In this document: positions 1-64,000 of the stretch, one piece after another | How the letters are laid out: every line of letters starts with the position of its first letter | How positions within the stretch are numbered: position 1 is the first letter of the stretch | DNA from: Rhodococcus sp. SMB37 | GTDB taxonomy: Bacteria; Actinomycetota; Actinomycetes; Mycobacteriales; Mycobacteriaceae | Assembly: GCF_004345605.1 (NCBI RefSeq) | Contig: NZ_SLVY01000002.1 | Coordinates: 310,001-374,000, forward strand | Direction of reading: 5' to 3' | DNA length: 64,000 nucleotides | Made by a program: the position numbers and the translations under genes | Notes under the pieces: model-generated | Told to the model about the DNA's origin: nothing | Seen by the model: only the letters and a program-made list of their open reading frames with translations | Database searches by the model: none

Positions 1-16
1 TGACGACACTGCTCAT
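1..16 (-). CDS. possible start of a gene that runs off the left edge
   Basis: On the minus strand an ATG at 16 opens a frame (MSSVV...) that leaves the window after five codons. It lies just downstream of the histidine kinase, whose stop is at 38-40. A second ATG at 41-39 overlaps that stop as ATGA. The two ATGs are the same site in two copies of a 25-base tandem repeat, so which is used cannot be decided here. Nothing can be said about the product. Confidence 0.25.
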
Positions 17-57
17 CTCGGTTCCCGGACTCACTGCTCATCTCGGTTCCCGGACTC
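8..57. repeat. 25-bp perfect tandem duplication
   Basis: Bases 8-32 and 33-57 are identical. The unit contains the end of the histidine kinase reading frame, its stop codon and the ATG of a possible downstream gene, so the duplication separates a junction that would otherwise be an ATGA overlap. Confidence 0.9.
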
Positions 58-1345
58 CGCCGGGGGGTACCGACGTCCAGTCGCGGGCCCCACCGAGGAA
101 CATCGCGAACAACGCGGGTCTGCGCCGCTGCAGTTCGAGGCGCCCACCGTCCGCTTCCGCGAGTGCGCGCGCGAGGGCCAGACCGACACCGGTGGATCCG
201 CGCCCGGAGAAGCCTCGTTCGAAGATGTGTGGCACGAGATCGTCGCTGACGCCCTCCCCTTCGTCGCTGACTTCGACACACACCGTCGAATCTCCCCGCA
301 TCGCAACCTCCCGAACGGCGACCGTGCAGGTTCCTCCTCCGTGAGCGAGAGCGTTGTCGACGAGAACCGCTACCGCTTCACGGAGGCGCGAGGCGGTCAC
401 GGACGAGCGCAGGGCCGGGTCACCTCGAAGCAGCAGCTCGCGGCCGGCATCCTGATAGGGGCCTCGCCAGTCCGCGATCACCCCCGCCAGTTCCCCCACC
501 ACGGACACCTCGGCGCGAAGTTCGGCGCCGCTGTTCCGCGACTGACGAACCAGCCCGTCGATGGCGACGGTGAGGCGATCCACCTGGGCCATCGCGGCTT
601 CTGCCTCCTCGACCACCGTCGGGTCCTCATGTGTGGAGAGTTCGTCGAGCCGCAATCTGATCGCGGTCATGCGGGAGCGGAGTTGATGGGAGACGTCGCC
701 GACGAGCGCGTGCTCGCGTTGCAGCCGCCCCGAGATCTCCACCGCCGCGGCGTCGAGGACGTCCGACACCCGGTCCAGTTCGACGATGGAATGACGCTGC
801 GGCACCGGCTTGAAGTCGCCCTCGGCGAGCCTGGCAGCACGCGCAGCGACATCGCGCAGCGGGAGGGCCAGCCGCCGGGCGGTGGCCACCGCGACCAGTG
901 CACCCACCGCGACGGACAGCAGCACGAGGAACCCGACCGCGGCGAGCACCTGCCGTTGCAGCGTGCGCATACCCTCGGAGGGCGCCTCGACCCGCAGCGA
1001 CCCCGAGGTACCCATCGACAAGGATTCGACGAGGGGGTTCGCCGGGGTGACGTCACCGATGTCGAGGCGCGCCGCTTCGTTCTCGGGAGTGGGATACACG
1101 GCGACCACCCGCCCACCGTCGGGTACGAGCAGGCGCAGCGAACTGGTGTCGAGTCCGCCGACCACAAGGCCGTCGGTGCCTTCCTGCGCAATGATCTCGT
1201 CGGACATCCGTTCGAGCCGATCCCGAAGGTCTCGGCGTGTGGTGTCCTCCACGAACAAGTAGGCAGTGAAAGCGAGGGGAAGCCCGAGCAGAAGAGCGAC
1301 GAGCAGCACCGCGGCCAGGACGGCGTTGAGGATGCGCCTGCGCAC
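38..1345 (-). CDS. sensor histidine kinase (HAMP, HisKA, HATPase)
   Basis: 435 aa. There is an N-terminal membrane segment (about residues 8-32), an extracytoplasmic stretch, a second membrane segment (about 133-155), then a HAMP linker. The H-box reads GDVSHQLRSRM with the phospho-accepting His at about 220. The ATP-binding part has the N-box Asn near 331, DEGEG at 361-365 and GVGLAL near 386. It should autophosphorylate and pass phosphate to the response regulator encoded just upstream on the same strand, 13 bases away. The stimulus is unknown. The 3' end lies in a 25-bp tandem duplication. Confidence 0.93.
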   Translation of the reverse strand: MRRRILNAVLAAVLLVALLLGLPLAFTAYLFVEDTTRRDLRDRLERMSDEIIAQEGTDGLVVGGLDTSSLRLLVPDGGRVVAVYPTPENEAARLDIGDVTPANPLVESLSMGTSGSLRVEAPSEGMRTLQRQVLAAVGFLVLLSVAVGALVAVATARRLALPLRDVAARAARLAEGDFKPVPQRHSIVELDRVSDVLDAAAVEISGRLQREHALVGDVSHQLRSRMTAIRLRLDELSTHEDPTVVEEAEAAMAQVDRLTVAIDGLVRQSRNSGAELRAEVSVVGELAGVIADWRGPYQDAGRELLLRGDPALRSSVTASRLREAVAVLVDNALAHGGGTCTVAVREVAMRGDSTVCVEVSDEGEGVSDDLVPHIFERGFSGRGSTGVGLALARALAEADGGRLELQRRRPALFAMFLGGARDWTSVPPGGVREPR

Positions 1346-1358
1346 CGTCGCGCCCCCT

Positions 1359-2042
1359 CTAGTCGGTGTTCAGCCGGAAACCGACCCCGCGCACGGTTGC
1401 GATGCGTCGTTCCCCCGCGGGCCCCTCGTCGCCGATCTTCCGGCGTAGCCACGACATGTGCATGTCGAGGGTCTTCGAACCTCGGAGGTCGGCGTCGCCC
1501 CACACTTCGTCGAGAATCGCGTCGCGTGAGACGACCTGACCGGCATGTTCGAGCAGGACACGCAGGAGTTCGTACTCCTTGTTGGCAAGGGTGACCTCGG
1601 AGCCGTCGACGAGAACCCGCCGGGCCGCGTGCTCGAGGCGGATGCCGGAGACCTCGACGACCTCGTCCGCGTCTCCACCACCGCGGCGGCGCAGCAGCGC
1701 CCGTACCCGCGCCATCAGTTCGGCGAGCCGGAACGGCTTGCCGACGTAGTCGTCGGCGCCGGCGTCGAGTCCCACTACGAAATCGACCTCGTCGGTGCGC
1801 GCGGTGAGCATCAGCACTGCCAGGTCGGAACGGTTCGCCCTGATCTGACGGCACACTTCGAGGCCGTCCATACCCGGCAGCCCGAGGTCGAGGATCAACA
1901 ACTCGTAGTTTCCGGAGAGCGCTTGTTCGAGCGCACTGGGACCGGCGGCCTCGATGGTCACCTCGTAGCCCTCACGCCCGAGGGCGCGGGACAGGGGCGC
2001 CGCGATGGCTTCGTCGTCTTCCGCTAGCAGAACGGCAGTCAC
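1359..2042 (-). CDS. OmpR/PhoB-type response regulator
   Basis: 227 aa. The receiver domain has the acidic pair D9-D10, the phosphoacceptor D52 (LLILDLGLPGMDG), a Thr in VLMLTAR and Lys in GKPF. A winged-helix domain fills the C-terminal half and ends in RIATVRGVGFRL, typical of the family. It is the partner of the kinase that follows it. The GTG start at 2042 lies six bases after a TAGGCT -10 element (2049-2054 on the complement), so the mRNA is probably leaderless. Target genes are not visible. Confidence 0.94.
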   Translation of the reverse strand: MTAVLLAEDDEAIAAPLSRALGREGYEVTIEAAGPSALEQALSGNYELLILDLGLPGMDGLEVCRQIRANRSDLAVLMLTARTDEVDFVVGLDAGADDYVGKPFRLAELMARVRALLRRRGGGDADEVVEVSGIRLEHAARRVLVDGSEVTLANKEYELLRVLLEHAGQVVSRDAILDEVWGDADLRGSKTLDMHMSWLRRKIGDEGPAGERRIATVRGVGFRLNTD

Positions 2043-2090
2043 TCGCTCAGCCTACGGACAATGCGGTGGGAAACCAGATCACCACGCCAG

Positions 2091-2654
2091 TCACCACGCC
2101 TTCCGATGTCTCTCGCCTTCACCCGACGGTGGCGCCACTGACCGGCCGGTGGACGACTCGCCCTGCGCATCGAAGGCCGTCCGGTACAGCAACGTGTGGA
2201 CCTTCTGGACATCGGGGATGTCGTCGAACTCGAGTGGGTCGTCTGCCGCAGAAACCACGACGAGCGTGCCTGTGCGCAGGAGCCGGTCGACCAGTCCGTG
2301 CCGGAACTGCACGTTGCTGATCCGCCCCATCGGGATGTCGATACCGGAATGGGTGATCACGCCCTGGCGCACGAGGACCCGCCGATCCGTGACGATGAAA
2401 TGCGTGGTCAGCCACCGGATCAACGGCGCGAGACACCGCCACCCCATGAGGACGGCCCACAACACCAGAACCGCGATGACCAGGAAAGTGGACGCCCCAC
2501 CGTCCAGGCGGGTCTGCGCGAGCCCCACGAGGAACCCGGCGACAGCCGTGGCCAGCAAAAAGACGATGACCGGAACGATCAGCATCTTCGCGTGTGGATG
2601 CCGGTGGAGTAGCAGGTTCTCATCCGGTGCGAGGGCGTCCTCCGGGTATCCCAT
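2091..2654 (-). CDS. PH-domain (bPH2/YdbS-like) membrane protein
   Basis: 187 aa from the ATG at 2654. The reading frame is open further upstream, but that part is Arg-rich and looks non-coding. Two adjacent hydrophobic segments (about residues 27-75) are followed by a bacterial PH-like region with the typical run FIVTDRRVLVRQGVI and later IPMGRISNVQF. It is predicted to sit in the inner membrane with the PH domain in the cytoplasm. It lies directly downstream of birA, as Rv3278c does in M. tuberculosis. Function unknown. Confidence 0.85.
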   Translation of the reverse strand: MGYPEDALAPDENLLLHRHPHAKMLIVPVIVFLLATAVAGFLVGLAQTRLDGGASTFLVIAVLVLWAVLMGWRCLAPLIRWLTTHFIVTDRRVLVRQGVITHSGIDIPMGRISNVQFRHGLVDRLLRTGTLVVVSAADDPLEFDDIPDVQKVHTLLYRTAFDAQGESSTGRSVAPPSGEGERHRKAW

Positions 2655-2677
2655 GGGCACCACGATTGCACATAGGT

Positions 2678-3526
2678 CTACACCGGCCGCAGGTGCGTGA
2701 TGTCGCCGGCAGCGACCGCGACGGGCTCGCCCTCGCCGTCCGGTTGGATGACGATGCGGCCCTGCTCGTCGATGTTCACGGCGACCCCGTGCAGTTCGGT
2801 GTCGCCGGGCAGGATCGCGCGCACCCGCCTGCCGATTGTGCTGCACCGATCCCGGTACGCGTCGGCAGCGACCGTCGGATCCCAGCCGTGCCGTTCCCAT
2901 TGCCGGATGCGCTCACCGAACGAGGTCAGCAAAGCCTCTGCCAGCCTCGTGCGATCGAGTTCGCCGGCCCCGGCGAGCAGCAGTGACGTCGCCGTGGGCA
3001 CCGGCAATTCGTCCTCGGTGAGGGTGACGTTGAGCCCGACACCGACGACAACCGTGGGAACCGGGGCCGTCGACGCGACCTCAACGAGGATGCCGGCGAG
3101 TTTGCGGCCGTCGACGAGAACGTCGTTGGGCCATTTGAGCTCGGCCGGAACGCCGGTGACCTGGTGGATAGCGTCGACCGTCGCGATGCCCGTGAGCAGC
3201 GGAAGCCAACCGAGATCGGGAAGGGCGACACCCGGCAGCTTCAGCAGCACCGACACGATCACCTGCGCCCCGGGAATTCCGTTCCAGGCGCGCGAGTGCC
3301 GCCCGCGTCCGCCACTCTGGAACTCGGCGAGCAGCACCCGGCGGTCGCCGGATGCGGCCTCGGCGAGCAGGTCGGCGTTCGTCGACCCCGTCTCGTCGAC
3401 GACATCGAGGCGTTCGTAGAACCCCGCGCTGCTCCCGGCACCGTCGACCAGCACTTTCCGCAAACGCGACACGTCGAGCGGCGATCGCGGATCGGGGTCG
3501 TTCGGCAATTCGGGGTTACGCGGCAT
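2678..3526 (-). CDS. birA: biotin--[acetyl-CoA-carboxylase] ligase
   Basis: 282 aa. It activates biotin as biotinyl-AMP and attaches it to the carrier lysine of biotin enzymes, here most likely AccA3 encoded 7 kb away. GRGRHSRAW at about 73-81 is the biotin/ATP loop and KWPNDV at 131-136 is the conserved catalytic segment. There is no N-terminal DNA-binding domain, so this is a ligase without repressor function. It is divergent from accD5, as in mycobacteria. The ATG lies six bases after TAGGCT (3533-3538 on the complement), so it is probably leaderless. Confidence 0.95.
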   Translation of the reverse strand: MPRNPELPNDPDPRSPLDVSRLRKVLVDGAGSSAGFYERLDVVDETGSTNADLLAEAASGDRRVLLAEFQSGGRGRHSRAWNGIPGAQVIVSVLLKLPGVALPDLGWLPLLTGIATVDAIHQVTGVPAELKWPNDVLVDGRKLAGILVEVASTAPVPTVVVGVGLNVTLTEDELPVPTATSLLLAGAGELDRTRLAEALLTSFGERIRQWERHGWDPTVAADAYRDRCSTIGRRVRAILPGDTELHGVAVNIDEQGRIVIQPDGEGEPVAVAAGDITHLRPV

Positions 3527-3642
3527 GGGTCCAGCCTAAAGTGGGCGAACATTGGTACTGGCCGGTAGCTTCAGTTCAATCATTCAACGCACACGGACCT
3601 CCGTGCGGCAGTGCAGATTGACGATCGCTAAGCTGACTGCCC

Positions 3643-5283
3643 ATGACCACTGTCCAGGAGCCGTCCGCGCCCGAGGCGGCGAGTACGCCCGATATCCACA
3701 CCACCGCTGGCAAGCTGGCAGACCTGCGCGAACGCCAGGCCAAGTCGCAGGCTCCGGTCGGTGAAGCAGCCATCGAGAAGGTCCACGCCAAGGGCAAGAT
3801 GACCGCCCGCGAGCGCATCACCGCGCTCCTCGACGAAGGCTCGTTCGTCGAGATCGATGCGCTCGCCCGCCACCGCAGCACCAATTTCGGCCTCGCCGAC
3901 AACCGTCCCATCGGCGACGGCGTCGTCACCGGTTACGGCACGGTCGACGGCCGCGACGTCTGCGTGTTCTCCCAGGACGCGACCGTCTTCGGTGGCAGCC
4001 TCGGTGAGGTCTACGGCGAGAAGATCGTCAAGGTCATGGATCTGGCGCTTCGCACCGGCCGACCGTTGATCGGCATCAACGAAGGCGCCGGCGCTCGGAT
4101 CCAGGAAGGCGTTGTCTCCCTCGGCCTCTACGGCGAGATCTTCCACCGCAACGTGCAGGCCTCCGGCGTGATCCCCCAGATCTCGCTGATCATGGGCCCC
4201 GCTGCCGGCGGGCACGTCTACTCCCCCGCCCTGACCGACTTCGTGGTGATGGTCGACAAGACCAGCCAGATGTTCGTCACCGGCCCCGATGTCATCAAGA
4301 CCGTCACCGGCGAAGACGTCACCATGGAAGACCTCGGTGGCGCTCACACCCACATGGTCAAGTCGGGTGTCGCCCATTACGTCGGAAGCGACGAGCAGGA
4401 CGCCCTCGACTACGTCAAGGATCTGCTCTCCTACCTGCCGTCGAACAACCAGGCCGCGGCGCCGCGCATGGCCCCGACAGATCCGATCGCCGGCTCCATC
4501 GAAGATTCGCTCACCGACGAGGATCTCGATCTCGACACGATCATCCCGGATTCCGCGAACCAGCCGTACGACATGCACGAGGTCATCCGTCGCCTCCTCG
4601 ACGACGACGAGTTCCTCGAAGTTCAGGCCGAACGCGCCCAGAACATCATCGTGGGCTTCGGTCGCGTCGACGGCCGCAGCGTCGGCATCGTCGCCAACCA
4701 GCCGACGCAGTTCGCCGGCTGCCTCGACATCGACGCCTCCGAGAAGGCCGCCCGCTTCGTGCGCACCTGCGACGCGTTCAACGTCCCGATCATCACGCTG
4801 GTCGACGTCCCCGGTTTCCTGCCCGGCACCGAGCAGGAGTACAACGGCATCATCCGCCGCGGCGCGAAGCTCCTCTACGCGTACGGCGAGGCGACTGTCG
4901 GCAAGATCACCGTCATCACCCGCAAGGCCTACGGCGGCGCGTACGACGTGATGGGCTCGAAGCACATGGGTGCCGACCTCAACCTCGCGTGGCCGACCGC
5001 GCAGATCGCCGTCATGGGCGCCTCGGGTGCCGTCGGGTTCGTGTACCGCGGCAAGCTCAAGGACGCCGCCGCAAACGGCGAGGACGTCGACGCACTGCGC
5101 CTCGAGCTGCAGAACGAGTACGAGGACACCCTCGTGAATCCATACGTCGCGGCAGAGCGCGGTTACGTCGACGCGGTCATCCCGCCGTCGCACACCCGCG
5201 GCCAGATCGTGTCCGCACTGCGACTGCTCGAGCGCAAGATGGTCTCGCTCCCGCCGAAGAAGCATGGGAACATTCCGCTGTGA
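3643..5283 (+). CDS. accD5: acyl-CoA (propionyl-CoA) carboxylase beta subunit
   Basis: 546 aa, the usual length for AccD5/PccB. It is the carboxyltransferase that moves CO2 from biotin on the alpha subunit to acyl-CoA, giving methylmalonyl-CoA from propionyl-CoA. The N- and C-terminal crotonase-like halves are complete. The Asp in [10 protein letters not shown] matches the position that favours propionyl-CoA in characterised AccD5/PccB enzymes. The stop overlaps the GTG of the epsilon subunit. A TAAGCT element at 3629-3634, eight bases before the ATG, suggests a leaderless or very short leader. Confidence 0.95.
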
Positions 5284-5597
5284 CCGCGCTGACCGAGGAA
5301 GAGATCATCACTGACGCAGAGCTGACCGCCGTGACCGACGGTGCCCTCGAGGGCACCGACACCCCGGCGACCGCGAACGCAGAGCCTGCAGCGGACTCCG
5401 ACGCACCCGCAATCCGGATCGTGAAGGGCAACCCGACCGACGCCGATGTCGCAGCGTTGGTCACGGTGCTCGCGGCTGCCGCCGCGGACGGCGCACCCGA
5501 GGGCGACGGCAAGCCGCCGGAGACATGGGGCGACCCCACCCGGATGCACCGCCAGTGGGCTCCGTTCTCGCCGTATTCGTACCCCAACCGCGGCTGA
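5280..5597 (+). CDS. accE5: acyl-CoA carboxylase epsilon subunit
   Basis: 105 aa from a GTG that overlaps the accD5 stop by four bases, so the two are likely translationally coupled. The N-terminal half is acidic and Ala-rich. The C-terminal half carries the epsilon-family pattern ([20 protein letters not shown], then WGDPTRMHR and a terminal SPYSYPNRG). In mycobacteria and Streptomyces this small subunit stabilises and activates the AccA3-AccD5 complex. The function assignment rests on family knowledge and position. Confidence 0.9.
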
Positions 5598-5600
5598 TCG

Positions 5601-6263
5601 ATGCCCCGTCTGGTCCTCGCCTCGGCGTCGCCGGCACGGTTGTCCGTGCTGCGCGGCGCCGGGGTCGAGCCGCTCGTACAGGTGTCGGAAGTCGACGAAG
5701 ACGCGATCATCGCAGAACTCGGCCCGGACGCGGCACCGGAAGTCGTGGTCACGACGTTGGCCCGCGCCAAGGCCACGGACGTTCTGCACAAGCTGACCGC
5801 AGAAGGCCACACCCTCGAAGGCCACGACGATCTCGTCGTGATCGGCTGCGATTCGATGCTGCTGTTCGACGGGAAACTTCAGGGCAAACCCGGCACCGCC
5901 GAGGTGGCCCGAGCCCGATGGAAGCGCATGTCCGGGCACAGCGCGGAGTTGCTGACCGGCCACAGTGTGCTGCGTGCGCGCGGCGGGCAGATCGTTGCGC
6001 AGGCCGAAGACCATTCCGGCACAACGGTGCGTTTCGGCACCCCCTCCGATGCCGACCTCGAGGCCTACCTCGCGACCGGAGAGGCATTGCAGGTCGCCGG
6101 AGCGTTCACACTCGACGGCCTAGGCGGCTGGTTCATCGACGGTATCGAGGGCGATCCGTCGTCCGTGATCGGGATCGGTCTGCCGCTCGTCCGGAGACTC
6201 CTCGCCGATGCGGGGATCTCCGTCGCGGATCTCTGGTCCTCGAACCCCTCAGCGCATGAGTGA
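5601..6263 (+). CDS. maf: Maf-family nucleoside triphosphate pyrophosphatase
   Basis: 220 aa. Maf proteins hydrolyse the alpha-beta phosphate bond of non-canonical or damaged nucleotides. The N-terminal [12 protein letters not shown] loop and the acidic catalytic segment [14 protein letters not shown] are present, as is the [17 protein letters not shown] block. It starts three bases after the epsilon-subunit stop and overlaps the next gene by eight bases, so it is part of the accD5 operon. The exact substrate cannot be read from sequence. Confidence 0.93.
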
Positions 6264-6834
6264 CCGCGGCGCGTCGGAAGCAAGCTTCGAGCGCCTCCGA
6301 CAGGAACCGTTCTTCGAGGTGGTCGTCGACCTGGTCGCGGGCTACCTCGCCACCGCATTCGACGATCCGCAATCGGTCGCGGGCGAGAAGTGGACGTTGA
6401 GTTGCCTCCCGACGACCAACGAGAAGGCCGGCATGACCCGACTGTTCTCGCTCGACGTCGGGCCGCTCGAGGTCGTCTACGTCGACCAGTACACCGAGGA
6501 CGGCGAGACGGTCGACTACCGCACGGTGATGGTCACCTCGACCTCCGCTCTGGTGCGGCAGCTCGGATGTCCGCTCGACGAGCTTCTCCTGCGCTACCCG
6601 CTGCTGCGTTTCCGCCCGGTCGAGGATGCGTCCGCGGGAGGCGACGCCGTGGCGATCGACTGGTTCCTCTCCGACGAGGGCGCCGACGATCAGTTCTTCA
6701 CGCTGCCACTCGACGAGTCCACCATCGGACCTCTGGCAGCGCTGCTGGCCGATAACGCCGACGGCCCGAGCCCCCGGCCCCACAACCGATGGTTCGCGCA
6801 GTATGTGCTCGACGCGCTGGAAGACGATGACTGA
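6256..6834 (+). CDS. hypothetical protein, paralogue of the gene at 25339
   Basis: 192 aa from the ATG at 6256, which overlaps the end of maf. The upstream extension of the frame lies inside maf and is rejected. I do not recognise a named family. The central part, around [16 protein letters not shown] and [11 protein letters not shown], resembles EYWSVVCLPSVGAS and CLYVDTSIRED in the product of the gene at 25339. Both then have a similar layout to a C-terminal Trp-containing segment. No membrane segment or signal peptide is evident, so it is presumably cytoplasmic. Confidence 0.8.
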
Positions 6835-6899
6835 AATCCCTGCGATCGACGTGCTCTTCCGCATGCAGGTGAAGTCGACCCGCTGACCGCGGTTCTCGG

Positions 6900-7298
6900 T
6901 CACATCCCTGTCGTAGAGCGACGCAACGCCGTGACCATCGCATCTGCCTTCGACTTCGCGCGGTCGGCGTCGACGCCGGTGAACAGCTCGTCGACCGACT
7001 CGTGCCACAGCTCGCGCCAGCGCTCGAAACGCTCGGGGGTCAACCCGTATTTCCCGTGTAATGCGCGGTGAACGGGTGTGAACGAGCCCTCGTAGCGCGT
7101 CGTGCGGAAGAGGATCTGTTCCCAGAAGTCACCGACGACCACGAGGTGCTCGTCGAGTCCGACGATCGCGAGCACCTCGAAGACCGGGGCCAGCAGAGGA
7201 TCCACCATGGCCTGTTCGTAGAAGTGCTTCACCAACGCGTCGATGTCGGCACGCGACGAGAGTTCGGTGCGGTGGGGTCGACTGGAGGTCACGCCCAC
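6900..7298 (-). CDS. group III truncated haemoglobin
   Basis: 132 aa, the length of a 2-on-2 globin. The B-helix has [16 protein letters not shown] with Tyr at the B10 position. The E-helix region has [15 protein letters not shown], and the F-helix [10 protein letters not shown] carries the proximal His, followed by [10 protein letters not shown]. These fit group III (Ctb-like) globins, which bind O2 or NO and are linked to nitrosative or low-oxygen stress in Campylobacter. Here it is a single gene, convergent with the hypothetical gene on its left and divergent from sseA. No regulator is adjacent. Confidence 0.88.
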
Positions 7299-7354
7299 CG
7301 AAGGTACCGCCTAGAATCGACGACGCACCTGCCACCACTGCCTCAGGAGCCCCT

Positions 7355-8248
7355 GTGCCCGTCGCGCCCGACCCCACCACCTCCTTCGCTGCCTATGCAG
7401 ACCCCGGCCGCCTCGTGTCCTCCGAGTGGCTGTCCGCTCATCTGGGCCACCCCGAGGTCAAGGTCGTCGAATCCGACGAAGACGTGCTCCTCTACGACGT
7501 CGGACACATCCCCGGTGCGGTGAAGATCGACTGGCACCTCGATCTCAACGACCCGGTCACCCGCGACTACATCGACGGCGCTGCGTTCGCCGCGCTCATG
7601 GATCGCAAAGGAATCCGGCGCACCGACACCGTGGTGATCTACGGCGACAAATCCAACTGGTGGGCCGCGTACGCCCTGTGGGTGTTCACGCTGTTCGGTC
7701 ACGAGGACGTCCGCTTGCTCGACGGCGGCCGCGACGCCTGGATCTCCGAGAACCGCGACACCACCCTCGACATTCCCGTCACCACGACGAGCGGCTACCC
7801 CGTAGTCGAGCGCAACGACGCGCCCATCCGGGCCTTCAAAGGGGACGTGCTCGACCACCTGGGCAGGGGCCCGCTGGTGGATGTCCGGTCTCCGCAGGAG
7901 TACACCGGCGAACGTACCCACATGCCCGACTACCCGGAGGAAGGCGCGCTGCGCGGCGGCCACATCCCCACCGCGGTGTCGATCCCGTGGGCGAAGGCCG
8001 CGGCACCGGACGGCCGATTCCGTTCACGCGCCGAGCTCGACGAGATCTATGCGGGTATCGGCAAGGACGACGACGTCGTCGCGTACTGCCGCATCGGTGA
8101 GCGGTCGAGCCACACTTGGTTCGTGCTGACTCATCTCCTCGGATACCCGAACGTGCGGAACTACGACGGCTCGTGGACCGAGTGGGGCAACGCCGTGCGC
8201 GTCCCGATCGCCAAGGGCGAGGAGCCGGGAGCCGTTCCCGCGTCATGA
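7355..8248 (+). CDS. sseA: thiosulfate sulfurtransferase, two rhodanese domains
   Basis: 297 aa with an inactive N-terminal and an active C-terminal rhodanese domain. The catalytic Cys is residue 245 in the loop CRIGERS, the form seen in actinobacterial SseA/CysA-type enzymes. It takes sulfane sulfur from a donor such as thiosulfate or 3-mercaptopyruvate onto this Cys. The stop overlaps the ATG of a SufE-type protein, which suggests sulfur is handed from one to the other. Start is GTG. Confidence 0.93.
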
Positions 8249-8658
8249 GCATTCCCGCACCGCTCGCCGAGATCGTCGACGACTTCGCCGCCGTCGAGGG
8301 CCAGGACAAACTGCAATTGCTCCTCGAGTTCAGCCGCGAACTGCCTCCGCTGCCGCCTGAACTCGAGGAAGCGGCGATGGAGCCGGTCCCCGAATGTCAG
8401 TCGCCCCTGTTCCTTTCCGTCGACGCCGCCGACCGGGCGCACGTGAAGCTGTATTTCAGTGCGCCCGCAGAGGCACCCACCACGCGTGGTTTCGCGTCGA
8501 TCCTGCATCAGGGACTCGACGGGCTCAGCGCACAGGAGATCCTCGACGTTCCCGACGACTTCTACTCGGATCTCGGTCTCGCCGACGCCGTCAGCCCGCT
8601 GCGACTGCGCGGCATGAGCGCGATGCTTGCGCGCATCAAACGGCATCTGCGAGCCTGA
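8245..8658 (+). CDS. SufE family sulfur-acceptor protein
   Basis: 137 aa from an ATG overlapping the sseA stop (ATGA). Cys51 in [11 protein letters not shown] is the SufE sulfur-accepting residue. SufE proteins accept persulfide from a desulfurase and pass it on for Fe-S assembly. No suf operon is nearby, so coupling to the rhodanese is the likely role. This matches the sseA-Rv3284 pair of M. tuberculosis. Confidence 0.9.
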
Positions 8659-8665
8659 CGGTTCC

Positions 8666-10117
8666 ATGGAGTTCACGGAACTCACCGACTACTCGATCCC
8701 GGCAGGGACCTTGACCGAGTGGTTGCCCTGCGCCGAGGAAGACGCGTGGCGCCAGGACCCGCGCCCGGCGTCGTACATCCACGAGGCGCACTTGCGCCGG
8801 TCCGCAGACCCGCGGTCCGGCGAAGGCCGGGAATCGTGGCTGGGCACCGCATTCGAGATCGCCGGTCCGATCGACACCGAGGTATTCGGTCGCGCCCTCC
8901 AACGGTGGATCGACCGTCACGAGCCTCTGCGCAGTCAGGCAATGTTCACGTCGAAGGGCAATCCGGCGAGCGCCCTGATCCGCCGGACGGCCCCACCCGG
9001 CAAGGTGGCGGTGCGGCGTGTCCAACATGATCCGGCCGATTCCGCCACAATCCGGACCCAGCTCCACTTGTTGTTCGACGATTACACGACGCCGCAGCTG
9101 TGGCCCGCGTATGTCTTCGCGACGCTGGCCCACGACTCCGCCGATCCCGAAGAGGAGTCAGGTGGGTCGGGCGCCTTCACCGTGTTCTTCGGAGCCGATC
9201 ACTCGATCATCGACGGCTACTCGATCGTGCTGGTCGCGCATGAGATCACGGCACTGTACGAGGAGGAACGGACCGGCCGACCGGCCGATCTGTTCCCCGT
9301 CGGCAGTTACATCGATTTCGGGGCATCCGAGCGCGCCGACGTCCACGACATCGACGCCGACCACGAGGCGGTGCGGATCTGGCGCGAGACGCTGCGTGAG
9401 AGCGGCGGAGCGGTGCCCGGGTTCCCGCTGCCGATCGGGCGCCGCACCACCGGGACGACGCCCCAGAAGCGTCTGTCCGAGCGCTGGTTCGACAGCGAGG
9501 ACGCAACCCGGTTCTCCGAACGTTGCCGAGATGCCGACGTCGGATTCTTCGCGGGTGTGCTCGCGTGCTTCGGCCAGGCCACGACAGACCTCACCGGAGC
9601 CGATCGCTTCCGCACCGTCGTTCCGTCGCACACCCGTACCGGGCCGATGTGGGCCGGGTCCCTGGGCTGGTTCGTCGGGTTGCGTCCGATCGATCTCGGC
9701 CTCGAAGGCTCCCCCGGTTTCGTCACCCTCGCGGGCCGCGCGGCGCAGGAGCTGCGTCGTACCCGCGCGAGCGCGCGCATTCCCTTCGACAAGGTCGGCG
9801 AGTTGCTCGGCGTGCCGATCCGCCCGCGATTCCTCGTGTCGTACATGGACGTCCGGTTCGTGCCCATGGCCGCACAATGGCCGGAAGCGAATGCGCGTGC
9901 GCTGCGGAGCCGCAGTTACACCCACGACGTCTACGTCTGGATCAACCGGACACCGGAAGGCATCAATGTCTCGGCACGATTCCCCGATAATCCCGAGGCC
10001 GCTGCGAATGTCCCGGAGTTCCTGGATCGAGTACGCGACCTGATGCGCCGGCTGAACACATCCGGGCCGTGGGCTCCCGACCTGGAGAACCACGAGCTCC
10101 CGGCTACTGGTCGGTAG
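8666..10117 (+). CDS. condensation-domain acyltransferase-like protein
   Basis: 483 aa from the ATG at 8666, seven bases after the sufE-like stop. It has the chloramphenicol-acetyltransferase fold of non-ribosomal condensation domains and Pap acyltransferases. The active-site HHxxxDG is present as DHSIIDG (residues 178-184): the first His is Asp, but the catalytic second His and the Asp-Gly remain. Such stand-alone enzymes acylate polyketide or sugar lipids in mycobacteria. No carrier domain, polyketide synthase or peptide synthetase is in the window. It sits between the sulfur genes and accA3. The substrate is unknown. Confidence 0.8.
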   Translation: MEFTELTDYSIPAGTLTEWLPCAEEDAWRQDPRPASYIHEAHLRRSADPRSGEGRESWLGTAFEIAGPIDTEVFGRALQRWIDRHEPLRSQAMFTSKGNPASALIRRTAPPGKVAVRRVQHDPADSATIRTQLHLLFDDYTTPQLWPAYVFATLAHDSADPEEESGGSGAFTVFFGADHSIIDGYSIVLVAHEITALYEEERTGRPADLFPVGSYIDFGASERADVHDIDADHEAVRIWRETLRESGGAVPGFPLPIGRRTTGTTPQKRLSERWFDSEDATRFSERCRDADVGFFAGVLACFGQATTDLTGADRFRTVVPSHTRTGPMWAGSLGWFVGLRPIDLGLEGSPGFVTLAGRAAQELRRTRASARIPFDKVGELLGVPIRPRFLVSYMDVRFVPMAAQWPEANARALRSRSYTHDVYVWINRTPEGINVSARFPDNPEAAANVPEFLDRVRDLMRRLNTSGPWAPDLENHELPATGR

Positions 10118-10237
10118 CATTGTGGGTTCGACCGCGCACCGTAGTGTGTAGAGGCCATCCGGTTACATCGTCTATCCGATTGGCGCTTACACTGCCGACG
10201 ACGGAAATAACCTAACGATCGATCAACAGGAGGCTCC

Positions 10238-12031
10238 GTGCCCAGTCATGCCAGCGCGCAGATCTCGAAGGTGCTCGTCGCGAACCGCGGCGAGATCGCT
10301 GTGCGGGTCATCCGAGCCGCCAAGGACGCAGGCTACGGAAGTGTCGCGGTCTACGCCGAACCCGACGCAGACGCACAGTTCGTGAAGCTCGCAGACGAGG
10401 CGTTCGCCCTCGGTGGCCAGACCTCGGCCGAGTCCTACCTGGTGTTCGACAAGATCCTCGACGCTGCGGCCAAGTCCGGCGCCGACGCGATCCACCCCGG
10501 CTACGGATTCCTTTCCGAGAACGCAGACTTCGCGCAGGCCGTCATCGACGCCGGCCTGATCTGGATCGGCCCCTCGCCGCAGTCCATCCGCGACCTCGGC
10601 GACAAGGTCACCGCGCGCCACATCGCTGAGCGCGCCAACGCTCCGATGGCCGCCGGCACCAAGGACCCGGTCAAGAACGCCGACGAGGTCGTCGAGTTCG
10701 CCAAGCAGTACGGCGTGCCCGTGGCCATCAAGGCGGCCTTCGGCGGTGGCGGTCGCGGCATGAAGGTCGCGCAGACGATCGAGGAGATCCCCGAGCTGTT
10801 CGAGTCCGCCACCCGTGAGGCCATCGCGGCCTTCGGTCGCGGCGAGTGCTTCGTCGAGCAGTACCTCGACAAGGCACGCCACGTCGAGGCCCAGGTCATC
10901 GCCGACCAGCACGGCAACGTCATCGTCGCCGGCACGCGCGACTGCTCGCTGCAGCGTCGGTTCCAGAAGCTCGTCGAAGAAGCTCCCGCGCCCTTCCTTA
11001 CGGACGATCAGCGCGGACGCATCCATGCGTCCGCCAAGGCCATCTGCAAGGAAGCCGGCTACTACGGCGCCGGCACCGTCGAGTACCTGGTCCAGGGCGA
11101 CACGGTCTCGTTCCTCGAGGTCAACACCCGCCTGCAGGTCGAGCACCCGGTCACCGAGGAGACCGCCGGCATCGACCTCGTTCGCCAGCAGTTCCGCATC
11201 GCCAACGGCGAGAAGCTCGAGCTCACCGAGGATCCGGCACCGCGTGGCCACTCCTTCGAGTTCCGTATCAACGGCGAGGACGCCGGCCGTGGCTTCATGC
11301 CCGCCCCCGGCCCCATCACCGTCTACAAGGAGCCGACGGGGCCCGGCGTGCGCGTCGACTCCGGTGTCGTCCAGGGCGACGTCATCGGCGGCCAGTTCGA
11401 CTCGATGCTCGCCAAGCTGATCGTCACCGGCGAAAACCGCGAGCAAGCGCTGCAGCGCGCCGCCCGCGCCCTCGCCGAGTTCGAGGTCGACGGCCTCGCC
11501 ACGGTCATCCCGTTCCACCGCCACATCGTCGAGAACCCGGCGTTCATCGGTGACGGCGAGAAGTTCGACGTCTACACCAAGTGGATCGAGAACGAGTGGG
11601 ACAACACCATCGAGCCGTTCACCGGCGGCGGTGCAGCCGATGACGAGGACGAGGCACTGCCGCGTCAGAACGTCGTCGTCGAGGTCGGCGGTCGCCGCGT
11701 CGAGGTGTCGCTGCCCGGTCAGTTCTCGCTCAGCGGCAACGGTGGCGGCGCCGCAGGCGCGATCCGCAAGAAGCCGAAGGCACGCAAGCGCGGCGGCGCC
11801 GGTGGCGGCAAGGCATCGGGCGACGCCGTGACCGCTCCGATGCAGGGCACCGTCGTGAAGGTCGCGGTGGCCGAGGGCCAGGAAGTCGCCGAGGGCGACC
11901 TCATCGCAGTGCTCGAGGCCATGAAGATGGAGAACCCGGTCACCGCACACAAGGCCGGTGTCGTCACCGGTCTGTCGGTGGAGCCGGGCGCAGCCATCAC
12001 CCAGGGAACGGTCCTCGCCGAACTCAAGTGA
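10238..12031 (+). CDS. accA3: acyl-CoA carboxylase alpha subunit (biotin carboxylase and carrier)
   Basis: 597 aa. The biotin carboxylase part begins [19 protein letters not shown] and has the ATP-grasp loop GGGGRGMK. The C-terminal biotin carrier domain has EAMKMEN with the biotinylated Lys at about 563, and a Gly/Ala/Lys-rich linker joins the two. It carboxylates its own biotin using ATP and bicarbonate and feeds AccD5 and other beta subunits. The GTG start has a good AGGAGG (10228-10233). A strong hairpin follows the gene. BirA encoded upstream should be its ligase. Confidence 0.96.
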
Positions 12032-12066
12032 TGACGCGCTGAGCCATCACGCACGCTGAACAGCAT

Positions 12067-12106
12067 CGACGGCGCCCACCCCCACACCGGGGATCGGGCG
12101 CCGTCG
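12067..12106 (+). terminator. hairpin terminator after accA3
   Basis: Perfect 11-bp stem (12067-12077 with 12096-12106, CGACGGCGCCC and its complement) followed by CTTTCT, 35 bases after the accA3 stop. Confidence 0.85.
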
Positions 12107-12141
12107 CTTTCTCCACCTCACAGCATTTCGGAAGGCATCTG

Positions 12142-12399
12142 ATGGAACCTGTCGAGATCAACGCCGGCAACTGGTACCTCCTCGCACGTGAGCTCGACGC
12201 GTGGGCCGACGACACCGCGTACGGCTGGTCTGTGAGTGAGTCGACGACCGCCGACGTGCAGGCCACCATCACGTTGCTGCCGGACGGCGCGTTGAGCGGG
12301 ACCGCAATCGACGGACACACCGACGCGCTCGACGCTGCCCGCGCCGCAGTCACGAGATTTGCCACGGGAGGGCTCGGGCTGACCGTGCGCGATGCGTGA
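12142..12399 (+). CDS. small hypothetical protein
   Basis: 85 aa. The ATG has a GGAAGG-like ribosome site 8-13 bases upstream. The sequence is acidic with Trp and Tyr near the N-terminus (NAGNWYLLARELDAW) and an Ala-rich helix near the end. No signal peptide or membrane segment is seen and I do not recognise a family. It lies between the accA3 terminator and a DUF1707 gene whose proposed start is 38 bases further on. Confidence 0.65.
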   Translation: MEPVEINAGNWYLLARELDAWADDTAYGWSVSESTTADVQATITLLPDGALSGTAIDGHTDALDAARAAVTRFATGGLGLTVRDA

Positions 12400-12437
12400 T
12401 ACGCACCGTCTCGCTCGAGTCCCACTACTCTGGGTAT

Positions 12438-12812
12438 ATGGCCGAACTGCCCGAGATCCGAATCGGCACCGCAGAGCGTGAGGAAGCGGTCGCGCTGCTC
12501 GGTGAGCACTTCTCGGCCGGTCGCCTGTCCCTCGTCGAATTCGACGATCGAGTCGCGCTCGCGACACAAGCCGTCACGCGGGCCGATCTGGTCCCGTTGT
12601 TCTCGGACCTGCCGTCGGCACCGTCGTTCCTGTACGAACCTTCAGCGGGAAACGTCGCCACCGACCTGCTGACGCTGGTTCCGTTCGCGCTCGCGGCACT
12701 GGTCATCATGGTGGCGGTCCGCCATCCGATCGCAATACTGCTCGGATTCGTGGTCCTGTTCATCGTCGTCAGGCGCGGAGTGCGACTGATGCGAGATCCC
12801 GGAACCGGGTGA
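12438..12812 (+). CDS. DUF1707 domain membrane protein (copy 1)
   Basis: 124 aa from the ATG at 12438. The DUF1707 motif fills the N-terminal half (PEIRIGTAEREEAVALLGEH, then GRLSLVEFDDRV and the T-A/R-DL-LF-DLP pattern). A pair of membrane helices follows (about residues 72-110). The start is preceded by TACTCT at 12426-12431 with six bases between, so it is probably leaderless; the longer frame from 12396 is less likely. A second copy lies at 14415. The role of DUF1707 is unknown. Confidence 0.82.
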   Translation: MAELPEIRIGTAEREEAVALLGEHFSAGRLSLVEFDDRVALATQAVTRADLVPLFSDLPSAPSFLYEPSAGNVATDLLTLVPFALAALVIMVAVRHPIAILLGFVVLFIVVRRGVRLMRDPGTG

Positions 12813-12815
12813 CCG

Positions 12816-14306
12816 TCAGGCCCTCGTCCCGGCGTCTCGTCCCGCTACGCGGCCGAACGCGAGGGCGTCACCGATGTGGAATCCGCCGTCTTTGCGCCAG
12901 CTGTAGGTGGAACTGATCTCGCCCGCAGCGTAGAGCCCCTCGATGACGTCACCCCGGGTGTCGAGAACACGCGCGCGTCCGTCCCGTCGCGGTCCGCCAT
13001 TGGTCCAACCCAGCAGCGGAGTGACCTTCAGCGCGTAGAACGGGCCCTGCACGACCGGTCCGAGTGTGCCCGGATCGCGGGCGAAGTGGTCGTCGCGCCC
13101 TTCCGCACACGAGGTGTTGTAGCACTCGACGGTGCGCTCGAGTGTGGACGCGTCCAGCCCGATCTTCTCGGCCAGCACCTTGATCGACTCGGCACTCGTG
13201 ATCGAGCCTTTCTCGACCTCGTCGCTGTTGTCGGCGCTCCAGCGCGAGCCGTTCATGAGGAGGTTCCATCCCACCGGCAGGACGTCGGGTGCCGGACTCA
13301 ACGGACCGGCCGCGCGCATCTGCTCGTCGAAGATCAGGTGGAACGGCCGAAGCGGGAAGAGCTCGTGCGATCCTCCGCGGAGTGTGTGCCCGTGGCACGG
13401 AGGCGCGGTCTCGTCCACGAAGCGCCGACCGTCGTCCCCCACCCAGAGATAGTTGTGCGCGTTCCACAGTGCGAGGTAATGACCGACGCCTTCGGTATCG
13501 CGAACTCCGGTGATGCTCATCATGTTTCCCATGTGCCATAGATCGGCGCCCACCGCCTGCGCCATACGGTGGCCGTCGCCGGTCGAAGCAGGCGACCCCC
13601 ACAGCACGTGATCCTCGATTCGTAGATAGTCACGCACCATCGACGTGTCGGCCTGGAAACCGCCGGTCGCGAGAACGACGCCGCCACGCGCACCGATACG
13701 TCGCGAACCGCTCACGCCGCCCACCTCGACGCCCACGACACCGCCGCTCTCGACGATCAGTCGCGTGGCCGGTGTGCCGAATCGGATCTCGATGCCGCGT
13801 TCGAGCAGCGCCGAGATCAGAAAGGCGTGCAGCAGACCGTTGCCCATGCGTCCTTCGATGGTGTCCATGCCTGCATACGAGTCGCTGCCCTCAACGGACA
13901 GGTACTCGGGGTCGGTGTGGTAGTCGCCGCTCATCGCGACGTCGGCGCCGAGTTCCTTCAACCACGTCGAGATCTCGGCCGTCTCGGTCGCCCAGGTGTC
14001 CACGACATCATCTGCGACGGGGAAGGACCCGCTGAGGGCGCGAAGGAAGATCCGCGCACGCTCCGGGTCTCGATTGACCCACCACCCTCCGCCGGACACG
14101 CGCGTGTTCCCCCCTGCACTGCCCTGGTCGCATTTCTCGACCACGAGAACATCGGCTCCACCCTGTTGCGCCTCGAGCGCCGCGGCCGAACCCGCGGCGC
14201 CGGACCCCACCACAACAACGTCGAATACTTCGTCGAACGCTTCGCCACTCACCTGGACCCTCTTTTCGCTACCGGTTCGAAACTCCACCGCGAATGGGTG
14301 TGACAC
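12816..14306 (-). CDS. FAD-dependent oxidoreductase (fumarate reductase/KstD flavoprotein type)
   Basis: 496 aa. The N-terminal dinucleotide fold VVVGSGAAGSAAALEA, the GGNTRVSGGGWWV segment, a central substrate domain and the C-terminal FAD-closing GGFHIGDALAFGRVAG place it in the FrdA/succinate-dehydrogenase/3-ketosteroid-dehydrogenase flavoprotein family. Members reduce or dehydrogenate C=C bonds of dicarboxylates, steroids or related compounds. No electron-transfer subunit or steroid gene is adjacent, so the substrate is open. It converges on DUF1707 copy 1 with three bases between the stops. The GTG start is the longest; a later start is possible. Confidence 0.82.
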   Translation of the reverse strand: MSHPFAVEFRTGSEKRVQVSGEAFDEVFDVVVVGSGAAGSAAALEAQQGGADVLVVEKCDQGSAGGNTRVSGGGWWVNRDPERARIFLRALSGSFPVADDVVDTWATETAEISTWLKELGADVAMSGDYHTDPEYLSVEGSDSYAGMDTIEGRMGNGLLHAFLISALLERGIEIRFGTPATRLIVESGGVVGVEVGGVSGSRRIGARGGVVLATGGFQADTSMVRDYLRIEDHVLWGSPASTGDGHRMAQAVGADLWHMGNMMSITGVRDTEGVGHYLALWNAHNYLWVGDDGRRFVDETAPPCHGHTLRGGSHELFPLRPFHLIFDEQMRAAGPLSPAPDVLPVGWNLLMNGSRWSADNSDEVEKGSITSAESIKVLAEKIGLDASTLERTVECYNTSCAEGRDDHFARDPGTLGPVVQGPFYALKVTPLLGWTNGGPRRDGRARVLDTRGDVIEGLYAAGEISSTYSWRKDGGFHIGDALAFGRVAGRDAGTRA

Positions 14307-14414
14307 GGATCATCTTCGGTGCGAATCCGATGCGGGCACGGCTTCCCGTCCAACGGGAGGAATTCGTCACGGCAGCGAACATGGAGTGCGGAAGTTGTGA
14401 TCTAGGCTCTGATC

Positions 14415-14822
14415 ATGGACTCCCCCGAAATCCGGATCGGCGACACCGAGCGGGCCCAAGCGCTGAATCTGCTGGGCGAGCATTTCAGCCACGGACGCCT
14501 CAACCTGTCCGAGTTCGAGGAACGCAGTGCGCAGGCCACGGCTGCGACCACGCGGGGAGAACTCGAAATCCTGTTCACCGACCTTCCCGCCGTAGCGGCA
14601 AACGCGCCGGACGCGGTGCAGGAGAAGGACACCGCGTCGGGCACGCTCGGGCATTGGCGAGAAATCGTGATGGGCCTGACGCCGCTTCTGGCCCTCGTGC
14701 TGTTCTTCGCGTTCGACACGTGGCTCTGGTTCCTTCTCGTTCCGGCCGTGTCGATCGTCCTGTATGCGGGCAGAAGTGACGACGAGGACGATGTGGACGA
14801 CAAGCCCGAGAAGAAGAACTGA
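14415..14822 (+). CDS. DUF1707 domain membrane protein (copy 2)
   Basis: 135 aa, a paralogue of the gene at 12438 with the same start region (SPEIRIGDTERAQALNLLGEHF and GRLNLSEFEER). Two membrane helices lie at about residues 84-118, followed by an acidic tail (DDEDDVDDKPEKKN). TAGGCT at 14403-14408 sits six bases before the ATG, again suggesting a leaderless mRNA. It is followed three bases later by the VanZ-family gene. Confidence 0.85.
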   Translation: MDSPEIRIGDTERAQALNLLGEHFSHGRLNLSEFEERSAQATAATTRGELEILFTDLPAVAANAPDAVQEKDTASGTLGHWREIVMGLTPLLALVLFFAFDTWLWFLLVPAVSIVLYAGRSDDEDDVDDKPEKKN

Positions 14823-14825
14823 CCT

Positions 14826-15218
14826 GTGCCTGATTCGTTCCGGCGTCGGCGTTCTTTCTCGCGTCTCGGCGCCTGGTACCGCGTTGTGCCGTTGATGCTC
14901 GCGACAATCACGATCACCATCATGCTGCTGACGCCCGGCGGTACGGTCCCCAGCGGACCTCCCCATACCGACAAGATCACGCACGCATTGATGTTCGCTG
15001 TGCTCGCGTACTGCTCTCGATACGCACGCCTCTCGCCGATCGTCACCGTGGCGTGGCTCGCGGTCTACGGCATCGTCACCGAAGTCCTGCAGGCCACGAT
15101 CGCGGTGCGACGGTCCGGTTCGGTATGGGATTGGTGCGCCGATCTCGTGGGTGTTGCGATCGGCCTGGCGATCGCCGCCGCCGTCGGTCGGCGAGTTCGT
15201 GCCGGTCGGACGAAGTAG
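14826..15218 (+). CDS. VanZ family membrane protein
   Basis: 130 aa from a GTG three bases after the DUF1707 stop. It has about four hydrophobic segments and the VanZ hallmark HTDKITHALMFAVLAY followed by EVLQA and SVWDWCADLVGV. VanZ-like proteins are small integral membrane proteins. The founding member lowers teicoplanin sensitivity, but most have no known role. It is likely co-transcribed with DUF1707 copy 2. Confidence 0.85.
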   Translation: MPDSFRRRRSFSRLGAWYRVVPLMLATITITIMLLTPGGTVPSGPPHTDKITHALMFAVLAYCSRYARLSPIVTVAWLAVYGIVTEVLQATIAVRRSGSVWDWCADLVGVAIGLAIAAAVGRRVRAGRTK

Positions 15219-15228
15219 GCCACCGGCC

Positions 15229-16065
15229 CTATTCGACAGTTCGGGCGTTCTCGGTGTCGACCATCCGGGTACGTAATGCCTGCAGGCTGTCGTCGTCGAG
15301 GCCGAGACCCGACGCGAAGTACTCGTCGATCGTGCCGTAACGACGCAACGCCTCGTCGATGGCCGCTTCGAGGTATTTGCGCTCGACCCCGAGCAGCGGG
15401 ACGAGCAGCGAGCGATCGCCGCCGAGCTTCTCGAAATGAACGAACATCTCCTCGAACTCCGGAAGCAGCAACTCGTTCGTCAACATGTAGTCGTCGAAGA
15501 CAACTTCTTCTGTCGCACCCGCGAACATGAGCAGCGCCGCGGCAGCCCAACCGGTCCGGTCTTTTCCGGTGGTGCAGTGGATGAGCGCGGGTACGTCACC
15601 CAGCGCGATATCCAGGTACATCCTCCGGTACGAACGTTGTGCACTCGGCAGCGTGACGAGATCGCGATACGTCTCGAGGAGGTACTGCTCCCCCTTTCCA
15701 CCAGCGAATCCGAGCGCTGCCCGGACTGGATCGGCCACCAGGTCGCCCATGGCAGCAGCAATCGACCCCGCATCCTTGTCCGCCAGTACATCGAGGTCGA
15801 TACCCTTCGCTCCGGGTGGCAGCCGGTCCGGGGCCTGATCGCGTTCGTCCGCTGTCCTCAGATCGAACACGGTGGTGATCTTCAGCTCGGCGAGTAAGTC
15901 CAGATCGGTGCCGGTGACGCCACTCAGGTCGGTGGATCTGAATACCACTCCGGTGCGAACGACACCACCGAACGAACTGGCCCGGCCCCCGATATCCCGA
16001 AGATTGGCGAGCGAAGGAACTGCGAAAGCCGCCATACCGGGGCCATTGCCCACCGCATCGGTCAT
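15229..16065 (-). CDS. PtpB-like tyrosine/dual-specificity phosphatase (copy 1)
   Basis: 278 aa from the ATG at 16065. The phosphatase P-loop is IHCTTGKDRTGWAAAALL (Cys-x5-Arg) and the N-terminus has SLANLRDIGG, both typical of the PtpB/YwlE-unrelated triple-specificity family with M. tuberculosis PtpB. It should remove phosphate from protein Tyr/Ser/Thr or from phosphoinositides; the location is not evident as there is no signal peptide. A TAACTT box (16073-16078 on the complement) seven bases before the ATG indicates a leaderless gene. The neighbouring gene is a close paralogue. Confidence 0.9.
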   Translation of the reverse strand: MTDAVGNGPGMAAFAVPSLANLRDIGGRASSFGGVVRTGVVFRSTDLSGVTGTDLDLLAELKITTVFDLRTADERDQAPDRLPPGAKGIDLDVLADKDAGSIAAAMGDLVADPVRAALGFAGGKGEQYLLETYRDLVTLPSAQRSYRRMYLDIALGDVPALIHCTTGKDRTGWAAAALLMFAGATEEVVFDDYMLTNELLLPEFEEMFVHFEKLGGDRSLLVPLLGVERKYLEAAIDEALRRYGTIDEYFASGLGLDDDSLQALRTRMVDTENARTVE

Positions 16066-16119
16066 ACGCACCAAGTTACCGCCGGCGAGGACATTCTGCG
16101 GCCGCTTGCGAGACGCGCG

Positions 16120-16959
16120 TCACTCTCTGACAGTCCGGTCCTCGGTGTCGATCATCCGGGTGCGCAATGCCTGCAGGCTGTCGTCGTCGAGCCCGAGTCC
16201 GGCTGCGAAGTACTCGTCTATCGTGCCGTAACGACGCAGCGCTTCGTCGAATGCACTCTCGAGGTAGGTGCGCTGAACCCCGAGCAGCGGGAGGAACAGA
16301 GCACGGTCTCCGCCGGCAGCTTCGAACCGGGTGAACATCTCCTCGAACTTCGGTAGCAGCATCTCGTTCGTCAACATGTAGTCGTCGAAGACATGCTGCT
16401 CGGTCGCGCCGGCAAACATGAGCAACGCCGCGGCGGCCCAACCAGTCCGGTCCTTGCCTGCGGTGCAGTGAATGAGCGCCGGAACATCACCGTGAGCGAT
16501 ACCTGTGTACAGCTCTCGGTACGAGGCCACTGCACTCGGCAACGTGATGAGCTCTCGGTAGGTGGCGAGCAGATGCTGCTCAGCACGCCCGTCTCCCAGG
16601 TGAGCCGCAGCGGCAACCGGGTCGGCAACCACGTCACCGAGAGATCCCGCGACCGAGCCCGTCGGGCGATCCGCGAGCACATCGAGACCGACGAGCTTCG
16701 CCCCCACCGGGAGCCGATCCGGACGCCGCTCGCGTTCCGCTGCCGTCCGAAGGTCGTACACGGCTGAAATCTGAAGCGAGGTGAGCACATCGATATCGGT
16801 GTCGGTGATGTCGGCCAGCGCCGTCGAGCGAAAGACCACACCGGTGCGGATGACGCCACCGAACGAGGTGGTTCGGCCACCGATGTCTCGAAGGTTGACG
16901 AGCGACGGAACGGCAAAGGTCGGCGCGACATCGGCTGCATTGTCCACGGCATCGGTCAT
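16120..16959 (-). CDS. PtpB-like tyrosine/dual-specificity phosphatase (copy 2)
   Basis: 279 aa from the ATG at 16959, clearly homologous to copy 1 along its whole length. Both begin MTDAV and end DDDSLQALRTRM. The P-loop is IHCTAGKDRTGWAAAALL. The same TAACTT element lies seven bases before the start (16967-16972 on the complement), so the duplication included the promoter. Only 54 bases separate this stop from the next start. The two genes look like a tandem duplication. Confidence 0.9.
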   Translation of the reverse strand: MTDAVDNAADVAPTFAVPSLVNLRDIGGRTTSFGGVIRTGVVFRSTALADITDTDIDVLTSLQISAVYDLRTAAERERRPDRLPVGAKLVGLDVLADRPTGSVAGSLGDVVADPVAAAAHLGDGRAEQHLLATYRELITLPSAVASYRELYTGIAHGDVPALIHCTAGKDRTGWAAAALLMFAGATEQHVFDDYMLTNEMLLPKFEEMFTRFEAAGGDRALFLPLLGVQRTYLESAFDEALRRYGTIDEYFAAGLGLDDDSLQALRTRMIDTEDRTVRE

Positions 16960-17023
16960 GCCACACAAGTTACGCAACATGATCCGTTCGAGCAGCTTAC
17001 GATCCCATAATTCACTTAACTAT

Positions 17024-17039
17024 TCGATCATTTGTTCGA
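17024..17039. promoter_or_regulatory. LexA (SOS) box 1 upstream of the HNH gene
   Basis: TCGATCATTTGTTCGA differs in one base from the actinobacterial SOS box TCGAACnnnnGTTCGA. It lies in an AT-rich island (about 17000-17080) that contrasts with its GC-rich surroundings. A second box follows 31 bases downstream, about three helical turns. Confidence 0.75.
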
Positions 17040-17047
17040 TTTTAACC

Positions 17048-17082
17048 TTGTATATCGATCATATGTTCTATATAATCTGATC
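17048..17082 (+). promoter_or_regulatory. promoter of the HNH gene with LexA box 2 in its spacer
   Basis: TTGTAT (17048-17053), 17 bases, then a perfect TATAAT (17071-17076), and the ATG at 17083 six bases later. TCGATCATATGTTCTA (17055-17070) fills the spacer and matches the SOS box at all but two fixed positions. A repressor there would block RNA polymerase directly. Transcription should start at or within a base of the ATG. Confidence 0.8.
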
Positions 17083-18315
17083 ATGGGTGGGGAACTCTGG
17101 AAACTCGACGACACACAACTCATGGCCGAGACACTCGCCGTCTCCGCCGAAATCCACACCGCCCAGGTGCACCGGATGGATCTGATGATCGCGATGTTCG
17201 AACGCGACACCGTCACAGACCACGGCTACCGCAGCCCCGCACACTGGCTCGCCGCCGCAACCCACCTCGAACTCGGCGAATGCCACCGCATCGAATCACT
17301 GGCTCGTTTGCTGCGGCTGGAACCGGAAGTACGCACAGCATATTCAGCAGGGCTGCTCGATGCAGACAAAGCCCGCCAGATCGCCTACTTCTGCCAGCAC
17401 TACCCCCGCACCATGAACCCCTGCGACTTCGACAAAGCCCGCACCATCCTCATCGACCACGCCAGCGAGAAGGTCGCCACCAAAGCCACCGTGCGCGCTC
17501 TGATCCGCCGACTCGAACACCTCTACAGCACCGGCGACGGACCACCACCCGGCGAAGACACCACGCGCAACGAACTGTTCGTCTCCACCACCCTGCACGG
17601 CCGCGTGGTCATCAAAGGCGACGTCGACGCCGTCACCGGCGCGCGACTACGGCATCTGCTCTCCCCGCTGGCGGCACCGAGGCCCGAGGTAGGTGGCGCC
17701 AAGGATGACCGGCCGGCCTCCAAACGCAACGCCGACGCCTTCGATCAACTCCTCCAGTACGTCGAAGCCGCCGGACTCGTCCCCGTCGAAGGCGGCGTGA
17801 AACCACACGTGACGATCACCGCCTCCATCACGGATCTGACGAAGAACAACGCAATCAAAGAACTCTTCGCAAACTCCCCAGAACAGGGATACGCGACCGA
17901 ACCCTGGGCCGGACCGCTGTCGATCGACACCGCCCGGATGCTCGCCTGCGACTGTCACGTCACCCGGATCCTGCTCGACGAACACGGCGTGCCGTTGGCG
18001 CACGGCCGGACCCGCCGCACCGCGTCCGCCGCGCAACGCCGAGCGTTGACTGTCCGCGACGGCGGATGCGCCTTCCCCGGGTGTTCGACACCACCGGCGT
18101 GGGCGGATGCGCACCACATTCACCACTGGGTCGACGGTGGTGACACCGACCTCGACAACCTCGTGATGTTGTGCGGACATCATCACCGGTTGATGCATCA
18201 CACCGAGTGGGAAGTCGAGATGACCGAATACCGTCGGCCGCAGTTCATTCCGCCCGCGAGCGTGGACCTGTTTCGGACACCGATACCGGGGAACAGACCG
18301 GATTTCGTCGTCTGA
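17083..18315 (+). CDS. HNH endonuclease, DUF222/13E12 repeat family
   Basis: 410 aa. The N-terminal DUF222 region (about residues 10-250) includes SPAHWLAAATHLELGECHR. The C-terminal HNH nuclease (about 320-390) has CAFPGC, then ADAHHIHHWVDGGDTDLDN and LCGHHHRLMHH. Members are often present in several copies in mycobacteria and rhodococci, and some of the M. tuberculosis 13E12 genes are known LexA targets, which fits the two SOS-like boxes here. The ATG at 17083 is chosen because TATAAT ends seven bases before it; the frame is open further upstream. The cellular role is unknown. Confidence 0.92.
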   Translation: MGGELWKLDDTQLMAETLAVSAEIHTAQVHRMDLMIAMFERDTVTDHGYRSPAHWLAAATHLELGECHRIESLARLLRLEPEVRTAYSAGLLDADKARQIAYFCQHYPRTMNPCDFDKARTILIDHASEKVATKATVRALIRRLEHLYSTGDGPPPGEDTTRNELFVSTTLHGRVVIKGDVDAVTGARLRHLLSPLAAPRPEVGGAKDDRPASKRNADAFDQLLQYVEAAGLVPVEGGVKPHVTITASITDLTKNNAIKELFANSPEQGYATEPWAGPLSIDTARMLACDCHVTRILLDEHGVPLAHGRTRRTASAAQRRALTVRDGGCAFPGCSTPPAWADAHHIHHWVDGGDTDLDNLVMLCGHHHRLMHHTEWEVEMTEYRRPQFIPPASVDLFRTPIPGNRPDFVV

Positions 18316-18343
18316 CCCACACGCAAAGAGAACCGAGAGAACA

Positions 18344-18389
18344 CAGCCACCGTCACCAGGGCACTCGTGTGTCCTGGCGACGGTGGCTG
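18344..18389 (+). terminator. hairpin terminator after the HNH gene
   Basis: A 17-bp stem with one mismatch (18344-18360 with 18373-18389, beginning CAGCCACCGTC) and a 12-base loop, 28 bases after the HNH stop. It is followed by a partly T-rich stretch. It may also serve the convergent gene on the right. Confidence 0.8.
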
Positions 18390-18414
18390 CCGTTGCTTCT
18401 AATTCCGCCTGCTT

Positions 18415-18789
18415 CTAATTCGCCAGTGGCCTGCAGTCGGCCTCACATCCGGGATTCGTCGCGGGATGCTCGGCAGTGGCGGGCCGGTGCAGCACTCCCG
18501 AAGTCGGCCGGACGCGCAGCTCCGATCCAGCCAGTTCCGCCTCCCCGTCGACGATCAACGAGTATCCGCCCGGTGTCGCCGGTGGGTACACAAGTGAGAC
18601 GATCGGGTGCACCTGCGCGTTGGCACCCGTCCGGCGGCCCGGCTCGCCGATGCGGAACACACCATCGACGAGGGCCGGAGTCACCGCAACCGCGTGCGGC
18701 TTGGCGTCGGTCCCGGTCGTCAGCAGGTAGGCGTACCCGAAGTCGCCGAGCGCGGCGTCGAGTGCGTCGAGTTCGACCTTGATGCTCAT
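18415..18789 (-). CDS. pyridoxamine 5'-phosphate oxidase-like FMN/F420-binding protein
   Basis: 124 aa from the ATG at 18789, preceded at seven bases by CACTCT, probably a leaderless start. The sequence has the split-barrel pattern of the PNPOx-like family (YAYLLTTGTDAKPHAVAVTP, RTGANAQVHPIVSLVYP and YSLIVDGEAEL). Such proteins bind FMN, F420 or haem and the reaction is not predictable. The C-terminus has three Cys/His-containing short motifs (HRPATAEHP, CEADC). It stands alone between the HNH gene and lat. Confidence 0.78.
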   Translation of the reverse strand: MSIKVELDALDAALGDFGYAYLLTTGTDAKPHAVAVTPALVDGVFRIGEPGRRTGANAQVHPIVSLVYPPATPGGYSLIVDGEAELAGSELRVRPTSGVLHRPATAEHPATNPGCEADCRPLAN

Positions 18790-18858
18790 GGCACCAAGAG
18801 TGCTCTCCATACGCTCTCCCGGTCAACGCCAGCACATCGTCCGGATCCACGCGCGATC

Positions 18859-20196
18859 TCAGACCACAGCGGCGAGAACCCTGTCGAGCGCCGCGATCGC
18901 CTCGTCGAGTTCGTCGAGGGTGACGGTGAGCGGCGGCCGGAAACGGATTCCGCGCTGCCCGGAACCGATCATGAGGACCTGTTCGTTGCGGTAGAGGTGA
19001 GCGAGTATCTCGTCGCGAAACTCTTGGGACGGCAACGTGATCGCGCACATCAGTCCGCGACCCCGCGGTTCGGTGACGACCGGGTGCCGAATCGCGAGCT
19101 GCTGCAGCGCCGCCAACAGATGCGCGCCGGTCGTTCGCGCGTGATCGACCAGTCCATCGCGCTCGATCACTTCGAAGATCCGACGGGCGCGCACCATGTC
19201 GGTGAGATTGCCACCCCAGGTGGAGTTCAGCCGTGACGACACCGCAAAGACGTTGTCGGGGACCTCGTCGAGTCGACCCCCTGCCATGATCCCGCACACC
19301 TGCGTCTTCTTGCCGAACGCAACGATGTCGGGCTCGATCCCGAGCTGTTGATACGCCCACATGGTGCCCGTCATGCCGACCCCGGTTTGTACCTCGTCGA
19401 CGACCAGCAGTGCATCGTGCTCGCGACAGAGCGCCGCGATCGCTTGGAAGAACTCCGGTCGGAAGTGGTGATCGCCGCCCTCACCCTGAATGGGTTCGGC
19501 GATGAAGCATGCGATGTCGTGGGGATTGTCAGCGAACGCAGCACGTGCCTGCGCGAGCGCGCGCGCTTCGGCCTCGTCGACGGCACGCCCATCACACAGG
19601 TACGGAGCCTCGATGCGCGGCCAGTCGAATTTCGGGAAGCGATCGGTTTTGACAGGATCGGTGTTGGTCAGTGACATCGTGTATCCGGTGCGCCCGTGGA
19701 ACGCTTCCGTCAGGTGCAGCACCTTGGTCCCGAGCGCGGGATCGCGACCGCGCGATTCGTTCAGCCTGCTCTTCCAGTCGAATGCGGCCTTGAGCGCGTT
19801 CTCGACGGCGAGGGCACCGCCGTCGATGAAGAACAGGTGCGGCAGTGCAGGGTCACCGAGTATCCGTGCGAACGCGTCGACGAACCGGGCCATCGCCACG
19901 GTGTAGATGTCGGAGTTGCTGGGCTTGTTGGCGGCCACCGCAGCGAGTTCGTCGCGGAGCGCGGGATCATCTGCCAGGTCGGGGTGGTTCATCCCGAGCG
20001 CAGACGACGCGAAGAATCCGAACATGTCCAGATAGCAGGTGCGGTCGCGTCGGTCGACGAGCCTCACTCCCCTCGAACCTTCGAGGTCGAGGACAAGGGG
20101 AAACCCGTCGGTCAGCATGTGCGACCTGAGGACGGCGTGTACCCGGCCGGGTGCCACGACTTCGGCACCGTCCCGATCACGGAATGCAGTGCTCAT
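18859..20196 (-). CDS. lat: L-lysine 6-aminotransferase
   Basis: 445 aa, a class III PLP aminotransferase close to M. tuberculosis Lat. It moves the epsilon-amino group of lysine to 2-oxoglutarate, and the aldehyde cyclises to piperideine-6-carboxylate. DEVQTG (267-272) binds the cofactor and Lys296 or 297 in AFGKKTQVCG is the Schiff-base lysine. The ATG is seven bases after TACCCT (20204-20209 on the complement), so lat has its own leaderless promoter in the 69-base gap behind lrpA. The divergent aldehyde dehydrogenase would complete the route to 2-aminoadipate. Confidence 0.94.
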   Translation of the reverse strand: MSTAFRDRDGAEVVAPGRVHAVLRSHMLTDGFPLVLDLEGSRGVRLVDRRDRTCYLDMFGFFASSALGMNHPDLADDPALRDELAAVAANKPSNSDIYTVAMARFVDAFARILGDPALPHLFFIDGGALAVENALKAAFDWKSRLNESRGRDPALGTKVLHLTEAFHGRTGYTMSLTNTDPVKTDRFPKFDWPRIEAPYLCDGRAVDEAEARALAQARAAFADNPHDIACFIAEPIQGEGGDHHFRPEFFQAIAALCREHDALLVVDEVQTGVGMTGTMWAYQQLGIEPDIVAFGKKTQVCGIMAGGRLDEVPDNVFAVSSRLNSTWGGNLTDMVRARRIFEVIERDGLVDHARTTGAHLLAALQQLAIRHPVVTEPRGRGLMCAITLPSQEFRDEILAHLYRNEQVLMIGSGQRGIRFRPPLTVTLDELDEAIAALDRVLAAVV

Positions 20197-20265
20197 ATTC
20201 GCGAGGGTACGCGACTTTTTACGGCTGATCCTCGATTTCGATTGAAGAACCAGGAGTCGATCCGG

Positions 20266-20715
20266 TTACTTTTCGTAAAATGTCTGCAGCACAACGGTGC
20301 TGCGAGTGGCAACATTCGCAGTGGCACGGATCTCCTGGAGGAGATACTCGAGTTCCCGCGGCGTCGCAACACGCACAAGCAGGATATAGCTTTCGTCGCC
20401 CGCCACCGAGTGACACGATTCGATTGCCTCGATGTGGCGCAGACGTGCGGGCGCATCGTCGGGCTGGGACGGGTCGAGAGGGGTGATAGCGACGAACGCC
20501 GACAGCATGAGACCGAGCGCCTCCGGGGCGACTTTCGCGGTGTATCCGCGAATCACGTTCCGAGACTCCAGTCTGCGCACCCGCGACTGCACCGCGGAAA
20601 TCGACAGCCCGGCCTTCTCCGCAAGCACCGACAACGTTGCGCGGCCGTCCGCGACCAGTTCCCGCAACAGCAACCTATCGATCTCGTCCAGCGAGTCTTT
20701 CGAAGATTCCGACAC
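20266..20715 (-). CDS. lrpA: Lrp/AsnC family regulator
   Basis: 149 aa. The N-terminal helix-turn-helix (LRELVADGRATLSVLAEKAG, with SAVQSRVRRLE) and the C-terminal RAM ligand domain are complete. It lies between lat and the divergent aldehyde dehydrogenase, as LrpA does in M. tuberculosis, so it probably senses lysine or another amino acid and controls both. The GTG start is six bases after TAACCT on the complement (20722-20727), so it is probably leaderless. Only 36 bases separate it from the divergent start, so one bound regulator could affect both. Confidence 0.93.
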   Translation of the reverse strand: MSESSKDSLDEIDRLLLRELVADGRATLSVLAEKAGLSISAVQSRVRRLESRNVIRGYTAKVAPEALGLMLSAFVAITPLDPSQPDDAPARLRHIEAIESCHSVAGDESYILLVRVATPRELEYLLQEIRATANVATRSTVVLQTFYEK

Positions 20716-20751
20716 CAGCGCAGGTTAACCGAGCGACAAAGGACCACACCG

Positions 20752-22257
20752 ATGAATGCAACGGACAGTTTCAGCAATCGTGCACGCACCGCAGCGCAGA
20801 AGTGTGGCGCCACTCTGCCCGACGGCGGTGGCGCGCTGGTGGTCACCACACCCATCGACGGCACCGAGCTCGCATGCCTGGAACCACACACCGCCGCACA
20901 GATCGACGACGCGATCGGTTCGGCAGCACAGGTATTCGAGCGGTGGCGCGACGTCCCCGCACCCGTACGGGGACGACTCGTCCGCCGGTTCGGGGACCTG
21001 CTCGTCGAGCACAAACACGATCTCGCCGAGCTCGTCACGCTCGAGGCCGGAAAAATTCCGTCGGAGGCGCTCGGCGAAGTCCAGGAGATGATCGACGTGT
21101 GCGACTTCGCTGTGGGCCTCTCGCGGCAGCTCTACGGGCGCACGATGCCGTCCGAGCGGCCCGGTCACCGTCTGATGGAGACGTGGCATCCCCTCGGTGT
21201 GGTCGGAGTGATATCCGCGTTCAACTTCCCGGTGGCGGTGTGGTCGTGGAACACCGCGATTGCGCTGGTGTGCGGCGACCCGGTGGTGTGGAAGCCCTCC
21301 GAGACCACTCCACTGACCGCGCTCGCGTGTGACGCGCTTCTTCGCCGCGCCGCCGCGGACGTCGATGCCCCCGCCGATCTGCACCATGTCCTGATCGGCG
21401 ACGCCTCGGCAGGCGAAGCACTCGTCGACGATCCCCGGGTGGCGTTGGTCAGCGCAACCGGTTCGGTCCCGATGGGACGGATCGTGGCGCCCCGAGTCGC
21501 CGCACGGTTCGGTCGCTGCCTGCTCGAACTCGGTGGCAACAACGCCGCAATCGTCACCCCGTCGGCGGATCTGGAGCTGACCGTACGGGGAGTCGTGTTC
21601 GCCGCGGCCGGTACTGCCGGGCAACGCTGCACGACGATGCGCAGGTTGATCGTGCATCGTTCCGTTGCAGACGATCTCGTCGCGCGCCTCGCGTCCGTGT
21701 ATGCCGGGCTCCGGGTGGGAAACCCGTTCGACGACGGCGTCCTCGTGGGACCGCTGATCTCGCCGCGCGCCTACGACGCAATGCGCTCGGCTCTCGACCG
21801 CGCCGAACTCGACGGCGGCATCCTCGTGGCGGGTGGGCAACAGGTGGGGGTGCCGGGCGGCGGCGTATACGTCTCCCCCGCCCTCGTACGCATGCCCGCC
21901 CAGACCGAGGTGGTGCGCGAGGAGACCTTCGCACCGATCCTCTACGTGCTCCCCTACGACGAATTCGACGAAGCGATCGCGCTGCACAACGGTGTTCCCC
22001 AAGGGTTGTCGTCGTCGATCTTCACCACCGATCAGCGCGAGGCAGAGCGGTTCCTGGCGCGCTCGGACTGTGGGATCACCAACGTCAACATCGGCACGTC
22101 GGGTGCCGAGATCGGTGGTGCGTTCGGCGGTGAGAAACAGACCGGTGGCGGCCGTGAGTCAGGCTCCGACTCGTGGAAGGCCTACATGCGCCGCGCCACC
22201 AACACGGTCAACTACTCGGACGAACTTCCGCTCGCACAGGGGGTCGAGTTCGGGTGA
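20752..22257 (+). CDS. piperideine-6-carboxylate (aminoadipate semialdehyde) dehydrogenase
   Basis: 501 aa NAD(P)-dependent aldehyde dehydrogenase. The catalytic Cys is residue 293 in AGQRCTTM and the general base lies in LLELGGNNAA. WNTAIALVCGD and WKPSE form part of the cofactor site. Its place next to lat and lrpA makes oxidation of the lysine-derived semialdehyde to 2-aminoadipate the likely job (pcd/amaB-type). The ATG at 20752 with AAAGGA upstream is chosen; the frame extends upstream through lrpA but that is not coding. Confidence 0.9.
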   Translation: MNATDSFSNRARTAAQKCGATLPDGGGALVVTTPIDGTELACLEPHTAAQIDDAIGSAAQVFERWRDVPAPVRGRLVRRFGDLLVEHKHDLAELVTLEAGKIPSEALGEVQEMIDVCDFAVGLSRQLYGRTMPSERPGHRLMETWHPLGVVGVISAFNFPVAVWSWNTAIALVCGDPVVWKPSETTPLTALACDALLRRAAADVDAPADLHHVLIGDASAGEALVDDPRVALVSATGSVPMGRIVAPRVAARFGRCLLELGGNNAAIVTPSADLELTVRGVVFAAAGTAGQRCTTMRRLIVHRSVADDLVARLASVYAGLRVGNPFDDGVLVGPLISPRAYDAMRSALDRAELDGGILVAGGQQVGVPGGGVYVSPALVRMPAQTEVVREETFAPILYVLPYDEFDEAIALHNGVPQGLSSSIFTTDQREAERFLARSDCGITNVNIGTSGAEIGGAFGGEKQTGGGRESGSDSWKAYMRRATNTVNYSDELPLAQGVEFG

Positions 22258-22303
22258 GAACACCCTGAGTAGCGGCACCCGAACGCGACACCGGAACAGG
22301 CAC

Positions 22304-22319
22304 TGTGGCGCACGCCACA
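22304..22319. promoter_or_regulatory. palindrome upstream of the acyl-CoA ligase
   Basis: TGTGGCGCACGCCACA has perfect 7-bp arms around CA and lies 21 bases before the ligase ATG, where an operator would act. No regulator gene is adjacent and I cannot name the protein that would bind. Confidence 0.45.
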
Positions 22320-22340
22320 ACCTGTGGTAGACCATGGTGC

Positions 22341-23885
22341 ATGTACCCAGGTAACTTCGTCGCCACCACACCGGACAAGCCCGCCATCGTGCGCCCTGCC
22401 ACCGGCGAGTCACTCACCTACCGGCAACTCGACGAGAACTCGATCCGGCTCGCGAAGTACCTCCGGGAACTCGGACTGAAACCTGGTGATCACATCGCGC
22501 TCATCTCCGACAACGACCTGCGCGTGATGGAGGTGTATTGGGCGGCACTGCGCTCGGGCCTGTACATCACCGTCGTCAACTGGCACCTCACCGCGCACGA
22601 GGCCGCCTACGTGGTCGACGACTGCGGAGCAAAGGCCCTGATCGTCTCCGCACATGCCGCCGGCGCGGTGGACATGTCCACCGACGCGTATCCCAACGTG
22701 GAACACCGCCTCGTGTACGGGGGCGAGCTGACCGGGTTCGAGGACTACGCACAGGCCGTCGAGCGCTTCGACACCGCACCTCTCGAGGATCAGCCGCGCG
22801 GCCAGGACATGCTGTACTCGTCCGGTACCACCGGCCGCCCCAAGGGCATCAAGCCGAAGTTGCCCGACGGACAGGTCCAGGACATCCCCGACCCCTACAC
22901 GGCGGTGTTCGCCCCGATGTACGGTTTCGACTCGGACACGGTGTACCTGTGCCCCGCCCCGCTGTACCACGCTGCGCCACTGCGGTTCTGCGGCACCATC
23001 CAGTCGGTAGGCGGGACCGTGGTCCTCATGGACCGGTTCGATGCCGAAGAGGCACTCGCGCTGATCGACCGGTACGAGGTCACCGCCAGCCAGTGGGTTC
23101 CGACGATGTTCGTCCGCATGCTCAAACTTCCCGAGGAAACCCGCACGAAGTACGACGTGTCCACTATGAAGGTCGCAATCCACGCAGCAGCCCCGTGCCC
23201 GCCCGAGATCAAGCGAGCGATGATCGAGTGGTGGGGACCGGTGATCAACGAGTACTACGCCTCCACCGAAGGCTCCGGTGCGACCTTCATCAACTCCGAG
23301 CAGGCCATTGCTCGTCCGGGTTCGGTCGGACATGACGGCGTGATGGGACATGTCCGCATCTGTGGGGAGGACGGTCAGGAGCTGCCCACCGGGTCGATCG
23401 GGACCGTGTGGTGGGAACGCGACGAGCGTCCGTTCGAGTACCACAACGATCCGGAGAAGACCGAGAAGGCAACACATCCCGACCACCCGACGTGGACGAC
23501 GAGCGGCGACATCGGATATCTGGACGCTGACCGGTTTCTGTATCTCACCGATCGCGCGGCGTTCATGATCATCTCGGGTGGGGTGAACATCTACCCGCAG
23601 GAATCCGAGAACGTCCTCACACTGCACCCGAAGGTGTTCGACGTCGCAGTCATCGGTGTGCCGAACTACGAGTTGGGCGAGGAAGTCAAAGCCGTCGTGC
23701 AGCTCGCCGAGGGCGTCGAGCCCGGGCCCGAGGTCGAGCAGGAATTGCTCGAGTACGTCCGGTCCAAGGTGTCGAAGTTCAAGGCTCCGCGCAGCATCGA
23801 CTTCTCCGATGATCTGCCCCGCACCCCCACCGGCAAGCTCGTCAAGCACAAGCTGCGAGCCCGGTACGCTCCGGCAGTGTCGTGA
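22341..23885 (+). CDS. acyl-CoA synthetase (AMP-forming)
   Basis: 514 aa from the ATG at 22341. It has the AMP-binding loop YSSGTTGRPKGIK, the EYYASTEG segment, the hinge region DRAAFMIISGGVNIYPQE and the C-terminal catalytic Lys in RTPTGKLVKHKL. It joins a carboxylic acid to CoA through an acyl-AMP; the sequence resembles FadD-type medium/long-chain or aromatic acid ligases and the substrate is not certain. Its stop overlaps the next gene by four bases, so the two form an operon. Confidence 0.88.
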   Translation: MYPGNFVATTPDKPAIVRPATGESLTYRQLDENSIRLAKYLRELGLKPGDHIALISDNDLRVMEVYWAALRSGLYITVVNWHLTAHEAAYVVDDCGAKALIVSAHAAGAVDMSTDAYPNVEHRLVYGGELTGFEDYAQAVERFDTAPLEDQPRGQDMLYSSGTTGRPKGIKPKLPDGQVQDIPDPYTAVFAPMYGFDSDTVYLCPAPLYHAAPLRFCGTIQSVGGTVVLMDRFDAEEALALIDRYEVTASQWVPTMFVRMLKLPEETRTKYDVSTMKVAIHAAAPCPPEIKRAMIEWWGPVINEYYASTEGSGATFINSEQAIARPGSVGHDGVMGHVRICGEDGQELPTGSIGTVWWERDERPFEYHNDPEKTEKATHPDHPTWTTSGDIGYLDADRFLYLTDRAAFMIISGGVNIYPQESENVLTLHPKVFDVAVIGVPNYELGEEVKAVVQLAEGVEPGPEVEQELLEYVRSKVSKFKAPRSIDFSDDLPRTPTGKLVKHKLRARYAPAVS

Positions 23886-25255
23886 CGTCGTCCAGCGTGG
23901 ATCCGAGCACCCTGGCCGGGCAACTCCCGGCCGGGGTTCTCGTCACCGATCCCGACATCCTCGCCGGCTACCGGCACGATCGCGCGTTCGACCCGGATGC
24001 GGCCGTGCCACTCGCTGTCGTGCGCGCGACCTCCACCGCGGACGTGCAGGCCACGCTGCGATGGGCGCACGAGAACCGTGTCCCGGTGGTGCCCCGCGGG
24101 GCCGGAACGAGCCTGTCCGGCGGCTCGGGCGGTCTGGCCGGCGGACTCGTGCTCAGCACCGAGAAGATGCGCGACATCACGATCGACCCCGCCACACGCA
24201 CCGCCGTCGCACAACCTGGTCTGCTCAATGCCGAGGTCAAGGCGGCCGCAGCCGACCACGGCCTGTGGTACCCGCCGGATCCGTCGTCGTTCGAGATCTG
24301 TTCCATCGGCGGCAACGCCGCAACCAATGCGGGCGGGCTGTGCTGCGTCAAGTACGGGGTGACCTCCGACTACGTGCTCGGGCTCGAGGTGGTCCTCGCC
24401 GACGGCACCGCGGTACGACTCGGAGGCCCCCGGCTCAAGGACGTCGCGGGCCTGTCGCTGACGAAACTGTTCGTGGGCAGCGAGGGAACCCTCGGAGTCA
24501 TCACCGAAGTGACGCTTCGCCTGCTCCCGCCGCAGCCACCTGCGTCGACCATGGTCGCGACCTTCGGGTCGGTGGAGTGCGCGGCCGATGCCGTCATCGC
24601 GATCACCGCGACCCTCCGTCCCGCAATGCTCGAGTTCATGGACCGCACCACGATCAACGCGGTCGAGGACGCACTGCGGATGGACCTGGACCGCGGTGCC
24701 GAGGCCATGCTGATCGCACGGTCCGACGCCCCGGGTGCGGCCGCGGCACACGAGATCGAGGTGATGGTCCGCGCATGCCGGGATGCCGGGGCCCACGACG
24801 TGTTCGACACGTCCGACCCCGACGAAGGCGAGGCGTTCACAGCGGCGCGGCGGATGGCAATTCCCGCGGTCGAACGCCTCGGGAGCCTCCTCCTCGAGGA
24901 TGTCGGAGTGCCGTTGCCGATGCTCCCCGCACTCGTCGCGGGAGTTGCGGAGATCGCCGACCTCAACGCGGTGACGGTTGCGGTGATCGCGCATGCCGGA
25001 GACGGAAACACCCACCCGCTGATCGTCTACGACCCCGCGGACGAGAAGATGACTGAGCGAGCACACGCTGCCTTCGGTCAGATCATGGACCTCGCGATCG
25101 ACCTCGGTGGCACCATCACCGGGGAGCACGGTGTGGGCAGGCTCAAGAAACCCTGGCTACCCGCTCAGGTGGGCCCCGACGTCATGGCGTTGACCCGCCT
25201 GATCAAGAACGCCCTCGATCCCCGTTCGATCCTCAACCCAGGGGCTGTCCTGTGA
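23882..25255 (+). CDS. FAD-linked oxidase (glycolate oxidase GlcD/D-lactate dehydrogenase type)
   Basis: 457 aa. The FAD_binding_4 domain has VVPRGAGTSLSGGSGGLAGG and SSFEICSIGGNAATNAGG. The C-terminal FAD-oxidase domain has HAGDGNTHPL and GEHGVGRLKK, which hold the active-site metal and substrate ligands. Family members oxidise 2-hydroxyacids such as glycolate, lactate or 2-hydroxyglutarate. It is translationally coupled to the acyl-CoA ligase, so both may act in one catabolic route. No GlcE or GlcF subunit is present. Confidence 0.9.
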   Translation: MTSSSVDPSTLAGQLPAGVLVTDPDILAGYRHDRAFDPDAAVPLAVVRATSTADVQATLRWAHENRVPVVPRGAGTSLSGGSGGLAGGLVLSTEKMRDITIDPATRTAVAQPGLLNAEVKAAAADHGLWYPPDPSSFEICSIGGNAATNAGGLCCVKYGVTSDYVLGLEVVLADGTAVRLGGPRLKDVAGLSLTKLFVGSEGTLGVITEVTLRLLPPQPPASTMVATFGSVECAADAVIAITATLRPAMLEFMDRTTINAVEDALRMDLDRGAEAMLIARSDAPGAAAAHEIEVMVRACRDAGAHDVFDTSDPDEGEAFTAARRMAIPAVERLGSLLLEDVGVPLPMLPALVAGVAEIADLNAVTVAVIAHAGDGNTHPLIVYDPADEKMTERAHAAFGQIMDLAIDLGGTITGEHGVGRLKKPWLPAQVGPDVMALTRLIKNALDPRSILNPGAVL

Positions 25256-25338
25256 CGAAGAGCCAACCGACCGACCCCGCGACCAGCCCTATCCGCACCT
25301 CGGTGCCGCCGTGGCAGAGAACACGCCATAATCGGGGC

Positions 25339-25899
25339 GTGAACATGCGTACGCCAGAGTCCGGTACCGATCTTCCGCTGCGCGATACCCGGTATCGGGA
25401 GCTCGAGCTCTACCCCGAGTTCGACTTCGTCACCGCCTGGTTGCGCGACTACGTCCGCTCGACGATCGACAATGCACGCATCAGCGAACGCGAGTACTGG
25501 TCCGTCGTGTGTCTGCCCTCCGTCGGTGCATCGGACGAGGGCCATCGCATGATCAGTGTCCATGCCGGTGACCAGGAAATTGCGTGCTTGTACGTCGACA
25601 CCAGCATCCGCGAGGACAGGCGGGTGGGCGGCTTCGTGACTGTCGACACACGCGTCCTCGAGCAGTCGTGCGGCGCCGATATCGACCGGATCACCGCAAG
25701 CTCCTCGGCACTGAGCGTCCACCGTAGCGGCGAGCAGGTGTCGATCGGGTGGAGTGAGACGCCGGCGAGTCGCGAGCAATTCGATGCGCTCCCATGGCGA
25801 CCCGCAGCGCACGAACTCGTCCGCCGGTTGATGCAGAACGGCAGGAACTACTGGGCCGATGCGCACTGCCCGCAGCTCGCCATGTTCGCTCTGGAGTAG
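25339..25899 (+). CDS. hypothetical protein, paralogue of the gene at 6256
   Basis: 186 aa from a GTG at 25339. This start is favoured because CATAAT (25327-25332) lies six bases before it, suggesting a leaderless mRNA, and because homology to the paralogue begins downstream. A GTG at 25252, overlapping the previous stop, or the ATG at 25345, are alternatives. It shares EYWSVVCLPS and CLYVDTSIRED-like segments with the product of the gene at 6256. No named domain, signal or membrane segment. It lies just before lhr. Confidence 0.75.
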   Translation: MNMRTPESGTDLPLRDTRYRELELYPEFDFVTAWLRDYVRSTIDNARISEREYWSVVCLPSVGASDEGHRMISVHAGDQEIACLYVDTSIREDRRVGGFVTVDTRVLEQSCGADIDRITASSSALSVHRSGEQVSIGWSETPASREQFDALPWRPAAHELVRRLMQNGRNYWADAHCPQLAMFALE

Positions 25900-25935
25900 A
25901 GGCGCCGCGTAGTTCGCGAACCTGTCGGACGTCGG

Positions 25936-28900
25936 GTGCACCATGGAGTGGTGACCGACGTCCTCGCCCGTTTCTCCGCTCCCACCCGGGAGTGGTTCGA
26001 CGGCGCTTTCGACGCACCCACACCCGCCCAGCTCGGCGCCTGGGATGCGATCTCGTCGGGTGCGCATACTCTCGTCGTCGCACCCACAGGTTCGGGTAAG
26101 ACACTGTCTGCGTTCCTGTGGTCACTGGACAGGCTCGCTGCACGCCCCGAGACAACCGATGCCCCGCGCGAACACCGCACCCGGGTGCTCTACATCTCTC
26201 CCCTGAAGGCGCTCGGGGTCGACGTCGAACGCAACCTCCGGTCGCCGCTCGTCGGCATCACGCAGACCGCGAAACGGCTCGGATTGACGCCACCCGAGAT
26301 CACCGTGGGTGTCCGCTCGGGCGACACCTCGCAGGCCGACCGCCGCAAGCTTGCCCGCACTCCCCCCGACATCCTCATCACTACCCCCGAGTCGCTGTTC
26401 CTCATGCTCACCTCGGCCACCCGCGAGAGCCTCGCCGGCGTCGAATCGGTGATCGTCGACGAAGTGCACGCTGTCGCCGGAACCAAACGCGGCGCGCATC
26501 TGGCACTGTCCCTCGAGCGTCTCGACCTGCTGTTGCCGAAGCCCGCGCAGCGAATCGGGCTGTCCGCAACCGTGCGCCCACGCGAAGAGGTGGGGCGCTT
26601 CCTCGTCGGCGGCGCACCCATCCGGATCGTGGCCCCACCTGCAGTCAAGACCTGGGACCTGACCGTCCAGGTTCCCGTCGAGGACATGACGGAGCTGGGC
26701 GTGTCAGGGGCGAGCGAAGCGACGGGGAGTTTAACGGGCGTCGGAGGCGCTTCGGAGTCACCGACTCCGCAGGCCGGATCCATCTGGCCGCACGTCGAGG
26801 AACAGATCGTCGATCTCGTCACCGCTCACCGTTCGACGATCGTGTTCGCGAATTCGCGGCGACTGTCCGAGCGGTTGACGGGCCGGCTCAACGAGATCTA
26901 CGCCGAACGCACCGGCAGCTCCGTCGACCGCGAGGCCGCACCACCCGCGCTCCTGGGTGCGTCCACCGAGGTGACCTACGGCGCCGAACCCGTCCTCGCC
27001 CGTGCCCACCACGGTTCGGTGAGCAAAGACCAACGAGCTCTCATCGAAGACGACCTGAAGTCGGGCCGGCTGCGCTGCGTCGTGGCGACCTCGAGCCTCG
27101 AACTCGGTATCGACATGGGCGCGGTCGACCTCGTCATCCAGGTCGAGGCACCACCGTCGGTGGCGAGCGGGCTGCAGCGAGTCGGCCGTGCCGGGCACCA
27201 GGTCGGTGAGACCTCGCGCGGAGTGCTGTTTCCCAAGCACCGCACCGACCTCATCCATTGCGCCGTCACCGTCGAGCGGATGGTCGCCGGACACATCGAG
27301 GCCCTGCGGGCCCCGGCAAACCCTCTCGATGTCCTCGCGCAGCAGACGGTGGCGGCAGCCGCACTCGAACCCATCGGTGTCGACGACTGGTTCGACACCG
27401 TCCGGCGGAGCGGGTCGTTCGCGTCCCTGTCGCGGGGTGTCTTCGAATCGGTGCTCGATCTGCTCTCGGGCCGCTATCCGTCGGACGAGTTCGCCGAACT
27501 GCGCCCCCGTGTCGTGTGGGACCGCACCGACGGCACGCTGACCGGCCGGCCCGGAGCGCAACGCCTCGCCGTCACCTCAGGCGGAACCATCCCCGACCGT
27601 GGCCTGTTCACCGTGTACATGGTGGGCGAGAAGAACACCCGTGTCGGGGAACTCGACGAGGAGATGGTCTACGAATCGCGGGTCGGCGATGTGTTCGCGC
27701 TCGGCGCGACGAGCTGGCGAATCGAAGAGATCACGTTCGATCGGGTGCTCGTGTCCCCCGCGTTCGGCCGCGCCGGGCGGTTACCGTTCTGGCACGGAGA
27801 CAACCAAGGCCGCCCTGCCGAGCTCGGCGCGGCGCTCGGTGCGTTCATCCGCGAGCTCGGCCACGCGGCGCCCGACGACGCCGGCGCGCGATGCCGGGCC
27901 GGTGGGCTCGACGACTACGCGACCGCGAATCTGATCGGCCTCCTCGGCGAGCAACGCACAGCCACCGGCCAACTCCCCACCGACCGCACCCTCGTCGTCG
28001 AGCGTTTCCGCGACGAACTCGGCGACTGGCGTCTCGTCCTGCATTCCCCGTTCGGTCTGCGCGTCCACGCACCATGGGCACTCGCGGTCGGGGCGCGCCT
28101 GCTCGACCGCTTCGGCATCGAAGCTCATCCGTCGCCGTCCGACGACGGCATCATCGTCCGGCTGCCCGACACCGAGGACGACCCACCGGGCGCCGACATC
28201 TTCGTCTTCGACCACGACGAGATCGAAGATCTGGTTACCGAGCAGGTGGGTGGCTCGTCCCTGTTCGCGTCCCGGTTCCGTGAATGTTCGGCGCGCGCGT
28301 TGCTGCTGCCGCGGCGCAACCCCGGCAAGCGAGCACCGCTGTGGCAGCAGCGGCAGCGTTCCGCGCAACTGCTCGATGTGGCCCGCCGGTACCCGAGTTT
28401 CCCGATCCTGCTCGAGACGGTGCGCGAATGCCTGCAGGACGTCTACGACCTCCCCGCGCTGCGTGAGCTTCTCGGCCGTCTGGCGCGGCGGCAGATCCGG
28501 CTCGTCGAGGTCGAGACCCCCACGGCGTCGCCATTCGCGACCTCGCTGCTGTTCGACTACGTCGGCGCGTTCCTCTACGAGGGCGACAGCCCGCTCGCCG
28601 AGCGGCGTGCGGCGGCGCTCTCCCTGGATTCGACGTTGCTCGCCGAGTTGCTCGGCCGGGTCGAGCTGCGCGAACTCCTCGACGCCGACGTGATCGATCA
28701 AGCCGAGCTCGAATTGCAGCGCCTGGTGTCGGAGCGGCGCGCTCGGGATGCGGAGGGGGTCGCGGATCTGCTGCGTCTGCTGGGGCCGCTGACCGACTCC
28801 GAACTGCGGGAGCGCAGCACCGACGATCCGGGTCCGTGGCTCGCCGACCTGTCGGCGCAGCGACGCGTGCTGCAGGTGTCCTACGCGGGCGAGAAATGGT

Positions 28901-30543
28901 GGGCTGCAATCGAAGACGCATCACGTCTGCGTGATGCTCTCGGTGTGCCCTTGCCTATCGGAGTGCCCACGGCGTTCGTCGAACCGGTCGCGGATCCGCT
29001 CGGCGATCTCGTCGCCCGTCACGCCCGGACGCACGGGCCGTTCACTTCGGAGGCGGTGGGGGCCCGCTTCGGTCTCGGCACTGCCGTCGTCGAATCCGTT
29101 CTGCAGCGGTTGACCGACGAGAGGCGCGTCACCTCGGGTGAGTTCCGTCCCGGCGCCACCGGACCCGAGTGGTGCGACAGCGAGGTCCTGCGCCGTCTGC
29201 GTCGACGCTCCCTGGCCGCGGCACGCCACGAGGTCGAGCCGGTGAGCACCGCGACCCTCGGCCGGTTCCTGCCCGACTGGCATCACCTCGGGCGGGGACC
29301 GGGCGCGAGCGCACTCTACGGTCTCGACGGTGTCGCGGCCGTCGCCGAGCAGATCGCGGGTGTACCCGTCCCCGCGAGCGCCCTCGAACCGCTGATCCTC
29401 GCGCCGCGCGTGCGCGACTACTCACCCGCCATGCTCGACGAGTTGACGTCGAACGGCGAGATCGTCTGGTCCGGTGCCGGCTCGATCTCAGGGAAAGACG
29501 GCTGGATCGCGCTGCATCCCGCCGACCTCGCTCCCGCCACGCTCGCACCTGCCGAGGACATCGAGATGACCGGTCTCCACCGGGCGATTCTCGAGTCCCT
29601 CTCAGGTGGCGGCGCATACTTCTTCAGGCAGCTCGGAGATGCGGTGAAAGCGCTCGAACCGGACGCCACCGACACGGCTCTGGCTGCAGCGATGTGGGAT
29701 CTGGTGTGGAGTGGGCACATCGCCGGCGACACGCTCGCACCGTTGCGCGCCCTCATCGGCGACACGTCGCGCGCCACGCCGGCGCACCGCACGCCGCGGA
29801 GGGCTCCCCGCGCCCGCATGTACCGGGCGCGTCCGGTCGTTCCGTCGCGGTCGGGGCCGCCCACGGTGGCCGGCCGCTGGTCGCTGCTGCCCGAGCGCGA
29901 CACCGATCCGACGGTGCGGGCACACACCACCGCCGAGCTGTTCCTCGAGCGGTACGGGGTGGTGACCCGAGGTGCCGTGACGAGCGAATCCGTTCCGGGT
30001 GGTTTCGCGCTCATGTACAAGGTGCTCAGCCGATTCGAGGAGACAGGTCGGTGCCGGCGGGGGTATTTCGTCGATTCGCTCGGCGGAGCTCAGTTCTCGA
30101 CTCCCGACGTGGTGGATCGGCTGCGCTCGTTCTCCGATTCCCTCGAAGGTCGCCACACCCGCACCGAGGCGGTGACGCTCGCCGCGTGCGATCCCGCCAA
30201 CCCGTACGGTGCCGCACTCCCCTGGCCGAAAGCCACGGCGGAGACCGCAAACACGTCGAAGCATCGGCCGGGACGGAAAGCGGGTGGCCTTGTGGTGCTG
30301 GTCGACGGCAGTCTCGTGATGTTCGTCGAGCGCGGTGGGCGGACCCTGCTCACCTTCACCGACGATCCCGGACGACTACGCACCGCGTTCGCGTCGCTCG
30401 CCCACACCGTCAAGAACGGTGGCGTCGACAAGATCGTCGTCGAGAAGATCGACGGCGCCTCGATCCACGGTCATGTCCTCGCGGAACTGCTCGGCGAGGC
30501 CGGGTTCTCCGCGACACCACGCGGGTATCGGTTGAGGTCCTGA
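25936..30543 (+). CDS. lhr: ATP-dependent DNA helicase Lhr (large helicase-related protein)
   Basis: 1535 aa, the full length of the long actinobacterial Lhr. Walker A is VVAPTGSGKT (about residues 45-54) and the DExH box is DEVHAVAG (near 174). Helicase motif VI is QRVGRAGHQ. A winged-helix, the Lhr core domain and a long C-terminal part follow. In mycobacteria Lhr is a 3'-5' DNA translocase and RNA-DNA helicase induced by DNA damage. An in-frame low-complexity insert at 26697-26778 lies between the two RecA lobes. A start at the GTG 25951 is also possible. The DNA glycosylase gene follows one base after the stop. Confidence 0.95.
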   Translation: MHHGVVTDVLARFSAPTREWFDGAFDAPTPAQLGAWDAISSGAHTLVVAPTGSGKTLSAFLWSLDRLAARPETTDAPREHRTRVLYISPLKALGVDVERNLRSPLVGITQTAKRLGLTPPEITVGVRSGDTSQADRRKLARTPPDILITTPESLFLMLTSATRESLAGVESVIVDEVHAVAGTKRGAHLALSLERLDLLLPKPAQRIGLSATVRPREEVGRFLVGGAPIRIVAPPAVKTWDLTVQVPVEDMTELGVSGASEATGSLTGVGGASESPTPQAGSIWPHVEEQIVDLVTAHRSTIVFANSRRLSERLTGRLNEIYAERTGSSVDREAAPPALLGASTEVTYGAEPVLARAHHGSVSKDQRALIEDDLKSGRLRCVVATSSLELGIDMGAVDLVIQVEAPPSVASGLQRVGRAGHQVGETSRGVLFPKHRTDLIHCAVTVERMVAGHIEALRAPANPLDVLAQQTVAAAALEPIGVDDWFDTVRRSGSFASLSRGVFESVLDLLSGRYPSDEFAELRPRVVWDRTDGTLTGRPGAQRLAVTSGGTIPDRGLFTVYMVGEKNTRVGELDEEMVYESRVGDVFALGATSWRIEEITFDRVLVSPAFGRAGRLPFWHGDNQGRPAELGAALGAFIRELGHAAPDDAGARCRAGGLDDYATANLIGLLGEQRTATGQLPTDRTLVVERFRDELGDWRLVLHSPFGLRVHAPWALAVGARLLDRFGIEAHPSPSDDGIIVRLPDTEDDPPGADIFVFDHDEIEDLVTEQVGGSSLFASRFRECSARALLLPRRNPGKRAPLWQQRQRSAQLLDVARRYPSFPILLETVRECLQDVYDLPALRELLGRLARRQIRLVEVETPTASPFATSLLFDYVGAFLYEGDSPLAERRAAALSLDSTLLAELLGRVELRELLDADVIDQAELELQRLVSERRARDAEGVADLLRLLGPLTDSELRERSTDDPGPWLADLSAQRRVLQVSYAGEKWWAAIEDASRLRDALGVPLPIGVPTAFVEPVADPLGDLVARHARTHGPFTSEAVGARFGLGTAVVESVLQRLTDERRVTSGEFRPGATGPEWCDSEVLRRLRRRSLAAARHEVEPVSTATLGRFLPDWHHLGRGPGASALYGLDGVAAVAEQIAGVPVPASALEPLILAPRVRDYSPAMLDELTSNGEIVWSGAGSISGKDGWIALHPADLAPATLAPAEDIEMTGLHRAILESLSGGGAYFFRQLGDAVKALEPDATDTALAAAMWDLVWSGHIAGDTLAPLRALIGDTSRATPAHRTPRRAPRARMYRARPVVPSRSGPPTVAGRWSLLPERDTDPTVRAHTTAELFLERYGVVTRGAVTSESVPGGFALMYKVLSRFEETGRCRRGYFVDSLGGAQFSTPDVVDRLRSFSDSLEGRHTRTEAVTLAACDPANPYGAALPWPKATAETANTSKHRPGRKAGGLVVLVDGSLVMFVERGGRTLLTFTDDPGRLRTAFASLAHTVKNGGVDKIVVEKIDGASIHGHVLAELLGEAGFSATPRGYRLRS
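26697..26778. repeat. in-frame repeat-like insert inside lhr
   Basis: This stretch codes for a Gly/Ser/Ala/Thr-rich segment unlike the flanking helicase sequence. It contains GAGCGAAGCGAC and a perfect inverted repeat, CGGAGTC at 26753-26759 and GACTCCG at 26763-26769, with a 3-base loop. It looks like a small palindromic repeat element inserted without breaking the frame. I found no second copy in the window. Confidence 0.5.
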
Positions 30544-30544
30544 C

Positions 30545-31330
30545 ATGCCCGAGGGCGACACGGCATTCCAGACGGCCGCACGGCTGCACGCGGTACTCGC
30601 GGGAAATATCCTGACCGAGAGCGATTTCCGAGTCCCGCGGTTCGCAACGACCGATCTCACCGGTGAGACGGTGGAGGAAGTCGCCTCGCGCGGCAAGCAC
30701 ATTCTGGTTCGCCTGCCACAACACACCTTTCACTCGCATCTGATGATGGACGGGCAATGGCACGTGTACGAGCGCGGAACCCGCTGGCGCAAGCCGGGTT
30801 TCCAGGCCCGTGCAGTGCTCGGCACCGAACGGGTACAGGCGGTGGGGTTCGACCTCGGTTTCGTCGAGGTACTCCCTCACGAGAAGGAAACAGACGCGGT
30901 CGGGCACCTCGGTCCGGACCTCCTCGGGCCGGACTGGGATCCGGCGGTTGCGGCCGCGAATCTCATGCGTGAGCCTGCACGTCCGATCGGGCTTGCGCTA
31001 CTCGACCAACGCATCATGGCCGGCGTAGGCAACGTCTACCGCAGTGAACTGTGTTTCCTACGCGGAGTCGATCCCGCAACACCCGTACGAGAGGCCGGCG
31101 ACCCGGCCGCGTGGGCCGAACTCGCACACCGCGTATTGCACACCAACCGGAACAGGCCCCAGAGGGTGACGACCGGCGATCCGCGACGAGGTCGTCAGCT
31201 GTGGGTGTACGGACGCCGCGGCAAACCGTGTCTGCGGTGCGGACTACCTATCGAATCGGGAACCCTCGCCGGTGCATCCGATGCCGAACGTGTGGTCTAC
31301 CGCTGTCCCGGGTGTCAGCCGTCGCGCTGA
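30545..31330 (+). CDS. nei2: Fpg/Nei family DNA glycosylase (Nei2-like)
   Basis: 261 aa. After Met removal the catalytic Pro-Glu (MPEGDT) is at the N-terminus. LLDQRIMAGVGNVYRSE is the helix-two-turn-helix, and a zinc finger CLRCGLP...YRCPGCQP closes the protein. It excises oxidised pyrimidines and cuts the abasic site in base excision repair. It follows lhr by one base, matching the lhr-nei order of M. tuberculosis, so the two repair genes are co-transcribed. Its end overlaps the convergent TetR gene by 16 bases. Confidence 0.93.
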   Translation: MPEGDTAFQTAARLHAVLAGNILTESDFRVPRFATTDLTGETVEEVASRGKHILVRLPQHTFHSHLMMDGQWHVYERGTRWRKPGFQARAVLGTERVQAVGFDLGFVEVLPHEKETDAVGHLGPDLLGPDWDPAVAAANLMREPARPIGLALLDQRIMAGVGNVYRSELCFLRGVDPATPVREAGDPAAWAELAHRVLHTNRNRPQRVTTGDPRRGRQLWVYGRRGKPCLRCGLPIESGTLAGASDAERVVYRCPGCQPSR

Positions 31331-31926
31331 GCGTCGTGCGCGGCCCGCTCGAGAAGTGCAACGCAGTGGTGCACGAACGTCTCCCGCGGGACGGTGATCG
31401 CCCCGTCGAGATATCCCATGAACAAACTGGTCAGGGCTCCGACGAGCCCCACGGCCACCATGTGACGGACGGCGTCGTCGCCGATCTCGGTGAGTTGGGC
31501 GCTGACGAGCGAGACGAACACCGGCGCCAGTTCGACGCCTCTCCCGCTGATCGCGGGTTCGCGCAACGGCGCGAGCAGAAGCACGCGACCCATCGCCGGT
31601 TCGTCGACCATCAGGGCCACAAAGGCCCGGACCGCCGCTTCTGCCCGGCGGGTGTGCTCCGCCGAGGTCACTGCTGCGACGAGTGCATCGCGGGCACGTT
31701 CGCCCACGAGTCCGTACACCTCTCGGACGAATGCGTCGCGGTCGGTGAAGCTCTCGTAGAAGTAACGTTCGGTGAGTTCGGCAGCCCGGCACACCGCGCG
31801 CACATTCGCGACGGATCCGTCGGGAGCGCCGATGAGGGAGATCCCCGCGTCGAGGAGACGTACCCTGCGGACACGCCGGCGTTCGTCGAGGCCGATTCCC
31901 GCCCAGCTTCGGCGCGTGGTGTCCAC
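31315..31926 (-). CDS. TetR family regulator
   Basis: 203 aa from the GTG at 31926, which has AGGAA nine bases upstream; a TTG at 31935 is an alternative. The N-terminal helix-turn-helix (GSVANVRAVCRAAELTERYFYESF) has the TetR pattern YFYESFxxRDAF. It is divergent from the MpaB-type oxygenase gene, which it probably represses, with 53 bases between the starts. The ligand is unknown. The order TetR-lhr-nei recalls Rv3295-Rv3297, though here the TetR gene lies on the other side. Confidence 0.88.
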   Translation of the reverse strand: MDTTRRSWAGIGLDERRRVRRVRLLDAGISLIGAPDGSVANVRAVCRAAELTERYFYESFTDRDAFVREVYGLVGERARDALVAAVTSAEHTRRAEAAVRAFVALMVDEPAMGRVLLLAPLREPAISGRGVELAPVFVSLVSAQLTEIGDDAVRHMVAVGLVGALTSLFMGYLDGAITVPRETFVHHCVALLERAAHDAQRDG

Positions 31927-31944
31927 CGTGTGCAATTCCTGTCG

Positions 31945-31973
31945 TTGACTACGTGTCTACCGGATCCTACTCT
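31945..31973 (+). promoter_or_regulatory. promoter of the MpaB-type oxygenase gene
   Basis: TTGACT (31945-31950), a 17-base spacer and TACTCT (31968-31973), then six bases to the ATG at 31980, so the mRNA is probably leaderless. TGACTACG (31946-31953) overlaps the -35 box and has a perfect inverted partner, CGTAGTCA, at 31983-31990 just inside the gene. Confidence 0.75.
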
Positions 31974-31979
31974 GACAAC

Positions 31980-32957
31980 ATGCGTAGTCAGAGATCTCCG
32001 CAGGACGCCGAGTCCACCACAACCGAGAACGATCCCCTTCCTCTCGGGCCCGATTCACTGACCTGGAAGTACTTCGGCGGATGGCGCGGGATGCTGTTCG
32101 GCCCGTGGGCCGGGTCGATGCAGAACATGCACCCCGGACTCGGCGCCGGCGTCGAGGATCACTCGCAGTTCTTCGACGAGCGATTCGAACGGCTCTACCG
32201 GTCGCTGTACCCGATCTACGGGGTCGTCTTCGACGGCGAACGCGCACCTGAGACGGCCAAACAGGTTCGCGGTTACCACAACACGATCAAGGGCGTCGAC
32301 AAGTTGGGCCGCAAGTACCACGCGCTCGACCCCGGCACCTTCTACTGGGCGCACGCCACGTTCTTCTACAGTCTCGTGATCTCCATCGAATGGTTCGAGG
32401 GACCGCTCGCCCTCGAGCAGAAGCACCGACTGTTCGACGAACACGTCCAGTGGTATCGGCTCTACGGCATGTCGATGAAGTCCGTCCCCGGATCGTGGGA
32501 GTCGTTCGTCGAGTACTGGGACGACATGTGCCGCAACGTCCTCGAAGACAACAAGGCCACACGCGACGTTCTCGACCTGTCGAACCTCGACCGGCCGCCG
32601 TTCATGCGCTGGTTCCCCGAATCGGTGTGGAAGATCGTGCGCCCACCGGTCACCCGCGGATTCATCTGGCTCACCGTGGGCCTGTACGACCAGCCCGTGC
32701 GCGACCTCCTCGGATACAGCTGGAGCCCCCGCGAGGAGAAACTCCACCGACTGATCGGCCGGGCCATCGGGCTCGGCAACCGGCTGGTGCCCTGGCGGTA
32801 CCGCTACCACCCGCGCGCCCGCGCCGGGTGGGATCGCGCATCCGGCCGCATCACCGCGAATACCCCGCTCGTGCACACCCCCGCCCGGAACCTGCCACCG
32901 ATAGACCGCCGCGACTCCCCCATGCACTACAGCCCGGACCTTTCCGAACAACACTGA
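31980..32957 (+). CDS. oxygenase MpaB family protein (DUF2236)
   Basis: 325 aa from the ATG at 31980. The sequence fits the DUF2236/MpaB family, a haem-dependent group that includes latex-clearing protein and the fungal mycophenolic-acid MpaB. GWRGMLFGPWAGSMQNMHP near the N-terminus and YHALDPGTFYWAHATFFYS are characteristic. It has no signal peptide, unlike secreted latex-clearing proteins, so it acts inside the cell. The substrate is unknown. The divergent TetR gene is its likely regulator. Confidence 0.85.
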   Translation: MRSQRSPQDAESTTTENDPLPLGPDSLTWKYFGGWRGMLFGPWAGSMQNMHPGLGAGVEDHSQFFDERFERLYRSLYPIYGVVFDGERAPETAKQVRGYHNTIKGVDKLGRKYHALDPGTFYWAHATFFYSLVISIEWFEGPLALEQKHRLFDEHVQWYRLYGMSMKSVPGSWESFVEYWDDMCRNVLEDNKATRDVLDLSNLDRPPFMRWFPESVWKIVRPPVTRGFIWLTVGLYDQPVRDLLGYSWSPREEKLHRLIGRAIGLGNRLVPWRYRYHPRARAGWDRASGRITANTPLVHTPARNLPPIDRRDSPMHYSPDLSEQH

Positions 32958-33006
32958 GATTGTCACAACGCTGAGATTTTCGCCGGCACCTGCCACGCTG
33001 GTCGGT

Positions 33007-33543
33007 ATGGGACTCGACGCCAACGCACTACTCCACGGGCCGTTGTTCTCCCGAGCTACGCCACTCGACCGCAACAATGCCGCCAGCCGCATCAGCGCGT
33101 ACGTCTACGGCAACGTGCTGGTGCTGGCGGTGCTCATCCCGATCGTCCCGGGGCCGAACTACGTCGGAATCGCGATCGTCCTCGGCACCGCCCTGTCGAC
33201 GTTCGTGGCACACGCCTTCGCGGAATCGGTGGGACACAGCGTCCGACAGAGAAGCCGCCTCACCACCGCCGAGCGGCGGGCGGAAGTACGAGACTCAGTG
33301 CCCATCCTCACCTCGGCGGTCGTCCCGTGCGTCGTCCTCGCGATCGGGTGGCTCGGCTGGATCGAGCCGCGTACCGCTCAGCTGCTTGCGGAACTCGCGG
33401 TGCTTGTGCGGATCGGCGGCATCGCGTTCGTGATCGGACGGCTCAACGGTGAGCGTCCCAGCACTCGACTGCTGATGACCGCGGCTGCGCTGACCCTGGT
33501 CGGTGCAATGGTCGTGGTGGTCAAGGTGCTGTTCACCCACTGA
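33007..33543 (+). CDS. hypothetical integral membrane protein
   Basis: 178 aa with four or five hydrophobic helices (about residues 34-50, 53-72, 99-118, 127-142 and 158-174) and short charged loops, including QRSRLTTAERRAEVRD between helices two and three. I do not recognise a family. It stands alone between the MpaB-type gene and the convergent glpD. Confidence 0.75.
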   Translation: MGLDANALLHGPLFSRATPLDRNNAASRISAYVYGNVLVLAVLIPIVPGPNYVGIAIVLGTALSTFVAHAFAESVGHSVRQRSRLTTAERRAEVRDSVPILTSAVVPCVVLAIGWLGWIEPRTAQLLAELAVLVRIGGIAFVIGRLNGERPSTRLLMTAAALTLVGAMVVVVKVLFTH

Positions 33544-33562
33544 TCATCACAGGCACCGCGTC

Positions 33563-35293
33563 TCACTTCACAGGCACCGGTTCGAGGATCTCCGCGCGCG
33601 CCTCCGGAGCCGCGACGCGCAACGCATCAGCGGATTCGTCGTCCAGCCGGCTCTGCGACTCGATCTCCGCCTCGACCCGGGCCCGATACGTCTCGACCTC
33701 CCGGTCCACCGCTGCCTCGTCCCAGCCGAGGATCGGCGCCACCAGATGCGCGACCTGTTCCGCGCAGTGCATGCCCCGGTGCGAATACTCGATCGAGATC
33801 CGGGTACGGCGGGCGAGGATGTCCTCGAGATGCAGCGCTCCCTCTGCGGCTGCCGCGTAGACGGCCTCCACCTGGAGGTACAGCGGAGCGTCGGTGATCG
33901 GCTCGAGCAGTTCGGGCCGGCCGTCCGCGCACGCGAGTACGTCGTCGATCAGTGATCCGTACCGGTCGAGAAGGTGCTTGACCCGGTACGGGTGGAGCCT
34001 GTGCTGCTCGGCGAGGTGCATCGTCTGATTGACCAGGGCGAAGTACCCGTCCGCACCCAGGAGCGGCACCTTCTCCGTGATCGACGGCGCGATGCGCGAC
34101 GGAATGTCCTCGGCCGCCAGATCCACCGCGTCCTCGGCCATCACACGGTAGGTCGTGTACTTGCCGCCGGCGATCGCCACCAGCCCGGGCGAGACTCGCG
34201 CGACCGCATGTTCGCGCGACAGTTTCGACGTCTCGTCGCTCTCCCCCGCAAGCAACGGGCGCAGGCCTGCGTAGACCCCGTCGATGTCGTCGTGGGTGAT
34301 CGGGACGACAAGGACGCTGTTGACGTGGTCGAGGATGTAGTCGATGTCGGCCTTCGTCGCGGCGGGGTGTGCCAGATCGAGGTTCCAGTCGGTGTCGGTG
34401 GTGCCGATGATCCAGTGGTTTCCCCACGGGATGACGAACAACACCGACTTCTCGGTCCGCAGGATGATCGCCGAGTCGCTCACGATTCGGTCGCGCGGGA
34501 CCACGATGTGCACGCCCTTCGACGCGCGCACCCGGAACCGGCCACGTTGGCGCGACAACGCCTGGATTTCGTCGGTCCACACGCCGGTCGCGTTGATGAC
34601 CACGTGGGCGCGCACTTCGGTGACGGAGCCGTCCTCACTGTCACGCACCCGCACACCCGACACCCGGTCGGCTTCGCGCAGGAACCCGACGACCTGGGTC
34701 GAGGTTCGCACGACCGCGCCGTACTGGGCCGCCGTCCGCGCGACCGTCATGGTGTGGCGGGCATCGTCGACGACCGTGTCGTAGTAGCGGATCCCGCCGA
34801 CGAGGGAGTTGCGTTTGAGTCCCGGCGCCATTCTCAGCGCGCCTGCGCGCGTCAGGTGTTTCTGCGCGGGCACGGATTTCGCTCCGCCCATCCGGTCGTA
34901 CAGGAAGATGCCGGCCGCCATGTACGGCCGCTCCCATCCGCGGTGAGTGAGCGGGAACAGGAACTTCAGCGGCTTGACCAGGTGCGGCGCGAGTGTCGAC
35001 AGCGACAGTTCGCGTTCGCGCAACGCCTCACGTACCAGGCCGAACTCCAGTTGCTCGAGGTATCGCAGACCCCCGTGAAACATCTTCGACGACCGACTCG
35101 ACGTGCCCGACGCGAAGTCCCGGGCCTCGACGAGTGCCACGCGCAGGCCGCGGGTCGCGGCGTCGAGTGCGGCCCCCGCCCCGACAACCCCACCACCGAT
35201 CACCACGACGTCGAACTGGTCGCCGCCGAGGCGTCGCCATGCTTCCTCGCGCTGCTGCGGACCGAGAATCTGTACACCTGATTGGTTGGTCAC
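33563..35293 (-). CDS. glpD: glycerol-3-phosphate dehydrogenase
   Basis: 576 aa. It oxidises sn-glycerol 3-phosphate to dihydroxyacetone phosphate with FAD at the membrane and passes electrons to quinone. The N-terminal [20 protein letters not shown] and [18 protein letters not shown] are the FAD fold and the family signature. The C-terminal DAO_C domain is complete. It is divergent from glpK with a 102-base shared regulatory region and corresponds to GlpD2 in mycobacteria. Start is GTG with GAGGGAGCG upstream. Confidence 0.95.
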
Positions 35294-35347
35294 CGCACCG
35301 CTCCCTCAGTCGCCGACATGTCCTGCACAACGCTAGTAGGTTCGACC

Positions 35348-35361
35348 GCACAGTGCTGTGC
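35348..35361. promoter_or_regulatory. palindrome between glpD and glpK
   Basis: GCACAGTGCTGTGC is a perfect 14-base palindrome in the divergent glpD-glpK region. It lies just after TAGGTT (35338-35343), which could be the glpK -10 element, a position suited to a repressor. The regulator is not in the window. Confidence 0.5.
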
Positions 35362-35395
35362 CAGTGAACACCGTTTCGACACCTCGAGGATTCCC

Positions 35396-36910
35396 GTGAA
35401 CCAGTACATCGCCGCGATCGACCAGGGCACCACGTCCAGCCGATGCATCATCTTCGACCACGACGGGCGTGTCGTGTCGGTTGCGCAGAAGGAACACCGG
35501 CAGATCTTCCCGCAGGCGGGCTGGGTCGAGCATGATCCCGAGGAACTGTGGCTCAACACTCGCGAGGTGGGTGCTGCAGCACTCGCAAAGGCGGATCTGC
35601 GCAGGAAGGACATCGCGGCGATCGGGATCACCAACCAACGTGAGACCACTGTCGTGTGGGATCGCGCCACCGGAAAGCCGGTGTACAACGCGATCGTGTG
35701 GCAGGACACCCGGACCGACCGACTGGTGGAGCAACTGGCGGGAGACGCCGGCCCCGACCGGTATCGGGCCACGACGGGGCTGCCGCTGTCCACCTACTTC
35801 TCCGGGCCGAAGGTCCGGTGGATCCTCGACAATGTCGACGGAGCGCGGGAGAACGCCGAGGCGGGCCACCTCGCTTTCGGCACGGTCGATACCTGGATCC
35901 TGTGGCACCTCACCGGCGGCCGCGGACAGGACGGAAACCCGCCGGGCGTCCACGTCACGGACGTGACCAACGCCTCGCGCACGATGCTGATGGATCTCGA
36001 GACCCTGCAGTGGGATCCGCAGATCTGTGAGGACTTCGGTATCCCGATGTCCGTGCTGCCGGAGATTCGCAGTTCCTCCGAGGTGTACGGACATGCACGC
36101 GAGCGTGGCCCGCTCGCGGGGGTGCCCGTGGCCGGAATCCTCGGCGACCAGCAGGCCGCGACCTTCGGCCAAGCGTGTCTGTCTCCTGGGGAAGCGAAGA
36201 ACACCTACGGCACAGGAAATTTCCTTCTCCTGAACACCGGGACGACGCCGGTGCACAGCAAGCACGGCCTGCTCACCACCGTGTGCTACCGCATCGGCGA
36301 TGCGGACGCCGTCTACGCCCTGGAGGGTTCGATCGCGGTGACCGGATCGCTGGTGCAGTGGCTACGTGACAATCTCGGCATCATCGACTCTGCCGCGGAG
36401 ATCGAGACGCTCGCGGCGTCTGTTCCCGACAACGGCGGTGCCTACATCGTGCCTGCGTTCTCGGGTCTGTTCGCCCCTCGATGGCGTCCTGACGCACGCG
36501 GGGTGATCGCCGGTCTCACTCGTTTCGTCGACAAGAGGCACCTGGCGCGGGCCGCTCTCGAGTCCACGGCCTTCCAGACGCGGGAGGTGCTCGAAGCGAT
36601 GCGCGCCGACTCCCAGGTGGACCTGAGCACCCTCAAGGTCGATGGCGGGATGGTCGCGAACGAGCTGCTCATGCAGTTCCAATCCGACATGCTCGCGGTT
36701 CCGGTCGTGCGTCCGATCGTGCCGGAGACCACCGCGCTCGGCGCGGCCTATGCCGCCGGACTCGCCGTCGGATACTGGAGCGGCGAAGACGACATCCGGC
36801 GGAACTGGGCGGCCGACAAGACCTGGAAACCCACCATGGCCGCGGAACAGCGCGAAAGTCTCTACTCGGCCTGGAACAAGGCGGTCGAGCGCACGTACGA
36901 CTGGGCCTGA
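35396..36910 (+). CDS. glpK: glycerol kinase
   Basis: 504 aa. It phosphorylates glycerol to sn-glycerol 3-phosphate, the substrate of the divergent GlpD. The N-terminal phosphate loop is [16 protein letters not shown], and the FGGY-family C-terminal signature region is complete ([17 protein letters not shown]). The GTG at 35396 with GAGGA five bases upstream is the start; the longer frame is rejected because it runs through the intergenic region. No glycerol facilitator gene is adjacent. Confidence 0.95.
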
Positions 36911-36923
36911 CCCGGAGGTCCGG

Positions 36924-38324
36924 CTAGCCGGTGAGCCACATGCCATCGGGAATGGGCGCACCGAGACCGGACAGCCGGACCCCGTGCATGTCGTCACCTA
37001 TGAGAACCGCCGGCGCGGGCCGGACGTACCACGCACCCGGGATCAGCTCGGCCAGGCGTTCCTGCACGACGGCGTAGGCCGCCTCGCGCTCGTCCACGGT
37101 GGGGCCGACACGACCGGCGTCGAGCGCCGCGTCGAGGTCGGGATCATCGATTCCCACGATGTTCCCCTCGGACGCCGAGTGGAAGCTCGACCACAGGGAA
37201 TGATCGGGGTCCTGAATGGTCACGCCGTGGACCATCATGTCGAAGTCGCGCGTACCGAACCGCGCGAATGCGGCGGGGAAGTCGAGGACCTCGACCTCGA
37301 CGTTGTCGAAAGCCCTCAGCTGTGCCTGTGTGGTCTCCGCGACCGCTTTGTTCTCCACGGTCGGGAATGTCGTGAAGGTGAACGACACCGGCTTCCCCTC
37401 GGCCGCCAATTCATCGAACAGTTGCTGTGCAGCTTCCGTGTCGTGGCCGCCCATCGGCACGACCTCGGCCGCCGTTCCTGCGTCTTCCGCTGTAGCGAGG
37501 GTGCTCCAGTTGCTGTCCGAGGCCAGGTCGGCGCCGCCGGTGGTGATCGAGTTGAGCCGTTGCGTGGTGTCGGCAGACGCGCGGAGCGTGAGTCCGTCCA
37601 GGTACGGCCGGGGCGCATCCCAGTAGTTCGGGTTCTTCTCGAGCTCGATGACGTCCTGTCTGAACCAGTTCGCCAGCGTGAAAGGACCTGCACCGATCGG
37701 GTTCTCGTCGAACGACGCCGCGCCCTGCTGCAACGCGTCCGGGGATGCGATCCAGTTCATCGAACTGACGATCACGCTGTGCGCGTAGTTCGGGTTCGGT
37801 GCGACCAACGTGACTTCGAGCGTCATGGGGTCGAGCACCTCGGTCGACGCGATCTGTGATGCCTCACCGATCGATCCCGACGCGGTGTCGGGGTCGCGCA
37901 ACCGATCCCAGTTGAACTTGACTGCCTCGGCGTCGAGCGGTGTGCCGTCGGAGAACGTCACGTCGGGTCGCAGTGACAGCACCATCGTGGCGCCGCCGTC
38001 GTCGCTCGAGAAGTCGGTGGCCAATCCGTATTCGATCTCGAGGGTGTCGACGTCGGTGGTCATGAGTGTGCCGTACAGCGCGTTTCCCAGCAGGGACGAA
38101 CCCGCATACGTATTGCTCATCGCCGCGGGGTCGAGAGTGCGCGGCTCACCCATCTGAATGACGGTCGCGACACCGCCCGCCACCGGTTCGCCGACCTCCG
38201 CCGGATCATTTCCTGCGCTACCGGAATCCGATCCGCCGCACGCGCTCAGCATCAGGACGGAACATACCGCGACGGCCGCCGCATCGATGCTGCGTTTCGT
38301 CCGCGACAGTCTTCCTCGAAACAT
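36924..38324 (-). CDS. peptide/nickel-type ABC substrate-binding lipoprotein (solitary)
   Basis: 466 aa. Start is the ATG at 38324 with GGGAGG upstream; the frame runs on into the merR gene but that part is antisense-like. A lipoprotein signal ends in LMLSACGG (Cys29), so the protein should be lipid-anchored outside the membrane. It belongs to the SBP_bac_5 family that binds peptides, nickel or opines. No permease or ATPase is next to it. It lies 70 bases downstream of merR. The promoter region has TAGTCT (38360-38365 on the complement) and a palindrome. Confidence 0.87.
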   Translation of the reverse strand: MFRGRLSRTKRSIDAAAVAVCSVLMLSACGGSDSGSAGNDPAEVGEPVAGGVATVIQMGEPRTLDPAAMSNTYAGSSLLGNALYGTLMTTDVDTLEIEYGLATDFSSDDGGATMVLSLRPDVTFSDGTPLDAEAVKFNWDRLRDPDTASGSIGEASQIASTEVLDPMTLEVTLVAPNPNYAHSVIVSSMNWIASPDALQQGAASFDENPIGAGPFTLANWFRQDVIELEKNPNYWDAPRPYLDGLTLRASADTTQRLNSITTGGADLASDSNWSTLATAEDAGTAAEVVPMGGHDTEAAQQLFDELAAEGKPVSFTFTTFPTVENKAVAETTQAQLRAFDNVEVEVLDFPAAFARFGTRDFDMMVHGVTIQDPDHSLWSSFHSASEGNIVGIDDPDLDAALDAGRVGPTVDEREAAYAVVQERLAELIPGAWYVRPAPAVLIGDDMHGVRLSGLGAPIPDGMWLTG

Positions 38325-38369
38325 TGGCACCTCCCGGCATCCCCGTCTGAACGAGACCGAGACTAGGTC

Positions 38370-38380
38370 ATTACTGTAAT
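38370..38380. promoter_or_regulatory. palindrome in the promoter of the solitary binding protein
   Basis: ATTACTGTAAT is an 11-base palindrome in an AT-rich stretch, inside the region that would be the spacer upstream of the TAGTCT -10 element. It may be an operator for the binding-protein gene. Confidence 0.4.
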
Positions 38381-38394
38381 ATGCACCATAAGGT

Positions 38395-39216
38395 TTACCG
38401 CGGGGATGTCGACCGCTTCGCGTCAGGGTCGGACACGTGGTGCACGACCCTCGTGAGCATGTTCTCGGCTCCGACCTCTGCCGGGTCGGTGAGGTAGTAC
38501 TCGCGCACCGGACCCACGGCCTCGACTCCGCGGGCCGCGAGGTCTGCGAACAGGGCGTGGTAGGCGACGGGCAGGAGTGACGCAGGTCCGGTGAAGTCCA
38601 CGGCAGCGAAGAGTCCACCCGGCATGAGGACAGCGTCGGCACCGACATCGGGTGCGACCTCGATCCCCACCCCGAAGTCGACAGTTCCCTCGAGGACCAC
38701 CGGGTACCGTCCGACCACCGGCGCATCCGTGTCGACGCCGAGCACGGCAGCATCCACCAGGAGACTCTCGATCGAGGCGGCAACAGTGCGGTCGAGGTCG
38801 TCCACGTCGGCGCTGCCTTCGCGCCACAGCACGACCTGATCGTCGATGCGGCGCACCCGAACGGGAAGTTCCGTCGCGGCAATCTCTTCGAGCGACCCGA
38901 CGAGGGCGAGCGAGCGCAACGCCCGCTCGGCCTCATGCTCGATCCGGGCACGCTCGACGGCCAGCACATCCGCACTGCGCGCCGGATCGTCGACGATGCG
39001 CCGGATCGAGGCGATCGAGACTCCGGCCCGGCGGAGCAGACCGATCCGCAGGGCCGTCGCGAGTTGGGCAGGCGCGTAGTACCGGTATCCGGTGTGCGGA
39101 TCGACCCGCCCGGGGGTCAGCAGTTCCTCGCGGTCGTAGTAACGTAGGGCCTTCACGGTGAGTCGGCACGCCTGCGCGAACTCACCGATGCTCATCCACG
39201 GTGTCCGATCGGTCAT
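38395..39216 (-). CDS. MerR family regulator with effector-binding domain
   Basis: 273 aa. The N-terminal MerR winged helix is clear (SIGEFAQACRLTVKALRYYD, PGRVDPHTGYRYY). A coiled linker (about 90-110) and a GyrI-like effector domain (about 125-265) follow, the BmrR/TipA layout used to sense hydrophobic or drug-like ligands. It is 28 bases downstream of the VOC gene and both probably come from the MerR-type promoter at 39672-39702, so it would control its own synthesis. Confidence 0.9.
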   Translation of the reverse strand: MTDRTPWMSIGEFAQACRLTVKALRYYDREELLTPGRVDPHTGYRYYAPAQLATALRIGLLRRAGVSIASIRRIVDDPARSADVLAVERARIEHEAERALRSLALVGSLEEIAATELPVRVRRIDDQVVLWREGSADVDDLDRTVAASIESLLVDAAVLGVDTDAPVVGRYPVVLEGTVDFGVGIEVAPDVGADAVLMPGGLFAAVDFTGPASLLPVAYHALFADLAARGVEAVGPVREYYLTDPAEVGAENMLTRVVHHVSDPDAKRSTSPR

Positions 39217-39244
39217 GTCGTGACAGTGCCTACCGTGACGGGAC

Positions 39245-39664
39245 TCACCGGTCCTCCGCGAACGGAATCACCGTGATCACATCGACCAGCAGGCCGTCGG
39301 GGTCGACGGTCATGAAGTGTCGCTGCCCGAAGTCCTCGCTGCGCAGACTCAGGGCGATGGGCAGTTCTGCTGCTACCGCACACGCGTGGACAGCGTCGAC
39401 GTCGTCGACCTCTACCGAGACGAGCACTCCTACAGGCGATCCGCGAAAGCCCTCCGGGATCGTCTCGTGGTCTTGTATGACGAGCCCGAGCTGCACCGAT
39501 TCGGTGATCGGCGAGTGCAGCTGTACGTACCAGTCGCTGTCGTACACGACAACCAGCCCCAGGAGGCCGGCGTAGAAGTCGCGGCTGCGGCGAAGGTCGG
39601 CGACCGGGACGACGGGAAAGATGCTCTGAGTTACGGAGGTACTCCGTGCTGTGAAGGTGCTCAT
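39245..39664 (-). CDS. VOC (glyoxalase/dioxygenase fold) protein
   Basis: 139 aa from the ATG at 39664. One VOC module (SIFPVVPVADLRRSRDFYAGLLG at the start, FMTVDPDGLLVDVI at the end) of the bleomycin-resistance/glyoxalase superfamily. Such proteins bind or modify small toxic molecules. The start lies seven bases behind the -10 box of a MerR-type promoter, so it is the first gene of a VOC-merR unit. Function is likely detoxification or ligand binding, not further defined. Confidence 0.85.
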   Translation of the reverse strand: MSTFTARSTSVTQSIFPVVPVADLRRSRDFYAGLLGLVVVYDSDWYVQLHSPITESVQLGLVIQDHETIPEGFRGSPVGVLVSVEVDDVDAVHACAVAAELPIALSLRSEDFGQRHFMTVDPDGLLVDVITVIPFAEDR

Positions 39665-39671
39665 GCATTTC

Positions 39672-39702
39672 ACCGTCTGCCCTCCCCTGAGGGGAGAGTC
39701 AA
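39672..39702 (-). promoter_or_regulatory. MerR-type promoter with 19-bp spacer and palindrome
   Basis: On the complement TTGACT (39697-39702) and GACGGT (39672-39677) are separated by 19 bases, the over-long spacing typical of MerR-activated promoters. The spacer contains CTCCCCTCAGGGGAG (39682-39696), a perfect inverted repeat resembling BmrR-type operators. The VOC ATG follows seven bases later. Confidence 0.85.
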
Positions 39703-39735
39703 CTCCCAGCGCCGTCATCGTGCGTGACCCGCCGA

Positions 39736-41133
39736 TCAGTCCAGGTCGTCGTGCCGCATCAGCTGACGCGCAGCCTCGGTCACCGACCCGCTCAGCGACG
39801 GGTACACCGAGAAGGTCTGCGCGAGGTCGGTCACGTTGAGGTTGTTCTGCACCGCCAGTGCGATCGGCAATATGAGCTCGGATGCGTTGGGCGCGACGAT
39901 GACACCGCCGATCACCACACCGGTCGCGGGGCGGCAGAAGATCTTGATGAAGCCGCGTCGCAACCCGGACATCTTCGCCCGCGGGTTCGTGTTGAGCGGC
40001 AGCATCACCGTGCGGGCAGGGATCTCGCCCTTGTCGATGGTGGCCTGGGTGACACCGACGGCCGCGATCTCGGGCCGGGTGAACACAGCCGCCGCCACCG
40101 TCTTGAGCTTGATGGGGCTCACACCCTCGCCGAGCGCGTGGTACATCGCGATACGTCCCTGCATCGCGGCGACCGAGGCGAGTGGCAGCAGGCCCGTGCA
40201 GTCGCCGGCCGCATAGATTCCGGGCACCGACGTGCGCGACACACGGTCGACATGCAGATAGCCACCCCGGTCGAGTTCGAGACCCACCTTGTCGAGTCCG
40301 AGACCCTGGGTGTTCGGGACCGATCCGACCGTCATGAGGGCGTGGCTGCCCTCGACGACGCGGCCATCCGACAGAAGCACACGGACGCCGCTCTCGGTGC
40401 GTTCGACCGAATCGGCGCGCGCGTGCTTGACGAGCGTGACGCCGCGTTCGGTGAGCACATCTTCGAGCACGAGTGCAGCGTCCTCGTCCTCGTGGGGCAG
40501 GATGCGGTCGCGGCTGGAGACCACGGTGACCTGAACCCCGACCTCGGTGTATGCCGACACGAACTCCGCGCCGGTCACACCTGAACCGACCACGACGAGG
40601 TGCTCAGGAAGCCTGTCGAGGTCGTAGAGTTGACGCCACGTCAGGATGCGTTCGCCGTCCGGTTCGGCGTTCGGAAGCACACGCGGACTCGCACCGGTCG
40701 CGATGAGCACCACATCGGCGTCGAGGACCTTGTCCTCACCGGTGAACAGATTGGCGCGGACCTTGTGCGCGGCCATCCCGACCTCGGGGTCGATCAGCTC
40801 ACCGTGTCCGGACAGCAGCGCGATGCCCGCGGCCTCGAGTCTCGTGCGAATGTCGGCCGACTGCGCACGCGCAAGACTCTTGACACGCGCATGCACCTGC
40901 GGCAGCGCGACGGACGTGCGTTCGAGTTCGATTCCGAGATCGGTGGCGCGCCGCATGTCGGTACGGATACCGGTGGACGCGATGAAGGTCTTGGACGGGA
41001 CGCAGTCGAAGAGAACACATGCGCCGCCGACGCCATCCGAATCGATCAGAGCCACCGACGCGCCGTACTGCGCTGCCACGAGCGCGGCCTCGTAACCGGC
41101 GGGTCCGCCGCCGATGATGACAATCCGAGTCAT
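39736..41133 (-). CDS. lpdA: flavoprotein disulfide reductase family NAD(P)H quinone reductase
   Basis: 465 aa from the ATG at 41133 with AGGAG upstream. It has the FAD motif VIIGGGPAGYEAALVAAQYG, the redox pair CVLFDC, the NAD fold VVVGSGVTGAEF and a dimerisation domain. The His-Glu pair used by lipoamide dehydrogenases near the C-terminus is missing (VYPSLSGSVTE instead of a His-Pro-Thr...Glu pattern). This fits M. tuberculosis LpdA (Rv3303c), which reduces quinones rather than lipoamide. It follows glpD at a distance here, as in the M. tuberculosis order. Confidence 0.9.
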   Translation of the reverse strand: MTRIVIIGGGPAGYEAALVAAQYGASVALIDSDGVGGACVLFDCVPSKTFIASTGIRTDMRRATDLGIELERTSVALPQVHARVKSLARAQSADIRTRLEAAGIALLSGHGELIDPEVGMAAHKVRANLFTGEDKVLDADVVLIATGASPRVLPNAEPDGERILTWRQLYDLDRLPEHLVVVGSGVTGAEFVSAYTEVGVQVTVVSSRDRILPHEDEDAALVLEDVLTERGVTLVKHARADSVERTESGVRVLLSDGRVVEGSHALMTVGSVPNTQGLGLDKVGLELDRGGYLHVDRVSRTSVPGIYAAGDCTGLLPLASVAAMQGRIAMYHALGEGVSPIKLKTVAAAVFTRPEIAAVGVTQATIDKGEIPARTVMLPLNTNPRAKMSGLRRGFIKIFCRPATGVVIGGVIVAPNASELILPIALAVQNNLNVTDLAQTFSVYPSLSGSVTEAARQLMRHDDLD

Positions 41134-41331
41134 TGTTCTCCTCTGTATCGATTCCGAATAAGGGTATCGGGCCGAACACGGGCGTCCGCGGGGGTGTGCG
41201 AACTCCCGTGACAACGCTATGCCACAGCGGGGGCACAGTGCAGACAGACCGCCCGAGCGCGCCGACGGCTCCGTCACAGCAGGCAGTGCCCGGCACGGTG
41301 CGATCGAGACCGAACCGTTAGCCTTGAGGAC

Positions 41332-41802
41332 GTGCCGATCTACGCCGCCTACGGGTCCAACATGCATCCAGAGCAGATGCTGACGCGCTGCCCGCATTCG
41401 CCGATGTCCGGTACCGGCTGGTTGCACGGGTGGCGGCTGACCTTCGCCGGCGCCGACATCGGCTGGGAAGGCGCGTTGGCGACGGTCGTCGAGGATCCTG
41501 AGTCCAAGGTCTTCGTCGTGCTCTACGACGTACCGGAGGACGACGAACGCAGCCTCGACCGCTGGGAAGGCGCCGAACTCGGCTTCCACCGCAAGATCCG
41601 AGTCCGCATCGACACGGCCGACGGCCCCATTCTGGCCTGGCTGTACGTCGTCGACGGATACGAAGGTGGACTTCCGTCGGCCCGCTATCTGGGTGTCATG
41701 GCCGACGCTGCAGAGATCGCCGGAGCTCCGTCCGACTACGTGATGAATCTACGCACCCGCAACAGCCGCAACGTGGGCCCGGGGCGTCCTGACGCTTTTT
41801 GA
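41332..41802 (+). CDS. gamma-glutamylcyclotransferase-like protein
   Basis: 156 aa. The N-terminal AAYGSNMHPEQML is the family glycine-rich loop and an acidic stretch (PEDDERSLDRWEG) holds the candidate catalytic Glu. Family enzymes cyclise gamma-glutamyl amines to 5-oxoproline, though the bacterial substrate is usually unknown. The GTG is seven bases after TAGCCT (41319-41324), so probably leaderless. It appears to be the last backbone gene before the accessory block. Confidence 0.85.
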   Translation: MPIYAAYGSNMHPEQMLTRCPHSPMSGTGWLHGWRLTFAGADIGWEGALATVVEDPESKVFVVLYDVPEDDERSLDRWEGAELGFHRKIRVRIDTADGPILAWLYVVDGYEGGLPSARYLGVMADAAEIAGAPSDYVMNLRTRNSRNVGPGRPDAF

Positions 41803-41854
41803 TCGGCCGCCCGCTGATCAACGCCTTCTGACCTACAGACGGCCGACATGCATG

Positions 41855-41884
41855 TGTCCCGGGACGCCGAAGCGTCCCGGGACA
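41855..41884. terminator. bidirectional hairpin terminator
   Basis: A perfect 12-bp stem (TGTCCCGGGACG at 41855-41866 with its complement at 41873-41884) and a 6-base loop between two convergent genes. There is no long T-run. Confidence 0.75.
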
Positions 41885-41900
41885 TATCGCCGGATTCCCA

Positions 41901-42988
41901 CTATCCGGCTGCCAGCGCATTCCCGTCGGGTCCCGCGTCCGGTGGGAACGTCCCGTTCGCGTACGGGTTGTACTCGTTGGTGAACAGATCCTCGGGGTCG
42001 ACCGCGCCGTCTTCCAGAATGCCGAGACGCACGCTCTGATCGATCCAGATCCCGAAGTCGTCGGCTGCGATCGGCCCGCCGGGGTCGGGCACGCCCGGAC
42101 TCTTCCACTGCTGGACGAATTCGGTGCTCTCGCTACGACCCCGAGCCTCGATGACAGAGACGAATCGATCGATCACCTCGTCACGCGGTCGGGTCTGTGC
42201 CCATCGGATGGCTCGCGCGGTCCCCTGCACGAAATCGGCGACCTCGTCCGGATGCTCCGCGATGAAGTCGTCACGAAACACGAGTGCACTGTAGGAGAGA
42301 GGTCCGGAGAGGTCGATATCGGTGAACAACGGTCGCAGGCCGCCGCGGGCGAGTGCTGCGTCCTTGATGATGCCACCGAGGTTCCCCACATCGATCGCAC
42401 CCTGCCGCAATGCCTGTTCCGTGTTGAGCGGAGGCACCACGACCAGTTCGACCTGTGCGATCTCGTCGTCGGACAACCCCGACCGGAACAACCATTCCTT
42501 GATCACATACTCGTGGTAGGCGCCGAGCGTGTTGATCCCGATCTTCTTCCCGATCAGATCCCGGGCGGACGTCAGTGGGCTTCCATCGAGGACGTAGTAC
42601 CCGTTGAAGGTGTGCTCCGTCGTGTCTCCGTCCGCGCCGCTCACCGACACCACAGCGGTCAGTGGAGCACCGGCTCCGGCAAGCTTCGCGATCGCGCCGT
42701 GGAACGCGGAACCGAAGTCGGTCTCCCCTGTGGCTGCGTTCTGGATACTCGAGGGCCCACTGGTGTTGTCCCCCAACCACTCCAGAGAAACACGGTCGAA
42801 GTATCCGAGGTCCGCGGCAAGCTCCGGGAAGGTGACGTTGCTCGGGCTACCCTCGTATCGGAGCACCCTTTCCCGTCCGGAGACGCCGCTTCGACGCTTC
42901 CGGGTGCGGCACCACACGCCGTCGACACCAGCGCGATCACCGCAAGCATGACCGCACCCACCGAAGATCTTCCCAGTACCGACGACAT
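41901..42988 (-). pseudogene. sulfonate/nitrate-type ABC substrate-binding lipoprotein, frameshifted
   Basis: The ATG at 42988 (GAGGAG upstream) opens a lipoprotein signal with lipobox LVSTACG and continues to about 42870. From there the conserved protein (RVLRYEGSPSNVTFPELAADLGYFD onward) is in the frame ending at 41901. One base appears to be missing at about 42866-42875 in a G/A-run on the complement (GGGAAAGGG). Apart from that it is a full-length SsuA/TauA-like binding protein. No permease or ATPase gene is nearby. It is the last gene after two TauD-type dioxygenases. A sequencing error is possible. Confidence 0.82.
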
Positions 42989-42998
42989 TCACTGCTCC

Positions 42999-43931
42999 TC
43001 AGTCGTTACCGTAGAAGAGCTCGCCCACCACGGACACTGATGTTCGCCCGTCGACACCGACCGGCACATCGCCTTCGATCGTGGTGCGGTGCAGAACTCG
43101 CACCACGTCGAGGTGATCGAGATCGGTGGGCGCTTGATGGGCGGTGATCCGGTTGTCCCACACGCCGATGCTGTCGTTCTCCCATCGGATTCTCACCGTG
43201 TACGCAGGATTCGTGATCTCATCGAACAACAAGTCGAGGATCCGGTCACTCTGCCGCGGGGACACTCCGATGATCCGACTGGTGAAGCCGGGTGTCACGA
43301 ACAGTCCGCGCTCACCCGTCTCCGGGTGCACGCGCACCACCGGATGCTCGGTGATGTACGGCTCCGTGGTGACATGCTGCTCCGACCGGCTCCCGGATGC
43401 CCACCTCGGTGTGCGCCCACCGAAACGGTGTTCGGCACGCAGGCCCTCGACGAATTTCTTCAGCGGCACGGGCAGATTCGCGTAGGCGGCACCCAGGTCG
43501 GTCCACGTGGTGTCACCCCCGACCTCGGGGACGAGTTCGGACCGCAGGAATGTGATCGCGGGAGGATTGACCAGCGCCGAAACATCCGAGTGCCAGAAGT
43601 TGGCGTACGAATACTTCTTGGTGCCGGACCGCTCCGCGTACTTTCGACTGTCGACCTCGAGGATCTCTTTATGGGGAGACTCCGGGTCATAGTTGTACGG
43701 ATGCGAATTGGTGACCCGGCCGAAGTACCGGGTGAACGCGATCTGTTCCGCATGATCGAGCGGCTGACCGCGGAAGTAGAGGACCTTGTGCTCGAGGAGC
43801 GCCGCTCGCAGTCGCGCGACGGTGACTGCATCGAGACTCTTCCGGAGGTCGATGCCCCCGACTTCGGCTCCGAGATGGCCGGCGACGGGTGCGATCTCGA
43901 AGGTCGTCGTGGGTTCGGCGAAAGTTGTCAT
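42999..43931 (-). CDS. TauD/TfdA-type Fe(II)/2-oxoglutarate dioxygenase (copy 2)
   Basis: 310 aa from the ATG at 43931, one base after the stop of the paralogue upstream. The metal ligands are His114-x-Asp116 (FWHSDVS) and His265 (NRITAH); Arg282 in HRTTIEGD should hold 2-oxoglutarate. The family hydroxylates sulfonates such as taurine, alkyl sulfates or phenoxyacids. The adjacent SsuA/TauA-like binding protein supports a sulfonate or sulfate ester. An IclR gene heads the unit, and GlpR or CysB-type control is not visible. Confidence 0.9.
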   Translation of the reverse strand: MTTFAEPTTTFEIAPVAGHLGAEVGGIDLRKSLDAVTVARLRAALLEHKVLYFRGQPLDHAEQIAFTRYFGRVTNSHPYNYDPESPHKEILEVDSRKYAERSGTKKYSYANFWHSDVSALVNPPAITFLRSELVPEVGGDTTWTDLGAAYANLPVPLKKFVEGLRAEHRFGGRTPRWASGSRSEQHVTTEPYITEHPVVRVHPETGERGLFVTPGFTSRIIGVSPRQSDRILDLLFDEITNPAYTVRIRWENDSIGVWDNRITAHQAPTDLDHLDVVRVLHRTTIEGDVPVGVDGRTSVSVVGELFYGND

Positions 43932-43932
43932 C

Positions 43933-44871
43933 TCATTCCTCGCCGCGGAATGCTGCGCCGGAGATCGACACGGACTCCCGGCCGTCCGGACCCACCGGGA
44001 CATCCCCCTCGATGGTGGTGCGGTACAGCACGCGGGTGACGTCGAGATGGTCGAGATCGGTGGGTGCCAGGTGCGCGGTCGCGCGGTTGTCCCACACTGC
44101 GATACTGCCGGGAAACCAACGGAACCGGACGGTGTAGGCGGGAGCCGTGACCTCCTCGAACAGCAGATCGAGGAGGTGATTGCTCTGCGACGGCGACAGC
44201 CCGACGATGCGGGAGGTGAATCCCGGTTGCACGAACAATGCCTTCTCCCCCGTCACCGGATGCACCCGCACCACGGGATGTTCGGTGACGAAGGGGTTGG
44301 CCTGCACGCGGCGGCCGTAGTCGCTGTCGGCGGACCATTGCGGTTGACGCCCACCGAATCGATGCTCGGCACGCAGGCCGTCGACGAGGTTGCGGAGGGA
44401 TTCGGGCAGGCCTTCGTACGCAGCGACCAGATTTGTCCAGGTGGTGTCACCGCCGCGCTCGGGAACCTCATGTGCGCGCAGCAGCGTTACGGCCGGCGGA
44501 TTCACTACCGCCGTGACATCGGTGTGCCACTTGTTGTCATAGCTGTACTTCTTGCGACCGAAGCGTCGTTCGTACTTGCGGCTGTCGACCGCCAGGATCT
44601 CCGGGAATCCCTCCGGCGCCTCGTCGTCGTACGGGTGCGACGGCGTGACTGTGCCGAAGTGTCGGGAGAACGCGATCTGCTGCGTATGGTCGATGTGCTG
44701 ATCGCGGAAGAACAGCACCTTGTACTTGTGCAGCTTCCGGCGCAGCTTCTCGGCATCGTTGCCTGCGACTGGCTTTCGCAGATCGATTCCGGTGACCTCG
44801 GCGCCGATATGGCCGGCGACCGGTCGTACGGCCAGTTCGGTCGATACAGGCGTTTCCTGTACAAGCGTCAT
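43933..44871 (-). CDS. TauD/TfdA-type Fe(II)/2-oxoglutarate dioxygenase (copy 1)
   Basis: 312 aa, strongly similar to copy 2. His116-x-Asp118 (KWHTDVT), His267 (NRATAH) and Arg284 (RTTIEGD) are the expected iron and 2-oxoglutarate ligands, so both copies appear active. Differences are scattered across the substrate-facing loops, so they may act on different sulfonates or phenoxy-type acids. A 107-base gap with a TTTC...GAAA inverted motif separates it from the IclR gene. Confidence 0.9.
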   Translation of the reverse strand: MTLVQETPVSTELAVRPVAGHIGAEVTGIDLRKPVAGNDAEKLRRKLHKYKVLFFRDQHIDHTQQIAFSRHFGTVTPSHPYDDEAPEGFPEILAVDSRKYERRFGRKKYSYDNKWHTDVTAVVNPPAVTLLRAHEVPERGGDTTWTNLVAAYEGLPESLRNLVDGLRAEHRFGGRQPQWSADSDYGRRVQANPFVTEHPVVRVHPVTGEKALFVQPGFTSRIVGLSPSQSNHLLDLLFEEVTAPAYTVRFRWFPGSIAVWDNRATAHLAPTDLDHLDVTRVLYRTTIEGDVPVGPDGRESVSISGAAFRGEE

Positions 44872-44957
44872 GACATCCCCTCGGGCTGTGTGCTACTCGG
44901 CCACCTATCGGGCCGTTGCGATCACTCTTCCTCGCCGGAGGTTCCACGGGTAGTCCG

Positions 44958-44973
44958 TTTCCACGATGCGAAA
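44958..44973. promoter_or_regulatory. possible IclR operator upstream of the dioxygenases
   Basis: TTTCCACGATGCGAAA has inverted TTTC/GAAA ends in the gap between the IclR stop and the first TauD start. It is AT-richer than its surroundings. Assignment to the neighbouring IclR regulator rests on position only. Confidence 0.35.
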
Positions 44974-44978
44974 AATAC

Positions 44979-45728
44979 TCAGCCTGAACTTATTTCGCGC
45001 GCGATCGCGACGCGGTCGGACCCACGACCGATACGGTCGGCCGCACGGTGCATCGGAGGCACGATCTGCCGCACCACGGCGTCCGTCAGCCTCCGCCTTT
45101 GCGCCTGCACGCCGATTGCACCCCACGGCCGCCGCATGCCGTCGAACACCGGCACTGCTACAGTAAGCAGAGAAGAGTCGGACTCATCCGGAGCGACTGC
45201 AAACCCGCGCCGACGAATCTGTTCGAGTTCAGCGCGGCAGGGCGCCGCCACTCGGGAACTCGTTGAGAACGCAAGCATCACCCGGCCCATCACGCTACTC
45301 GCGACCGGTTGCCGGGCGCGTGGAATCTGGGCTTCGCAGAACTTCTCGGGAGGCCGGGCAGAAAAGAGCGTGAGTACTTCATCCGACCTCACGACACCCA
45401 AACTCGTCGTGATCTCGATGCCTGCCGCAAGCGCATAGAGCTGCGGTGCACAGAAGTCGACACCCGCCCTCACCAGTGGCGGTACCGCAAGGGTGATCAG
45501 GCCCGGGCCGATGCGATAGCCGTCGCCGCCGGGAACCCTCTCGAGCAGCCCACCACGTAGGAGCGCTTGGGCTATTCGATACGCACTGCTCACCGGAAGA
45601 CCGGTGCGCGCCGCGAGCGAGGAGACCGACAGGTCGGTCGCGCCGTCGTCGAAACATGCGAGCATCGCCACAGCGCGCTCGACTGCGCGGGATCCGGACC
45701 GGGCCTCGTTCGACGGACTACTCACCAT
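44979..45728 (-). CDS. IclR family regulator
   Basis: 249 aa from the ATG at 45728 with GAGGTG upstream; a GTG at 45749 is an alternative. The N-terminal winged helix (RAVERAVAMLACF, then LSVSSLAARTGLPVSSAYR) and the C-terminal IclR ligand domain are complete. It heads the dioxygenase unit on the same strand and is divergent from the ABC importer, so it may control either. IclR proteins often govern use of aromatic or sulfonated carbon sources. Confidence 0.9.
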   Translation of the reverse strand: MVSSPSNEARSGSRAVERAVAMLACFDDGATDLSVSSLAARTGLPVSSAYRIAQALLRGGLLERVPGGDGYRIGPGLITLAVPPLVRAGVDFCAPQLYALAAGIEITTSLGVVRSDEVLTLFSARPPEKFCEAQIPRARQPVASSVMGRVMLAFSTSSRVAAPCRAELEQIRRRGFAVAPDESDSSLLTVAVPVFDGMRRPWGAIGVQAQRRRLTDAVVRQIVPPMHRAADRIGRGSDRVAIAREISSG

Positions 45729-45894
45729 CACCTCACGACTCTCAGTGACCACCCTCTTCGCCCCACCGGCGCGGCAGGGTGATCCTGATCGGAACTCTTG
45801 TCGGCGCAGCCCCCGCAGACAACGGTTCGGCGCGGCACGATCCCAATCCGACCCGGACGGGGAGACACCCTGCACGCCACCCCCACACGTGTTA

Positions 45895-45913
45895 TAAGGT
45901 CACGCTAACAAAA
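45895..45913. promoter_or_regulatory. iron box 1 (DtxR/IdeR-like) upstream of the ABC importer
   Basis: TAAGGTCACGCTAACAAAA matches 15 of 19 positions of the DtxR/IdeR consensus TWAGGTTAGSCTAACCTWA by hand count. It lies 43 bases before the GTG of the binding-protein gene; TAAGGT at its left end could be a -10 element. Confidence 0.6.
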
Positions 45914-45914
45914 G

Positions 45915-45933
45915 TTAGGCAAGCCAAGCTTGA
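45915..45933. promoter_or_regulatory. iron box 2 (DtxR/IdeR-like) upstream of the ABC importer
   Basis: TTAGGCAAGCCAAGCTTGA matches 13 of 19 consensus positions. Its centre is 20 bases from that of box 1, two helical turns, so two repressor dimers could bind on one face. CTAACAAAAGTTAG, a perfect inverted repeat (45905-45918), joins the two. Confidence 0.5.
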
Positions 45934-45955
45934 CTTCGAAAGAATGTGACTCCTC

Positions 45956-47647
45956 GTGATACGTAGTACCCGGCGCCCCCGCGCCGTAACCCGGTCCAGT
46001 ACGGCCCCGTCTCGTGCGGCACGCTCTGCCGCCCCGGCGCTGATCCTCATCCCCGCGTTGCTCGCCGCCGCATGTGGCTCGTCCGACTCGTCGACGTCCA
46101 CCACGGAAGGGCCGGCTCGAGCCGAGTCGCTGACGGTCGCCGTCGCCAAGGACACCGGTCCTCTCAATATCTTCGCCGGTGCGTCCGACCAGATGACCGA
46201 GCTCGTCTACGACAAGCTGCTTTCCCCGTCGCCGTACGTCGCCGACCCGCAGCCGTGGCTGGCCACCGACGTCCGGCAGGTCGATCCCACGACCTGGGAG
46301 GTCGATCTTCGCGACGACGTCACCTGGCACGACGGCGAAGCGTTCACCGCCGACGACGTCGCCTTCAGTTTCCACTACATGCATGCCGCCCCGACCGGGC
46401 GCTTCACGCATCACGTCAACGACACTCCGTCGATCTCGACGGTGGAAGCGACGAGCCCGACCTCGGTCCGGTTCGTGTGCGACTACGCATGCCCCGAACT
46501 CGGCACGGTCACGCTCGCCGATCTCCCCGTGCTTCCCGAACACGTCTGGTCGAAGGTCGACCCAGCAACGGCCAAGGAAGTGACCGACCTCCCGATCGGC
46601 ACCGGGCCGTTCGAGCTCGTGGACTACAGCCCCACCACCGGGTACAGGTTCGAGGCCAACGCCGACTATTTCGCGGGCGCTCCGACGGTCGACGAGCTGG
46701 TCATGCCGGTGATCGCGGACTCCTCGGCGGCATTCACCGCGCTCAGCTCCGGTCAGGTCGACGCCGTCGACCGCGCCCTCACCCCGGAACTCGTCGATCA
46801 GTTCACCGCCTCGAACGACATCGGTACGATCACCGTGGCGCCGCTGACCTACCCCGAGCTGAAACTCAACTTCACCCGTGAGCCCTTCGCGCAGAACGAC
46901 TTCCGTGCCGCGCTGAACTTCGCGGTCGATCGGGATCAGATGCTCGACATCGTCGGCCTCGGCCAGGGCCGCCCCGGCACCCAGGGCTACGTGCACCCGG
47001 ATGCACCGTTTGCCGACCCGGACGCCTCCACCCCGTACGATCCGGCTCAGGCCACCGCTCTGCTCGACTCACTCGGATGGAAGGATATCGACGGCGACGG
47101 CACCCGCGAGAACCCGGCGGGAGAGGACGCACCGTTCACATTGATCGTCAACGGTGGTGACGCGCCGCAGGTCCGCGCCGCCGAACTGATCGCCGAGGAC
47201 TTCGCCGAGGTAGGTATCGACGTCGTCGTCAGCCCCCTCGACGCCGGCTCTCTCTCGGATGCGTCTGCAAAGAAGAACTTCGACCTCTACGTCACCACGA
47301 ACAGTCCGCACGCGGTGGCCGACTCCACGCAGTTCATCATGTCGCACCGTTCGGGCAACCTGTGGAGTCACCCCGATCTTGCCTACCCGGAATTCGATGC
47401 GCTGTACGAGAAATGGCGCGCCACCGAGACCAACGAGTCGCGCATCGCGGCGATGCAGGAGATGCAGGAGCTGTTCAACCGTCAGCCCACCGCCATCGCC
47501 CTGTACTACCCGGACGAGACCTGGGCCTTCCGCGCCGACCGATTCGCCGGCTGGGTCGAGACCCCCGGCTACGGCATCGTCCACAAGTGGTCGTTCCTGC
47601 CCTCCGACGTCGTCGACGCCGCGAACGCGGAAGCCCCGCAGGACTGA
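45956..47647 (+). CDS. peptide/nickel-type ABC substrate-binding lipoprotein
   Basis: 563 aa. A lipoprotein signal ends in LLAAACGSS, followed by a full SBP_bac_5 domain (DVTWHDGEAFTADDVAFSFHY, IGTGPFELVDY and LYYPDETWAF). It should capture the substrate outside the membrane and give it to the permeases encoded next. The stop overlaps the first permease ATG. Two iron-box-like sites lie just upstream, so expression may rise under iron limitation. The family binds peptides, nickel, haem or metal chelates. The GTG start has a poor ribosome site. Confidence 0.9.
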   Translation: MIRSTRRPRAVTRSSTAPSRAARSAAPALILIPALLAAACGSSDSSTSTTEGPARAESLTVAVAKDTGPLNIFAGASDQMTELVYDKLLSPSPYVADPQPWLATDVRQVDPTTWEVDLRDDVTWHDGEAFTADDVAFSFHYMHAAPTGRFTHHVNDTPSISTVEATSPTSVRFVCDYACPELGTVTLADLPVLPEHVWSKVDPATAKEVTDLPIGTGPFELVDYSPTTGYRFEANADYFAGAPTVDELVMPVIADSSAAFTALSSGQVDAVDRALTPELVDQFTASNDIGTITVAPLTYPELKLNFTREPFAQNDFRAALNFAVDRDQMLDIVGLGQGRPGTQGYVHPDAPFADPDASTPYDPAQATALLDSLGWKDIDGDGTRENPAGEDAPFTLIVNGGDAPQVRAAELIAEDFAEVGIDVVVSPLDAGSLSDASAKKNFDLYVTTNSPHAVADSTQFIMSHRSGNLWSHPDLAYPEFDALYEKWRATETNESRIAAMQEMQELFNRQPTAIALYYPDETWAFRADRFAGWVETPGYGIVHKWSFLPSDVVDAANAEAPQD

Positions 47648-48648
47648 TGCCAGCCCTGCGCCGAGCGGGACAGTACGCGCTGGTTCTGTGGGCCGCGGTG
47701 ACATTGAACTTCGCACTTCCACACCTGGCACCGGGTGATCCCGTCAACTATCTGTACGGCGGCGACCAACAGTCACTCGACCCGAAGTACATCGCACAGA
47801 TGCGCGCAGACTACGGGCTCGACCGGCCGATCCTCGAGCAGTACGTCACCTTCTGGTCCGGCCTGCTGCGCGGAGATCTCGGAATGTCCGTACAGCACAA
47901 TCGCCCCGTTCTCGATGTGCTGTGGGAAAAGCTTCCGTGGACGCTCGCGCTGGTCGGGATCGGGACGCTGCTCGCGTTCGTCATCGGCTCCCTACTCGGC
48001 GTATGGGCGGCATGGCGCCGTGGCACCGCGAAGGAAACCGGGACCGTCGTCACGGTTCTCGCGCTCGATTCGATGCCCGGTTTCTGGATCGGCATGATTC
48101 TCATCGCGGTGTTCTCGGTGACGCTCGGCTGGTTCCCGTCGTACGGCGCGGCCTCGTTCGACGCGACCGGTGTCGAATGGCTCACCGAGGTCGCGTCCCG
48201 CATGGCGCTCCCCGTCGCGACGCTCACCATCGCCGGTATCGGCGGGTTCTTCCTCATGACCCGTGCGTCGATGGTGAGCGTGCTCGACGAGCCGTTCATC
48301 CGGCTCGCCCGAGCCAAGGGGCTCGGCGAGTTCCGTGTCGCGCTCGGGCATGCGCTGCGCAACGCCCTGTTGCCCGTGTACACCACGCTCACCCTCACCG
48401 TCGGGGTGCTGCTGTCGGGTGCTGTCGTCGTCGAATCCGTGTTCGCCTACCCGGGCCTGGGCAAACTCACCTTCGATGCTGTCACCGCGCGTGACTATCC
48501 GCTGCTGCAGGGTGCGTTTCTGCTCGCCACGGTCGGCATCGTCGCCGCGAATCTACTTGCCGATCTGACCTACCCGCTGCTCGATCCTCGGGTGCGCAAG
48601 GACCGGACCGCCGCGACGAAGCGCGCACTGGAAGGGACACCGGTATGA
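47647..48648 (+). CDS. ABC transporter permease (DppB type)
   Basis: 333 aa with six membrane helices and the usual first periplasmic loop (PGDPVNYLYGG and YGLDRPILEQY). The cytoplasmic EAA-like loop is seen as FIRLARAKGLGEFRVALGHALRNALLP. It overlaps the neighbours at both ends. Together with the permease half of the next gene it forms the membrane pore of the importer. Confidence 0.93.
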   Translation: MPALRRAGQYALVLWAAVTLNFALPHLAPGDPVNYLYGGDQQSLDPKYIAQMRADYGLDRPILEQYVTFWSGLLRGDLGMSVQHNRPVLDVLWEKLPWTLALVGIGTLLAFVIGSLLGVWAAWRRGTAKETGTVVTVLALDSMPGFWIGMILIAVFSVTLGWFPSYGAASFDATGVEWLTEVASRMALPVATLTIAGIGGFFLMTRASMVSVLDEPFIRLARAKGLGEFRVALGHALRNALLPVYTTLTLTVGVLLSGAVVVESVFAYPGLGKLTFDAVTARDYPLLQGAFLLATVGIVAANLLADLTYPLLDPRVRKDRTAATKRALEGTPV

Positions 48649-50336
48649 GTCTTCTCGGCACGAAGACCCGCTCGCGTCGCCTCGCACTCGTGGGCGCCGT
48701 GATTCTGGGGATTCTTCTGCTGTGCGCGGCCGCAGCGCCCTGGCTCGCGCCGTACGACCCCACCGAACGCGTCACCCGGCCGTTTGCCGCACCCTCCACA
48801 GACCATTGGCTCGGCGCCGACGACGTGGGCCACGACCTACTGTCGATGCTCATCCACGGCGCCCAGATCTCCTTGTTCGTCGGTGTGGTCGCGGCTCTCG
48901 TCGCAACCACGATCGGCACCGCGATGGGCATCGCCGCCGGGTATGTGCGCGGAGCCGTCGACACCGTACTGATGCGCATCGTCGATGTGGTGCTGTCGTT
49001 GCCGGTGCTGCCGCTGACGATCGTCATCGGAGTCTTCGCGGGCCCCGGCCTGGGCACCCAGGTCATGGTTATCTCGGCAGTGCTGTGGGCAGGTCTCGCC
49101 CGCGAATTGCGCGCGCAAGTACTGACTCTGCGCGAGCGGGACTACATCCAGGCGGAGCGGGCCATGGGCGCAGGCCCCGTGTATGTGCTGCGTCGGCATG
49201 TCCTTCCCGCGATTCTGCCACTGGTGATCCCGCAGTTCGTACTTACCGTCAAGACCGCGATCCTGCTCGAGGCATCACTGGCGTTCCTCGGGCTGGGCGA
49301 CATCTCGGCGGCGAGCTGGGGGGCGATGCTGTCGATGGCCCACGCACGCAACGCCTTCCTCACCGACGCATGGGTCTGGTGGGTCCTGCCGCCGGGCATC
49401 GCCATCGCGGTCACCGTGCTCGGGTTCGCGTTGCTCGGCAATGCTATCGAGGAACGGTCGCGCCCGATCCTCACGGCCCACCAGTACCGGCTGCGTCGAA
49501 AGGCGCGGCCGGCGGAGGCACCTCCTGTCGACGAGATTCCGGTCGCACCGCTCGTCGTCGACGGCCTGACGGTCGTGTACGGCGAGCAGGGCAGCGGCGC
49601 AACGAAGGTGTCGTTCGCTGTCGAGGCGGGTGAACTCGTCGGCCTCGTCGGCGAATCGGGCAGTGGGAAATCGACCGTTGCCGCCGCGACGCTCGGGCTG
49701 CTCCCCTCCGCAGCAAGGATCACGTCCGGACGTGTCCTCGTGTCCGGCCGCGATGTCGCCGCGCTGCCGAACGAGGAACTACGAGCGCTCCGTGGGAACC
49801 GAATCTCCCTGATCCCGCAGGAAGCGCTGAGCGCGCTGAACCCTGTGCGCAGCATCGGATCCCAGATGGACGAGGCGATTCTGGTGCACCGCCCGTGCAG
49901 CCGACACGAGGCGCGTGATCGAACGCTCGAGTTGCTCACACAGGTCGGACTCGGCGCCGACCGCGCCGCCGCGTATCCGCACCAACTCTCGGGCGGTATG
50001 CGCCAGCGGGTCGTGATTGCGATGGCACTGGCCAACGAACCGGATGTGGTGATCGCCGACGAACCGACCAGTGGTCTCGATGTTCTCCGTGAGGCGGAGA
50101 TACTGGCGCTGCTCGATGACCTCCGCAGACACCACTCGCTCGCACTGCTCATCGTCACGCACAACCTGCCGGTCATCGAGCGCATCGCCGATCGCATCGC
50201 GGTGATGAAAGACGGCGAACTCGTCGAGATCGGCACGGCCTCGCAGATCGGCACCGACCCTCGGCATCCGTACACCCGCAGGCTGGTCGACGCTGCGCCG
50301 CGGCTCGAATCCCTCCGGGAGAAGGTAGCTCGATGA
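48645..50336 (+). CDS. ABC permease (DppC type) fused to an ATP-binding subunit (DppD type)
   Basis: 563 aa. Residues about 1-285 are a DppC-like permease with five or six helices and the loop DYIQAERAMGAGPVYVLRRH. A short linker (about 285-305) leads to an ABC ATPase with Walker A GESGSGKST, signature LSGGMRQR and Walker B VVIADEPTSGLD. There is no stop or start between them, so this is a genuine fusion of subunits that are normally separate. Overlaps of four bases at each end couple it to the operon. Confidence 0.92.
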   Translation: MSLLGTKTRSRRLALVGAVILGILLLCAAAAPWLAPYDPTERVTRPFAAPSTDHWLGADDVGHDLLSMLIHGAQISLFVGVVAALVATTIGTAMGIAAGYVRGAVDTVLMRIVDVVLSLPVLPLTIVIGVFAGPGLGTQVMVISAVLWAGLARELRAQVLTLRERDYIQAERAMGAGPVYVLRRHVLPAILPLVIPQFVLTVKTAILLEASLAFLGLGDISAASWGAMLSMAHARNAFLTDAWVWWVLPPGIAIAVTVLGFALLGNAIEERSRPILTAHQYRLRRKARPAEAPPVDEIPVAPLVVDGLTVVYGEQGSGATKVSFAVEAGELVGLVGESGSGKSTVAAATLGLLPSAARITSGRVLVSGRDVAALPNEELRALRGNRISLIPQEALSALNPVRSIGSQMDEAILVHRPCSRHEARDRTLELLTQVGLGADRAAAYPHQLSGGMRQRVVIAMALANEPDVVIADEPTSGLDVLREAEILALLDDLRRHHSLALLIVTHNLPVIERIADRIAVMKDGELVEIGTASQIGTDPRHPYTRRLVDAAPRLESLREKVAR

Positions 50337-51094
50337 GCGCATTGCTCGAAGTCGATTCGTTGTCGGTGGTGTTCGGCGGGTCCCCCGCTGTGGACGACGT
50401 GTCCTTCCGGCTCCGCACCGGCGAATCCGTCGCCCTGGTAGGTGGTTCGGGGGCCGGAAAGTCCACGGTTGCGCGGGCGATCGCCGGGCTCGTCTCCGCG
50501 ACGTCGGGCCGCATCGTGTTCGACGATGTCGACCTGACCACCGCCTCGACACGCGCGGGTCGAACGCTGCGGCGCGGCATGCACCTGGTCTTCCAGGATC
50601 CATACGCCTCGCTCCCACCGGGGATGCGTGTCGGCGACATCGTCGCCGAGCCGATGGTGATCCACCGAATCGGCGACAGAACCGCCAGGCGCGACTCCGT
50701 CCTGGACGCGCTCGCGTCGGTGCGGCTGACTCCGGCAGCCGATTTCGTCGACCGCTACCAGCACGAGTTGTCGGGTGGGCAGCGACAGCGCGTCGCGTTC
50801 GCGCGAGCACTCGTGACCCGGCCCCGACTCCTGCTTGCCGACGAACCCACCAGCGGACTCGACGCGTCGCTGCGCGTGGAGATCGTCGATCTGATGTCCG
50901 ATCTGGCACGCACCCAGGATCTCGCCGTCCTCCACATCACGCACGACCTGGCGCTCGCAGCTCGGAGCTGCGACGCCGTCATGGTCATGCAGGACGGGGT
51001 GGTCGTCGAAACGGGAAGTTCCACTGAAGTGCTCACCAATCCCTCGCACCGATACACGGCGGCATTGGTGGCCGCCGCGACCGGCGCACAGTGA
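50333..51094 (+). CDS. ABC transporter ATP-binding protein (DppF type)
   Basis: 253 aa. Walker A is GGSGAGKST, the signature LSGGQRQR and Walker B LLLADEPTSGLD. It should pair with the ATPase half of the preceding fusion as the second ATPase of the importer. The GTG/ATG overlap with that gene keeps the operon tight. It is short for DppF, without the C-terminal oligopeptide/dipeptide extension. Confidence 0.93.
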   Translation: MSALLEVDSLSVVFGGSPAVDDVSFRLRTGESVALVGGSGAGKSTVARAIAGLVSATSGRIVFDDVDLTTASTRAGRTLRRGMHLVFQDPYASLPPGMRVGDIVAEPMVIHRIGDRTARRDSVLDALASVRLTPAADFVDRYQHELSGGQRQRVAFARALVTRPRLLLADEPTSGLDASLRVEIVDLMSDLARTQDLAVLHITHDLALAARSCDAVMVMQDGVVVETGSSTEVLTNPSHRYTAALVAAATGAQ

Positions 51095-51116
51095 ACAACT
51101 ACAGGAGAGATACGAC

Positions 51117-51623
51117 ATGTCTGCACAACTTGATCTGATCGACAACGGGATGCCCATCGACTTCACCGTCGACGACGTGATGAAGTACCACGGCCCCGGA
51201 TTCCCAGGAGGTGTCGCCCACGCCGTCAAGGTGCTCGAGCGCGCCCTGCCGGCCCTGAGTCCCGACGCCCCGGCCGAGCGTCGCGAGATCACCATCTCCA
51301 CCGCACATCGCGGTCCGGGCGTACGCGACACATTCGAAGTGGTCGCACGCGCCGTCACGGAGGATCGGTTCACAGTGGATTCGACGCTCGAGCGCACCGA
51401 CCGAGGCTCGACCCTCGAGCGCTACGTGTTCGTGCTCTCCTACCGCGCCACCACGGTGCGCCTCGAGATCCGCGAAGGTTTCGTCACCGACGAGTTCATC
51501 AACCTCGGCCGCAAGGCGGATCGCACCGACGCCGAGAACGCTCGGCTCACGGTCCTCAAGCAGGAGATGGCCGATCGTCTGCTCGCCGCACCCGCGGACG
51601 AGGTCTACGACATCGTGGGATAA
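51117..51623 (+). CDS. hypothetical protein, possibly a degenerate FmdE-like domain
   Basis: 168 aa; AGGAGA lies ten bases before the ATG. The stretch VMKYHGPGFPGGVAHAVKVLERAL resembles the FmdE pattern HGHxCPG..., but the second His and the Cys are replaced (HGPGFPG), so a metal site would be lost. Another segment with RGPGVRDTFEVV is where FmdE has its GCTxGK. No signal or helices. It directly follows the importer and is probably part of the operon. The FmdE relation is tentative and the function unknown. Confidence 0.6.
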   Translation: MSAQLDLIDNGMPIDFTVDDVMKYHGPGFPGGVAHAVKVLERALPALSPDAPAERREITISTAHRGPGVRDTFEVVARAVTEDRFTVDSTLERTDRGSTLERYVFVLSYRATTVRLEIREGFVTDEFINLGRKADRTDAENARLTVLKQEMADRLLAAPADEVYDIVG

Positions 51624-51647
51624 CCGCGGGTCCGTACTGTACGACCA

Positions 51648-52055
51648 ATGCCCTCCCCACGCACACCATTGATCCTGCTCACTGTCGCCGCCGCGTCGGT
51701 GGCGACCTGGTTCGCGTGGCTCGGATGGGGGACCGGTTACCGAACACTGCCGGACGGCAGTGTGACAGGGCCGTATTCGACGATGCAGGTGGTCGCGTCC
51801 GGAGTGACGATCACCTGCATCGTCGTCGTCGGGTGCCTGGCGTTGCGCCGCTCGGTCAGGGGCAGCATCGCGGTGGTCACGTGCACGACCGTCGGGTTCG
51901 CGCTCGCGTGGGGGCGCAACGCAGCAGCGAGCGACGAGAGCGGACTGTGGGTCGTGGGTCTGCTGTTACTCGTAGCAGGCACTGCTGTCGGAGAATCCGC
52001 GGTCGCGGTGCTCACCTGGCTCGTGTCTCGCCGCGTAGTGCAACACCGGCGCTGA
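51648..52055 (+). CDS. small integral membrane protein
   Basis: 135 aa with four predicted helices (about residues 7-24, 44-64, 73-88 and 100-122) joined by short polar loops. I do not recognise a family. It follows the FmdE-like gene by 24 bases and could be the last member of the importer operon or a separate unit. Confidence 0.7.
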   Translation: MPSPRTPLILLTVAAASVATWFAWLGWGTGYRTLPDGSVTGPYSTMQVVASGVTITCIVVVGCLALRRSVRGSIAVVTCTTVGFALAWGRNAAASDESGLWVVGLLLLVAGTAVGESAVAVLTWLVSRRVVQHRR

Positions 52056-52130
52056 GCGAGGTGGCCGCTGGTCGAGGTGGACCAGCGACGTTCGCCGAAC
52101 GTGTCGGACACCCCGGTTACCGTCCCGAGC

Positions 52131-52343
52131 ATGACCGACATACCCAAGGGCCCCGAATCGTATTTCCCGTCCATCGAGAAGAAGTACGGCCGACCGATCG
52201 AGGAGTGGAAGGCGTTGATCCGCTCGTCCGAACTGACGAAACACATGGAACTCGTGAACTGGCTGAAAACCGATCACGAAGTGGGGCATGGTCACGCGAA
52301 TGCTCTTGTCGCCCATATCCTGAGCGAATCCGGGGCAGAGTAG
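52131..52343 (+). CDS. DUF4287 domain small protein
   Basis: 70 aa from the ATG at 52131, seven bases after TACCGT (52118-52123), so probably leaderless. The sequence (SYFPSIEKKYGRPIEEWKAL, then VNWLKTDHEVGHGHANAL) is a single DUF4287 unit, common in actinobacteria and of unknown function. Confidence 0.85.
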   Translation: MTDIPKGPESYFPSIEKKYGRPIEEWKALIRSSELTKHMELVNWLKTDHEVGHGHANALVAHILSESGAE

Positions 52344-52344
52344 G

Positions 52345-52384
52345 CCGGCGCCCGGTCACCGACAATGCGGTGGCCGGGGCGCCG
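52345..52384. terminator. bidirectional hairpin terminator
   Basis: A 15-16-bp stem with small mismatches (52345-52360 with 52369-52384) around the loop GACAATGC, between the convergent DUF4287 gene and the amidotransferase-like pair. Confidence 0.7.
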
Positions 52385-52406
52385 TCGTCTCACGTATCCG
52401 ACGTAC

Positions 52407-53081
52407 TCATGTGTGGTCTACCCAGCGCAGAAGCGCGTAGAGGAATCGGGTCGCGCCCGGCATGAAGTTGCTGCCGTGGTGGTAGGTCGGATCGAGGGTC
52501 GTGACGATCAGTCGCCCCGCGGTCGAGACGGTGTCCTCGTACAGCATCATGCCCGCGTCGTGCGCATCACCCGCGGCGTCGGGCTCCTCGGAGACGATCA
52601 GCGGTACCACGTCTGCGTCCGTGCGCAGCAGTCCGTGGTGATGCCAGATCGCCGACTTGGTGGTCAGGTACTGCCATGATTCGTGGTCGTGACTACGGGT
52701 GCGGATCAACGGATCCTCCCCGTGGAGCCACCACCAGAAGTTCGTCGGCCGCGGTTCCCATTCGACGCCGGGAAGCCAGGTGTGGACGTGGTTCTCGCCG
52801 AGCACGACTAGGGTGCCGCCGCGCTCGGCGACAGCGCGGAACTGCGCGGCGTGGCGGGCGACGAGGTCGGGGTGCAGGCGGTCGGCGAGGATCACCGTCG
52901 AGTAGCCGTCGAGGTCTCCGTCGACGAGGTCTGCGAGATAGTGGAATTCCGGCTGGTGGGCGAGCACCGCCGGGTCCTTCATCGTCTGCAGGTGCGGGTA
53001 GGAGCCGCCGTGGACGAGCGCGAGTCGCGTGCCCTGCTGGGGCGCACGGTCGGTACGGGAGAAGGGTTCGACGGTCGTCAC
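52407..53081 (-). CDS. ThuA/glutamine-amidotransferase-like protein (second of a pair)
   Basis: 224 aa from a GTG at 53081, overlapping the stop of the upstream gene (GTGA). The fold is that of class I glutamine amidotransferases and ThuA: RLALVHGGSYPHL, then YSTVILADRLHPDL and GGTLVVLGENH. No Cys follows the nucleophile-elbow position, so amidotransferase chemistry is doubtful. The Trp-rich TNFWWWLHGEDP and two His-rich loops (HDHE, WHHHG) could hold metal or substrate. It is likely transcribed from the promoter with the iron box at 53776. Confidence 0.75.
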   Translation of the reverse strand: MTTVEPFSRTDRAPQQGTRLALVHGGSYPHLQTMKDPAVLAHQPEFHYLADLVDGDLDGYSTVILADRLHPDLVARHAAQFRAVAERGGTLVVLGENHVHTWLPGVEWEPRPTNFWWWLHGEDPLIRTRSHDHESWQYLTTKSAIWHHHGLLRTDADVVPLIVSEEPDAAGDAHDAGMMLYEDTVSTAGRLIVTTLDPTYHHGSNFMPGATRFLYALLRWVDHT

Positions 53082-53722
53082 CGCTGCACCAGCCAATCGA
53101 TGAGTTGCGTCGTCAGTTTCGAGGAGCTGTTGGGGTCGTTCGCCCAGCCTGTGAGGTCGTTGCCGCCGTGCGCAAGTACCTGCCCCTGTCCCAATGGGTA
53201 GACGTAGTCGAGGGGCAGAGCGTGGCGCCCGATCCGGGTGGCAACGTGGGCGTCCACCGGAATCTTGTCGATGTAGCCGCGCGCGTAGAACCCTGTGACA
53301 CCCTTTCGAGTACTCAGATCGACAGGATCGACGCCGGCCCATACCGGGTGCGGGTCGCCGAGAGTGATCGCCAGGTCTTTCGGACCGGTGTACGCGAGCT
53401 TGCGCCACACACCCAGCCCCGGAAGGAATTCGGTGAGCACATGTCCCATGACCGCGACCCGGCCACCCGAGGTGACGAACTCGGTGAGCAGGTGCTTGTT
53501 TCGCTCCAGGAAGATCTGGTCGGAACCTCCACCGATGATCAGGCCGCGTACCGACGAGAGGTCTGTGTGAGGAAGGCGGTAGAGGTCGACCTCACCGAGC
53601 CGGGGGTCGCCGTGGACACCCCCCTCGAGATTGTCGCTTCCCATGGTGATTCGTAGGACCGGAGCGAGTGCGGCGGAGACAACTTCGCCTGGGTCGGGAG
53701 CGGTGCGTTCAGGTGCTGACAC
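53078..53722 (-). CDS. glutamine-amidotransferase-like protein (first of a pair)
   Basis: 214 aa; the GTG at 53722 has GGAAG upstream. It has the same general Rossmann-like pattern as its neighbour (GLIIGGGSDQIFL, GGRVAVMGHVLTEFLPGLG, LGQGQVLAHGGNDL), again without an obvious Cys nucleophile. The two proteins might form a heterodimer. They have no recognised function. A promoter with an iron box lies 54 bases upstream, so the pair is probably made under iron shortage. Confidence 0.75.
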   Translation of the reverse strand: MSAPERTAPDPGEVVSAALAPVLRITMGSDNLEGGVHGDPRLGEVDLYRLPHTDLSSVRGLIIGGGSDQIFLERNKHLLTEFVTSGGRVAVMGHVLTEFLPGLGVWRKLAYTGPKDLAITLGDPHPVWAGVDPVDLSTRKGVTGFYARGYIDKIPVDAHVATRIGRHALPLDYVYPLGQGQVLAHGGNDLTGWANDPNSSSKLTTQLIDWLVQR

Positions 53723-53775
53723 AGGATTCTTCCGCTAGGTCGAGCATGACGCTCGTGAGGCAACGTAACGGTTCA

Positions 53776-53794
53776 TAAGGTAAGCCTTTCTTAA
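53776..53794. promoter_or_regulatory. iron box (DtxR/IdeR-like) at the amidotransferase-like pair
   Basis: TAAGGTAAGCCTTTCTTAA matches 15 of 19 positions of TWAGGTTAGSCTAACCTWA. It overlaps the -10 element and part of the spacer of the promoter for the pair, the place where DtxR-type repressors act. Confidence 0.72.
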
Positions 53795-53805
53795 CTGATG
53801 GTCAA
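53777..53805 (-). promoter_or_regulatory. promoter of the amidotransferase-like pair
   Basis: On the complement TTGACC (53800-53805), 17 bases, then TACCTT (53777-53782). Transcription would start about 53770, with a 47-base leader carrying GGAAG before the GTG at 53722. The iron box sits on the -10 end. Confidence 0.75.
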
Positions 53806-53828
53806 CTTCGTGTACCTCCGCAAGAGGT

Positions 53829-54935
53829 TCACTCCAAGAGACCGGCGAGCGTCTTCCAGGTGGCGTCCCATGACCAACTCTGCGCCCACTCCCGCCCGGC
53901 GCTACCCATTCGGGCCGCAACATCGGCGTCGTCGAGCAGCAGGAGCAAAGCCTTCGACAACTCCGCATCGTTCGCCGTCACCAAACCTGTTGCACCCGCG
54001 CGGACGGTTTCCGGCGCACCACCCGAGTTGCCCGCGATGACCGGAAGTCCTGCCGCGGACGCCTCCAGGAACACGATGCCCAGACCTTCCTCCTCGAACC
54101 CCGCCCTGCGAGTTCGGCAGGGCATCGCGAAGATGTCGGACGCTGCGAGCACGGCGGGAATCCAGGAGTGAGGAAGACCGCCGACGAAGGTCACCACATC
54201 GGTTACGCCGAGTCGCCGCGCGAGCGCCTGCAGGTCACGACGGCGAGGCCCGTCGCCGACCAACACGAGACGGGTGCCCGGGTGGCGGTCGTGGATCATC
54301 GGCATGGCCCGGATCAAAGCGTCCTGCCCTTTTCTGCGCACGAGTCTCGCAACGCACACAATCACCGGTCCCCTGTGTGCCCGATCGGGACCGTGTCGTT
54401 TCGGTGCCGCGAACAGACCGGGGTCGACCCCCGGGGACAGCCGCGTGAAGCACGTTCGGTCGGGTACGACAGACCGCAGCACTGCCTCGGTGTGGTCGCT
54501 GATGTAGGTGAAGACATCCACACCGTCAGCCATGTGCCGCAACCATGCCCGGGTAGGCCGCAGTTTCGCCCACCAGGTTTCGTGCCCGTGGCTGGATGCG
54601 ACGATGCGCTGCACACCGACCGTGCGGAGAGGACGCGCGAGAGACGAGAGCGGCGCGGCAGCGGCGAACCAGACACGATCACACCCGTGCTCGACCGCGA
54701 TCGACTGCACCGTCCGTGCCATACGCCGGGTGGGAAGAAGCATGCGCGAACGATCCCTGATCACCCGAAACGGCATCTGCGCATCGTGGTGGAAGGCACC
54801 CGGTTCCGCGGAGGTGTAGACGATCACGTCAGCCGGATCGAAGCGGCGGACCATCTCGAACGCGAACGTTTCGATACCTCCTTGCCTGGGAGGAAAATCG
54901 TTTGTCACGACCAGGATGCGGTTATGTGGCTTCAC
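53829..54935 (-). CDS. GT4-family glycosyltransferase (PimB/mannosyltransferase-like)
   Basis: 368 aa. The N-terminal VTNDFPPRQGGIETFAFEMVRRF and the C-terminal FEEEGLGIVFLEASAAGLPVIAG with GGAPETV are the acceptor loop and the GT4 EX7E donor motif of GDP-mannose-type enzymes such as PimB. It has no membrane segment. It overlaps the membrane glycosyltransferase upstream by four bases. The pair may build mannosylated lipids or lipoglycan, typical for this order, but the acceptor is not known. Confidence 0.88.
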   Translation of the reverse strand: MKPHNRILVVTNDFPPRQGGIETFAFEMVRRFDPADVIVYTSAEPGAFHHDAQMPFRVIRDRSRMLLPTRRMARTVQSIAVEHGCDRVWFAAAAPLSSLARPLRTVGVQRIVASSHGHETWWAKLRPTRAWLRHMADGVDVFTYISDHTEAVLRSVVPDRTCFTRLSPGVDPGLFAAPKRHGPDRAHRGPVIVCVARLVRRKGQDALIRAMPMIHDRHPGTRLVLVGDGPRRRDLQALARRLGVTDVVTFVGGLPHSWIPAVLAASDIFAMPCRTRRAGFEEEGLGIVFLEASAAGLPVIAGNSGGAPETVRAGATGLVTANDAELSKALLLLLDDADVAARMGSAGREWAQSWSWDATWKTLAGLLE

Positions 54936-56149
54936 CGAGTCGTCTCCGTCCGGTTCGTCTGCACCCGAGTCCGCGCGGAGCGACAGGTCGTGTCCAGCGC
55001 GAACACGACTGCGGTGCCACCGAGAACCAGCGGGTAGACGAAGTACCCGAACCGGGAAGTGGGAGCGAGCAGGAAGCCAACCGAGAGGCCGACGGCAGCG
55101 AACGAGGCAGCACGAACGAAGGAGTCCGGCGGATTCCGCACCAGCACCACGGCAGCACAGACTCCTGCAACGGCCAGAACGGCCGAGGTGAGCGTCGCGC
55201 CGTACGGCACCAGACGCGTCAATGCCCCACCGACGAGCGACTCTCCGGCCGGGGTCACGATATCCGTGCGCCCCAGAGGAAAGAGAAGTGTGTGCTCGAC
55301 GAAGGCCTCCGGGTCAGTGAAGGCCGGAATGTGGAACACGACCGTCAACGCCGCGCACGTTGCCCCCGCCCGCAGGGCGGTGCGGCGGTCGTATCGCGCA
55401 CACATCAGAACGAGCGCGACCACGAAGACCGGGACCACGAGCGGTTTGAGAGCACACGCGAAGGCGAACGACACCACCGTCGTCACCACCCGGCCTCGGG
55501 TCGCCGCCGCAAGGCCGAGAAGTGCAGCGCCCACAACCGGAAGATCGACTCCTCCGACCGCCATGGGCAGTGCAACCACCGGCGACGCGATCAGAACCGT
55601 GAGCTGTATCCGGGACCGTCGCGGAAGCGGCCGGGCCAGGACCAGCTTCGACGCCAGCAGGACACACGCAACGAAGAACAGTGCGAACCAGATCCGCGGA
55701 TCACCGATCCTGTTCTCCGGAAAAAGCTGCGAGGGAACACCGAAGAGTGTCATCGCTGGGCCGTACGGATTGTACTCGGCGAGGACCGACGGGTCCGGAA
55801 CGTAGGGGCTGCCCGTGGTGATCAGAGAAGCGACCGACTCCGCGACCACCGACACCTCGAGCTGCGCGGTGTGTGTCGCGATCAGCGCCGTTCCCGGCGC
55901 CACTACGGCGCCGATCACCGCAGACACCGCGGCCGGCGTGAGGCGTCGCCTCGCTGCAAGCGCAGTGGCCACCGCGTATCCGGCGACTGCCCACAGGGCC
56001 CAGACGCGATGCGGATGCAGCTGCGTCACTACCCCGTAGGCGAGAACGACCACGGAAAAGGCCGCGTAGGTCAGCGTCCATCGATGGGCGAACAGACCGG
56101 CCGAGACGAAGCGTGCCCGGTCGTGAATGTGAGTGCGCTCGAGTAGCAT
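54932..56149 (-). CDS. GT87 (DUF2029)-type polyprenyl-phosphate mannosyltransferase-like membrane protein
   Basis: 405 aa with about ten membrane helices. TGSPYVPDPSVLAEYNPYGP and KPLVVPVFVVALVLMC are typical of the GT87/PimE group, which use polyprenyl-phosphomannose outside the membrane to add alpha-1,2-mannose. Its ATGA overlap with the GT4 gene implies one operon. The enzyme would act at the outer face of the plasma membrane. The start ATG at 56149 is the first in frame. Confidence 0.82.
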   Translation of the reverse strand: MLLERTHIHDRARFVSAGLFAHRWTLTYAAFSVVVLAYGVVTQLHPHRVWALWAVAGYAVATALAARRRLTPAAVSAVIGAVVAPGTALIATHTAQLEVSVVAESVASLITTGSPYVPDPSVLAEYNPYGPAMTLFGVPSQLFPENRIGDPRIWFALFFVACVLLASKLVLARPLPRRSRIQLTVLIASPVVALPMAVGGVDLPVVGAALLGLAAATRGRVVTTVVSFAFACALKPLVVPVFVVALVLMCARYDRRTALRAGATCAALTVVFHIPAFTDPEAFVEHTLLFPLGRTDIVTPAGESLVGGALTRLVPYGATLTSAVLAVAGVCAAVVLVRNPPDSFVRAASFAAVGLSVGFLLAPTSRFGYFVYPLVLGGTAVVFALDTTCRSARTRVQTNRTETTR

Positions 56150-56204
56150 ACGGAAAACGCTACGGACGCATGCTCATCCGAACATCCCCTGCAGCAGCGA
56201 TTTT

Positions 56205-56230
56205 CGGGGTAGCTCGGGCGAGCTACCCCG
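56205..56230. terminator. hairpin after the NarL-type regulator gene
   Basis: A perfect 12-bp stem (CGGGGTAGCTCG at 56205-56216 with its complement at 56219-56230) and a 2-base loop, five bases after the regulator stop. No T-run follows on the minus strand. Confidence 0.7.
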
Positions 56231-56235
56231 AGCGC

Positions 56236-56889
56236 TCAGGCCCGGCCCTGGACGTGCTCGAAGTAGAAGACGACCGCCTGAGTGCGGTCGCGCAGGCCCA
56301 GCTTCCCGAGGATTCGCCCGATGTGGGTTTTCACCGTTTCCTCCGCCACCGACAGCTCCGACGCGATTTCCGGATTCGACCTGCCGCGCGCCATCACCTG
56401 CAGGACTTCCCGTTCCCTCGGTGTCAACGCCGATGCCCGACCGGATTCCACGACCGCAGTGCCCTTGCGCCTGGCGAATTCGGCGATCAGCCGGGTGGTG
56501 ACCGACGGTGCGAGCATCGACTCCCCCGCTGCGACCGTACGCACACCGGTGATGAAATCCGACGCGGACGACTGCTTCAGCAGGAACCCGCTGGCTCCGA
56601 GACTGAGCGCGTCGTAGACGTAGTCGTCGAGGTCGAAGGTGGTCAGCATCATCACTCTGGTGCGATTGTCCGGCCTGGTGAGTACCGCCTCCGCAGCGCC
56701 GATTCCGTCGAGCCTGGGCATCCGGATGTCGAGGACCACGACGTCGGGATCCAATGCTGCGACGAGCTCGACCGCCTCCGCGCCGTCCTCCGCAGATCCC
56801 ACCACGTCGATGTCGCTCTGAGTGTTCAGCACCGCGGCAATTCCGTCGCGGACGAGTGCCTGGTCGTCGGCCACCACCACGCGGATCAC
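56236..56889 (-). CDS. NarL/LuxR-type response regulator
   Basis: 217 aa. The receiver has D8-D9, the phosphoacceptor D54 (VVLDIRMPRLDG) and Lys in LLKQSSASDF. The C-terminal LuxR helix-turn-helix reads LTPREREVLQVMARGRSNPE, with AEETVKTHIGRIL. It overlaps the start of its kinase gene region by four bases and is its partner. Targets are not evident; the nearest are the glycosyltransferase pair downstream. Confidence 0.93.
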   Translation of the reverse strand: MIRVVVADDQALVRDGIAAVLNTQSDIDVVGSAEDGAEAVELVAALDPDVVVLDIRMPRLDGIGAAEAVLTRPDNRTRVMMLTTFDLDDYVYDALSLGASGFLLKQSSASDFITGVRTVAAGESMLAPSVTTRLIAEFARRKGTAVVESGRASALTPREREVLQVMARGRSNPEIASELSVAEETVKTHIGRILGKLGLRDRTQAVVFYFEHVQGRA

Positions 56890-58199
56890 TGCCTACCCTC
56901 CACATCGTCGAGCACTCCCCGAGGCTCAGTACCCGGGCAATCGAACGCAACGTCGACCACGAACCGCCCACGATCGTCCGGGCCCGTATGCACAATGCCC
57001 CCGTACGCCACCACACGCTCGCGTATTCCGATCAACCCGTGCCCGCCACCGACGAACGCCGAGCGACCGGGCGCGAGAGCGTTGCGGACCGTGAGTCGCG
57101 CAAGGCCGGCGCCGATCCGAACGTCGACGGCCACGGATTGTCCTGGCGCATGCCGATTGGCATTGGTCAGAGCCTCCTGCAGGATTCGGTACATTGCAGA
57201 CGAGATCTCCCGCGGCACAGCACCCAGGACCCCGACGACGCGCACCTCCACCTGTTGTTCCGACGACCCGCGCCACCCCGCAACCAGATCCTCGAGCCGC
57301 TCGAGCGTCGGAGCCACCGATCCACCCTGCTGAGTTTCGGGTCCGCGGAGCACATCGACAACCATGCGCATCTCGGTGAGCGCGGTCGCCGCTGCGGTAT
57401 GGATCTCGTCGAAGGTGCGGCGTGCCCCCTCCGGTAACTCCGGGTGGGCGAACGTCGCTGCCTGCGTCTGTACTGCGATCATCGACATGTGGTGGGCAAC
57501 CACGTCGTGCAGTTCACGCGCGATCCGCGTGCGCTCCTGGGTGATGATCGCGCGCTGCTCCTGCTCCTGGCGCAACCCTCGCTCCACCACCAGATGTTCC
57601 TCGACCGCGCGCAGTCGCCGAAAGACCGCGCCGGCAGCCACGATCCCCGTGGCGGCAACAGCGATCATCGCGACCGCATGCAGCGGCAGGCCGACCGTCC
57701 ACATTGCAGGTAGGACGACCAGGATCAGCGACGTCGACGCCGCAGCCGAGACCACCCGAAGCGGCCGGTCCGAGGCGAGTGCGATCAGTGCCATACCGGC
57801 CGAGATGCAACTTGCGACCGGCCATGGCACGACTTCGTCCTGGACCAGCCCCGAGACCGTGCCCGCAGCAAACCCGAAGGTCATCAGTTGCCAGGTCACC
57901 AGCGGGCTCGCGAACACGAACACCAGCGGAAGCACTTGTACCGCCCCGAGCAGATAGGCGGCCACGACCCACGGCACCATGTCGGTCAGCTGTCCGACCG
58001 ACGTGCCGAACAGCAGGGTCAGCAACAGCACTGCACCGACGAGACCTGGTGTTCCGCTGCGTCCGCGCGGGCGCAGCGGGGCGTACGACGTCTCCGGTGT
58101 CCACGCTTCGACAACGGCCCGGACCTGGCCGGAGGCGACATCCCGGACACGTGATGATGGGGCGGTCGCCCTCGATCTCGTATGGAGCACACCCGACAC
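56886..58199 (-). CDS. NarL-type sensor histidine kinase (HisKA_3)
   Basis: 437 aa from a GTG. Up to six membrane helices (about residues 50-190) are followed by a coiled coil, the HisKA_3 box ARELHDVVAHHMSMIAVQ with the phospho-His, and an ATPase domain with EALTNANRHA and GHGLIGIRERV. There is no large extracellular domain, as in kinases that sense through membrane helices. It is the first gene of the two-component operon. The signal is unknown. Confidence 0.92.
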   Translation of the reverse strand: MSGVLHTRSRATAPSSRVRDVASGQVRAVVEAWTPETSYAPLRPRGRSGTPGLVGAVLLLTLLFGTSVGQLTDMVPWVVAAYLLGAVQVLPLVFVFASPLVTWQLMTFGFAAGTVSGLVQDEVVPWPVASCISAGMALIALASDRPLRVVSAAASTSLILVVLPAMWTVGLPLHAVAMIAVAATGIVAAGAVFRRLRAVEEHLVVERGLRQEQEQRAIITQERTRIARELHDVVAHHMSMIAVQTQAATFAHPELPEGARRTFDEIHTAAATALTEMRMVVDVLRGPETQQGGSVAPTLERLEDLVAGWRGSSEQQVEVRVVGVLGAVPREISSAMYRILQEALTNANRHAPGQSVAVDVRIGAGLARLTVRNALAPGRSAFVGGGHGLIGIRERVVAYGGIVHTGPDDRGRFVVDVAFDCPGTEPRGVLDDVEGRQ

Positions 58200-58246
58200 T
58201 AGGTCGATGGTTCGTCGTCGGGCATCCCCCCGGAGAGCTATTTATC

Positions 58247-58274
58247 TTGCGGGGGAATCCGCACCGCCCCGCAA
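58247..58274. terminator. hairpin between amiA1 and the kinase gene
   Basis: An 8-bp stem (TTGCGGGG at 58247-58254 with CCCCGCAA at 58267-58274) and a 12-base loop, just after the end of the amidohydrolase operon on the minus strand. Confidence 0.55.
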
Positions 58275-58279
58275 AAGAG

Positions 58280-59440
58280 CTATCCGACCGCGCCGAGCGC
58301 AAGGTTGGTCAGTACCCGCACACCCACCGGGAGTGCCCGTTCGTCGAGATCGAACGTCGGCTGGTGGATGTCGAGTTCGGGCCCGGAGCCGGACCACACA
58401 CCCAAGCGACCCATCGCACCGTGAATCTGCTCGAGGTACCACGAGAAATCTTCGCCCCCACCGGATTGCGGAGTATCCGACAGCGCGTCGGGGCCGGCCG
58501 CCCGGATCGCGTCCTCGAACACCCGCGCCGAGATCTCGTCGTTGACGACGGGCGGCACGCCGCGACGGTAGTGCAGTTCGTAGCTCACCCCGGTGGGAGC
58601 GAGGAGGCCGTGCACGATCTCACGGACCATCGGTTCGAGAAGCTCCCAGGTCTCGTGGTCGCCGGTGCGCACCGTACCGGCCAGCATTCCAGTGCGCGGG
58701 ATGGCATTCGGGGCCTTGCCCGCACTGACGGCACCCCACACCATGACGGTGCCGGTGCGCGGATCGATCCGTCGGCTGAGCATGCCCGGGAGTCCGGTGA
58801 TCACGGTGCCAAGTCCGTAGACGAGATCACCCGTCAGGTGCGGACGCGACGTGTGCCCGCCGGGGGAATCGAGAACGAGCTCGATGGTGTCGGCGGCCGA
58901 GGTGATCGCTCCGACCCGCATTCCCACCTTGCCGACCTCGAGCCGCGGGTCGCAGTGCAACGCGAAGATGCGGGACACGCCGTCGAGACCTCCGGCCGCG
59001 ACGACATCGAGGGCACCCCCTGGCATGACCTCCTCGGCGGGCTGGAACACCAGCCGCACACCGACGGGTAACTCGGGCACCGCCGCAAGAGCCAGGCCCG
59101 CTCCCAGCAGCACGGTCGTGTGTGCATCATGACCACACGCGTGGGAGACACCGGGAACGGTCGACGAGAAGTCGAGTCCCGTCATCTCCTGCAGCGGTAA
59201 CGCATCCATGTCGGCACGCAACGCGATTCGCGGCCCGTTCGTCGGTCCGAGATCGCAGATCAGACCGGTTCCCCGGGGCAGCACCTTGGGTGTGAGCCCG
59301 GCCGCTGTCAACCTGGTTGCGACGAATTCGGTGGTGGCATACTCCTGCCGTGCCAACTCGGGGTTGGCATGGATGTGCCGGCGCCAGGCGATCAGGTCGC
59401 CGGCGTGCTCGTCGATCCATTTCTCCACGTACGGGTTCAC
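58280..59440 (-). CDS. amiA1: M20 family amidohydrolase (AmiA1-like)
   Basis: 386 aa from a GTG overlapping the stop of the upstream paralogue (GTGA). The zinc-binding motif is HACGHDAHTTVLLG, followed by PAEEVMPGGA with the catalytic Glu. M20D enzymes remove acyl or amino-acid groups from N-substituted amino acids such as indole-acetyl or hippurate-like amides. It corresponds to Rv3305c in position. The longer in-frame start is rejected because it lies inside the upstream gene. Confidence 0.9.
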   Translation of the reverse strand: MNPYVEKWIDEHAGDLIAWRRHIHANPELARQEYATTEFVATRLTAAGLTPKVLPRGTGLICDLGPTNGPRIALRADMDALPLQEMTGLDFSSTVPGVSHACGHDAHTTVLLGAGLALAAVPELPVGVRLVFQPAEEVMPGGALDVVAAGGLDGVSRIFALHCDPRLEVGKVGMRVGAITSAADTIELVLDSPGGHTSRPHLTGDLVYGLGTVITGLPGMLSRRIDPRTGTVMVWGAVSAGKAPNAIPRTGMLAGTVRTGDHETWELLEPMVREIVHGLLAPTGVSYELHYRRGVPPVVNDEISARVFEDAIRAAGPDALSDTPQSGGGEDFSWYLEQIHGAMGRLGVWSGSGPELDIHQPTFDLDERALPVGVRVLTNLALGAVG

Positions 59441-60597
59441 CGGCGGCCCACCCCTTCGAGCAGGCGGGCACGCTGACCTGGGTCGACAGCAACGCGGGCC
59501 GCGGTCGCGGCGAGTGCGCGGGCGCCGTCGAGAAGGGCGCGGTCGGCGGACTCTGTGATACACGCGGCCGCGAATGCTTCCTGGTGTGTGACGGCTCCAC
59601 CCGAGTCGAGACCGATGACGGGGTGTATTCCTGGCAGGACGTTCGTCACGTTTCCCATGTCGGTGCTGCCCAGCGGGCGGAACCCTTCCTCTTCGACGGG
59701 CAGCGGTGTGCGCCCTAGACCGATGATCTCTTCACGATATGCCTGCACCAGCCACGGGTCCGGGGTGAGTTCGGTGTAGGTGGGCGACACCGTCCGGATG
59801 CTGTGGGTGCATCCGGCGGCGAGAGCGCCGGCCTCGAAGCAGTGTCCGGCGCGTTCACGGAGATCGTCGAGCAGGCCGGCAGTGGTCGCGCGCAGGTAGT
59901 AGAGCATCTCGGAGTGCCCGGGCACGATGTTGGGTGCGGCTCCGCCGTCGCTGACGATGCCGTGGATCTGCTGCCCCGGGATCAGGTGTTGTCGCATGAG
60001 ACCGATCGCGACCTGCGCGACGGTTGCCGCGTCGGCCGCATTGCGCCCGTATTCGGGTGCCGCGGACGCATGCGCTTCCCGTCCGACATAGGAGACGGCG
60101 ATGTCGGCGAGCGCAAGCGAGGTCGCCCCGGTGATGTCGAAGGGCCCCGGATGGACCATCAGAGCGGCACCGACGCCGTCGAACTCGCCGCGCTCGAGCA
60201 TGAGGACCTTGCCACCACCGGTTTCCTCGGCCGGAGTGCCGATCACGCGCACGGTGACGCCGAGTTCGTCCGCGAGCGCGGCCAACCCGATCCCGGCCCC
60301 GACAGCCGCGGCGGCGATGATGTTGTGCCCACATGCGTGCCCGATTCCGGGAAGCGCGTCGTATTCCGCGCAGAACGCGAGAACCAGCTCGCCACTGCCG
60401 TATCGGGCGTCGAATGCGGTCGGGAGATCGGCGACGCCGGTGCGGACCTCGAACCCGGCGTCGCGGAGGACCTCGACGATCTTGGCGGCGCTGCGGTGTT
60501 CGCCGAACGCCAGTTCCGGCTCTGCGTGGATCGAATGCGACAGTGCGATCAAGGTGTCTGAGGCAGCCTCGATCGCACTGTCGGATTCGGTCGTCAC
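59437..60597 (-). CDS. amiB1: M20 family amidohydrolase (AmiB1-like)
   Basis: 386 aa from the GTG at 60597. CAGACT seven bases before it suggests a leaderless start; a longer form from 60642 is possible. The metal motif is DALPGIGHACGHNIIAAA and the catalytic Glu lies in GTPAEETGGGK. It is related to the following AmiA1-like protein. The pair corresponds to Rv3306c-Rv3305c. A shared substrate of N-acyl amino acid or peptide-amide type is inferred only from the family. Confidence 0.9.
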   Translation of the reverse strand: MTTESDSAIEAASDTLIALSHSIHAEPELAFGEHRSAAKIVEVLRDAGFEVRTGVADLPTAFDARYGSGELVLAFCAEYDALPGIGHACGHNIIAAAAVGAGIGLAALADELGVTVRVIGTPAEETGGGKVLMLERGEFDGVGAALMVHPGPFDITGATSLALADIAVSYVGREAHASAAPEYGRNAADAATVAQVAIGLMRQHLIPGQQIHGIVSDGGAAPNIVPGHSEMLYYLRATTAGLLDDLRERAGHCFEAGALAAGCTHSIRTVSPTYTELTPDPWLVQAYREEIIGLGRTPLPVEEEGFRPLGSTDMGNVTNVLPGIHPVIGLDSGGAVTHQEAFAAACITESADRALLDGARALAATAARVAVDPGQRARLLEGVGRR

Positions 60598-60659
60598 GAT
60601 GCCCAGTCTGTCATGCCGGACGGGCGCATCCGACGATGCCACGCTCCCCCGGGCGATGA

Positions 60660-61358
60660 TCAGCCGAGCCGGAAGTTGGACTCGTCCGTCTTCGTCTGCA
60701 GCGCCTCGATCAGCGGCGCATGCAGGCCGCGCTTGATTCCGCCCAGGTTCTTGCCGCGGGTCGAGGTCAGCGCCGCAGCCTTCTCGACGGCCGCTGCGAG
60801 GACTCCGTCACCGTCCACGTGCTGCTCTGCGATGCCGGCGGCAACTGCGTCGACGCCTCCGAATCGGCGACCGGTGGTCATCGCGTCGACCGCGGTCTGG
60901 ATGGGAAGACGCTCTCGCATCAACGTGGACATTCCGACGGTGAACGGCATGTTCAGGTTCACCTCGGGCAGGCACCAGAAACCACGATCAGCGCGCATCA
61001 CCCGAAAGTCGTGGGTGAGGGCGAGCATCGCGCCTGCTCCGAAGGCGTGCCCCTGCACGGCGGCGATCGTCGGCATCGGGAAGGTCAGGATCCGCACGAA
61101 GAGTTCGTGCACCGAGTCGAGGTATCCGGGCAGGTCTGCCAAGTTGCCGAAGATCCAGTCGGTGTCGAGGCCGTTGCTCCAGAACTTCCCGGTTGCGGCA
61201 GTGACAAGGGCAGCGGGGCCCTCATGCGCCTCGACCTCGTCGAGCCGGTGGTGCAGCTCGATGAGCATGTCGGGGTGGAAGCGGTTCTCGTTGACCTCTT
61301 CGCCTTGGTTGCCGAGGTACAGGACGAAGACGTCGCCGTCGCGTTCGAGGTAAGCCAT
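60660..61358 (-). CDS. enoyl-CoA hydratase/isomerase family protein
   Basis: 232 aa, slightly short for the family. The crotonase core includes ALVTAATGKFWSNGLD, then IAAVQGHAFGAGAMLALTHDFRVM, where backbone NH groups form the oxyanion hole. It may be a delta3-delta2-enoyl-CoA isomerase or hydratase. The ATG is seven bases after TATTCT (61366-61371 on the complement), so probably leaderless. It is divergent from purine nucleoside phosphorylase. Confidence 0.85.
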   Translation of the reverse strand: MAYLERDGDVFVLYLGNQGEEVNENRFHPDMLIELHHRLDEVEAHEGPAALVTAATGKFWSNGLDTDWIFGNLADLPGYLDSVHELFVRILTFPMPTIAAVQGHAFGAGAMLALTHDFRVMRADRGFWCLPEVNLNMPFTVGMSTLMRERLPIQTAVDAMTTGRRFGGVDAVAAGIAEQHVDGDGVLAAAVEKAAALTSTRGKNLGGIKRGLHAPLIEALQTKTDESNFRLG

Positions 61359-61381
61359 GATCGCAAGAATACCCCGATTCC

Positions 61382-61393
61382 TACTCGTGAGTA
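61382..61393. promoter_or_regulatory. palindrome in the divergent ECH/PNP promoter region
   Basis: TACTCGTGAGTA has perfect 5-bp arms. It lies upstream of the -10 elements of both genes (61366-61371 on the minus strand, 61410-61415 on the plus). It resembles the short symmetrical operators of TetR-family fatty-acid regulators, but the binding protein is not known. Confidence 0.4.
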
Positions 61394-61423
61394 ACTTCCG
61401 AGTTGCCGCTAGGGTCTGACCTC

Positions 61424-62233
61424 ATGGGAACACCCGAGATCCTCGATCCCGCCGCCACGGCGAAGGCCGCGGCCGACGTCGTCGCCGAACGCACCGGCAT
61501 CACCGAACACACCATTGCCGTCGTTCTCGGTTCGGGCTGGCGCGCTGCAGTCGACCGCTTCGGCGAACCCACCGCAAGCATTCCGATGGGTGACCTCCCC
61601 GGCTTCGCGCCACCCACCGCGGCCGGCCACCCTGGCACCGTGCACTCGTTCACCGTCGGCGACAATGCGGTGCTCGTACTCGCAGGACGCACCCACGCCT
61701 ACGAGGGCCACGACCTGAGCCGGGTCGTCCACCCGGTACGCACCGCAGTCGCCGCGGGAGCACACACCGTGATCCTCACCAACGCCGCGGGGGGTGTCGA
61801 TCCCGATCTCGGAGTGGGACAGCCCGTTCTCATCTCCGACCACCTCAATCTCACCGGCCGCTCGCCGCTCGTCGGCGCCCAGTTCGTCGACCTCGTCGAC
61901 GCGTACTCCCCCGAGTTGCGAGCGCTCGCCCGCGAGATCGACCCCTCGTTGCCCGAGGGCGTCTACGCCGGACTGCCCGGGCCGCACTACGAGACACCCG
62001 CCGAGATCCGGATGCTCCGCGTCCTCGGCGCAGATCTCGTCGGCATGTCGACGGTGCACGAGACCATCGCCGCACGCGCGGCGGGTGCGCGCGTCCTCGG
62101 CCTCTCGCTGGTCACCAATGCGGCGGCAGGCATCACGGGCGAGCACCTCAACCACGCGGAGGTCCTCGCCGCGGGGCGAGAGGCCGCGACCCGCATGGGT
62201 GATCTCCTGCGCGATCTGGCGGCCGGGCTGTGA
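61424..62233 (+). CDS. deoD: purine nucleoside phosphorylase
   Basis: 269 aa from the ATG at 61424, which follows TAGGGT (61410-61415) by eight bases. It splits inosine and guanosine (and deoxy forms) to base and ribose-1-phosphate. [18 protein letters not shown] and [13 protein letters not shown] are phosphate- and purine-binding segments of the trimeric PNP class. The stop overlaps the start of the phosphosugar mutase by four bases; that enzyme could interconvert the pentose or hexose phosphates. Order matches Rv3307-Rv3308. Confidence 0.93.
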
Positions 62234-63702
62234 CCCTCCGGTTCGGGACCGCGGGGCTGCGCGGTCCCGTCGGCGACGGACCGGACTGCATGAACGTTCC
62301 CAACGTCGTGCGCACCACCGCGGGCCTCGCGGCATGGCTCGCCGGACAGGGACAGCGCGGCGGCACAGTCGTGGTGGGGCGCGACGCACGCACCGGGTCC
62401 GCAGAGTTCTTCACCGCGACCGCCGAGGTACTCGCCGCCGCCGGATTCGACGTCGTCGCCCTCCCCCGACCACTTCCGACCCCGGTCACCGCCTACGCGG
62501 TACGGGAACTGAATGCAGTTGCGGGAGTACAGATAACCGCGTCGCACAACCCGGCATCCGACAACGGCTACAAGGTGTACCTCTCGGGTGGAGCCCAGAT
62601 CGTGTCGCCGGCCGACAGGCAGATCGAGGCGGCGATCGACGACGCACCGGAGGCCGACTCGGTCCCTCGCGCGGCAGTGGCGACCTCGGGCAGCGACCTC
62701 GTCGACCGCTACCTCGCACGGGTGGCGTCGTTGCCACGCTCGCCGCATCGGGACCTGAAGATCGCGTTGACGCCGCTACACGGCGTCGGAGGCGAGACGG
62801 CGGTCGCCGCGCTGCATGCGGCCGGATTCACCGATGTGCACGTCGTCGCGACGCAGTTCGAGCCCGATCCCGCGTTCCCGACGGTCGCATTCCCGAACCC
62901 GGAGGAGCCGGGCGCCGTCGATGCCTTGCTCGAACTCGCTGCCGACGTCCACGCCGACATCGCGATCGCGTTGGATCCGGACGCCGATCGCTGCGCAGTC
63001 GCAGTTCCCACTCAGGCCGGGTGGCGGATGCTTCGCGGTGACGAGACCGGAGTGCTGCTCGGCGACCGGATCCTCGAGAACGCACCGGCCGGGTCCCTGG
63101 TGGCGACGACCATCGTCTCGTCGACCCTGCTCAGCACACTGGCCGCCGCGCGCGGAGCCCGATTCGCGCAGACCCTCACCGGCTTCAAGTGGCTCACCCG
63201 AGCCGGTGAGGGTCTCGTCTACGCATACGAGGAGGCCATCGGGCACTGCGTCGACCCCGATGCTGTACGTGACAAGGACGGGATCGGCACGGCCGTCGTG
63301 GTCGCCGATTACGCAGCCGAACTGAAGGAATCGGGTCGCACGCTCGTCGATGCACTCGACGCCCTGCACCGCGAGTTCGGGCTGCACGTGGGCGACCAGG
63401 TGGCGATCCGCGTCACCGACCTCGCCCAGATCGACACGATCATGGCGAAGTTGCGGTCGGAGCCACCCTTCACGCTGGCCGACGAGCCCGTGACCCTGAC
63501 CGATCTGGCGACCGACCCGGGACCACTGAACACCGACGCACTCGTCTTCGAGGGCGCCACTGTCCGAGTCGTGATCAGACCGTCCGGCACCGAACCGAAA
63601 CTCAAGTGCTATCTCGAATCGGTGGCCCGCACGGGCAATCGCGATACTGCGACGAAGTCGCTGGACTCATTGCGCCGCTGGGCAATCGGGCTCGCCGGCT
63701 GA
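62230..63702 (+). CDS. pmmB: phosphomannomutase/phosphoglucomutase family enzyme
   Basis: 490 aa from a GTG overlapping the PNP stop. It interconverts hexose (or pentose) 1- and 6(5)-phosphates through a phospho-serine. The active Ser is in [11 protein letters not shown], the Mg site is LDPDADR, the sugar loop has [11 protein letters not shown] and the phosphate loop is [10 protein letters not shown]. The coupling to PNP suggests a role in using ribose-1-phosphate, as a phosphopentomutase, as well as the mannose role implied by the name. Confidence 0.92.
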
Positions 63703-63709
63703 GCACGAG

Positions 63710-64000
63710 TCAGAGCCGGACAGGCTTTCCGTAGGTGATGGCGACGTCGTTGGACGACGTGACCGCCTTGGCGTAGGGCCGGATCGTGACCGGCCCGATC
63801 GCGCCGGACACCGATCCGCGGATACCCGCGAAACGCACCGTAGTGGAGTCGCCGTCGAAGGTGTGCTCTTCGATGATCGGCGCATCGGTGATACCCCCGG
63901 GCGCGAGCTCGACCTCGAGTTCCTGCTCCGGGACGAGCGACGCCTCCCAGGCGTTTCCGGTACCCAGGTCGACTCCCACTGCCAGGTCCGGGATGAGCTC
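63710..64000 (-). CDS. MspA-type porin, C-terminal part (runs off the right edge)
   Basis: The frame is open to the edge and begins in the window with ELIPDLAVGVDLGTGNAWEA. The C-terminal 96 residues have the MspA-family beta-strand pattern, including GSVSGAIGPVTIRPYAKA and ending TYGKPVRL. MspA-type porins form octameric pores in the mycolate outer membrane for uptake of small hydrophilic molecules. The N-terminus and signal peptide are outside the window. It supports a mycolate-containing host. Confidence 0.8.
   Translation of the reverse strand, partial: ELIPDLAVGVDLGTGNAWEASLVPEQELEVELAPGGITDAPIIEEHTFDGDSTTVRFAGIRGSVSGAIGPVTIRPYAKAVTSSNDVAITYGKPVRL

Follow-up and report, generated by a model that had tools for sequence, protein, structure and literature searches.

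An importer of the peptide/nickel class lies behind two putative iron boxes in a stretch of 64,000 nucleotides from Rhodococcus sp. SMB37 (the window, meaning the whole stretch of DNA that was analysed), and this raises the questions of whether iron controls the importer and what it carries into the cell. The explanation we favour, with a probability of roughly 0.6, is that the locus encodes an IdeR-repressed family-5 (Opp/Dpp/Nik-type) iron-chelate importer together with cytosolic helper proteins that would handle the chelate. The features on which the argument is built are as follows.

45895..45913, no strand: iron box 1, DtxR/IdeR-like, TAAGGTCACGCTAACAAAA, 15/19 against the consensus
45915..45933, no strand: iron box 2, DtxR/IdeR-like, TTAGGCAAGCCAAGCTTGA, 13/19, centre 20 bases from that of box 1
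45956..47647, + strand: family-5 substrate-binding lipoprotein, 563 aa, GTG start, Pfam SBP_bac_5 (254 bits)
47647..48648, + strand: permease (OppB/NikB type), 333 aa, Pfam BPD_transp_1
48645..50336, + strand: permease (OppC type) fused to an ATPase, 563 aa, Pfam OppC_N, BPD_transp_1, ABC_tran and oligo_HPY
50333..51094, + strand: second ATPase, 253 aa, Pfam ABC_tran
51117..51623, + strand: 168-aa helper protein, distantly FmdE-like, in no Pfam or NCBIfam family, found after the importer in relatives
51648..52055, + strand: 135-aa hydrophobic protein (by eye), an optional gene
52407..53081, - strand: ThuA-like helper protein 2, 224 aa, motifs WHxHG and LDPxxHxG
53078..53722, - strand: ThuA-like helper protein 1, 214 aa, paralogue of protein 2
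53776..53794, no strand: iron box 3, 15/19, preceding the ThuA-like pair

The importer operon and its iron boxes

Pfam recognises a binding protein, two permease domains and two ATPase domains, one permease being fused to an ATPase, and the peptide/nickel-type importer proposed in the initial annotation therefore stands as far as its domains are concerned. Its extent does not: the operon had been drawn to end at 51094 and reaches at least 51623. Overlaps of 1 to 4 bases join the four importer genes, and gaps of 22 and 24 bases separate the importer from the 168-aa gene and the 168-aa gene from the 135-aa gene, which follows it in four of seven other importer-carrying genomes of the genus. The ThuA-like pair forms a convergent operon behind box 3. 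TauD-like and IclR genes are found upstream of the importer, and no genes for making a siderophore were noticed next to the window's operon.

The boxes were scored against TWAGGTTAGSCTAACCTWA, taken as the DtxR/IdeR consensus. Two places in the window score 15/19, namely boxes 1 and 3. Box 2 ends 22 bases before the GTG start of the binding-protein gene, and an extra 13/19 match at 45910 overlaps boxes 1 and 2. In 20 first-order Markov sequences, each of window length (64 kb), places of at least 13/19 occurred 1.0 times per sequence and those of at least 14/19 occurred 0.15 times, and 15/19 was never reached. Box 1 taken alone is therefore beyond chance, as required of an IdeR/DtxR site at the importer promoter, and box 2 taken alone is not; we accept box 2 because relatives keep it at the same 20-base distance from box 1. 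A scan of the whole genome (6.2 Mb) for the consensus with at most three mismatches found 12 places, compared with 2 for a reversed-pattern control; boxes 1 and 2, with four and six mismatches, lie outside these 12. Ten of the 12 were made into loci, of which about half adjoin iron genes as read by eye: siderophore-binding-type lipoproteins at three of them (L001, L008, L009), an isochorismate synthase-like gene at L010 and a possible haem-use protein at L006. The remaining loci had no obvious iron genes alongside, again by eye.

Conservation of the boxes and the likely regulator

Homologues in relatives were located by tblastn and gene starts were called by a simple script, which missed or misplaced some genes; the functions of neighbouring genes were read by eye unless backed by Pfam. 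Orthologues of the binding protein were found in nine of the 60 other genomes searched, and in eight of these nine a box pair with the identical 20-base spacing precedes the gene (by inspection), while the ninth (G057) has a single 17/19 box. The two boxes of the initial annotation, with their scores and spacing, are thus confirmed, and their conservation before orthologues is what would be expected of members of an IdeR/DtxR regulon.

A wider survey examined 250 bases upstream of each start. A box of at least 14/19 precedes all 14 Opp-type binding-protein genes (window included), nine of ten Fec-type binding-protein genes, the exception being a Devosia locus (L076), and seven of nine ThuA-like-1 genes (nine of nine at 13/19 or better). 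Among other called gene starts, which served as the control, the proportion was 11/582. Nine of these 11 are duplicate copies of the same promoters, arising from loci (L045-L049) that overlap places already covered by others, or divergent neighbours with a common box; the other two are the 168-aa gene of L070 and a lysine-N-hydroxylase-like gene (L041). A 20-base pair with a summed score of at least 26 is present before 13/14 Opp-type genes (window included), 7/10 Fec-type genes and 3/9 ThuA-like-1 genes, and before 9/582 controls, every one of them at duplicate promoters or common boxes. Many of the surveyed loci are closely related, so these counts are not independent events. In several relatives a TATAA- or TTAA-like stretch contains the start of box 1, and this stretch may be the -10 region.

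The genome encodes two DtxR-family proteins, one with an IdeR-type cysteine stretch and the other apparently MntR-like. A regulator of the IdeR type is therefore probably present. Control by Zur was considered and rejected: a scan of the window with a Zur consensus found no Zur-like site near the promoter, and the five Zur-like matches in the window, the nearest at 46860 inside the binding-protein gene, are within the shuffle expectation (4 of 100).

The conserved tandem boxes, box 3, the IdeR-like protein and the boxes at a Fec-type importer that is linked to the same helper genes together argue strongly for control of the importer and helper operons by IdeR, and bear out the earlier proposal of an iron-controlled importer. 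That the boxes are chance matches is hardly credible. The one point in its favour is that a site like box 2, at 13/19, is expected about once per window, but relatives keep both boxes and the distance between them and the partner operon has a box of its own, and on that conservation we reject a chance origin.

Helper proteins and their distribution

No Pfam family was found above cut-off for the five ThuA-like proteins scanned, the best score being 15.9 of 33.4 bits for ThuA. By profile comparison, the two ThuA-like proteins are paralogous with a probability of 97.1%, and protein 2 gives a weak match to ThuA (PF06283) over 157 columns, with a score of 38.7 and a probability of 71.5%, compared with at most 19.2 in 30 shuffles. 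The match of protein 1 to the same family is weaker (28.2, probability 14.9%, shuffles at most 21.7). The WHxHG and LDPxxHxG motifs are kept in nearly all aligned members of the protein 2 family.

The 168-aa protein has no Pfam match above cut-off to FmdE (PF02663), and its own genome was negative with the family model too; therefore profile comparison was used instead. This gave a weak colinear match of the 168-aa family to FmdE over 121 columns: the global score was 31.5 (probability 67.7%), with at most 11.0 in 40 column shuffles, and the local score was 31.2 (39.5%), with 20.8 for shuffles and 23.8 for an unrelated binding-protein alignment. The HGHxCPG motif and second cysteine of FmdE are absent from the 168-aa family. 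Profile searches of PDB sequences found nothing significant, with best E-values of 1.1 for the 168-aa family and 0.79 for the ThuA-like pair. Going by the profile matches, the helpers may have FmdE-like and ThuA-like folds.

The helpers tend to travel together within the genus. Among 18 genomes, the 168-aa protein was found in 12 and the ThuA-like pair in the identical 12; eight of these 12 have the Opp-type importer, and of the four others the two that were opened both have the Fec type. The nearest named loci, judged by the 168-aa protein, are in Rhodococcus sp. JCM 9791 (93%) and Rhodococcus sp. HNM0563 (87%). R. phenolicus DSM 44812 has the locus too (L052). Among 394 genomes of the class, own genome included, at least four have the 168-aa protein and at least two have the pair (9 and 4 candidates scored). 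Thirteen genomes were opened, all chosen for having the 168-aa protein, and nine of them have it without the pair, which counts against a strict trio. Six loci with the 168-aa protein and without the pair (L062, L065-L068, L077) have no 14/19 box.

At six loci, those of G057 (L043) and G034 (L044) and L069, L071, L072 and L073, ThuA-like proteins 1 and 2 are fused into one of about 430 to 445 aa, whose gene separates the last ATPase gene from the 168-aa gene (its start is uncertain in L072). The helper genes adjoin a Fec-type binding protein, permease and ATPase at seven loci (L038, L039, L061, L069, L070, L075, L076), one of which, L069, has both the Opp-type and the Fec-type importer. At L059, L060 and L063 the ThuA-like genes adjoin the Fec-type importer with the 168-aa gene about 5 to 8 kb off, and in G091 the pair is beside an Opp-type importer with the 168-aa gene on a different contig. 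At L058, the closest matches to the Fec-type binding protein are 4ovk and proteins of the iron-complex and MolA-like (HI_1472) kinds. Seven FmdE-family loci were opened in other Actinomycetota: an Opp-type importer lies directly downstream at one (L098), a Fec-type permease and ATPase lie alongside at another (L099), and the other five have neither importer type.

Candidate substrates and comparison with known systems

The binding protein falls short of every NCBIfam cut-off considered. NikA gives the best score, at 140.3 of 393 bits, followed by CntA of the opine metallophore importer (87.4 of 800 bits) and DppA (61.2 of 1005 bits), and the OppA cut-off is far from reached. Among solved structures the sequence closest to it is Lmo0135 (115 bits), then peptide-binding proteins, with NikA at about 87-91 bits. 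In a distant alignment of 12 binding proteins to E. coli NikA and DppA, the place of DppA Asp408, the peptide anchor, holds Ala or Gly throughout, and none of the 12 keeps the NikA ligand residues (R97, R137, W398, Y402, H416); all 12 share a Cys pair and several histidines. Membership in the NikA, DppA and CntA families is thus rejected on the unmatched cut-offs, and for NikA and DppA on the absent residues also.

These results give indirect support to the earlier view that the substrate is not a peptide. A peptide importer that came under iron control by happenstance seems improbable: the Pfam domains are those of peptide importers and several solved relatives are named peptide-binding, but the anchor place has changed in every protein aligned and the helpers are common to an iron-complex importer. 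Somewhat less improbable, though still unlikely, is a metallophore importer for nickel, zinc, cobalt or manganese that is regulated by iron since the metallophore also binds iron. A same-class importer of C. diphtheriae (dip2162-2165) is reported to be repressed by zinc and iron (PMC6711530), and for the window NikA is the best NCBIfam score and the genome holds the MntR-like protein; against this, the promoter vicinity lacks a Zur-like site, the NikA score is far below its cut-off and the NikA ligand residues are missing. A little more weight, within the same low range, goes to haem as the substrate, with the family-5 protein carrying haem and the helpers serving haem or haem iron. The iron boxes and the conserved histidines of the binding protein would suit such a role, and DppA of M. 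tuberculosis is reported to bind haem and to be required for haem use (PMC6751184); however, none of the helpers matches a haem-degrading Pfam family, and the Fec-type partner importers are closer to MolA-like and iron-complex binding proteins than to haem binding proteins.

An iron chelate is moderately supported as the substrate class. The explanation as a whole is favoured by the conserved tandem boxes, box 3 and the IdeR-like protein, by helpers common to a boxed Fec-type importer and co-occurring in 12/18 genomes, by the absence of the peptide and nickel anchor residues, and by the FmdE-family loci with importers of either type (one each among the seven opened). A siderophore or other metallophore is the most likely cargo, although sequence alone cannot separate a siderophore, haem and other metallophores.

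From the boxes, gene order, domains and co-occurrence seen in the sequence we infer an iron response, a substrate class and a helper role. When iron is plentiful, IdeR-Fe(II) on the tandem boxes would keep the importer and 168-aa genes silent, and on the box at 53776 it would silence the ThuA-like pair; iron shortage would switch both operons on. The binding protein would then capture the chelate outside the membrane and the permease/ATPase complex would bring it in. The FmdE-like and ThuA-like proteins may act on the chelate in the cytoplasm, probably freeing the iron or processing the ligand, a step that we infer from association alone.

To our knowledge, only a handful of reductases and hydrolases have been linked to iron release from imported chelates in this group of bacteria, and no account of the helper set (the ThuA-like pair plus the 168-aa protein) turned up in open-licence PMC papers. 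Perhaps the ThuA-like pair works with the FmdE-like protein as a new cytosolic system for chelate processing or iron release that serves either of two unrelated importer classes, a tentative proposal to which we give somewhat less than even odds; if true, the system would be defined by its helpers rather than by the type of transporter. Iron-boxed proteins that belong to no Pfam family and occur with two importer classes are a testable candidate for a further iron-release route. The locus also illustrates that an annotation as peptide/nickel importer can mask iron uptake.

Iron control of a family-5 importer is itself already known, as two precedents indicate. Like the window's importer, the NikA/OppA-like importer of C. 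diphtheriae dip2162-2165 is of family 5 with a DtxR box; it adjoins sidAB and is repressed by iron through DtxR and by zinc through Zur (PMC6711530, PMC13001254). It differs in having a single DtxR box, Zur sites and synthesis genes alongside. The M. tuberculosis DppABCD importer is likewise of family 5 and serves iron nutrition, its DppA acting in haem uptake; the passages of PMC6751184 considered describe no iron box or helper proteins, and DppA there has the core of a peptide site, whereas the window's binding protein has lost the anchor. NikABCDE and CntABCDF share the importer class, unlike the window's protein in family score (140 of 393 and 87 of 800 bits) and, for NikA, in ligand residues. 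The ThuA-like proteins differ from the ThuA family in staying below its Pfam cut-off and may resemble it in the weak alignment of helper 2. The 168-aa protein is set apart from the FmdE family by its missing Pfam match and cysteines, and may be like it in the weak 121-column profile match and in the company it keeps, two of the seven FmdE loci being beside an Opp- or Fec-type importer.

Genes upstream of the importer

In the window, the importer is preceded by the following stretch:

41901-44871 and 44979-45875, minus strand: two adjacent TauD-like dioxygenase genes and a sulfonate-type binding-protein gene (all named by eye), and an IclR-family regulator (Pfam)

The regulator adjoins the TauD-like pair and the binding-protein gene, and the box scan of the window at 13/19 placed no iron box in either part of this stretch.

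Neighbours of the helper genes in other genomes

In Rhodococcus sp. ARC_M6 (locus L069, 223-10111) an Opp-type importer adjoins a Fec-type importer, and helper genes accompany each of them. Lysine-N-hydroxylase-like and peptide-synthetase-like genes, both named by eye, lie near the gene for the 168-aa helper in genome G032 (L041, 8394-16999), where a 15/19 iron box precedes the lysine-N-hydroxylase-like gene. An extra ThuA-like sequence, flanked by binding-protein and permease genes, was seen in a Pseudonocardia genome (L073, 1963-3158). Nocardia carnea (L074, 1289-5019) has an MMPL-like gene, named by eye, ahead of its ThuA-like genes and 168-aa gene, and no ABC importer was recognised within that locus.

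True FmdE genes and importers

Among the FmdE loci opened in other Actinomycetota, two of seven presented an importer beside a true FmdE gene, Opp-type in L098 and Fec-type in L099. These two loci hint at a wider association of FmdE proteins with metal-complex uptake.
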